Positions 1 through 33,922 of a DNA stretch of 33,922 nt are shown here, in pieces; the stretch's first letter is position 1; each line of letters begins with the position of its first letter. The notes beneath the pieces are model-generated. The model was not told the origin of the DNA, did no database searches, and saw nothing but the letters and a program-made list of their open reading frames with translations. The stretch comes from Planctomycetaceae bacterium. GTDB lineage: Bacteria > Planctomycetota > Planctomycetia > Pirellulales > UBA1268. A program made the position numbers and the translations under genes. The stretch is from positions 1-33,922 of the forward strand of contig CANFQO010000031.1 of assembly GCA_947449135.1 (NCBI GenBank), read 5' to 3'.

Positions 1-137
1 CAGGAGAGTGGCGCGGCGAGCGGATCGGTGACGACCAGCGACAGCCCAGGCTCGGCGGCCAGACCGGGCGACAGGGCCGCGGCAAAGATCAAGGCGGCGA
101 CGAGACCGACCATTCGACGGAGCTGGGTCGCAGACAT
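1..137 (-). CDS. N-terminus of a secreted protein, clipped by window edge
   Basis: Only the first 45 codons are inside the window. The start ATG at 137 is preceded six bases upstream by a clear GGAGG (144-148), one of the few strong ribosome sites here, which fixes the start. The peptide begins MSATQLRRMVGLVAALIFAA and continues to an ALSPGLAAEP stretch: a basic n-region, hydrophobic core and probable signal-peptidase cut after GLAA. The mature part starts GLSLVVTDPLAAPLS. That opening is reminiscent of PhnD-like periplasmic binding proteins, but there is too little to assign a family. It lies 96 bp downstream of the propeller protein gene on the same strand, so the two may be co-transcribed. 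Confidence 0.6.
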   Translation of the reverse strand, partial: MSATQLRRMVGLVAALIFAAALSPGLAAEPGLSLVVTDPLAAPLS

Positions 138-233
138 CGGCTGCCTCCGAAAGAGAAGTGAGTCAGCATATGAGCGGGTGCAGTGCGGAGAATGAAATCA
201 ATACGAGCGCTACCGGAAAAGTGTCCCGCTCGC

Positions 234-1553
234 TCACCCCGCCTTTTCCAAAACGACAATCGTTCCCTTGTGGACATCGAGGTAGTAGAGGGAAGAACCG
301 TCGGCGGAGAGGCCGATCGATGAATTCTTGCAGCCCGCTTCGACATCCGCCACGCCAACCACCTCCTGCATCTCACCTTCGAGGGAGTAGCGCTTCACCA
401 GCCCGTTGCTCTCGGATGTGAGCAGGCAGCCGGTGTTATCGAGGCAGGTGTTCATCGGATTGCAGCAGCCTCCAAACCCTTTCGTGATATCGGCCTCGCT
501 GCGCTCGCCGAACGTGCGGATCTCCTCCCCTTCGATATCGACCAGCCGCACGTGATGGCGGGAATTCTCGGCGATTGCCAGTCCCCCGTCGACCGACTGA
601 ATATCCATCTGGCCGCAGCATCCGGAGAGCCCCTCCACGATCCGCACCGGGCTGGAGAGATCGCTGCCGCAGCGCCACACCGAATAGCCATAGCCGGTGG
701 GCTGCTGGGCCACGAGAAATACGTTTTCAGCAGTGGCCGCGATGCGGTGAATCTGCCGCAGACGCACGAGCTCATTTTCCATGATCTGCTCGTCAGTCAT
801 CGAGCTCATCGTTTCGATCGACTTTTTCATGCTCTGGCAACCCTCCTTCACCCGTTCGACCATCTCCTGCGGCGCAAAACCCGGCTCCCCTTCCTGCTTC
901 TGCTCCAGTTCCGCAACCGTATCGGTCTGCTGCTGGAGGCTCTCAGCCATCTGTTTTACGAGCATCTCTTGCCGGGCCTTCGCCTCAGCCAGGAATTCCT
1001 CCCGTCCCTCCGGTTCCAGCGTGAAGTGGGGTGATTCCGCCGTGGCGAGAATCTCGCCGGTGGCTGAGAGATGGGCAATGCTCGCGTCGCCCGCCACCCA
1101 GAGCGAGCCGTCGGGGGCGGTAGTGACACTGCGGGGAACGAAATCAAGCGGAACCGCACGCTCTTCTTGGCCGTCAGCGGCGAGCCATACCAGCCGATTC
1201 CCGATCGCGGGGTCGCTCGTCTCGGTTGCGGCACCATAAGGTCTCGCTGCGCCGGTGAGCAGCGCGAGCCGCCCCGCGCCGAGCGTGCAGAAGCCGAGAA
1301 TCTTTCCAGACGAAGTATCGACGGAGATCGTCCGCGCTTGGCGGTAGGGGGAGGTGCGACGGAACTCGTCGAGCGACTCTCGTTCGCGTTTCTGATGCTC
1401 CTCGTATTGAGCCTGCGCGGTCTCCTGCGCCTTGATTGCGGTCGCCCGGTTCAGCCGGGCGGAGGGCACCTCGGCCGGCTTGTGCGACGCATAGGCAAAC
1501 CAAGCGAGGATCGCTGCCACTGCATAGGCAACGAATGTGGCTCCTTGAGTCAT
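234..1553 (-). CDS. Membrane-anchored NHL/beta-propeller-like protein with paired cysteines
   Basis: This 439-residue protein has one N-terminal membrane segment (about residues 5-22) that would anchor it with the rest outside the cytoplasm. After a charged linker (35-65) come propeller-like repeats with blade motifs such as TTAPDGSLWVAGD (144-156), SVDGGLAIAE (320-329) and GLSADGSSLYYLD (414-426), as in NHL-repeat proteins. A charged helical stretch (about 183-275) interrupts the blades and looks coiled-coil. Two sister loops carry adjacent cysteines, GCCGQMD (311-317) and GCCNPMN (362-368), with more cysteines at 295, 370, 376 and 408. This suggests disulphides or a metal/cofactor site. The start is supported by GGGAG about nine bases upstream. 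Function is unknown; a scaffold or redox-partner role is only a guess. Confidence 0.75.
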   Translation of the reverse strand: MTQGATFVAYAVAAILAWFAYASHKPAEVPSARLNRATAIKAQETAQAQYEEHQKRERESLDEFRRTSPYRQARTISVDTSSGKILGFCTLGAGRLALLTGAARPYGAATETSDPAIGNRLVWLAADGQEERAVPLDFVPRSVTTAPDGSLWVAGDASIAHLSATGEILATAESPHFTLEPEGREEFLAEAKARQEMLVKQMAESLQQQTDTVAELEQKQEGEPGFAPQEMVERVKEGCQSMKKSIETMSSMTDEQIMENELVRLRQIHRIAATAENVFLVAQQPTGYGYSVWRCGSDLSSPVRIVEGLSGCCGQMDIQSVDGGLAIAENSRHHVRLVDIEGEEIRTFGERSEADITKGFGGCCNPMNTCLDNTGCLLTSESNGLVKRYSLEGEMQEVVGVADVEAGCKNSSIGLSADGSSLYYLDVHKGTIVVLEKAG

Positions 1554-1626
1554 GCTATTGCTCTCCCGCGTGCTGGGTGTGTGCTGAACGAATCCCCCGC
1601 CGGCTCAACTCCGCCTGAACCGTCAG

Positions 1627-1640
1627 TCAAATGCATTTGA
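1627..1640. repeat. Perfect AT-rich palindrome TCAAATGCATTTGA
   Basis: All 14 bases are self-complementary, in a GC-rich intergenic region. The inner ten bases, AAATGCATTT, recur at 4881-4890 at the end of the sulfatase gene. It could be an operator for a dimeric regulator; no regulator is assigned. Confidence 0.5.
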
Positions 1641-1771
1641 ACCTGCCCCCCCGAATGCGACCAGCCTACCACCCGGGCCTACGGATTCGACCCCGGGATC
1701 GCCGATAACCTGGCCCCCGCGCAAACGGAACCACATCCAGAAAGAGAATCCGGGGCCGAAAGCTTCGAAAG

Positions 1772-1787
1772 CCCTGGTAAAACAGGG
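1772..1787 (-). terminator. Possible weak terminator after leuB
   Basis: A five-base-pair stem (CCCTG/CAGGG) with a six-base loop lies about 75 bases past the leuB stop. The minus-strand product is followed by CTTTC rather than a real U-run, so termination here is uncertain. Confidence 0.25.
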
Positions 1788-1862
1788 GCATGGGGACGCG
1801 GGAGTAAGCGAGTTTCCCGTTCGAGCTTGCTTCCGGATGAAGCAGTTCTGCCGAGTTACGGA

Positions 1863-2957
1863 TCAGAGCCTCGAGAGGATCGCCTCGCCCATCGCCTTTG
1901 TGCCCACGGCCGGGCCACCGCCGGCGATGTCGGCAGTGCGGACACCCTCGGCCACCGTCCGCTCCACGGCCGACTCGATCGCCCGTGCCTCGGCCTCGAG
2001 CCCGAACGAATGGCGAAGCATGAGGGCGGCCGACAGCACCTGCGCACAGGGATTGGCCTTGTCCTGACCGGCGATATCGGGCGCGGTGCCGCCTGACGGC
2101 TCGTAGAGCCCATACGGCTTGCCGTGACGGTTCTCATCCAGCCCCAGGGACGCCGAGGCCATCATGCCGAGCGAGCCGCAGATCACGGCCATTTCGTCCG
2201 AAAGAATGTCGCCAAACATGTTCTCGGTGAGCACGACGTCGAATTGTGATGGCCGCAGCACGAGCTGCATCGCAGCGTTATCGATGTACATCGTCGCCAG
2301 CGTGATGTCGGGGGCAACTTCCTTGATCCGCTCGCCGACGACCTTCCGCCAGAGCACCGACGTCTCGAGCACATTGGCCTTGTCGACCAGCGTGATATGC
2401 CGACGGCGGGTCCGGGCGGTCGTGATGGCGACGTCGGTGATCCGCAGGATCTCCGAGCGACGGTAGACCATGGTGTCGATCGCCTCGATGTCACCGCCCT
2501 CGATCTCCCGGGTCGATTTGGCGCCGAAGTAGAGGCCGCCGGTGAGCTCTCGGATGCAGACCATGTCGACGCCATCGGGGATGCGGTCGGGCCGCAGCGG
2601 AGAGGTGTCGATGAGATTTTTCAGCAGCAGACCAGGCCGCACGTTCGCGAACAGTCGGAAGTGCTTCCGCAGCGGCAGGAGCGACGCCCGCTCCGGCTGC
2701 TCCTGCGGCGGTAGCTTCTCCCACCTCGGCCCGCCGACCGAGCCGAAGAGAATCGCATCGGCCTCGCGGCAGGCCGCAAGCGTCGAGTCGGGCAGAGCCT
2801 TGCCATGCCGGTCGATGCCGGCGCCACCGACATCGTGGGTCGAGTGGCGAAGCGTATGCCCCGATTTCCGGAGGATGGCCTCCAGGACCGGGAGGGCGAC
2901 GGCCATGACCTCGGGGCCGATGTAGTCGCCAGGAAGCACGGCGATAGTGATGTTCAT
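1863..2957 (-). CDS. leuB: 3-isopropylmalate dehydrogenase
   Basis: The 364-residue protein (family usual about 350-365) oxidatively decarboxylates 3-isopropylmalate to 2-oxoisocaproate with NAD+ in cytoplasmic leucine synthesis. Visible signatures are the N-terminal LPGDYIGPEVM, LFGSVGGPRW, the substrate-binding RELTGGLYFG, the catalytic YIDNAAMQL, the metal-binding TENMFGDILSDE, and YEPSGGTAPDIAG, which is the LeuB-type version of the NAD loop rather than that of isocitrate or tartrate dehydrogenases. The ATG at 2957 is preferred over an in-frame GTG at 2975 because the protein core begins there and a promoter -10 box lies only six bases upstream. No Shine-Dalgarno is present. No other leu genes are nearby. 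It is divergent from the sulfatase gene. Confidence 0.95.
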   Translation of the reverse strand: MNITIAVLPGDYIGPEVMAVALPVLEAILRKSGHTLRHSTHDVGGAGIDRHGKALPDSTLAACREADAILFGSVGGPRWEKLPPQEQPERASLLPLRKHFRLFANVRPGLLLKNLIDTSPLRPDRIPDGVDMVCIRELTGGLYFGAKSTREIEGGDIEAIDTMVYRRSEILRITDVAITTARTRRRHITLVDKANVLETSVLWRKVVGERIKEVAPDITLATMYIDNAAMQLVLRPSQFDVVLTENMFGDILSDEMAVICGSLGMMASASLGLDENRHGKPYGLYEPSGGTAPDIAGQDKANPCAQVLSAALMLRHSFGLEAEARAIESAVERTVAEGVRTADIAGGGPAVGTKAMGEAILSRL

Positions 2958-2963
2958 GGCCGG

Positions 2964-2991
2964 ATGATAGGCCACGAGCGGGCTGTCGCAA
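2964..2991 (-). promoter_or_regulatory. Predicted sigma70-type promoter of leuB
   Basis: Read on the minus strand, TTGCGA (2986-2991) is followed after 16 bases by TATCAT (2964-2969). Only six bases separate the -10 box from the leuB ATG, so the expected transcription start falls at or next to the start codon. With no Shine-Dalgarno present, this predicts a leaderless mRNA. Confidence 0.5.
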
Positions 2992-3120
2992 GGCCTGCGG
3001 CATCCTGCCGATCAAGGCCGCAGGTCGGTCTCGGAGGCGGCGGTTCTCGACACGGTACCGGATTCTCCGTCGCGCGTTCGAAAACCCCTTGTCTTTCTCG
3101 GCGATTTCGCGGAAAGTCGC

Positions 3121-4881
3121 ATGCCGCCTGCGCCGTTTGGTGCAGAAGACGGGCCGATAACACCCACGTCTGGATTGCCCGTGTCCTCTACCAACGCCCC
3201 GAACACTGATCCGAAAATTGTTCCGAAAAACCTCCTGCTGAAAATCGGTCTGCTCTGCCTCGTGGTGGCCGGCATTGCTGCCGCCGGCTTCATGCTGATC
3301 GGCGGTCGGCAGGGACTTTTGCTGATCGTGGCCAGAATGCGGCGAGTCGAGCCCGCAGCGAACCGGCCGGTGATCTGGGAGCAGGGACCGGCCGAACCGG
3401 TCGAGAACCGCAAGCCGAACATCATCTTCATCCTTGCGGATGACATGGGCTACAACGACATCACGTTCAACGGCGGCGGTGTTGCCAACGGCGCCGTCCC
3501 CACGCCGTCCATCGACTCGATCGGACGCGACGGCTGCAATTTTCCGATGGCATATGCGGGAAACGCCACCTGCTCGCCGTCGCGGGCAGCACTCATGGCT
3601 GGCCGTTATCCGACGCGATTTGGCTTCGAGTTTACGAGTGCCCCGGTCAACTTCGCCCGCGTCGTGGCGATGAGCCTGGGCAATCCATTCCACAAGGCCA
3701 TCTACCACCAGGATCGCGAAAAGGACGTGCCTCCATTCCAGACCCTGGGGCTGCCCACGAGCGAGATCACGATCGCGGAGTTACTGTCGGAATCGGGCTA
3801 CCACACGGTGCATCTGGGCAAGTGGCACTTGGGCGAGACCGAAGAGTTCCGGCCGGAGCGTCATGGATTCCATGAAAGCCTCGGATTTATGGCGGGCGGT
3901 TCGATGTATGCCGACCCGCGCAGCCCCGCCTTCGTCAACGCGAAACAGTCATTCGATCCCGTCGACGACTTTATCTGGGCAGCTCAGCCGAGTGGCGTGC
4001 AGTACAACGGCAGCCCGGTGTTCAGAACCGACGGTTACATGACCGACTATCTCACGGATCAGGCGATCGCGGCGATGGACGCGAATCGCAACCGGCCGTT
4101 CTTCATGTACCTGGCCTACAACGCCCCGCACTCACCACTGCAGGCCACGAAAGAGGATTACGACGCCCTGTCGCAGATCAAGGACCATCCGCTCCGCGTC
4201 TATGCGGCGATGATTCGTAACCTCGACCGCAACATCGGCCGCGTGCTGGAGGCTGTCCGGGAGAAGGGGCTCGAGAACGATACGCTCGTGATCTTCACCA
4301 GTGACAACGGCGGAGCGAACTACGTTGGGCTCGAGGCCCTGAATAAGCCTTTTCGCGGCTGGAAGGCCACGTTCTTCGAGGGCGGCCTACGGGTGCCCTT
4401 CTTCATGCGCTGGCCGGGGCGGCTGCCGAAGGGGGAGGCCGTGACGGCGCCGGTGACCCATGTCGATATCTATGCCACGGCCGCAGCCGTGGCCGGCGCA
4501 ACGCTGCCCACCGATCGTGTTCTCGATGGCCAAAACCTGATTCCGTTCATCGACAAGACGGCGTCCGGACGACCTCATGAGTCGATCTACTGGCGAAGCG
4601 GAAACTATCGATCGATTCGCCTGGCCGACTGGAAGCTGCACGTCGATGACACGCGGCAGAAAAAATGGCTTTACAACCTGGCCGATGACCCCACGGAGCA
4701 GCATGACCTCGCGGAGTCCAATCCGGTGAAGGTGGCCGAACTGGCCACCGAACTGGCGGCCATCGACGCCGAGCAGGCAAAGCCGCTCTGGCCTGCGCTC
4801 ATCGAAGTGCCGGTGTTGATCGACAAGCCGCTGGGGCGACCGGTGCTGGCGACCGACGAGTACATCTATTGGTCCAATTAA
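3121..4881 (+). CDS. Membrane-anchored sulfatase (formylglycine-dependent)
   Basis: The 586-residue protein of the alkaline-phosphatase-like sulfatase family hydrolyses sulfate esters, probably on polysaccharides. A hydrophobic segment at about 38-61 is a signal anchor or uncleaved signal. The catalytic domain starts with KPNIIFILADDMG (98-110), whose Asp pair 107-108 binds calcium. The maturation motif CSPSR (151-155) supplies the Cys converted to formylglycine. Further active-site pieces are LGKWHLG (232-238), NAPHSPL (334-340) and FTSDNGG (392-398), with EGGLRVP at 420-426. It ends with the usual C-terminal subdomain. The start is uncertain: ATG 3121 has no good ribosome site and a GTG at 3181 would still keep the anchor. 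The substrate cannot be read. A PP2C phosphatase gene follows after 80 bases. Confidence 0.93.
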   Translation: MPPAPFGAEDGPITPTSGLPVSSTNAPNTDPKIVPKNLLLKIGLLCLVVAGIAAAGFMLIGGRQGLLLIVARMRRVEPAANRPVIWEQGPAEPVENRKPNIIFILADDMGYNDITFNGGGVANGAVPTPSIDSIGRDGCNFPMAYAGNATCSPSRAALMAGRYPTRFGFEFTSAPVNFARVVAMSLGNPFHKAIYHQDREKDVPPFQTLGLPTSEITIAELLSESGYHTVHLGKWHLGETEEFRPERHGFHESLGFMAGGSMYADPRSPAFVNAKQSFDPVDDFIWAAQPSGVQYNGSPVFRTDGYMTDYLTDQAIAAMDANRNRPFFMYLAYNAPHSPLQATKEDYDALSQIKDHPLRVYAAMIRNLDRNIGRVLEAVREKGLENDTLVIFTSDNGGANYVGLEALNKPFRGWKATFFEGGLRVPFFMRWPGRLPKGEAVTAPVTHVDIYATAAAVAGATLPTDRVLDGQNLIPFIDKTASGRPHESIYWRSGNYRSIRLADWKLHVDDTRQKKWLYNLADDPTEQHDLAESNPVKVAELATELAAIDAEQAKPLWPALIEVPVLIDKPLGRPVLATDEYIYWSN

Positions 4882-4890
4882 AATGCATTT
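4881..4890. repeat. Second copy of AAATGCATTT palindrome
   Basis: This ten-base perfect palindrome begins on the last base of the sulfatase stop codon and matches the core of the palindrome at 1627-1640. It may be a shared regulatory site or chance. Confidence 0.35.
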
Positions 4891-4961
4891 GGCGCCGATC
4901 CCGCTCGTGGACGGCCGTCTGATCGTGTGTCCCTTTCCGTCCCTCTATCCGCAACGATGAC

Positions 4962-6248
4962 ATGCACACCACTCCTCATGATAACGGACGACTCGCCGAC
5001 CTCGAGCGGCTGCTCGACGTGGCACGACAGCTCGGAGCGACCGTCGAACTCGATCCACTGCTCGCCGCCATCGCGGCGGCGGCCACGTCGGTACTCGATT
5101 GTGAGCGGGCCACGGTGTTTCTCCTCGATCGGAAGGCGGGAGAACTGTACAGCCGGCTGGCTACGGGCATAGCCGGTTCGCCGATCGAGGAGATCCGGTT
5201 TCCCGTCACGCTGGGGATTGCCGGCGAGGTCGCCCGGAGTGGTGCGGCGATCAACATCCCGGATGCCTATGCCGATTCGCGGTTCAATCCGGAGTTTGAC
5301 CGTCGAAGCGGCTTTCGCACACGCAGCATGCTGACGATCCCGCTTGTCGCTCACGACGGCGCGACAGTGGGCGTGCTGCAGTTGCTGAACAAACTGGGCG
5401 GCCCGTTCGCTGCCCGCGACGAGGAAATCGCGGGATTCCTTGGCACGCAGGCCGGTGTGGCGATCCACCGACAGCTGCTCCTCGAGCAGTTCGCGGTGAA
5501 GCAGCGGATCGAGCGAGACCTCAACATTGCCCGTGACATCCAGCGGGGGCTGTTACCACGCGATCCGCCCGTCATACCCGGCTTCGACATTGCCGGCTGG
5601 AACCGGCCAGCCGACGAGACGGGCGGTGACTACTTCGACTTCATGCCGGTGGATGGCGGAGGGCTTGCCATCACGATTGCCGATGCCACCGGACACGGCA
5701 TTGGTCCGGCCCTGGTGGTATCGGAAACAAGGGCGCTCTTCCGTGCCGTTGTGCTGCATAAACCAGACCTGCAGCGGGCCGTGAGCGAGGTGCAGGCTCT
5801 GCTCAGCATGGATCTGCCCGAGGGTCGATTCGTCACCGCATTCTTCGGCGTGCTCTCGCCCGAGAGGAATACCATCACCTACTTGAGTGCAGGCCAGGGG
5901 CCGTTGGTGGCCTACTCGGCAGACGATGCCAGCTTTTGTGAGCTACCCTCCCAGGGACTGCCTTTGGGACTCATGCCCGAAATGGAATATGAACCCGCCG
6001 TCGATCACGTGCTGGCGCCCGGCGACATGCTCGTGCTCCTGACCGACGGGTTTTTCGAATGGACCAACACTGCAGACGAACAGTTCGGCAGCGAACGGGT
6101 GACTGAACTCGTGCATCGCCACCGCGATGCGTCAGCGGCCGAATTGATCGACGTGCTCTATCGGGCGGTCATCGACTTTTCTGGTGGCACGCCCCAGGGC
6201 GACGACCTCACCGCGGTCGTCATCAAACGGCTCAAGGGAAAGCCATAA
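4962..6248 (+). CDS. GAF-domain SpoIIE/RsbU-type PP2C serine phosphatase
   Basis: This 428-residue cytoplasmic protein has no membrane segment. The N-terminal half (about 25-170) is a GAF sensor domain, with VLDCERATVFLLDRKAGELY and GIAGEVARSGAAINIPDAY. A linking helix containing RDLNIARDIQRGLLP (about 188-202) is typical of RsbU-like phosphatases. The PP2C/SpoIIE domain (about 205-425) shows the metal-binding ETGGDYFDF, IADATGHGIGPA, the LSAGQGPL loop, LTDGFFEW and the terminal GDDLTAVVI. Such enzymes dephosphorylate anti-sigma-factor antagonists or similar Ser/Thr phosphoproteins in response to a signal bound by GAF. No anti-sigma partner is next to it, so the target is unknown. The stop lies five bases from the 3' end of the opposing tRNA gene. 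Confidence 0.92.
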   Translation: MHTTPHDNGRLADLERLLDVARQLGATVELDPLLAAIAAAATSVLDCERATVFLLDRKAGELYSRLATGIAGSPIEEIRFPVTLGIAGEVARSGAAINIPDAYADSRFNPEFDRRSGFRTRSMLTIPLVAHDGATVGVLQLLNKLGGPFAARDEEIAGFLGTQAGVAIHRQLLLEQFAVKQRIERDLNIARDIQRGLLPRDPPVIPGFDIAGWNRPADETGGDYFDFMPVDGGGLAITIADATGHGIGPALVVSETRALFRAVVLHKPDLQRAVSEVQALLSMDLPEGRFVTAFFGVLSPERNTITYLSAGQGPLVAYSADDASFCELPSQGLPLGLMPEMEYEPAVDHVLAPGDMLVLLTDGFFEWTNTADEQFGSERVTELVHRHRDASAAELIDVLYRAVIDFSGGTPQGDDLTAVVIKRLKGKP

Positions 6249-6253
6249 GGAAA

Positions 6254-6326
6254 TCGGGGCGGAGAGATTCGAACTCTCGACCTCCTGGTCCCAAACCAGG
6301 CGCGCTGCCAACTGCGCTACGCCCCG
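6254..6326 (-). tRNA. tRNA-Pro (anticodon UGG)
   Basis: The 73-base cloverleaf has a seven-pair acceptor stem (CGGGGCG/CGCCCCG), a D arm with AGTTGGCAG, an anticodon stem CCTGG/CCAGG around loop TTTGGGA giving anticodon TGG, and a T arm GAGAG-TTCGAAT-CTCTC. The first base C1 paired with G72 is normal for proline tRNAs. The discriminator base is A and CCA is not encoded (TTT follows). It lies 43 bases downstream of parB on the same strand and could be read from the par transcript or its own promoter. Confidence 0.96.
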
Positions 6327-6369
6327 AACATCGGTCCACCGACAGACCCTACGGTATCGGGCTGTCGCG

Positions 6370-7434
6370 TCACCCCGAGAGGTGCTCGAAAAGCCGTTGG
6401 AATTCCTCGAGGTCGGTGAATGGAATCACGATCCGGCCGGTGCCCTTGCTGTTGGCATGGACCACCACTTTCACGCCCAGCGCCCGTCGAAGGTCATTTT
6501 CCACCGCCACGGTCTGGCTGGAACGCTTCGTGGCCGGGCGGCCGGGCTTGCGTTTCGCCACGGTGCTCGCCGCCTTGGCGGTGCCGCCGACAGCCGGTTG
6601 CATGTCCTCCTCATCGGCCAGCCCATCCTCGTCGGCGAGATCATCGGTCCGAAGGATCTCGGCCACCTCCGCCTCGATCGCGCGAACAGAGAGACCTTCC
6701 GACGCGATCCGGTCTGCCAGACGGGCCTGCTCCTCATCGTCGCCCAGCGGCAGCAGCGCCCGCGCGTGGCCCATCGAGATCGCACCCGACCGCAGCCGCT
6801 TCTGCACAGTTTCCGGCAGTTCGAGCAGGCGGATCAGATTGGCGACCGTGGATCGGTCGATCGAGAGCCGCTTGGCGAGTTCGTCCTGCGTGCCACCCCA
6901 GGCGGCCAGGTAGTGCTTGAAGCTGGCCGCCTTTTCCAGCGGGTCGAGGTCGCGACGCTGCAGGTTTTCAACGATCGCGATCTCCGACATCTGCCGGTCG
7001 TCAACCTCGAGGATCCGGACCGGCACCATGCCCCAGCCCAGCCGTCTCGCGGCGAAGAGCCGCCGCTGGCCGGCGATCAATTGGTAGCGGTCGCCGTGCG
7101 CCCGCACGACGATCGGCTGAACGAGCCCGTGCTCCCGCAGGCTGTTGGCCAGTTCGACGAGGTCGGTGTCGTTGACGATGCTCCGCGGCTGCCACGGATT
7201 GGGGTCGATGAGACCCTCGGCGATCTCATTGGTGGGGAGGGCCGCCGCGGCCTGCTCCAGTTCTTCTGGCTTGTGCAGGATGAGCCGGGCAGCACCTGAC
7301 CCCAACTCGGCGCGAGTCGGCTGCGCGGCCACCGCTACATTGCCGTGCGTCGCCGGCGCGGCTGGCGTCGGTTCGATCCCGGCCCGGCCCAGCAGTGCCT
7401 CCAGACCCCGGCCCAAGCGTCGTTCCTTACTCAC
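6370..7434 (-). CDS. parB: Chromosome partition protein ParB
   Basis: The 354-residue CTP-dependent DNA clamp loads at parS sites and organises the origin region. Its N-terminus, SKERRLGRGLEALLG, is the classical ParA-stimulating peptide, so the GTG at 7434 is chosen; it overlaps the parA stop in GTGAGTAA. The N-terminal CTP-binding domain shows GLIDPNPWQPR, HGLVQPIVVR (about 103-112), AGQRRLFAARRLG (about 121-133) and VENLQRRDLDP (about 155-165). A helix-turn-helix follows (about 183-207, with QDELAKRLSIDRSTVANLIR). A basic linker rich in Ala/Lys leads to a C-terminal dimerisation domain. Box II reads GQRR instead of the usual GERR. It is co-transcribed with parA. Confidence 0.95.
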   Translation of the reverse strand: MSKERRLGRGLEALLGRAGIEPTPAAPATHGNVAVAAQPTRAELGSGAARLILHKPEELEQAAAALPTNEIAEGLIDPNPWQPRSIVNDTDLVELANSLREHGLVQPIVVRAHGDRYQLIAGQRRLFAARRLGWGMVPVRILEVDDRQMSEIAIVENLQRRDLDPLEKAASFKHYLAAWGGTQDELAKRLSIDRSTVANLIRLLELPETVQKRLRSGAISMGHARALLPLGDDEEQARLADRIASEGLSVRAIEAEVAEILRTDDLADEDGLADEEDMQPAVGGTAKAASTVAKRKPGRPATKRSSQTVAVENDLRRALGVKVVVHANSKGTGRIVIPFTDLEEFQRLFEHLSG

Positions 7435-8173
7435 AGTCGCGTACCTCCATGCACAGTTCCGTATAGGCCCGCGCTCCTCGTGAGCGCGGCGCGTAATCAA
7501 GCACACTCTGCGCGTGGCTGGGCGCCTCCGAGACGGCCACGTCGCGCGGGATCACCGTCTCGAAGACGATCTCCCCAAAGAAGTCTCTTACTTCGGCCTC
7601 GACCTCCGCTGTCAGTTCAAGCGAGGCGTCGTGCATCGTCAGCACGATCCCGCTGAAGCGAAGCCGCCCGGGCCGCTCGGCCATCACGTCACGAATCACC
7701 TCGATCATCTGGGTGAGTCCTTCGAGCGCGAAGTATTCGCATTGAATGGGCATCAGCACTTCCGTGCTCCCGGCCAGCGCCGTTCGCGTGAGTTCGCCCA
7801 CGCTGGGCGGGCAGTCGATCAGGCAATAGTCCCAGGCATTGAGCCCGCGGGCGAGATGGTTTTCCAGCACCATCGATCCGCTTCTCGCCTCGGCCGCGAT
7901 CCGCTCAACGTCGCGGACACTGCGGCTTCCGGGGATAATGGAGAGGTTGGGAATGCCCGTCTCCACCACCGACTCGGAGAGTGGGGCCTCCGACACCAGA
8001 GGATGGGTCACGGCCGGCGTGACGCCGAAGCCAGTGGTGGCGTTGCATTGCGGGTCGAGATCGAGCAGGAGTGTGCGGAGGCCTCCCCTGGCCAGGCCGG
8101 CGGCCAGGTTGGAGGAGGTCGTCGTTTTACCGACGCCTCCCTTTTGGTTTGCCACACAGAGAATCCTTCCCAC
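7427..8173 (-). CDS. parA: Chromosome partition ATPase ParA (Soj type)
   Basis: This 248-residue P-loop ATPase binds DNA non-specifically and moves ParB-parS complexes; ParB stimulates its hydrolysis. The deviant Walker A motif KGGVGKTTT (11-19) has the signature lysine of the ParA/MinD class. DLDPQCNATTG and CLIDCPPSVGELTRTAL supply switch and Walker B regions, and IPRDVAVSEAPSHAQSV is the typical C-terminal signature. The N-terminus is short, as in chromosomal Soj rather than plasmid ParA with its own DNA-binding domain. GTG 8173 is preferred because GGAAGG lies about eight bases upstream and the fold starts at VGRILCVANQ; GTG 8179 and 8206 are alternatives. Two parS sites lie 80-140 bases upstream. 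Confidence 0.95.
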   Translation of the reverse strand: MGRILCVANQKGGVGKTTTSSNLAAGLARGGLRTLLLDLDPQCNATTGFGVTPAVTHPLVSEAPLSESVVETGIPNLSIIPGSRSVRDVERIAAEARSGSMVLENHLARGLNAWDYCLIDCPPSVGELTRTALAGSTEVLMPIQCEYFALEGLTQMIEVIRDVMAERPGRLRFSGIVLTMHDASLELTAEVEAEVRDFFGEIVFETVIPRDVAVSEAPSHAQSVLDYAPRSRGARAYTELCMEVRDCE

Positions 8174-8251
8174 ACGCACATCCCTTCCAAACGCCAACGC
8201 ACGCACAACGCGTGCCCACGGAATATCGGCAGCAACCGGCCCGGCATGGGC

Positions 8252-8271
8252 GTGGTTTCACGTGAAACCAC
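8252..8271. promoter_or_regulatory. parS: parS centromere site 1
   Basis: The core GGTTTCACGTGAAACC (8254-8269) is a perfect palindrome that extends to 20 self-complementary bases. It matches the bacterial parS consensus TGTTTCACGTGAAACA at all central positions and lies just upstream of parA. It should be a ParB loading site and may let ParB regulate its own operon. Confidence 0.93.
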
Positions 8272-8298
8272 CCGCTTTGCGCAGCTTGCCTCGTCGCC

Positions 8299-8314
8299 GG
8301 TTTCACGTGGAACC
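8299..8314. promoter_or_regulatory. parS: parS centromere site 2
   Basis: GGTTTCACGTGGAACC differs from site 1 by one base in the right arm (A to G), a variation accepted in the consensus of many bacteria. It lies 45 bases from site 1, centre to centre. Confidence 0.88.
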
Positions 8315-8373
8315 TTTGCGGTGCGGCTCCCGTCGGCACAGAAGCCCCCGGAGGAAGCCGGAGTGCCGTGCTT

Positions 8374-9711
8374 TCACTCAAGCATGCTGAAGACCAGACC
8401 GCTGGCGAGCTTGGGATAGAAGTAGGTGCTCTTGGCCGGCATCCGTTCGCCGGTCTGACTCACCAGGCGTATGTCCTCCACGCTCGCTGGCATGACGAGG
8501 GTGGCCAGCGGATAGCGACCCGTCCCTAGGCCCTCCACCACCTCCCGTACCAGGTGCACGTAGCCTGGGGTGGGCAGCGCGGTGTGACTTGCATCCCGGC
8601 TTCCAAGCAGGTCATCGATCACGAGCCGGTGGAGGATTGACACGCCGAGTCTCCGCCAGGCGGCACCATGGTCAGCCGCCACCTGTTCCATTCTCGACCG
8701 CCCGACGGAAGTGATCCGCGCCAGGGTCCAGGCTTGGTCGCCAGCCGTGTAGAAGCCCAGTGTGCCCTGGTCGCCCTCGGCTTCGATTTCGAGCCAGACG
8801 TTCTCTGCCTCGGCTGGACCGACCCCCGCCGACTCGGTGGAGAAGCAGTCGCCAAGGGCCATAGAGAGTTGCCCGGCCGTGACGACGGCGGGCTGGAGAA
8901 AGAGCCGGTGCGTGGGGAGCACGACCAGCCCCGGATCGCTCATGCCCACCAGCATCATCAGGACGAAGTTGGCCGGATGGTCGGAGGGCAAAGGATCGCC
9001 CCCATGCGTCTCTGCGTAGGCCTGGGCGACCTCGTCGCGGTAGTTGCAGGCGGTCTCGTAGCGGTGGTGTCCGTCGGCAATGAACACCGGCTTCGGCCCC
9101 ATCAGTCCGGCCACTCTGGCGGCAACCGGCTCGTTCGTCATGGGCCACATCCGACTCCGCACCCCGAGATGATCGATCGCCTCCACAGGTGGCTGACCGG
9201 CCACCGCCGCGTCGAGGTGGGCCTGCACCTCACCCTCCGGGTCGGGATAGAGCCCGAAGACCTGGCTGAGGTTTGCCCGACAGGCCCGCGTGAGCAGGAG
9301 TCGGTCTTGCTTCGGGCCCGACATGGTCTCTTCGTGCGGATGAATGTTGCCGGTGCCGAAGCGTTCCAGCCGCACCCGGGCCATCACGCCCCGGCGGCAG
9401 TGCTTCTGCCCATCCACCTCGAACTCCTGGTGGTAGACATAGAGGGCCGCCGCCGACTCCTGCATGAGCACCCCTTGCTCCCGCCAGGCTTTGAGGAACT
9501 TCGCCGCCCGGGTGTATCGGTTTGAGAAATCGCTGTCGCCCGGTTCCTCACGATTGAGTTCGAGCCGCACCACGTTGGCGGGATGCTGTTCGTAGAGGCG
9601 GGTTTGCAACGCGGCATCGATGACGTCGTAGGGGGGCGCGATGACCTGCGAGAGGACACCGACATGCTTGGGGTCGTAGCGGAGGCCGCGGAGGGAGGCG
9701 ATCGAGGGCAT
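8374..9711 (-). CDS. DUF1015 family protein
   Basis: This 445-residue cytoplasmic protein belongs to the DUF1015 (COG4198) family, whose biochemical role is not established; relatives are sometimes labelled HTH or kinase-like proteins without proof. Family signatures are the N-terminal APPYDVID, the central PHEETMSGPKQDRL and VFGLYPDPEG, and the diagnostic ADGHHRYETACNYRDE. The start ATG at 9711 gives the conserved MPSIASLRGLRYDP opening; an upstream in-frame start at 9762 would add a proline/serine-rich tail without homology. No ribosome site is visible. It lies between the par locus and ahcY on the same strand and is separated from ahcY by a terminator, so it is probably transcribed on its own. 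Confidence 0.88.
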   Translation of the reverse strand: MPSIASLRGLRYDPKHVGVLSQVIAPPYDVIDAALQTRLYEQHPANVVRLELNREEPGDSDFSNRYTRAAKFLKAWREQGVLMQESAAALYVYHQEFEVDGQKHCRRGVMARVRLERFGTGNIHPHEETMSGPKQDRLLLTRACRANLSQVFGLYPDPEGEVQAHLDAAVAGQPPVEAIDHLGVRSRMWPMTNEPVAARVAGLMGPKPVFIADGHHRYETACNYRDEVAQAYAETHGGDPLPSDHPANFVLMMLVGMSDPGLVVLPTHRLFLQPAVVTAGQLSMALGDCFSTESAGVGPAEAENVWLEIEAEGDQGTLGFYTAGDQAWTLARITSVGRSRMEQVAADHGAAWRRLGVSILHRLVIDDLLGSRDASHTALPTPGYVHLVREVVEGLGTGRYPLATLVMPASVEDIRLVSQTGERMPAKSTYFYPKLASGLVFSMLE

Positions 9712-9834
9712 GCTGGTGCTGGTGTCCGGGGAGGTGGCGGGAGGAACGTGCCAGCGTAGCAAACCGGTGGGGTGCAGGATCGAGGCAGCAGGTTTTCAAC
9801 CCGACGAAGCCGGGAGCGTGCCCACTCGGGGCGT

Positions 9835-9850
9835 GTTTCCACGTGAAACG
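9835..9850. promoter_or_regulatory. Possible degenerate third parS
   Basis: GTTTCCACGTGAAACG keeps the CACGTG centre and the complete AAAC right arm, but the left arm is displaced by an extra C, giving three mismatches to the parS consensus. It lies between DUF1015 and ahcY, outside coding sequence. ParB binding would be weaker than at the two upstream sites. Confidence 0.4.
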
Positions 9851-9861
9851 TTCGTGGGCAA

Positions 9862-9897
9862 AACGAGAGCGGGGGCGTCGCATCGCGACGCCCCCGC
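9862..9897 (-). terminator. Rho-independent terminator of ahcY
   Basis: A 13-base-pair GC-rich stem (GCGGGGGCGTCGC with its complement, 9869-9897) closes on a three-base loop. On the minus strand it is followed by TCTCGTTTTG. It lies 36 bases past the ahcY stop and is the strongest terminator of this strand in the window. Confidence 0.85.
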
Positions 9898-9932
9898 CAT
9901 GAATCGAGGCGAGCCCACACAACGGGCTGGCA

Positions 9933-11246
9933 CTAGTAGCGGTAATACTCGGGCTTGAACGGGCCCTCGACCGGCACGTGGAGATACTCGGCCTGAGCGG
10001 GGGTGAGCTTGGTCAGCTTCACACCCAGCTTGTCGAGATGCAGGCGGGCAACCTCCTCGTCGAGCTTCTTGGGGAGCATGTGAACACCGATGTCGTACTT
10101 GTCGGTGTCGGTCCAGAGCGCGATCTGGGCCAGCACCTGATTGGTGAAACTCGTGCTCATCACGAACGACGGGTGGCCGGTGGCACAGCCGAGGTTCACG
10201 AGCCGGCCCTCGGCCAGCACGAGCACCGACTTGCCGCTCGGCAGCGTGTAGCGGTCAACCTGCGGCTTGATCTCCACCTTCTTCACGCCCTTGGTGTTTT
10301 CCAGCCAGGCGATGTCGATTTCGAGGTCGAAGTGTCCGATGTTGCAGATGATCGCGTCGTTGGGCATCTGCTGGATGTGCGACCCGAGGATGACGTCGCG
10401 GCAGCCGGTGGCCGTCACGAAGATCTGGCCACGGGAGGCGGCCTCCTCCATGGTCGTGACCTCGTAGCCTTCCATCGCGGCCTGCAGGGCGTTGATTGGG
10501 TCAACTTCGGTGACGATCACGCGGGCACCGAGCGCCTTCATGGAGTGGGCAGAGCCCTTGCCGACGTCACCGTAGCCGCAGACCACCACCACCTTGCCGG
10601 CCACCATCACGTCGGTGGCCCGCTTGATGCCATCCGCGAGGCTTTCGCGGCAGCCATAGAGGTTGTCGAACTTGCTCTTCGTGCAGGAGTCGTTGATGTT
10701 GATCGCCGGGAGCTTCAGTTCGCCGTTTTCGTGCATCTGGTAGAGCCGGTGTACGCCCGTGGTGGTCTCTTCTGAGAGACCGCGGATGCCGCCGATCAGT
10801 TCCGGATACTTGTTGTGCACCATCGAGGTGAGGTCGCCACCGTCATCGAGAATCATGTTGAGCGGCTCGCCGTCCGGGAAGAACAGCGTCTGCTCGATGC
10901 ACCAGTCGAATTCCTCGTTGGTCATGCCCTTCCAGGCGTAGACCGGGAAGCCGGCCTTGGCGATGGCAGCAGCAGCGTGATCCTGCGTGGAGAAAATATT
11001 GCAGCTGCTCCAGGTCACGTCCGCGCCAAGTTCCTTCAGCGTTTCGATGAGGACGGCCGTCTGGATTGTCATGTGCAGGCAGCCGGCAATCCGCGCTCCG
11101 GCGAGGGGCTTCGACCGGCCATACTTCTGACGAAGGGCCATCAGGCCGGGCATCTCGTTTTCGGCCAGCATGATCTCCTTGCGGCCCCAATCGGCCAGCG
11201 AGAGATCAGCGACTTTGTACGGCAGGCGGGTTTCGACTTGCGACAC
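9933..11246 (-). CDS. ahcY: Adenosylhomocysteinase (S-adenosylhomocysteine hydrolase)
   Basis: The 437-residue cytoplasmic enzyme splits S-adenosylhomocysteine into adenosine and homocysteine, removing the product inhibitor of SAM methyltransferases. Family features run the full length: [16 protein letters not shown] with the substrate-site histidine, [29 protein letters not shown], the [13 protein letters not shown] segment, the NAD-binding [17 protein letters not shown], the ATGCRDVI and HFDLEID region, [11 protein letters not shown], and the invariant C-terminal KPEYYRY. The start is GTG at 11246, supported by AGGAG about eight bases upstream. It has its own likely promoter behind trpF and a strong terminator. 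Confidence 0.97.
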
Positions 11247-11293
11247 GGGAAAAGCTCCTGAGCGGTTCGGAAAGTTATGGCGAGAGTCGTCTC

Positions 11294-11320
11294 ATAATAG
11301 CCTTATTGCGGCAATCGCAA
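11294..11320 (-). promoter_or_regulatory. Predicted promoter of ahcY
   Basis: On the minus strand TTGCGA (11315-11320) and TATTAT (11294-11299) are separated by 15 bases, slightly short, in an AT-rich pocket right after the trpF stop. The -35 hexamer is the same as that proposed for leuB. The leader to the GTG start would be about 40 bases. Confidence 0.4.
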
Positions 11321-11326
11321 AGCTGC

Positions 11327-12058
11327 CTAGCGGCTCGCTTCAAGAGCCCGGCGGGCGGCGGTGACAAAGTCGCTGACTTTTCGGGGATCTTTTCGCCCGG
11401 GGGCCGCCTCCACGCCGCTGGCGGTGTCGACAGCCCGGAGGCCTGTCATCCGGATCGCCTCTGCCACGTTTCCCGGCGTTAGCCCGCCTGCAATGGCCAT
11501 TGGCATGGGGAGGGAGCCGGCCCCGGCCAGAGCCTCCCAGTCGACGAGGGCTCCAGTGCCGCCGAGTTGACCTGGGGAGGTGTTGCCCGTTACGGCGGCA
11601 TCGACGATCACCATCGCCGGGACGGCACCCGCGGCGGCGGCCGCCGCGATCCACTCCCGCGCCGAGGCCAGCCCGGCCGAGCCAGGCCGAGAGCGATCCA
11701 GCCGCACGGCCCGGATCACGGGAACACCGTCCAGCTCTCCGCACCGCCCGGGAGGATCGAACGGTTCCCGGTCAGCGTCGAGATGGCCGTGGAACTGAAC
11801 GGCGTCGAGCCTGAGCTCACGGGCGAGCCGCAGCATGTCGGCGGCGGACGTTCCGGCGAAGACACCCACCTTGAGAATTCCGGCGGGTATCGCCGCCGCC
11901 ACCAGGCGACCGCGAGCAAGGTCAAGCTGCCGTGGCGAGCCTGCAACGAAGTTCAAGCCGATGGCATCCGCGCCTGCCGCGGCGACCATGGCCGCGTCGG
12001 CGGCAGTCGTCACCCCGCAAATCTTCACATGGAACACGCGATCATCTCCGGGCGGCAT
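11327..12058 (-). CDS. trpF: Phosphoribosylanthranilate isomerase
   Basis: This 243-residue (beta/alpha)8 enzyme of tryptophan synthesis carries out the Amadori rearrangement of phosphoribosylanthranilate to CdRP. It shows FHVKICGVTTAADA with the catalytic cysteine, AIGLNFVAGSPRQL, VGVFAGTSAADM, LDAVQFHGHLD, the second-strand IVDAA (catalytic Asp), AIAGGLTPGNV and VDTASGVEAAPGRKD for phosphate binding. It is slightly longer than usual (about 205-230), with Ala/Gly-rich loops. ATG 12058 is preferred (GGTGG upstream at a reasonable distance); GTG 12097 would add 13 residues without homology. It stands apart from other trp genes and precedes ahcY by 80 bases. It is divergent from the AAA ATPase gene. 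Confidence 0.94.
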   Translation of the reverse strand: MPPGDDRVFHVKICGVTTAADAAMVAAAGADAIGLNFVAGSPRQLDLARGRLVAAAIPAGILKVGVFAGTSAADMLRLARELRLDAVQFHGHLDADREPFDPPGRCGELDGVPVIRAVRLDRSRPGSAGLASAREWIAAAAAAGAVPAMVIVDAAVTGNTSPGQLGGTGALVDWEALAGAGSLPMPMAIAGGLTPGNVAEAIRMTGLRAVDTASGVEAAPGRKDPRKVSDFVTAARRALEASR

Positions 12059-12240
12059 ATCCGGCACCACCGGTCTGGGTCGGGCCTGTTTCTCCACATC
12101 GGAAAGTCTACGGCCCCGTCAGACGGTGCAGGAAGCCGTGGCCGTTGGTCGAAATCAGATGGGTCGGAAGTTGCGAACGCCACCTCTGGATACCACTCCC
12201 CGTGCATCAACCCCGTCGACACCCATCCACCCGTCCATTC

Positions 12241-13752
12241 ATGGCCGCCCCTCGACCGCAATTCTACCACCCCGCCAGGGTGATCGATGCGGCGTTGCAA
12301 GGTATTGACCGCGCGATCCGTCGTGCGGAGGGCATCGCGCTTGTGGTTGGGCAGCCGGGCACGGGCAAGTCGCTGCTACTGGCCAAAGTGGCCGAGAGCG
12401 TGGCTGAGGATTTCAAGGTGGCATTGCTGTCCGGTGCACGGATCTGCACCCGCCGGGCGCTCTGGCAGTCGATCATGGCCGAACTTGGTCAGCCCTACCG
12501 CGGGATCGACGAGGCCGAGTTAAGGATCGCCGTGGCTGAACTGGTCCGCGGGCTGGCGGCCACCGGTTCGGGGTTGGTGATCCTGGTGGACGAGGCCCAC
12601 ACGCTTCCTCTGCGGCTTGTCGATGAACTGCGGTTGTTGGCCAACATGCCGACACCGCTGCCGGCGGTCCACATCGTGCTGGCCGGTCCGGCCGCCCTCG
12701 AGGAACGGCTGGGGTCGTCAAAGATGGAGAGCTTTGCGCAGCGGATCGCGGTCCGTTCCTATCTGGAACCGCTCGATCACGCGGAGACCGTCGCCTATCT
12801 CCGAACACAGACGAAGGCTGCAGGTCTCGACTGGGACACGTGCTTCGAGCCCGGCTGCGATGACGCCGTCTACACTGCCGGCGACGGCGTGCCACGCCTG
12901 ATGAATCAGATCTGCGATCAGGCATTCGGGGTCGTGGCGGACGCCCGCCGGCGAGTCAAGCGAGTGGATATCGCGGCGGCCTGGCGGGAGATTCAGAGAT
13001 TGCCGTCGGAGGCGATCTTCGGTCACGGCGCGATGGACGAGACACATCAGGAGCCCGTGAGGCTCGATCCCGTCGCTGATGCGCAGACGGAGATGGGGAT
13101 CGCAGAGAGTTCTTCAGAGGGTGCCCTCGACGATTTTCCCGAGGGGTATCTGGTCCACGAGCATGGTGGTGAGTGTGGCGTGGGCATGATCGAGTTTGGT
13201 TCGCTCGACGACCAGGCCGACGAGGGAGTGATGCGTCCGTTCACCGACATCGGCGCGATCGTCGGCCGATCCGCCGAGAAGCCAGTCGCTGATGAGCGGT
13301 CTGATCCCTGGCGTGGACCGGATGTGGAGTTTGCGTTCGACGCTTCGGCCGACCCCTTTCAGGAGTTCTTTGAGCAGGAGGAGCGGATTGTGGAACGCTT
13401 CTCGAGCCGGACTCACGACGAATTCGGCCGCCAGCAGCACCTGGCCGGTCTCGACGGGGCGGCGATTGTGCGGCAGCTCGCGGAACTGGGTGAGACCCGG
13501 CGACCAGCCCATGCTGGCGGGGGCGTGGGGCCCGTTGACCCCCGGCCACAACACGACGCGGCCACCCTGGCCGAGGGAGGCGGGCGGCCGCTGGCTGCGC
13601 ATGGAGCCGGGGCTGCGGCCGAGATCGAGGACGCAGACATGGTCGTCATCGAGGAAGATCTGCTCGTGCAGTCCGGCAGTCGGCCGGCGGTCTCGGCCGT
13701 GCGGCTGGGGGACTACCGTCGGCTGTTCGCACGGTTGCGACGGGGTGGGTAA
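12241..13752 (+). CDS. ExeA/GspA-like AAA ATPase with long acidic C-terminal region
   Basis: The 503-residue protein has an N-terminal AAA_22-type ATPase: FYHPARVIDAALQGI (8-22), Walker A GQPGTGKS (37-44), Walker B LVILVDEAHTLP (112-123), and a lid domain ending near AAWREIQRLP (about 246). This is the cytoplasmic module of ExeA/GspA and MSHA-associated ATPases, which help place secretion or pilus assemblies. The rest (about 260-500) is acidic and low complexity, with no peptidoglycan-binding domain or membrane helix seen. ATG 12241 starts exactly at the conserved FYxP motif region; the open frame upstream is not coding. No secretion genes are adjacent. A glycosyltransferase gene follows after 12 bases, suggesting co-transcription. 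Confidence 0.85.
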   Translation: MAAPRPQFYHPARVIDAALQGIDRAIRRAEGIALVVGQPGTGKSLLLAKVAESVAEDFKVALLSGARICTRRALWQSIMAELGQPYRGIDEAELRIAVAELVRGLAATGSGLVILVDEAHTLPLRLVDELRLLANMPTPLPAVHIVLAGPAALEERLGSSKMESFAQRIAVRSYLEPLDHAETVAYLRTQTKAAGLDWDTCFEPGCDDAVYTAGDGVPRLMNQICDQAFGVVADARRRVKRVDIAAAWREIQRLPSEAIFGHGAMDETHQEPVRLDPVADAQTEMGIAESSSEGALDDFPEGYLVHEHGGECGVGMIEFGSLDDQADEGVMRPFTDIGAIVGRSAEKPVADERSDPWRGPDVEFAFDASADPFQEFFEQEERIVERFSSRTHDEFGRQQHLAGLDGAAIVRQLAELGETRRPAHAGGGVGPVDPRPQHDAATLAEGGGRPLAAHGAGAAAEIEDADMVVIEEDLLVQSGSRPAVSAVRLGDYRRLFARLRRGG

Positions 13753-13764
13753 CCTACCCGCGTC

Positions 13765-14526
13765 ATGTCAACCACAGCAGATACCCATTCACGGAGCGAC
13801 TGGCCATCGGGCCGTGTCCTCGTCGTGTCGGCCACCTATAACGAGCAAGAGAACATCGCTGCGCTGATCGAGCGCGTGCTGGCGGTGTCACCCGAACTCC
13901 AACTGTTGATCGTCGACGACGACTCTCCCGACGGCACCGGACAGATCGCCCTGTCGCTTGCGGATCGCAACCCGCGATTGCATGTGTTGGTGCGGCGTGG
14001 CAGACGTGGCCTCGGCACGGCGATCCTGGAAGGCTTCGAACTGGGGCGGCAGCATGGATTCGACGTGGCCGTCAATATGGACGCTGACTTCAGCCACGAT
14101 CCCGCCGACATTCCGCGGCTCTTGGCGGCGCTCGAGCCTGTGGGAGGTCAACCGGCGGATGTCGTGGTTGGATCGCGGCGAGTGCCGGGCGGGCAGACGG
14201 TGGGCTGGCCGCTCTCGCGGCACGTCGCCAGCCGGTTGGTCGGCTGGTTTACGAGGTGGGTGATGTGGGTGCCGATCCGCGATGCATCGAGCGGATTCCG
14301 GGCGGTGCGGCTGGCGATCTTCGATCGCCTGTCCGGGCCGTTTGCCCAAGGCTATGCGTTTCAAGAGGACCTGCTCTGGCGAGTGCACCGAACCGGTGGA
14401 AGGCTCGCGGAGGTGCCCATCACGTTTACTGATCGGCAGCGGGGCGCCAGTAAGGCGGACTTCGCCGAGAGCCGCCGGAGCATCGGCGAATTGCTGCGGC
14501 TCGCCTGGCAGACGTGGCTGGGGTGA
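13765..14526 (+). CDS. Dolichol-phosphate-mannose-synthase-like family 2 glycosyltransferase
   Basis: This 253-residue GT-A enzyme resembles polyprenol-monophosphomannose synthases (DPM1/Ppm1 type), which transfer mannose or another sugar from GDP-sugar to a lipid-phosphate carrier at the membrane. Motifs are VSATYNEQENIAALIERV (21-38), VDDDSPDGTG (50-59), the metal-binding NMDADFSHDP (104-113), RDASSGFRAVR, a FQEDLLWRVHRTGG acceptor-side motif and DRQRGASKAD, which holds the conserved RGxSK. No C-terminal membrane helices are present, as in the short DPM1 class. Lipid-linked sugar made by it could feed the GT-C-like membrane proteins encoded just downstream on the other strand; that link is inferred. 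Confidence 0.9.
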   Translation: MSTTADTHSRSDWPSGRVLVVSATYNEQENIAALIERVLAVSPELQLLIVDDDSPDGTGQIALSLADRNPRLHVLVRRGRRGLGTAILEGFELGRQHGFDVAVNMDADFSHDPADIPRLLAALEPVGGQPADVVVGSRRVPGGQTVGWPLSRHVASRLVGWFTRWVMWVPIRDASSGFRAVRLAIFDRLSGPFAQGYAFQEDLLWRVHRTGGRLAEVPITFTDRQRGASKADFAESRRSIGELLRLAWQTWLG

Positions 14527-14547
14527 GCGGTCGTTGTGATTTTCCCG

Positions 14548-14559
14548 GATCGTCATGGC
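14548..14559. repeat. Direct repeat GATCGTCATGGC, copy 1
   Basis: Twelve identical bases recur at 14706-14717 in the same orientation. Both copies lie in longer imperfect repeats that begin with a TTTTCC run and end with GGTCAC. Together they bracket the terminator pair in this intergenic region. Confidence 0.6.
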
Positions 14560-14586
14560 CAGCGGGATCGTGGTCACACCCGGAGT

Positions 14587-14614
14587 CCCCCGGCTTCCGC
14601 CGGGGGCTTTTATT
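14587..14614 (+). terminator. Rho-independent terminator after the DPM-like gene
   Basis: A perfect eight-pair stem CCCCCGGC/GCCGGGGG with loop TTCC is followed by CTTTTATT. It lies 60 bases past the stop codon at 14526 and should end the AAA ATPase-glycosyltransferase transcript. Confidence 0.88.
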
Positions 14615-14651
14615 CCAACGGTGCGCTCCCTCAGGCGGTTGCATCACAGTC

Positions 14652-14684
14652 GAATAAAAGCCCGGAGCGGAAGCGATGGGAGAC
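14652..14684 (-). terminator. Decayed inverted copy of the terminator
   Basis: On the minus strand this reads CTCCCATCGCTTCCGCTCC, then GGGCTTTTATTC. It matches the plus-strand terminator in its CTTCCGC centre and its GGGCTTTTATTC tail, but the stem pairing is largely lost. It is placed to end the opposing membrane-protein operon, though its strength is doubtful. Confidence 0.45.
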
Positions 14685-14705
14685 CGGTTCGTTGGGCTTT
14701 TCCAT

Positions 14706-14717
14706 GATCGTCATGGC
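14706..14717. repeat. Direct repeat GATCGTCATGGC, copy 2
   Basis: This is the second copy of the repeat at 14548-14559. It also sits inside a small inverted repeat, CCATGA-TCG-TCATGG (14702-14716). Confidence 0.6.
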
Positions 14718-14731
14718 ACCCGGGGCAGCGG

Positions 14732-16660
14732 TCACTTGCCCTGGATGCCGAGCGGGTCAAACGCCTTGCCGGTGGGCGTCGGCGTGGCGAACGGTGCTGG
14801 ACCAAGCGTGGATTGGCCAGGAACAGCCTGTTCGATCACTGAGGGATTTCCAAATGGTCGCTCCGGCGTCAGTTGGCCCGAGGCCGCGGGGGCCGGGACC
14901 GTCTGCTCGCCAAGAGCAACCGCGAGCCCCTCTCTGGCATCTTTCAAATTTGGGTTGAGCTCGAGAGCCTTGCGGAAATACAGGACCGCCTCTTCCTTGT
15001 TGCCAAGCTTGTAGAGCGTGACTGCGTAGTTGTTGAGGAGGGCCGGATTCTTCGGCTCCTTCTCCAACAGCGTGAGGAATTTCTCGCTCGCTTCGGCGAA
15101 GCGGCCGGCCTGGAAGAGCGAGTTGGCGAGGTTCACATGCATGGCCGGCACGTGCGGGGTGAGTCGACAGGCCTCGGTAAATTCCTTGATCGCCTCGTTG
15201 AGCCGGCCTTTGGCAGAGAGTGCCGAACCGAGATTGTTGTGGGTTTCGCCGAGATCGGGCCGGAGTTTCGTGGACTGAGTGAAGTGGTAGAAGCCCCCCT
15301 CGATGTCGCCGCGGGAGAACTTTTTGGCGCCGAGCCGATTATGGGCCTGCCAGGCGTTGTTGTTTGTCTTGAGCGTGTGCGTCCAGAGGGCGTCCTCGCT
15401 GGCCCAGGCATTCGCATAGCGAAACGAGAGCAGCCCGCACGTGGCCAGCAGGACAGCCCCGCCGGCGAGGATGAGCGGTTGGGCAGATTCTATTGACCGT
15501 TCGTACCACCGCGTGGCCGCCGCACCGATCAGGGCGATCACGCCAATCATCGGCAGGTAGATGAAGTGGTCGGCCACCCAGGTGATCCGCATGTAGGAGA
15601 TCGTGACGAAGCCAAGCACCGGCAGCACCATCAACAGGAAGAAGCCAAAACCGAGCGCGGCGTGACGGCCCCACTGGGGACGGGCGGCCGTGCCCCGGTT
15701 GGCCCAGATCAATGCAGCCGTGGCGGCGATGACAGGCCAGGCGAGGAACTGCCAGAATTTCGGTGGATCGACCTCCCACCGCGGATAGATCGGCAGCAGG
15801 TTCACCGGCCAGACGATCTGCTTGAGATAGAAGAGGATTGCCATGCCTGCCGTGGCGGTCCGCGAGGCCACGCCACCGACGAGTATCGTCTCCGCCCCGA
15901 TGGCCCGGCCGTGCTGGTATTGAATGGTGATGATGCCGAGCACGAGCGAGATCAGAAAGAAGGGGGACGTTCGGACGAGGTCCTGCAGCGTGACGGCGCC
16001 ACGTTTCCACCAGGCGTGCAGCAGGAGCACGACCGGCAGCGCGACCATCGATGTCTTCGCCAGCATCGCCAGCAGGAAAAACAGGATCGAGAGGCCGTAG
16101 AGCCATGCTCGCCGACCGGAGGCTCGTTCGTCGTCTTGCGAGACCCAGCAGAGGCAGGAAAGCAGGCAGAGTGGCAGTGAGAGCGTGTTCTTCGTTTCGG
16201 AGACCCAGGCCACCGATTCGACGCAGACGGGGTGGATGGCAAAGATCAGGCTGCTCAGCCAGGCGCCGGGGATCCGCATCCGGGCCAGCAGGGCCCAGAG
16301 GGTAAGCGCACCGGTGAGATGCAAGAGGATGGTGGTGACGTGGTAGCCGGTGGGCTGGGGGCCAAAGAACGGCCACTGCGCCCAGAGGGCACTGTAGGAG
16401 AGCGGAAAGAAGTCGGCGCCGTCGGGATAGAACCAGAGTTTGGCGAGGCCCTTCAGCGAGCCCGACTGCACCACCGGGTTGGCGGTGAGCAGTTGATCGT
16501 CGTCCCAGAGCCAGTCGCCGTGGTAGGCCGGAGAATAGATCCACAGGCACGCGAGTACGATGATCGCTGCATGGAGCAGGAGGTTAATCCAGCGGCTGGA
16601 TTCGCTCGAGAGGAGACTTGCGTCGCGGGAAGCGATCGCTGAGGCAGGGGGAGCTTTCAT
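14732..16660 (-). CDS. TMTC/GT-C-like membrane protein with C-terminal TPR repeats
   Basis: This 642-residue protein has about ten to twelve membrane helices followed by a soluble TPR region. Early loops hold WLWDDDQLL, an acidic loop of the type that is catalytic in GT-C glycosyltransferases using lipid-linked sugars, then FFPLSYSALW, FAIHPVCVESVAWVSETKN and FLLAMLAKTSMVALPVVLLL, as in TMTC/protein O-mannosyltransferase-like families. The C-terminal third has at least three TPR units (for example GETHNNLGSALSAKGRLNEA, VPAMHVNLANSLFQAGRFAE and NPALLNNYAVTLYKLGNKEE), then a Pro/Ala-rich tail. ATG 16660 is preferred, four bases after the upstream stop; an ATG at 16699 overlapping that gene is possible. 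It is the last gene of a three-gene operon. The sugar and target are unknown. Confidence 0.85.
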   Translation of the reverse strand: MKAPPASAIASRDASLLSSESSRWINLLLHAAIIVLACLWIYSPAYHGDWLWDDDQLLTANPVVQSGSLKGLAKLWFYPDGADFFPLSYSALWAQWPFFGPQPTGYHVTTILLHLTGALTLWALLARMRIPGAWLSSLIFAIHPVCVESVAWVSETKNTLSLPLCLLSCLCWVSQDDERASGRRAWLYGLSILFFLLAMLAKTSMVALPVVLLLHAWWKRGAVTLQDLVRTSPFFLISLVLGIITIQYQHGRAIGAETILVGGVASRTATAGMAILFYLKQIVWPVNLLPIYPRWEVDPPKFWQFLAWPVIAATAALIWANRGTAARPQWGRHAALGFGFFLLMVLPVLGFVTISYMRITWVADHFIYLPMIGVIALIGAAATRWYERSIESAQPLILAGGAVLLATCGLLSFRYANAWASEDALWTHTLKTNNNAWQAHNRLGAKKFSRGDIEGGFYHFTQSTKLRPDLGETHNNLGSALSAKGRLNEAIKEFTEACRLTPHVPAMHVNLANSLFQAGRFAEASEKFLTLLEKEPKNPALLNNYAVTLYKLGNKEEAVLYFRKALELNPNLKDAREGLAVALGEQTVPAPAASGQLTPERPFGNPSVIEQAVPGQSTLGPAPFATPTPTGKAFDPLGIQGK

Positions 16661-16664
16661 CCCA

Positions 16665-18290
16665 TTAGTATCCTGTTTTTCTGTCTCGTGACCAGTCATC
16701 GTGGCTGACCGGTGCGAGCAGTCGCTTCAGAGCTTCCGCCATTGGCCGCTCCATCGCGAGTGCCTCCACGCGGGCATCGGGATCGGTGAGCCTCGGATCG
16801 ATCTCGATCGCCTTGGCGACCGCTTCCGCCGCCTCGGTCGGGCGGCCCTGTTCGTCGAGGATCAGCGCAAGAGTGGCCCAGATATCCCCTCGCTGTCCAT
16901 TCGAGAGCCGAATCGCCTCGCGGGTGGCCTGTTCGGCCTCGGCCAGCCGGCCGGCTTCACGGAGTGCCTCGCCAAGCCCCGCAGCATTCGTGAACGAGGT
17001 CGGGTTTTTTCGGTAGGAGTCGTCCCACAGGGCAAGCGAATGAGCCCACACCCGCTGCCGTTCGATGCAGATCAGCCCGAGCAGGGCGACGGCCGCCATG
17101 CCGCCGACGAGGGCCCGCCGGCGAAGAAGCTCGCGGCCCGCGAGCCAGGGGGCATCGAGCAGGCAGGCGATTGTCAGCGCCACGCCCGCCATCGGCAGAT
17201 AGAGATACCGGTCGGCAGCGGCACGGTAGATCGGGATCAGGTTGGCCACAGGCACCAACGGCAGCAGGATCAGGGTGTAGGCGAAGAGGAGACGACGGTC
17301 GTGCCGGGCTGCAATCGTGGCGATGACGGCGATCGCAGCCAGAAGAAAGAGGGCGATGGACAATGGCAAGTGGCTGACGGAAGCAAGTCCATAGTCGGCG
17401 CAGAGATTGACTGGGAAAAGGATGAGCTGAGCGTAGAGCGCGAGAATCCGGGGCTCGATCAGCATGGCCTGGGCCAGTGATCCACCAGGGTATTCCGGCT
17501 TGGTTTCGAAGATCTTCGAAGGATTGGGCTCGAGCAGAAAACGGGCGGCGAGGAAGGCGATCACGATGAGCTTTGCCCCACCGATGGCCATCGCCCAGAA
17601 TCGTTCCGGCTCGCCCCGACGAAAAAGCCACCAATAGGCGGCCAGCAGCATCGGGGCGACGATTCCCGCCTCCTTGCTGGCGATCGCCAGCAGGCAGCAA
17701 CCGATGCAACCGAGGGACCGCCAGCGGTCGTACCCGGGAGTAGCGGGATCATGGGCCATGGCGAGCACGAGGGCAGAGAGCGAAAAGAGGGCCACCAGCA
17801 GGTCCTCGCGAAAGGTGGGCTCGCAGACGGCCTCGGCGACGATGGGGTGCACTGCGAAGATCAGCGCGGTCAGCAGAGGGAGCAGCATCTTTTCGGGCAT
17901 GGACACAGGCCCAGTCGTTGGGCAGGCCTGCGATGCAGGCTGCGGTTGAGTCAGCTCCCGAATGATCAACCAAAGAAGCAGGACATTGGCCACGTGCAAC
18001 AGCACGCTGGTGAGGTGATACCCAAAGGGCTCCCTGCCCCAGACGGCCGCGTCGAGCATGAGCGAGGCCAGCATTACCGGCCGGTTGAAGTCGAGCACGT
18101 CCATCCCCAAGACGCGAAAGCTGAGCACGGCAGGCCAGTTGTGCCAGTCGTGAATAAAGGTGCCCGTAAGGATCTGCATCCGGGCGTCGTAGACGAAGTC
18201 GGCTCCGAGCGTGGAGGAGAAAACGGCAAAGGCGACCACGGCGAGCACCGCCGCCTGCTGCCAGTTCTTTCCATCCATGGGCGAGTTCAT
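16665..18290 (-). CDS. TMTC-like membrane protein with short TPR tail
   Basis: This 541-residue polytopic protein is related in layout to the next gene downstream. Its first outer loop has FVYDARMQIL, where the family usually has an acidic DD/DE pair, so the catalytic motif looks weaker. It then shows FNRPVMLASLMLDAAVWG, EPFGYHLTSVLLHVANVLLL, FAVHPIVAEAVCEPTFREDL and IASKEAGIVAPMLLAAYWWL, matching the TMTC/O-mannosyltransferase-like arrangement. After about ten helices a cytoplasmic or periplasmic tail (about 435-525) contains two TPR-like units (GLGEALREAGRLAEAEQATR and LILDEQGRPTEAAEAVAKAI). It starts four bases after the stop of the upstream gene. Possibly a paralogue specialised or impaired in catalysis; function is inferred only from layout. 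Confidence 0.82.
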   Translation of the reverse strand: MNSPMDGKNWQQAAVLAVVAFAVFSSTLGADFVYDARMQILTGTFIHDWHNWPAVLSFRVLGMDVLDFNRPVMLASLMLDAAVWGREPFGYHLTSVLLHVANVLLLWLIIRELTQPQPASQACPTTGPVSMPEKMLLPLLTALIFAVHPIVAEAVCEPTFREDLLVALFSLSALVLAMAHDPATPGYDRWRSLGCIGCCLLAIASKEAGIVAPMLLAAYWWLFRRGEPERFWAMAIGGAKLIVIAFLAARFLLEPNPSKIFETKPEYPGGSLAQAMLIEPRILALYAQLILFPVNLCADYGLASVSHLPLSIALFLLAAIAVIATIAARHDRRLLFAYTLILLPLVPVANLIPIYRAAADRYLYLPMAGVALTIACLLDAPWLAGRELLRRRALVGGMAAVALLGLICIERQRVWAHSLALWDDSYRKNPTSFTNAAGLGEALREAGRLAEAEQATREAIRLSNGQRGDIWATLALILDEQGRPTEAAEAVAKAIEIDPRLTDPDARVEALAMERPMAEALKRLLAPVSHDDWSRDRKTGY

Positions 18291-18294
18291 GGTG

Positions 18295-20097
18295 TCAGAG
18301 AATGATGCAGACGAGATCGCCTGCGGCGCTTTCGATTCGCGGCTTGGTAAATCCCATTTCGCGGAGATTCTCCACGACCTGCTTGCCCTTGTCGGGGAAG
18401 CCGTTGCGGTTGATGTAGATCGCCGCGAAGCCGCGGGCCTTGATCTGTTCCACGGCCTTGTCGAACGTCACCTTGCCGAGGTCCTGCTGCCACTGCTCGC
18501 GGGGCCGGCCCTTCATCGAGCCGTATGAAAACCGCAGTTGCTTGCTGTAGAGATAGGGTCGGAAGTGGTCGTACGAGGGCACGCCTGGAACCGGTGCCTC
18601 GGGAAACTCCATGATTGGCAACTGAAACACCATCGCACCGGCTGGCAGGGCTGCTTCCATCTGCGCAACAAACTCCCGATCGGCCTCCACTTGGCGAGCG
18701 ATCAGGGCCGTGACTTCGGGCTTTGGAGCCCGTGGCACCTGGTCCCAAAGGATGAGGAGGCCGGCTGCAATCGCGGCTGTCGCCGTGCCGATCCGCAGCG
18801 TTTCGGGATCGGTGCGAAACGCCGCGGCCCTCTGCAGGGCAGTGAGCCGCTGGGCGGCATAGAGCAGCGCGATCGCCAGAATGACGATGCTGTAGCGGCA
18901 GCCGGTGCGAAAAAGGGTGAAGCCGGTGGCCCCAAGAATCGTGTTGAGCCCGCCTGTGGAGAAGCAGAGCACGATCCAAAGAACCTGCCAGGCTTCCATG
19001 GGGATTGAGTTGGCCCGGTTTCGAACCACGGCGGCGATGGCCGAGGAGACGAGCAGGCCGAGGGCGGCCAGGCCGACGATGCCGAGATAGGAGCCTTCGT
19101 CCTGCAGGGGCGCGGCCGCGCGATGGGCCTGGGCGAAGTCGGCAAACCGTTGGAAATGGTGCGTGACCGGCGGCACGACGAGATCGACGAGCTTGAGCCC
19201 GTAGATTTCCAGCCACTTGTATTCGCGAACGAGGACGCCGCTGTTAGGTCCGTGGACCGCCTTGTAGGCCCAGCCATCGACGTTCATGAGGGCAAAGGCC
19301 GTAGCCGCCGCCCCGATGACTGCGAGGGCGGACTTGAGCGGCGTGCGAGAGCCGGTGCGCAGCCAGAGGAAGCCGGCGCCGAGGAGCGCGAGTTGGCAGA
19401 AGATGTTGGTGTAGTAGACGTTTTGGAGGCCGGTGAGGAAGGCGATGCCGACGGCCCACCAGAATCGTTGCGAGCCAAACTCAAGTCCGGGTTCGACCGA
19501 CGCCCACTTCCAGACGAGCAGAAAGAGCGGGACGTGCCAGACAGCGGCGACGGTGATGTGGTGGGGCGACTGGGCGAAGATGAAGGGGGCGAGGCCGAAG
19601 GCCAAGGCGGCGACGAAGGCCCACGGACCTGAGCAGTCGAGCGAGCGGGCGACGAGAAACATCGTGGCGGCGGCGAGAAGGTGGCCGATCAGCAGGGCCA
19701 GATTCAGACCCGCGAAAAGGCCGAACACCTTGGCAAGGAGACCGTAGAAGAGGAACTGCAGTTCTTCGATCGAGGGCCAGTCGTTCCAGTTGCCGTCGTA
19801 TGGGGCGCCGAGTTCGGGGATCGTCTTCCAGGCAAACGGCCAGTAGTGGCCGTCGGCAGCGGCCTTCATGCCGGCGAAGGTGCTGATGACGTCGCCATAG
19901 AAGCCGTCGAGGTATTGGGTGGGGGTGTTCCAGTCGGCGACCGTCCAACGGCCGGCGCCGGTGCACCAGGCGAGAACGACGAGGGCCAGGAGGGGAATCA
20001 GCCAGGGGAGCAGCGGGGACTTTGGAGCGGGAACGACGATGTTCTCCGTGCGAAGTTCACGAGTGGAGGGTTGTCGAGCGGCCATTGGAATGCTCAC
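18295..20097 (-). CDS. GT-C-like multi-pass membrane protein
   Basis: This 600-residue protein is the first of the three-gene minus operon. After a short cytoplasmic N-terminus and helix (about 28-47) comes a long outer loop with an acidic YLDGFYGDVIST and a NWNDWPSIEELQF segment, then about ten further helices with APFIFAQSPHHITVAAVWHV and RTGCRYSIVILAIALLYAAQ. The C-terminal soluble domain carries MVFQLPIMEFPEAPVPGVPS and PYLYSKQLRFSYGSMKGRP, a motif pair I recognise from large putative GT-C or phosphoglycerol-transferase-type membrane proteins. The start may be GTG 20097 or ATG 20085; neither has a strong ribosome site. It is divergent from the NeuB-like gene across a 261-base gap. Confidence 0.78.
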   Translation of the reverse strand: MSIPMAARQPSTRELRTENIVVPAPKSPLLPWLIPLLALVVLAWCTGAGRWTVADWNTPTQYLDGFYGDVISTFAGMKAAADGHYWPFAWKTIPELGAPYDGNWNDWPSIEELQFLFYGLLAKVFGLFAGLNLALLIGHLLAAATMFLVARSLDCSGPWAFVAALAFGLAPFIFAQSPHHITVAAVWHVPLFLLVWKWASVEPGLEFGSQRFWWAVGIAFLTGLQNVYYTNIFCQLALLGAGFLWLRTGSRTPLKSALAVIGAAATAFALMNVDGWAYKAVHGPNSGVLVREYKWLEIYGLKLVDLVVPPVTHHFQRFADFAQAHRAAAPLQDEGSYLGIVGLAALGLLVSSAIAAVVRNRANSIPMEAWQVLWIVLCFSTGGLNTILGATGFTLFRTGCRYSIVILAIALLYAAQRLTALQRAAAFRTDPETLRIGTATAAIAAGLLILWDQVPRAPKPEVTALIARQVEADREFVAQMEAALPAGAMVFQLPIMEFPEAPVPGVPSYDHFRPYLYSKQLRFSYGSMKGRPREQWQQDLGKVTFDKAVEQIKARGFAAIYINRNGFPDKGKQVVENLREMGFTKPRIESAAGDLVCIIL

Positions 20098-20358
20098 GGG
20101 ATTGAGGAAATCACCGTTAATCTACAGGTTCGAGGAACTCGTACGGTGGACGATGACGCGGTCAAGATCGCTACCTGTGTGTGCGGCGGTTGCCAGAATA
20201 CCCGTTCCAGGATTGGGCCGCATGGTTCTCGACGCTGGGGGCGTACAGTATCTTTACCCTACCTTGATGCCGTCAGGCGTCGATCACAACCGGGCAACAG
20301 TGCGCCGCCAGCGGATGGGCGGCGACTACCCTTCACAGCTGCCGTCAGAGTGCTCGCC
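20098..20358. other. Divergent intergenic region between two operons
   Basis: This 261-base gap separates the start of the minus-strand membrane-protein operon from the start of the plus-strand NeuB-like operon, so both promoters should be here. A TTGACC hexamer occurs on the minus strand near 20160 but has no matching -10 box at normal distance. No convincing promoter, hairpin or small ORF was seen. Confidence 0.4.
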
Positions 20359-21453
20359 ATGAATCACCGTGACCTCTTTGAAGATTTGTTCGTGCTCGAA
20401 GTGGCTAACAACCATTGGGGGAGCGTGGATCGCGGCCTCGAGATCATTCGGCAGCATTCGCGGATCGTGCGGTTCAACAACGTGCGGGCGGCGATCAAGC
20501 TCCAGTTTCGCGATGTCGACAACTTCATTCACAAGGAGTTCCGCGACCGGCAGGACGTCCGCTACATCAAGAAGACCATCGACACGAAGATGTCGAAGGA
20601 CGACTACGCGACGCTTGTCGCAGCGGTCAAGAAGGCCTCGTGCATCCCGATGGCGACTCCTTTCGACGAGGCATCGGTCGATCTCTGTGTGGAACTCGGC
20701 GTGCCGATCATCAAGATCGCCAGTTCCGACATGAACGACTGGGTGCTCCTCGAAAAGATCGCTGCCACGAAGCGGCCAGTGATCGTGTCGACCGGCGGAA
20801 CCTCCCAGAAAGACACTGACGACCTCGTAGCGTTTTTCGAGCGGCGGAACATCCCCCTCGCAATCAATCACTGCGTTTCGCTGTACCCAACGGAAGAAGA
20901 TGAGCTTGAGCTGAATCAGGTCGACTATCTCAAGGCCCGATATCCCGGCCATGTCGTCGGCCTCTCCACGCACGAGCATGCCGACTGGCAGGCCTCGATG
21001 CTCATCGCCTACGCGAAGGGCGCCCGTACGTTCGAACGGCACATCGACATTGATGCGAACGGCATCGCAGTCTCCCCGTATTGTTCCCTGCCCGAGCAGG
21101 TTGATACCTGGTTCAAGGCATTCGCACGGGCGAGGAACATGTGCGGTGGCAGTCCCGACCAAAAGCGACGGCCGCCTGACCGCGAGGTTGAGTACCTCGA
21201 TGCTCTCGTGCGAGGAGTGTACGCAAAGCGAGATCTTCCAGAAGGCTACGTGCTCAATCACGACACGATGTACGACGATCTCTATCTGGCGATTCCCCTC
21301 CAAAAGGGGCAGATCTCCTGTCGAGAGCTGATGTCGGGCGAGACCCTGCAGCGGCCCGTTCAGAAGGATCAGCCGATCACGATCGATGCGATCGACAGTG
21401 CGTACGCGTACACGTCACAATTGAAGGAACTGATCATGCGGAGGGGGTTGTGA
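20359..21453 (+). CDS. NeuB-family (sialic/nonulosonic acid synthase-like) enzyme
   Basis: The 364-residue protein is related to NeuB/LegI/PseI, which condense phosphoenolpyruvate with an aldose in a TIM barrel. Conserved landmarks are LEVANNHWGS (E14), AAIKLQ (K47), PMATPFDEASVDL, IKIASSDMNDWVLLEKI, VIVSTGGTSQKD, the metal ligands in NHCVSLYPT (H171) and GLSTHEH (H205), and TFERHIDID (225-232). The last replaces the usual EKHFTLD, with Arg for Lys. Residues about 290-355 (RGVYAKRDLPEGYVL and later KGQISCREL) look like a SAF-type antifreeze-like domain. The open frame extends 226 codons upstream but only ATG 20359 onward is coding. It is the first gene of a tightly coupled five-gene operon. 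The true acceptor sugar is unknown; no NeuA or NeuC homologue is in the window. Confidence 0.87.
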   Translation: MNHRDLFEDLFVLEVANNHWGSVDRGLEIIRQHSRIVRFNNVRAAIKLQFRDVDNFIHKEFRDRQDVRYIKKTIDTKMSKDDYATLVAAVKKASCIPMATPFDEASVDLCVELGVPIIKIASSDMNDWVLLEKIAATKRPVIVSTGGTSQKDTDDLVAFFERRNIPLAINHCVSLYPTEEDELELNQVDYLKARYPGHVVGLSTHEHADWQASMLIAYAKGARTFERHIDIDANGIAVSPYCSLPEQVDTWFKAFARARNMCGGSPDQKRRPPDREVEYLDALVRGVYAKRDLPEGYVLNHDTMYDDLYLAIPLQKGQISCRELMSGETLQRPVQKDQPITIDAIDSAYAYTSQLKELIMRRGL

Positions 21454-22667
21454 CCGGCGATCCCAAAGTGTGGAACGCCCGTCGCCCATGTCCCCAATGC
21501 GGGGCCGTGTCTGTGCAAACGGTTCACAAGGGCAGATACGTCCTCCCGACGGACCATCCTCTCGATCCCGTCGTTCACGTCGTCGCGTGTGCTGGCTGCG
21601 GGTTTTGTTTCAACGACACCCCGAATGCACGCGAGGACTACGACCGCTACTACCGCGACATTTCAAAATACGCCGACCCCCGTCTCTCCAGCGGGTCGGG
21701 CGCCGTCGTGGAAGACCGTGAACGGCTACGGGATACAGCGAGTGACATCCGCGATTTCGCAGGGGGCACGGATCAGCGGATCCTCGACATCGGGTGCGGT
21801 GCGGGGGGCCTGCTCGACAGCCTCGCCGAGTTCGGATTTCGGTCTCTTTCAGGGATGGACCCAGCCCCTGCATGTGCGGCTGCTGTCAGTGAACGAGGCC
21901 ATCGGGGCGTGGTTGGCACGCTCGATAACCATCCGCTTGACCCCGGGGCGTTCGACGGCGTCATTCTGAGCCATGTCCTCGAACACGTGCGTGACGTGCC
22001 GGCAGCACTGGCGAGCGTTGCGCGGCTCCTGACGCCGCAAGGGTGGCTCTACGTCGAAGTGCCCGACGCGGCCAGATACGGGGAGTGCCTGATTGCTCCG
22101 TTCCAGGATTTCAACCTCGAGCACATCAACCATTTTTCTGCGGCGACGCTTCACAACGCACTGAACGCATGCGGTTGGGAAACAGTTCGCAACGGTTCGA
22201 AGACACTGCCGCTGCCGCACGGCCGCCGGTATCCAGCGATCTTCGCCTTCTCGCGGCCGGCCGGATCGCTCGCCGCTTTGCAGGATCTCGGCACGCGGGA
22301 TGCTCTTGGGGCATATGTCGCGCTTTCCGCGGAGTTCATGCAGCGCATCGACCAGCGGCTTCAGCAAAGTGTCGCCGGGCAGCGTGTTGTGGTCTGGGGC
22401 GTTGGTCAGTTGACGATGCGACTGCTTGGCGAGTCCACCCTCGGCGATGCCGACATTGCCGTGTTCGTCGATTCCAACCCGGTCCACCATGGCCGGACGT
22501 TGGCTGGCCGACCCATCGTCGCGCCCCATGCACTCGCCAGTCATGTCGACGCCGACACCCCGATCGTGATCGGATCGCTTGTCAATCTGGAATCAATCGA
22601 GGCCTCGATCCGTAACCACGGGCTCTGCAACCCGATCATTCGCCTCGTAGCGATGGAGTCTGCCTGA
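21450..22667 (+). CDS. Zinc-binding sugar C-methyltransferase (TylCIII/NovU type)
   Basis: The 405-residue SAM enzyme has the three-part layout of NDP-4-keto-6-deoxysugar C-methyltransferases. An N-terminal zinc knuckle has CPQC (14-17) and CAGC (47-50). A Rossmann SAM domain contains ILDIGCGAGGLLDSL (about 110-124), FDGVILSHVLEHVRD and the FNLEHINHFS segment, equivalent to the family's catalytic Glu-His motif. A C-terminal second Rossmann-like domain shows VVVWGVGQLTMRLL (about 312) and VFVDSNPVHHGRTLAGRPIV. It would add a branch methyl to C3 or C5 of a nucleotide keto-sugar. It starts with GTG inside GTGA, overlapping the previous stop by four bases, with GGAGGGG just upstream. The substrate is not proven. 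Confidence 0.88.
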   Translation: MTGDPKVWNARRPCPQCGAVSVQTVHKGRYVLPTDHPLDPVVHVVACAGCGFCFNDTPNAREDYDRYYRDISKYADPRLSSGSGAVVEDRERLRDTASDIRDFAGGTDQRILDIGCGAGGLLDSLAEFGFRSLSGMDPAPACAAAVSERGHRGVVGTLDNHPLDPGAFDGVILSHVLEHVRDVPAALASVARLLTPQGWLYVEVPDAARYGECLIAPFQDFNLEHINHFSAATLHNALNACGWETVRNGSKTLPLPHGRRYPAIFAFSRPAGSLAALQDLGTRDALGAYVALSAEFMQRIDQRLQQSVAGQRVVVWGVGQLTMRLLGESTLGDADIAVFVDSNPVHHGRTLAGRPIVAPHALASHVDADTPIVIGSLVNLESIEASIRNHGLCNPIIRLVAMESA

Positions 22668-24484
22668 TGCGCCTCGCCGACTATTGCATGCAGTTCCTCG
22701 CCGACCGTGGCGTGCAGCACGTCTTTCTCGTGACCGGCGGCGGCGCGATGCACCTGAACGACGCTCTCGGGCGGGAACCGCGGATTCAGTATGTCTGCAA
22801 CCATCACGAGCAGGCCGCCGCGATGGCGGCTGAGGGCTACGCCCGTGTCACCGGAAAGCCCGGCATTGTCAGCGTCACCAGTGGCCCCGGTGGCGTCAAT
22901 GCGCTCAACGGCGTATTCGGTGCGTTCACCGATTCGTGTCCCATGATCGTGCTCTCCGGACAGATGAAGCGGGAGACGCTCCTGGCGACGCACGGCCTGC
23001 TTGGAAGGCTCCGTCAACTGGGTGACCAGGAAGTCGACATTGTCGGCATGGTGCACACCATTACGAAATCAGCAGTGCTGCTCACCGATCCGCAGCGTGT
23101 TCGTTACGAATTGGAGCGGGCCTGGCACCTCTGCCAATCCGGTAGGCCAGGCCCCTGCTGGATCGATATTCCAGTGGATGTGCAGGCGGCCGACGTGGAG
23201 CCAGATTCACTCGAGGGCTATCGGCCGCAACAGCCCCTGGGCGTTCTTGCGCACCACGACGTCACGAGACTCGCCGAAACCGTACTCTCGAAGATTGGGG
23301 CTGCCGAGCGGCCTGTGATCCTGGCAGGTACTGGCGTGCGGATCGCGGGGGCGACCGAGGTGTTTCGACGAGTGGTCGCGAAACTCGGCATCCCTGTGGC
23401 GACTGCATGGACCCACGACGTGATCGAAACGTCGGACCCCTGCTCCTGCGGGAAGGCGGGCAGCATTGGCAACCGTCCTGGCAACTTTACGGTACAAAAC
23501 AGCGATCTCGTGCTGGTGATCGGCTCCCGGCTCAACATCCGGCAGGTGAGCTACAACTGGGAAAACTTCGCCCACCATGCCGAGAAGATCATCGTCGACA
23601 TCGATCCAGAGGAACTGGCCAAGCCGATGGTCCGACCCGATCTTCCGATCTGTGCGGACGCCAAAGACTTTCTCGAATCGCTCGAGTCAGCGATCGACGC
23701 TCATGGCTTCGATCGCTCGCGGCACGCTTCGTGGCTCGCCTGGTGTCGGGATCGCGTTGCGCGGTATCCGGTGTTCGATCCGGTGCGGCAGGCATCTCGA
23801 TCGGGTGCCATCAACCCCTATCATTTCGCCCGCGAACTCTTTTCCGTTCTGGCGGAGGACGACGTGCTTGTCTGTGGCGATGCCACGGCATGCATCGTGA
23901 CCTTCCAGTCGTCGGTCATCCGGGCCCAGACGCGGCTGTTTTCGAACTCCGGCTCTGCGTCGATGGGCTATGACCTGCCGGCGGCAATCGGGGCCGCCGT
24001 GGCCCGAGGGGGCAAACGGGTGATCTGTCTCGCTGGCGACGGCAGCCTGCAGATGAATATTCAGGAACTCCAGACCGTCCGTCACCACGGATTTCCGATC
24101 AAGCTCTTTGTGCTCAACAACGGCGGCTATCTCTCGATCCGCCAGACGCAGACTGCATTCTTCGGCCTGGCGGTTGGCGCTGGGGCGGAAAGCGGCGTTT
24201 CCTGCCCGGATTTCGTCCGGGTGGCCGAGGCCTACGGCCTGCCGGCGTCGCGACTGAGCGAGCCGAACTTCACGCCAGACCTGTCGGCGATCCTCGCTGC
24301 CCCTGGACCGCATCTCTGCGAGGTCATGCTCGATCCGGCACAGGGTTTCGAGCCGAAGCTCTCGTCACGCCGTCTGCCTGATGGGCGGATGGTATCGTCG
24401 CCCCTCGAAGACATGGCACCGTTTTTAGATCGTGATGAACTGGATGAGAATCGGCTTGCTCCCGTCTCTGGTAGGAAAATATGA
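22667..24484 (+). CDS. Acetohydroxyacid-synthase-like thiamine diphosphate enzyme
   Basis: The 605-residue protein has the complete three-domain TPP fold. The N-terminal PYR domain carries FLVTGGGAMHLNDALG and the catalytic Glu48 in CNHHEQAAAMAAEGYARVTG. A central domain (about 195-340) contains VILAGTGVRIAGATEVFRRV. The C-terminal PP domain has the TPP/Mg motif GDGSLQMNIQELQTVRHHG ending at LNNGGY (about 455-485). It resembles IlvB but sits in a sugar locus and lacks an IlvN partner. Similar proteins in O-antigen clusters include YerE, which moves an acetyl unit from pyruvate onto CDP-3,6-dideoxy-4-ketoglucose. Translation is coupled both ways: TGATG with the previous gene and ATGA with the next. 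A function as sugar acyltransferase is inferred. Confidence 0.85.
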   Translation: MRLADYCMQFLADRGVQHVFLVTGGGAMHLNDALGREPRIQYVCNHHEQAAAMAAEGYARVTGKPGIVSVTSGPGGVNALNGVFGAFTDSCPMIVLSGQMKRETLLATHGLLGRLRQLGDQEVDIVGMVHTITKSAVLLTDPQRVRYELERAWHLCQSGRPGPCWIDIPVDVQAADVEPDSLEGYRPQQPLGVLAHHDVTRLAETVLSKIGAAERPVILAGTGVRIAGATEVFRRVVAKLGIPVATAWTHDVIETSDPCSCGKAGSIGNRPGNFTVQNSDLVLVIGSRLNIRQVSYNWENFAHHAEKIIVDIDPEELAKPMVRPDLPICADAKDFLESLESAIDAHGFDRSRHASWLAWCRDRVARYPVFDPVRQASRSGAINPYHFARELFSVLAEDDVLVCGDATACIVTFQSSVIRAQTRLFSNSGSASMGYDLPAAIGAAVARGGKRVICLAGDGSLQMNIQELQTVRHHGFPIKLFVLNNGGYLSIRQTQTAFFGLAVGAGAESGVSCPDFVRVAEAYGLPASRLSEPNFTPDLSAILAAPGPHLCEVMLDPAQGFEPKLSSRRLPDGRMVSSPLEDMAPFLDRDELDENRLAPVSGRKI

Positions 24485-25611
24485 CTTCCGATTTGGATCA
24501 GGACCATCTGCATAGGCTGCTCACGGCACAGCCTGCAGCCACGCTCCCGCTCGGCACGGCACCACTGGTGCTCTATGGTGCGGGCCGGAAAGGGCGTGTG
24601 ACGCTCAGGTTGCTCCGTGAAGCTGGCTACCACGTGGCCGCGATGATCGACGCGACGGCGTCGGGGGTATGTGAAGGGGTTCCGATCCTGCGACTGAAGG
24701 ATCCCGGAGTTGCTTCGCTGGCGCATGACGGTGCGACTGCGATCGTCACCATCTTCAATCCAGCTGTGGATCCGCTGCCGGTCCACCACGCCCTTGTCGC
24801 CAGTGGCTTCGGCCGAGTCGTCGGTGCCGTGGAACTGTGTCAATTGGTCTCCGGTACCGACGCCTACTGGCTGGCACCCGCCGACACGATGACGCCGTCT
24901 GCGGACGCAGCCGGATGGCTTTTTGACAAACTTGCCGACGAAAAGAGCCGGAACACACTGGTGGAAGCGGTTGGACTTCGTCGGACATACTGCCCGACGC
25001 GGCTCCGCGAGCCGACGACACAAGACCAATACTCTCCGGCAGACATCCCCCTGCCCCGCAGCCGAGTCAGGCTCATCGACGGCGGAGCGTTCGAGGGCGA
25101 CACGGTCGCGCACCTGGCCGCGGCAGGCTTCCAGTGTGACGCCATCGCTGCCTTCGAGCCTGATCTGGTGAATTACGCCGCGCTTGGCCGCTGCGTGGCC
25201 GCAGCGCCACCGTGCAAGGAAATTAGTCTGTGGCCGTGCGGTCTTGATCGATCGACGAGGCAGTTACGGTTTCGCGCCGATGGATTGGCAAGCAGCGGTA
25301 TTGCTGACAGCGGCGATGTCGTCATTCAGACGGTGAGTCTCGACGAAGCACTCCCGTGGTTTGCGCCCACCTACGTGAAGCTCGACATCGAGGGAGCCGA
25401 GGAGGCGGCGTTGCACGGCATGGCGAAAACTCTCTGCTCGAGCCGGCCGGCTCTTGCCGTGTGCGTCTATCACAAGCCTGCCGATCTGTGGGAACTGCCA
25501 CGGCTGGTCGACGAGTTGCTCCCAGACTCCCGCTTCTATCTCCGTTCCCATGCTTGGAACGGATTTGACCTCGTGCTGTATGCGTTGCCGCACGAGATGG
25601 GGAAGTCGTGA
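24481..25611 (+). CDS. FkbM-family methyltransferase with N-terminal Rossmann-like domain
   Basis: The 376-residue protein has two parts. Residues about 25-130 form a nucleotide-binding-like domain with LVLYGAGRKGRVTLRLLREA and AMIDATASGVCEGVPILRL, similar in style to the last domain of the C-methyltransferase two genes upstream. Residues about 190-370 are an FkbM SAM methyltransferase: RLIDGGAFEGDTVAHLAAAG (SAM loop), AAFEPDLVNYAALGR, VKLDIEGAEEAALHGM (about 298) and the late RSHAWNGFDLVLYALP. FkbM enzymes usually O-methylate sugars or polyketides. Start ATG 24481 overlaps the TPP gene by ATGA. A role in methylating the sugar made by this operon is likely but inferred. Confidence 0.87.
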   Translation: MTSDLDQDHLHRLLTAQPAATLPLGTAPLVLYGAGRKGRVTLRLLREAGYHVAAMIDATASGVCEGVPILRLKDPGVASLAHDGATAIVTIFNPAVDPLPVHHALVASGFGRVVGAVELCQLVSGTDAYWLAPADTMTPSADAAGWLFDKLADEKSRNTLVEAVGLRRTYCPTRLREPTTQDQYSPADIPLPRSRVRLIDGGAFEGDTVAHLAAAGFQCDAIAAFEPDLVNYAALGRCVAAAPPCKEISLWPCGLDRSTRQLRFRADGLASSGIADSGDVVIQTVSLDEALPWFAPTYVKLDIEGAEEAALHGMAKTLCSSRPALAVCVYHKPADLWELPRLVDELLPDSRFYLRSHAWNGFDLVLYALPHEMGKS

Positions 25612-26276
25612 TGCTGCAGTCGGGTATCGGGAATGCGGTGTTCTTCGACCTCGACGGCACACTCGCCGATTCAGCCCGCGGCATCGTCGCGTCGCTCGAA
25701 AGCGCTCTCGCGGCATGTGGCATACCGTCGCCCGATGTCGATTGGCTGCAGTTCATCGGCCCGCCGCTCCCGCGGATGCTTGAAGCCGCCCTGCCTGGCA
25801 TGGAGCAGTCTCAGCGGGACAACGTGATTGCCGCCTACCGTCAGCACTATGCGTCGACTGGGCTGTATGAGACCGCTCTCTTTCCAGGTGTGGAGGAGCT
25901 TTTGCGGCGGCTCGCGCACGATGGCCGGCGGATGTACATCGTGACGAACAAACCGCAGGCTCCAGCCGAAGCCATCGTCGCCCACCTGAAACTCGACTCG
26001 TTGGTGCGCCGTGTCGTCGGCGGTGATCCCACTGGACGAAGCACGAAGCCCGATCGTGCCGCAGCGCTCGTGGAGGCAGAAGGGCTCGCGGGTGGCACCT
26101 TCGTTGGCGACGGCCTGGACGACCTGTATGCGGCCGAGCGGATTGCAGCGAGGTTCCTTCTCGCGTCGTGGGGCTACGGTACCGCCTGTGTGCTCTCCGA
26201 GCGTCCTGATGTGCCGTTGCTGAATCAGCCCGCCGATCTTCTCAGTGCCATCGCATTAGACCCGCACCGCGGCTGA
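25611..26276 (+). CDS. HAD-superfamily phosphatase (phosphoglycolate-phosphatase-like)
   Basis: The 221-residue subfamily IA HAD hydrolase shows all four motifs: nucleophile FFDLDGTLADS (near residue 12), motif II IVTNKPQAPAE, the motif III lysine in TKPDRAAALVEA and motif IV FVGDGLDDLYAAERI. A helical cap lies between (about 25-85). It most likely removes phosphate from a small sugar phosphate, for example a phosphorylated product of the NeuB-like enzyme upstream; that link is inferred from operon position. The start is ATG 25611 in TGATG with the FkbM stop; GTG 25608 is an alternative. It ends three bases before the opposing glycosyltransferase stop, with no room for a terminator. Confidence 0.88.
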   Translation: MLQSGIGNAVFFDLDGTLADSARGIVASLESALAACGIPSPDVDWLQFIGPPLPRMLEAALPGMEQSQRDNVIAAYRQHYASTGLYETALFPGVEELLRRLAHDGRRMYIVTNKPQAPAEAIVAHLKLDSLVRRVVGGDPTGRSTKPDRAAALVEAEGLAGGTFVGDGLDDLYAAERIAARFLLASWGYGTACVLSERPDVPLLNQPADLLSAIALDPHRG

Positions 26277-26279
26277 CCA

Positions 26280-27332
26280 TCACTCCGATGTGGTGACTGT
26301 CCTGACAGTGGCCGCATCGGACGCGTGCGCCACCCGCTCCAGTTCCACCACCAACGGTCGCTTGCGCACCTGCGTGAGTACGGCACCAACGTATTCGCCG
26401 AGCAGGCCGATCAGGAAGATCTGTGCGGACCCCAGGAAGAAGATTCCGATCACCGCGGGTGCGTATCCCGCCGGAAGCGAATACCAAAAAGTGAGTTTGA
26501 GAGCGAGGAACCCCAGCGCCACGACGAGCGAGAGCCCGCTCAAGATGAACCCCGTGATCGTGGCCACGCGGAGTGGCACTTTCGAATGGCTGGTGATGCC
26601 GAGGATCGCCAGGTCGACGAGCGTGTGGATGTTGTTCTTCGTGATGCCGCGCTTTCTCAGCGGCTGGTCGTAGGGAATGAGCGTGTAGGGCAGGCCGATT
26701 TCCGCGATCATGCCACGTCCATACGGGTAGGGGTCGGCAAACCCCCGCATGATTTCGACCACGCGGCGGTCATAGAGTCCAAAACCAGTCACGTGCTCCA
26801 GAAGCGGCACCTCCGACATCGCCCGAGCGAGTTTGTAGTAGAGCCCACGAAGGGCGAAAAAACTGGGCGATTCCTGACTGGTGCGCTTCTGGCCCAAAAC
26901 CATGCTCGCCCCGCGCTCCCACTGCTCCAGGAATTGCGGGATCAATTCCGGCGGATCCTGGAGGTCGGTGCACATCGCGATCACGCAGTCGCCGGCCGAC
27001 TCCAAGATGGCATGAAACGGAGAACGAATGTGGCCGAAGTTCCTGGCGTTGACGATCACTTTCACCCGGTGATCTTGGATGGCGAGAGCCTTGAGCTTGA
27101 CCACGGTTCCATCCGTGGAGGCATTGTCAATAAAGAGCATCTCGAACGAGTATCCGGGCAGGCCTTCAAGAACCTTCGAGATTCGTCCGTAGAGTTCGTC
27201 GACGTTCCCCTCCTCGTTGTAGCAGGGAAGCACCAACCCCACGCTGCCGCCTCGGCGAATCTGCCACGTCGCCAACTCAGGCCGAGAGATGTTCTCTGCG
27301 GCTCCGCTGGTATCACTGGATAGAGAAGCCAT
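26280..27332 (-). CDS. GtrB/ArnC-like membrane glycosyltransferase family 2
   Basis: This 350-residue enzyme has a GT-A domain with VGLVLPCYNEEGNVDELYGR (31-50), LFIDNASTDGT (66-76), NARNFGHIRSPFHAIL (95-110) and CTDLQDPPELIPQFLEQW (121-138), typical of the GtrB/DPMS group that loads a sugar onto undecaprenyl phosphate. QPLRKRGITKNNIHTLVDLA is the conserved R-x-x-G-x-(S/T)K region ahead of the membrane part. Two C-terminal helices (about 258-283 and 290-320) end with a cytoplasmic tail. The start is supported by AGAGGG about eight bases upstream. It is the last gene of the minus-strand group that begins with rfbH and could make the lipid-linked donor for the two membrane proteins upstream. 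Confidence 0.92.
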   Translation of the reverse strand: MASLSSDTSGAAENISRPELATWQIRRGGSVGLVLPCYNEEGNVDELYGRISKVLEGLPGYSFEMLFIDNASTDGTVVKLKALAIQDHRVKVIVNARNFGHIRSPFHAILESAGDCVIAMCTDLQDPPELIPQFLEQWERGASMVLGQKRTSQESPSFFALRGLYYKLARAMSEVPLLEHVTGFGLYDRRVVEIMRGFADPYPYGRGMIAEIGLPYTLIPYDQPLRKRGITKNNIHTLVDLAILGITSHSKVPLRVATITGFILSGLSLVVALGFLALKLTFWYSLPAGYAPAVIGIFFLGSAQIFLIGLLGEYVGAVLTQVRKRPLVVELERVAHASDAATVRTVTTSE

Positions 27333-27464
27333 TCGATATCCCTCTTGAAGCGTGGTTACGAGGAAGGGCGCTGCCGGTCGTCAGCAATCACGGGGCGTTT
27401 GATGACAGAACAAAAAAGTCAGAAACAGATGGCCTTTGTGAATGAGCGCGGCGGTTCGGAGACG

Positions 27465-29654
27465 TCACGGCTGAGCAGGCACATCCGCATCCTTTGCAGG
27501 TGCATCCTCGCCGTTCGGGGAATATTCCAACAAGACAACTCCAAAGGGTAGTTGTTGCTTTTCGACGAAGGATGACAGGTCGAGTTGTTGACACACGTTG
27601 TTCAGCACGTGCGGTTGTATCGCGACCAACATCCCCGGAGTTTCGATCGACCGCTGAATCTGTTCCACCTGGGAACGAAGAAACACCTCGGTCAGGCTGG
27701 CCACCGGCAGGGACGACCAACTGCCTGTTTTTGTGTGGATATAGGCCTCGGGGTCGACCAGAATCGCTACCTCCTTTCCCGCCACGTGCTGCCGGAGGCC
27801 ATCCGTGAGCGGATCCATATCACGAGCGTTGTGGGTGCCTGACGTGTTGAATGCGTATAAGACCACTGCCGGTAGGCTGCGGCAGAGATTGAGAGCACCG
27901 CAGATGCAGAAGATGGCCAGCGGCACCGTTTGGATTGCGACGAGCCGAAGTGAGGCAGAGCGGTCAATTTCGGTGAAGGTATGGCCTGCCAAGGTCAAAA
28001 GGCCCTGCCGAACCCAAAAGAATGCAAGAAGAAACACGGGCAGGAACAGGGCGGGAATCACCTGCGGCATGCTGCGGCCCTGATAGTAGGAAAAAGTCCC
28101 CAACCCATATGCTGCGATGAAGAAGAGCCACGGCGCCGAGGCAGGAATCCGTCCCCGAGCAGCCTGCCGCAGGCACCACGCGATCGTGAGGGCAAGCATG
28201 GCGAAGAGCGGTTGCCAGAATTCCCACAACGGCATCGGCACCATGAAAAAGCCGGATTGATAGAAGACCCGCTGAAAGAAGAACAGTTCATCATAGCGGG
28301 GAAGCTGACCGGATCTCAGCCAGGCGAACGCAGCATAGAAGGCAAGCGAGCCAGCCACCGTGGCAGCCAGAGCGACAAGGTGGGTGATCGCATGTCGCAG
28401 CAGGCCGACCGGATCCCGTCGCCAGCCATCCATGTGTCTGTAGATCAGCATGCCTGTCCAGGCGAGGAGAATCACGAGGCCGGTGTCGGCATTCCAGAGA
28501 CAACTCGTACCAGCCAGAACGTAGCCCAGCGGGACGAACCAAGGACGTGTGGAGCGTGACTCGGAACTGCAGAGCCAGACAAAGATCGAAAACCAGATCG
28601 TGCGGATGGGCGCGAACTGGAAATACACCGGCGAGAAATCGTAGCCGGGTTGAAGAATATTGACGTGAAAGAGGCTGCGGGGAGCGTTGAACAGGGCGCC
28701 ACTCAAGAACGGCAGTGCCAACCCTGCATAGCTGATGGCAAACGCCGCTCGCCATGCGGGCGACATGCCGGGCAACCGTTTGAAGGCCAGAAAAAGCAGG
28801 ACCGATTGCAGCGACAGAAGCACTGCAAAAACCACCGTCATGCCTGGCAGGCTGACCCCAAACGGTGACAGGGCCGTCGCGATCACGTAGGGATAGAGAA
28901 TTCCGTACTGGCTCGTGGTATCCACCAGCACGGTCTTGCCGTGGGCTACTTGATTGACCGCTGCCAGCACGATGTCTGCGTGGTGCCAGATGAATGGGTA
29001 ACGGAAAAACCAATTCTCTCCAACGCACTGCGTCAGGAATCCCAGAAGGGCGAGGGAGCCGATGACAAACCAGCTCATCATGGGCGTCATCCGAGGGATG
29101 TCCCGCCAGCGGAACACGATCAGCAGTGCGATCGGCAGGGACGCGAGAAGGTATCCTCCGGCGTTGGGAACCCAACTGGATCGGCACAGCACGACGAACC
29201 ATGCCAGCAAGGCGGTGGTCAGCAGGAGATCGCGGGCGGCCAGAGCGTTGGGTCGATTGAGAACATCCAAGAATTCTGGGCGTATGAAACGCCGGCCGAG
29301 CAGATAGAGGCCCGTCGGGAGGATCGGGATGCAGAGCAGTGCCAAGAGGTAGCGGGCCTTTTCAAGCGGTTCGGGCAGTATGGAGAGCTCCCTGTCGGGA
29401 AAGGACATGAATTCTTCCGCGGCTTTCGCGGCAGCAGCCCGGCCAAGCGGGGTTCTTGGTCCAGGGATGTATTGGGCGAGGGCGATTGCCAGCGGCACGT
29501 AGATCAACAGTGACAACGCGATCGAAAGCCAGACTCTTGGCCACTCGCGGCCGTTCGATAGCTCAGTGCGTGTGACCCGGATCGTCGGCGGCGGGCTTGG
29601 GCAGCTGTCGGCCGCTTGTGCAGGGAGACGGGGAGCGTTGCCTGTCCGGTTCAT
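27465..29654 (-). CDS. Large multi-pass membrane protein, putative GT-C type
   Basis: The 729-residue protein has roughly a dozen hydrophobic helices, the first at about 41-63. The short loop with FIWHHADIVLAAVNQVAHGK and LVDTTSQYGILYPYVIATAL, between helices near residues 225-265, has conserved-looking acidic and aromatic residues. The C-terminal 130 residues are soluble (NARDMDPLTDGLRQHVAGKE onward) and mixed alpha/beta. This layout fits polymer-modifying GT-C proteins, but no family signature is certain. The neighbours are a GtrB-like transferase downstream and another membrane protein upstream, which favours a role in surface glycan assembly. No strong ribosome site is seen at ATG 29654. 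Confidence 0.72.
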   Translation of the reverse strand: MNRTGNAPRLPAQAADSCPSPPPTIRVTRTELSNGREWPRVWLSIALSLLIYVPLAIALAQYIPGPRTPLGRAAAAKAAEEFMSFPDRELSILPEPLEKARYLLALLCIPILPTGLYLLGRRFIRPEFLDVLNRPNALAARDLLLTTALLAWFVVLCRSSWVPNAGGYLLASLPIALLIVFRWRDIPRMTPMMSWFVIGSLALLGFLTQCVGENWFFRYPFIWHHADIVLAAVNQVAHGKTVLVDTTSQYGILYPYVIATALSPFGVSLPGMTVVFAVLLSLQSVLLFLAFKRLPGMSPAWRAAFAISYAGLALPFLSGALFNAPRSLFHVNILQPGYDFSPVYFQFAPIRTIWFSIFVWLCSSESRSTRPWFVPLGYVLAGTSCLWNADTGLVILLAWTGMLIYRHMDGWRRDPVGLLRHAITHLVALAATVAGSLAFYAAFAWLRSGQLPRYDELFFFQRVFYQSGFFMVPMPLWEFWQPLFAMLALTIAWCLRQAARGRIPASAPWLFFIAAYGLGTFSYYQGRSMPQVIPALFLPVFLLAFFWVRQGLLTLAGHTFTEIDRSASLRLVAIQTVPLAIFCICGALNLCRSLPAVVLYAFNTSGTHNARDMDPLTDGLRQHVAGKEVAILVDPEAYIHTKTGSWSSLPVASLTEVFLRSQVEQIQRSIETPGMLVAIQPHVLNNVCQQLDLSSFVEKQQLPFGVVLLEYSPNGEDAPAKDADVPAQP

Positions 29655-29747
29655 GAGTGAAGTTCCACGAGCCTGCAGATGTGGAGACGGAAAGGGTTGC
29701 TGTCATTCCAAGGAAGGCAACGCAATCCGAGAGGATACTATCCTTTG

Positions 29748-31901
29748 TCACAATAAATCTGCCACGCGACGCGCGCTTCGTGGCTCATAAAAACACTTCC
29801 TTTGGCAGGCCAGCGTGGTCCCAGCGGCAAAGAGTGCCGCGAGCAGGGCCAGGACGGTGCCGACGGCACGCGGCGGAACATAGCGAATGCAAACCTTCGT
29901 CGCGTCAGGCGGCACCGCCACCACGATCCGGTGCCACTCGTCCTCCGACACCATCGCCGGCTGACCGTCAGCCGTTGCCGCCATGTGGGGATACCAGAGG
30001 AAGTTTGCCACGATGTTTCGCGGTTCAGCTTTCGGGTCGACATCGATATCAAGTCCCGCCACGCTCATTCGCAATGTCAGCGCCTCGCTCGGGCTGGCAG
30101 CGTCGAAGGCCAGCGGAGCAGCGTCAGGAATCTCAAAGACCGTCAGGACATCGTCTAGATCGGGCAGGGATACTTCCTTGGCCGAGCCAAGAGTGCGGAG
30201 CAGGCTCAGGAGGGGGAAGACTCGTTCAAAACGGTTCGGTGTTTCCGGCTTCCAACCGCCCCACGCCGTCCGGTGCACGAGCAACCAGCGCACGCCATAG
30301 GCGGCCAGCCCCGCCTGTGGCTCTGGTCCAAGTCGCTCAAGGCAGGCGGTGTAGCGGCCGAATCGCTGGACGAGTGGGTCGTAGCCCAGCAGGGCCGGCA
30401 CCTCATAATTGCACGGGAGGTTGTGGGGCAGCGACACCGGATAGGAGGGATCGGTCGTTCGCATGGCTCCGAACGACATGATGCGTTGCTGCCGGCCATT
30501 GCCGTCCGGGCCGATCAGTTCGGCAAGCTCGGCCGGCAGTGGCGGATACGGGCGAAAGCCATAGGTGTAGAACGCGATGCCGATGCGGGTGAGGTGCAGT
30601 GCGACCAGCGCGACACCGATCCCCACGACCCCGGCGAGCAGGCGGCGCTGTTTCTCCGACGTCGGATGGCCGCCGTAGACCCGCGGATTCTCGAGCAGAT
30701 CCTGCAGATATCGCGAGCCCGCCACGCAGGTAAAGAAGACAAACCAGGGCATGGCGCGGAACGGATTGTTGCGGAGGCCGACGGGCAAGAGCCCCATCAG
30801 CCACCAGAGTCCTCCTGATTGGCCGAGAGCGAGCAGGAAGGCAACGATCGCAGGGATCGCCAGAGCCAGTTGCAGCCTCGCTGAAGTGACGTCGTTGCGT
30901 AGTCTTGAGCGGTCCCGAAAGAGCCACCAGCCGCTCATCACGACCGATGCCAGGAAGGCCACCAGCAGCACGGTGCCGAAGTAATAAAAATGGCCGTTCC
31001 ACTGGAGGTTCAGGCTACCCCAGAGGTTTGGCAGGGTGCCCCGAACAAGCGGATACGGCAGCAGCATGGCGAGAAGATTGCCCCCCACGCCGTCGCCGCC
31101 ACCAGCATCCGTCTGGGTGATCTCCTGCGACAGGAGCCACTGCTGGAGAAAAACAGGAATCGAGATCGCCGCGCCGAGGGCCAGGGCCGGCACGAGCCAC
31201 CTGAGCCGCCACGGCGGCACGAGCCCCAGCGCTGCCAGGGCCACCGCATGGACGAGCATCACTCCGCAGCCGAGCACGAAGAGTTGGGGAAAACCGGAGT
31301 GGTAGTAGATCCCGAGTGCCGCTCCTGTGGCCACCGGCCACCGCCAGGTCACGGGATCGGATCGCAGTCGGTCCACCAGCATCGCGAAGAGCGGAATGAA
31401 GACGGCCAGCACGCTGAACGAATGCCAGCAGCGTGCCATCACCAGCACGGGGCCCGACAGAACGAATGTCAGGCCGCAGAGTGCCGCCAGCGCGGGCCGG
31501 ACGCAAAGCCGTCGGGCCACTGCAAACGTCAGACAGTAGCCCGCCAGCAGGTGGATCGCCGCAAAGATGTCGAACGTTGCATACTCGTCGCCGAGCAGGT
31601 GACGGGCTATTCCGTACGCGATGTACATCGGCGGATAGACGCCACCCATGATCGGCGTCGGTGAGCCGAGAAAAATGTAGGGATTGTATTCGGGCGTGAG
31701 CCCCTGCCAGATCCCGCGGCAGTTCATGAGCACGGCGGGCAGTTCGAGCGAGAGCGCGTCGTCTTGGCAGAAGAAATAGGGGTCGAGCAGTTCTAGCAGG
31801 GCGATCACTGCGGCGACGAACATCAGGCCGGCCCAAAAACAGACCGATACCTGTGATGGTTTCGCGGCAGTATTGACGTCGGTCGAGGCAGTTGAATTCA
31901 T
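29748..31901 (-). CDS. Large multi-pass membrane protein, YfhO/GT-C-like
   Basis: This 717-residue protein has a first helix at about 18-40 followed by an outer loop with LLDPYFFCQDDALSLELP, then NPYIFLGSPTPIMGGVYPP and roughly eleven further helices. The GLRNNPFRAMPWFVFFTCVA stretch resembles the region of YfhO-type GT-C proteins that precedes the last helices. A soluble C-terminal domain (about 480-680) precedes one final helix (about 683-700) and a short basic tail. ATG 31901 is chosen because AGGA lies seven to eight bases upstream and the frame before it has no coding character. It lies 20 bases after the epimerase gene, so it is probably co-transcribed with it. Substrate unknown. Confidence 0.75.
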   Translation of the reverse strand: MNSTASTDVNTAAKPSQVSVCFWAGLMFVAAVIALLELLDPYFFCQDDALSLELPAVLMNCRGIWQGLTPEYNPYIFLGSPTPIMGGVYPPMYIAYGIARHLLGDEYATFDIFAAIHLLAGYCLTFAVARRLCVRPALAALCGLTFVLSGPVLVMARCWHSFSVLAVFIPLFAMLVDRLRSDPVTWRWPVATGAALGIYYHSGFPQLFVLGCGVMLVHAVALAALGLVPPWRLRWLVPALALGAAISIPVFLQQWLLSQEITQTDAGGGDGVGGNLLAMLLPYPLVRGTLPNLWGSLNLQWNGHFYYFGTVLLVAFLASVVMSGWWLFRDRSRLRNDVTSARLQLALAIPAIVAFLLALGQSGGLWWLMGLLPVGLRNNPFRAMPWFVFFTCVAGSRYLQDLLENPRVYGGHPTSEKQRRLLAGVVGIGVALVALHLTRIGIAFYTYGFRPYPPLPAELAELIGPDGNGRQQRIMSFGAMRTTDPSYPVSLPHNLPCNYEVPALLGYDPLVQRFGRYTACLERLGPEPQAGLAAYGVRWLLVHRTAWGGWKPETPNRFERVFPLLSLLRTLGSAKEVSLPDLDDVLTVFEIPDAAPLAFDAASPSEALTLRMSVAGLDIDVDPKAEPRNIVANFLWYPHMAATADGQPAMVSEDEWHRIVVAVPPDATKVCIRYVPPRAVGTVLALLAALFAAGTTLACQRKCFYEPRSARRVADLL

Positions 31902-31921
31902 GGCCCATTCCTGCAGCGGCG

Positions 31922-33016
31922 TCACGCTGTGTGAAAGGCGACGGGAGTTGATCCATTTTCGATCGCCGCCAGCATCGTCAGGCGAATCGACTCGTCGAGC
32001 GACGTGGCGGGCACCAGTCCCAGTTCCTCTCTCGCCCGCCGACACTCAGGAACGTACCGCTCGGCGGGAGTTCCCGGCTGTGGTTGTTTCGCCATCAGGA
32101 TCTCCGGCCGGCCGCGGTCGGGCCAGACACTGGCCGCGATATCCGCCACGCGTTCAGCAAGTTGACGGATCGAGACCGCTTCTTCGCTGCCCACGTTGTA
32201 GGCCCGACCAGACTCACCGCGGAGCAGAATCACGACCAGCCATTCTGCGAGATCTGCCGCATAGAGATAGCTACGGAAGGGAGTGCCGTCGCCGCCGATC
32301 CTGATCGGCCCGCCTGCCACACAATCGCGGATGAAATTGCCGATCGCGAAGTGCGCGTCGAGTGGCAGATGCGGCCCGATAAAGGCGAAGCATCGGGCGA
32401 TCGACACATGCAAACTGACATCCGCAGATGGTCGCGCCGCCATCGCACAGAGCATTTCAGCGGCCCGCTTGCCCTCCGCATACGCATTCCGCACGTCGAG
32501 TTGAGCGGGCCCGCCGAGAAAATCCTCCGACACACGCTCGAGGTCCGGGGGCTGCCGGCCGTAGACGGCGCCGGAGCTCGTGAACAGGAATCGCTGGCAG
32601 CCTTTCTCCCTCGCGAGCAAGAGCATCCGCCTCGTGCCGTCCACGCAGGTGTCAAACATCGTCTGCGGGTCGCTTGCGTTGAGCGATGCGCTCGCCTCCG
32701 TCGCCGCGTGGATGACATGGGAGACGGGCTCATCCGGAAAGCGAAAGCTGCGAACGTCTCCCTCGATGAAGGAGACGGCCGGATCGACAGCCAGGTGCGG
32801 CGACTTGGCGGTGAACCGGGCTGGATCCCGTGACAACACCATCACGCGGCAGCCGAGCGACCGCTCGCGGTTGGCGGCCAGCACCGCTTCCAAGAGCCAG
32901 GTGCCGAAAAAACCCGTGCCCCCACTGATGAACAGGCTCGCTCCGCGGAGCGGCTCCCACAGCGATGGCGTGCGGGCGAGCAGACGGGCAATGTCGGCGG
33001 CGATGATCGTGGTCAT
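31922..33016 (-). CDS. NAD-dependent sugar epimerase/reductase (extended SDR)
   Basis: The 364-residue extended short-chain dehydrogenase has the NAD-binding LFISGGTGFFGTWLLEAVL (about 28-46), EGDVRSF, HVIHAATEASASLN, the catalytic-site FTSSGAVYG, YAEGKRAAEML with the Tyr-x-x-x-Lys pair, RCFAFIGPHLPLD, GNFIRDCVAGGPIRIGGDG, RSYLYAADLAEWL and YNVGSEEAVSIRQLA. It is similar to epimerases/reductases commonly found with CDP-dideoxysugar genes. Being one base downstream of the rfbH stop (TAGCATG), it likely reduces or epimerises the RfbH product, as CDP-abequose or CDP-paratose synthases do. The exact product cannot be told from sequence alone. Confidence 0.87.
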   Translation of the reverse strand: MTTIIAADIARLLARTPSLWEPLRGASLFISGGTGFFGTWLLEAVLAANRERSLGCRVMVLSRDPARFTAKSPHLAVDPAVSFIEGDVRSFRFPDEPVSHVIHAATEASASLNASDPQTMFDTCVDGTRRMLLLAREKGCQRFLFTSSGAVYGRQPPDLERVSEDFLGGPAQLDVRNAYAEGKRAAEMLCAMAARPSADVSLHVSIARCFAFIGPHLPLDAHFAIGNFIRDCVAGGPIRIGGDGTPFRSYLYAADLAEWLVVILLRGESGRAYNVGSEEAVSIRQLAERVADIAASVWPDRGRPEILMAKQPQPGTPAERYVPECRRAREELGLVPATSLDESIRLTMLAAIENGSTPVAFHTA

Positions 33017-33017
33017 G

Positions 33018-33922
33018 CTAGCCCCGCACGAAGGCGGAGACCGTGTCGACAACATGATCGATGTGGGCGTCGGACAGGCCCGGATAGACGCCCAGCCAGA
33101 GCGTGTGACGCATGATGTAGTCGGCGCCGGGAAGCTCGCCTGCCACCCGTTGCGGCTTGCCATGATAGGCCGGCTGCCGAAGCAGATTCCCGCCGAAAAG
33201 CTGCCGTGTGCCGATCTTCTTCTCGTCGAGATGCCGGACGAGATCCCGCCGCGTGAACCTCGCCGTCGGCCGCACCGAGAGCGGAAAACCAAACCAACTC
33301 GGATTCGAGCCAGGAGTCGCTTTGGGGAGCACGAACACATCTTCGAGCGGTGCGAGGCCGGCCCGTAGACGGGTGTAGTTGTGCCGACGCGCGGCGATAA
33401 ACCCGTCCAGTTTGTCGAGCTGCGCGACGCCCACCGCCGCCTGCATATCGGTGAGCTTCAGGTTGAAGCCGATGTGTGAGTAGATGTATTTGTGGTCGTA
33501 GCCGTGCGGAAGGTCACCGAGTTGCCAGTCAAACCGCTTGCCACAGGTATCGTCGTGGCCCGGTTCACACCAGCAGTCGCGGCCCCAGTCGCGAAAGCTC
33601 TCCACCAGCTTTTCGAGCTTCGGCGAATCGGTGAAGACGATGCCCCCCTCCCCCATCGTCATGTGATGGGCGGGATAGAAGCTGCAGGTCGCCAGATCAC
33701 CAAACTGGCCCACGTGCTTTCCGCCAAACTCTGCGCCGAGCGCATCGCAGCAGTCCTCCAGGAGCCAGAGATCGTGCCGGCGGCAGAAATCGGCGACCGC
33801 AACACAGTCGAAAGGATTGCCGAGGGTGTGGGCGAGCATCACCGCCCGGGTCTTTTCGCTACGGGCCGACTCCAGGCGATTGACGTCAATGTTGTAGGTA
33901 GCGCGGGTCTCGGGATGCTCCA
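33018..33922 (-). CDS. rfbH: CDP-4-keto-6-deoxyglucose 3-dehydrase (E1), 5' end outside window
   Basis: About 300 C-terminal residues are present; the frame runs open to the window edge ([18 protein letters not shown] at its start). It belongs to the DegT/DnrJ/EryC1 aminotransferase fold but carries [14 protein letters not shown]. The residue aligned with the PLP-binding lysine is histidine, the hallmark of the PMP-dependent dehydrase RfbH/Ddh[21 protein letters not shown] holds three of the four cysteines expected to bind its [2Fe-2S] cluster; the Cys in [12 protein letters not shown] (or one in [11 protein letters not shown]) is the likely fourth. [20 protein letters not shown] is also typical. 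The enzyme removes the 3-hydroxyl of CDP-4-keto-6-deoxy-D-glucose with a partner reductase, on the path to 3,6-dideoxyhexoses. Its partners RfbF and RfbG would lie outside the window. Confidence 0.94.

Follow-up and report, generated by a model that had tools for sequence, protein, structure and literature searches.

What does the five-gene cassette in this window make? The window is the whole 33,922-nucleotide stretch of Planctomycetaceae bacterium DNA that was analyzed. The initial annotation had read the cassette as a translationally coupled set that may build an unusual branched or C-methylated sugar acid. All five open reading frames were found where that annotation had placed them (Table 1), and the junction overlaps are GTGA, TGATG, ATGA, and TGATG, exactly as it had described. 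We propose, with a probability of roughly 0.77, that the cassette is a YerE-type assembly line for a branched sugar that has its own arm supply, in which the NeuB-like enzyme would make the donor and the ThDP enzyme would attach the arm.

Table 1. Genes of the cassette and its neighbors, with positions in the window
Feature	Position	Strand	Family or fold
NeuB-like synthase, 364 aa, ATG start	20359..21453	+	PF03102, 132 bits
SAM methyltransferase	21450..22667	+	Pfam Methyltransf_23; predicted fold of NDP-sugar C3-methyltransferases
ThDP (TPP) enzyme, YerE/JanthE-like	22667..24484	+	Pfam TPP_enzyme_N/M/C
FkbM-family methyltransferase	24481..25611	+	PF05050 (Methyltransf_21), TIGR01444
HAD phosphatase	25608/25611..26276	+	HAD_2, PF13419
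GT2 polyprenyl-phosphate-type glycosyltransferase, convergent to the cassette	26280..27332	-	PF00535
SDR, NAD-epimerase fold	31922..32971	-	PF01370; GxxGxxG and YxxxK present
RfbH, C-terminal part, truncated by contig end	33018..33922	-	NF011936

Close orthologs of the NeuB-like protein (at least 53% identity) gathered 73 records from many phyla. A TPP gene lies near the NeuB ortholog in 69 of these, an association far beyond chance; of the four exceptions, three are short contigs (3 to 5 kb). The initial annotation had named a gene order unique to this genome as the case against a shared pathway. Instead, the NeuB/TPP association recurs across many phyla, although the exact order of the five genes is not conserved. 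Rfb genes are present in 58 of the 73 records; the remaining 15, several on short contigs, show none. FkbM genes were counted in 33 records, HAD genes in 26, methyltransferase genes in 18, GT2 genes (a conserved partner, often accompanied by GtrA) in 30, and SDR genes in 40. The conserved core is NeuB plus the TPP enzyme, with RfbF/G/H, and the FkbM, HAD, and methyltransferase genes are variable. The cassette adjoins flagellin genes in four Pseudomonas loci. Searches of a plasmid collection with NeuB and the TPP enzyme gave no match. A search for PF07836 in six NeuB-bearing genomes was also empty, but so were its controls, and this result carries no weight. The NeuB/ThDP pairing is apparently undescribed: no paper linking NeuB with a YerE-like enzyme was found among the open-access papers searched.

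The model of the NeuB-like protein matched 3g8r with a Z score of 39 and NeuB with a Z score of 32 in structure comparisons. It has the same TIM barrel, C-terminal SAF-like domain, and PEP/metal residues as NeuB, PseI, SpsE, and 3G8R (Chromobacterium violaceum), and those residues are conserved among its homologs (E14, K47, T100, K119, S122, S203, H205, and H228). However, it differs from these synthases in having a ThDP partner without NeuC or NeuA and in having Ile/Val in place of the N-acyl-binding arginine. The residue in question is R314 in the SAF domain of NmNeuB; its equivalent in the window protein was placed via the 3g8r and NmNeuB alignments, and 70 of 72 homologs have I or V there. 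At the position that corresponds to NmNeuB N184, the residue is S or A. Against the sialic and pseudaminic synthase models TIGR03569 and TIGR03586, the protein reached 114 and 104 bits, far under the cut-offs of 400 and 340. CMP-activating genes of the KdsB/NeuA type turned up next to the NeuB/TPP pair in only two loci (L035 and L060). Synthesis of sialic, legionaminic, or pseudaminic acid was rejected on the basis of the model cut-offs, the lost N-acyl arginine, and the lacking CMP-activating genes. The earlier statement that the standard nonulosonate partners are missing holds for NeuC and NeuA; the DegT-fold gene at the right edge of the window needs a separate account.

This gene is not an aminotransferase, a candidate role that was rejected, but RfbH, the CDP-4-keto-6-deoxyglucose-3-dehydrase. 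It has His at the position of the PLP lysine, and the FeS cysteines (CWC..C) are present in its translation. The window, on contig C31, shares its last 34 bases with contig C52 (L084), on which the RfbH N terminus, RfbG, and RfbF are found. With the RfbH model NF011936, the C-terminal part scored 510 bits (cut-off, 423) and the N-terminal part 190 bits; RfbG and RfbF are both over their curated cut-offs. The RfbF/G/H route to CDP-4-keto-3,6-dideoxyglucose is present, complete and contiguous across the C31/C52 overlap. This acceptor pathway had been missed by the initial annotation.

The closest solved relative of the window ThDP enzyme is JanthE from Janthinobacterium sp. HH01 (PDB 8RPH; 39% identity, 418 bits), whereas AHAS I reached only 234 bits. 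The window enzyme keeps the GDG motif (residues 457 to 459), H47, and the HHEQ motif, and its Y296 and K564 correspond to Y297 and K567 of JanthE. The two enzymes differ in this motif (GDG in the window enzyme, CDG in JanthE) and at two further positions (D120/R292 in the window enzyme, V121/P293 in JanthE), and the nearest JanthE relatives adjoin DmpG/DmpF and not NeuB. The enzyme had been labeled AHAS-like, and rescue of ilvB had been offered as a reason to doubt a shared pathway. That it is a spare acetolactate synthase would fit its superfamily similarity to AHAS. However, it scored 346 bits against the acetolactate synthase model TIGR00118, under the cut-off of 538, and a true AHAS (718 bits) is present on contig C4. 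An ilvB paralog was rejected on this separate AHAS and on the much closer proximity to JanthE, a YerE-like, ketone-accepting branching enzyme, and we regard it as extremely improbable. A second alternative is that the enzyme merely decarboxylates the NeuB product, leaving an aldehyde extended by two carbons, and thus a 2-deoxy sugar, with no branching. Simple 2-oxo acid decarboxylases do belong to its superfamily, and a 2-oxo acid is what NeuB would make. This reading is nevertheless quite unlikely, given that the closest characterized relative is a ketone-accepting carboligase and that RfbF/G/H, the source of a ketone acceptor, accompanies the NeuB/TPP pair.

An independent sample picked by the TPP gene yielded 38 loci with enough flanking sequence. 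Exactly one donor-forming gene, and never two, was present in 35 of these: NeuB in 20, an HpcH/HpaI-family aldolase in 12 (assigned on modest Pfam scores, 24.8 to 36 bits with the cut-off at 25), and DmpG in 3. At L085 the HpcH gene, masked by an overlapping reading frame, was found by tblastn (50% identity). No donor enzyme was within reach at the remaining three loci (L089, L091, and L160), two of which belong to the outermost clade. RfbH loci without a TPP gene had a donor gene in 0 of 6 cases, versus 35 of 38 (Fisher P = 1.2e-5). Donor type was clustered on the TPP tree, with 6 changes versus 12.9 in shuffles (minimum, 8). The sister TPP enzymes L133 and L135 carry HpcH and NeuB, respectively, and HpcH and NeuB therefore replace each other. 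NeuB, the HpcH/HpaI aldolase, and DmpG should all make 4-hydroxy-2-oxo acids, and their exchange beside one TPP family would be predicted only if the TPP enzyme uses the keto acid as its substrate. JanthE accepts 4-hydroxy-2-oxovalerate (PMC12188165), and the YerE-like enzyme ErwE prefers 4-hydroxy-2-oxo acids as donors (PMC12247030).

Pyruvate is also taken by JanthE and YerE, and therefore NeuB might have another purpose. It is conceivable that the cluster serves two sugars of the same glycan, with the TPP enzyme adding an acetyl branch from pyruvate, as for yersiniose, and NeuB separately making an ulosonic acid. The usual products of NeuB enzymes are nonulosonic acids, as this scheme would have it. 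For YerE itself, the donor is pyruvate and the acceptor a CDP-4-keto-3,6-dideoxy sugar (PMC12247030). However, the fact that an HpcH or DmpG aldolase can take the place of NeuB next to this TPP family, the lost N-acyl-binding arginine, and the near absence of CMP-activating genes beside the pair make two separate sugars unlikely.

Beyond the gene content, protein families, complete CDP pathway, conservation, and NeuB/aldolase exchange, we infer the substrates, step order, and product of the proposed assembly line as follows. RfbF, RfbG, and RfbH would provide CDP-4-keto-3,6-dideoxy-D-glucose. The NeuB-like enzyme is proposed to condense PEP with an aldehyde, either a sugar or possibly a sugar phosphate, to a 2-oxo-3-deoxy-4-hydroxy acid, the side-arm donor. 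If a sugar phosphate is used, the HAD enzyme would then remove the phosphate, from the keto acid or its precursor; in other loci, a HAD gene separates the TPP gene from an HpcH gene or a divergent NeuB gene. The JanthE/YerE-like ThDP enzyme would decarboxylate the acid and join the acyl anion so formed to the CDP sugar at its C4 ketone, which would yield a tertiary alcohol bearing a polyhydroxylated side arm. The SDR, in a proposed YerF-like role, would then reduce the remaining keto group of the arm, and the C-methyltransferase (perhaps acting at C3, which adjoins the 4-ketone) and the FkbM enzyme would decorate the sugar.

The product is most likely an uncommon surface sugar bearing a long carbon side arm. 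There is good support for the earlier idea that a single pathway makes an unusual sugar, both branched and C-methylated. The product is probably neutral, and "sugar acid" is probably wrong because the ThDP enzyme most likely consumes the NeuB keto acid, the carboxyl carbon being lost as CO2. NeuB enzymes do make acids, and a C-methyltransferase fold is present, but the cassette has no dedicated CMP-activating gene. Activation would run via CDP-glucose, the activated sugar being not a CMP-ulosonic acid but a CDP-dideoxyhexose, and the carboxylate should leave in the ThDP step. A branched or C-methylated sugar acid as the end product is thus very unlikely.

The assignment of the SAM methyltransferase as a sugar C-methyltransferase is supported by its predicted three-domain fold. 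The AlphaFold model (pLDDT 92) matched the sugar C3-methyltransferases KijD1, TcaB9, and MtmC full length, with Z scores of 30 to 31 over about 360 residues, versus 19 for the next family. However, identity to these enzymes is about 20%, and the two flanking Pfam domains of the family, the zinc-binding N-terminal and C-methyltransferase C-terminal domains, were absent at E ≤ 0.001. The gene, present in 18 of 73 records, is an optional tailoring gene. The FkbM-family enzyme probably carries out O-methylation, likewise as optional tailoring.

The proposed pathway resembles that of yersiniose A in Yersinia and Pseudomonas, which likewise has an RfbF/G/H-type CDP-4-keto-3,6-dideoxy sugar, a YerE-like ThDP enzyme, and an SDR that acts on the branch keto group. 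In contrast, the yersiniose A branch is two carbons from pyruvate, and in the window type the ThDP gene is consistently paired with a NeuB-like synthase. ErwE/erwiniose and MMAR_2332/caryophyllose also involve ThDP branching with long 4-hydroxy-2-oxo acid donors that give a 2'-deoxy-3'-hydroxy arm; set beside these systems, the proposed donor-forming enzyme of the window is NeuB-like and PEP dependent. The caryophyllose arm is 1,3,4,5-tetrahydroxyhexyl (PMC5706390), and transfer from a 3-deoxy-2-ulosonate donor would leave such a group.

It is fairly likely that there is a widespread family of higher-carbon branched sugars with a modular design, in which a core of RfbF/G/H and a JanthE-like ThDP enzyme is joined by one of several exchangeable arm modules: NeuB with PEP, HpcH with pyruvate, or DmpG/DmpF with acetyl-CoA and pyruvate, an AroB-like phospholyase being included in some of them. 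If so, the NeuB branch would be the first sialic-synthase relative that feeds a ThDP carboligase. YerE-like enzymes are wanted biocatalysts for tertiary alcohols, and no natural product or substrate has been assigned to JanthE or to the majority of the proposed members, of which there are more than 200 (PMC12247030, PMC12188165). The neighboring donor-forming enzyme would offer a simple genomic rule for predicting the natural donor of each. A role would also be assigned to a NeuB subfamily of many phyla otherwise labeled sialic acid synthases, and predictions of sialic acid-like sugars in environmental bacteria would therefore be corrected. The Pseudomonas cassettes beside flagellin genes are loci in which the product would be directly measurable.

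The five reading frames and four overlaps described by the initial annotation match the window sequence in coordinates and junctions (GTGA, TGATG, ATGA and TGATG, in order), and the genes on either side of the cassette lie on the opposite strand. Elsewhere the window encodes two TPR-containing proteins, possible glycan-transfer partners, whose relatives lie close to the cassette in several Acidobacteria (L005, L008, L012, L013, and L018).

Coordinates of features in the window and in compared loci (L-numbers)
Feature	Sequence	Coordinates
TPR-containing proteins (two)	window	14732-18290
NeuB-like synthase	window	20359-21453
Methyltransferase	window	21450-22667
TPP (ThDP) enzyme	window	22667-24484
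FkbM methyltransferase	window	24481-25611
HAD phosphatase	window	25608/25611-26276
Contig overlap inside rfbH	window	33889-33922
Contig overlap inside rfbH	contig C52 (L084)	1-34
Tandem ThDP enzymes, two RfbH-like genes	L089	6163-10558
DmpG/DmpF, JanthE-type enzyme	L137	8630-12422
DmpG/DmpF, JanthE-type enzyme	L138	8532-12352
DmpG/DmpF, JanthE-type enzyme	L090	4351-8068
AroB-like phospholyase with SDR	L001	3789-6887

The TPP enzyme had been described as AHAS-like, but it scored 346 bits against the NCBIfam acetolactate synthase model (cut-off, 538), and its top solved-structure match was 8RPH (418 bits, 39% identity) versus 234 bits for AHAS I. The suggestion that it might rescue ilvB is countered by a true AHAS (718 bits) on a different contig of the same genome. 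We identify 8RPH as JanthE, a YerE-like enzyme, because it is so named in the structural report (PMC12188165) and because its chain has the unusual CDG motif and the JanthE active-site residues V121, Y268, P293, Y297, and K567 align as expected. YerE-like enzymes build branched LPS sugars by decarboxylating a 2-oxo acid and attaching the acyl group to a CDP-3,6-dideoxy sugar at its C4 ketone; the physiological substrates of JanthE are described as unidentified (PMC12247030, PMC12188165).

The window comprises the entire contig C31, and the DegT-fold gene cut by its right end is RfbH, which has His where the PLP lysine would be and retains the cysteines for the iron-sulphur cluster. When RfbF and RfbG of related loci were used as queries against the genome, they matched contig C52, which shares an exact 34-base overlap with the window; the RfbH frame runs through it and is followed by RfbG and RfbF, each above its curated cut-off. 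The RfbF/G/H pathway leads to CDP-4-keto-3,6-dideoxyglucose, which this genome should therefore be able to make; the genes lie some 7 kb away from the cassette. The assembly splits rfbH between two contigs, and its DegT-like fragment at the window end could readily be mistaken for an aminotransferase.

GTDB genomes scanned with the NeuB-like protein yielded 72 loci (53-91% identity; 73 records counting the window), assigned by record titles to Planctomycetota, Acidobacteriota, Bacteroidota, Pseudomonadota, Verrucomicrobiota, Chloroflexota, Bacillota, Patescibacteria, and others. The pairing of NeuB with the TPP gene recurred in 69 of 73 records, but the full five-gene order did not hold, with FkbM in 33, the HAD gene in 26, and the methyltransferase gene in 18. 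RfbH (55 records), RfbF (50), and RfbG (47) were frequent, as were SDR (40) and GT2 (30) genes. The core is the NeuB-TPP pair plus RfbF/G/H, the remaining cassette genes being tailoring functions.

PEP- and metal-binding residues are kept in the NeuB-like protein, as seen in an alignment of homologues, but 70 of the 72 have Ile or Val in place of the SAF-domain Arg with which NeuB binds the N-acyl group. The protein fell far below the cut-offs of sialic and pseudaminic synthase models, and its structural model matched 3G8R, a protein of unknown function (Z 39). KdsB/NeuA-like genes were detected next to the NeuB-TPP pair at just two loci, which fits activation via CDP-glucose instead. A separate group of 3G8R-type NeuB proteins (L098, L099, and L100; ~41-44% identity to that of the window) has no JanthE-like gene nearby.

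In the mechanism proposed here, NeuB would supply the 2-oxo acid donor for the ThDP enzyme; loci without NeuB should therefore carry another maker of a similar 2-oxo acid. Four taxonomic groups were sampled for loci with the TPP gene (at E <= 1e-95 or a stricter limit), leaving out centre genomes already obtained via NeuB, and wider flanks were retrieved and mapped. Among these 41 loci, 20 had NeuB (nine at >=66% identity to a known set member, eleven at 29-45%), 12 an HpcH/HpaI-family aldolase, and 3 DmpG with the acetaldehyde dehydrogenase DmpF; 3 had no donor enzyme, and on 3 the contig was too short to tell. None of the 41 had two kinds. Donor and TPP genes lay 1.3-4.7 kb apart, centre to centre, and Pfam checks covered representatives of each type. 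Judged by family, each of the three types should produce 4-hydroxy-2-oxo acids.

The controls were seven RfbH loci lacking a strong TPP match. One had a weaker TPP gene (35%) accompanied by an HpcH gene; the other six had neither TPP gene nor donor enzyme. The contrast (35/38 versus 0/6) gives a Fisher p of 1.2e-5, or 3.1e-4 with only the four longer control contigs, values that serve only as a guide because related loci are non-independent. This distribution indicates that the donor enzyme follows the ThDP enzyme, not the CDP-sugar genes. At L089, tandem ThDP enzymes (reading frames of 859 and 610 aa) occur without a detected donor enzyme. An AroB-like sugar-phosphate phospholyase (TIGR04425) and an SDR, in some loci joined by an FGGY kinase, are found at many ThDP loci of either the HpcH or the NeuB type (L001, L062, L057, L042, L010, L133, L139, L149, and L161); the phospholyase may shape the arm by deoxygenation or ring closure.

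Donor type was clustered on the ThDP-enzyme tree (6 changes versus 12.9 in shuffles; minimum of 8 in 500), and the window's enzyme grouped with NeuB-type enzymes (SH-aLRT 100). Of the sister enzymes L133 and L135 (SH-aLRT 100), the first accompanies HpcH and the second NeuB, which would be expected of enzymes yielding interchangeable donors. JanthE clusters with a pair of enzymes (57% identity) encoded next to DmpG/DmpF and having the same CDG motif, which predicts 4-hydroxy-2-oxopentanoate as its natural donor, a compound that JanthE is reported to accept (PMC12188165). At the DmpG/DmpF loci these genes directly adjoin the JanthE-type enzyme, RfbF/G/H being present as well, and they probably provide a four-carbon arm like that of erwiniose or aurantose. 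The active-site pair D120/R292 of the window's enzyme recurs in roughly nine enzymes of the NeuB type and ten of the HpcH type (V/P in JanthE and its two DmpG-type relatives), a distribution that mirrors the tree and so adds no independent evidence.

The annotation of a sugar C-methyltransferase is supported by the predicted fold. Its AlphaFold model (pLDDT 92) matched the NDP-sugar C3-methyltransferases KijD1, TcaB9, and MtmC over its full length (Z 30-31, versus 19 for other methyltransferases), and Y74, E178, H179, E224, and H225 are invariant among the aligned sequences. A plausible target is C3 of CDP-4-keto-3,6-dideoxyglucose, adjacent to the ketone.

The product would be a CDP-linked 3,6-dideoxyhexose that bears a polyhydroxylated arm at C4 and perhaps also 3-C-methyl and O-methyl groups. 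Known long-arm sugars fit a scheme with NeuB as donor supplier: ErwE prefers 4-hydroxy-2-oxo acids (PMC12247030), and the 1,3,4,5-tetrahydroxyhexyl arm of caryophyllose (PMC5706390) is the acyl part of a 3-deoxy-2-ulosonate. The convergent GT2 system would transfer the product to a surface glycan. In four Pseudomonas loci (L025, L028, L043, and L050) the cassette adjoins fliC and fliD, ~6-10 kb from the NeuB gene, so there the sugar probably decorates flagellin and the cassette is probably part of a flagellin glycosylation island.
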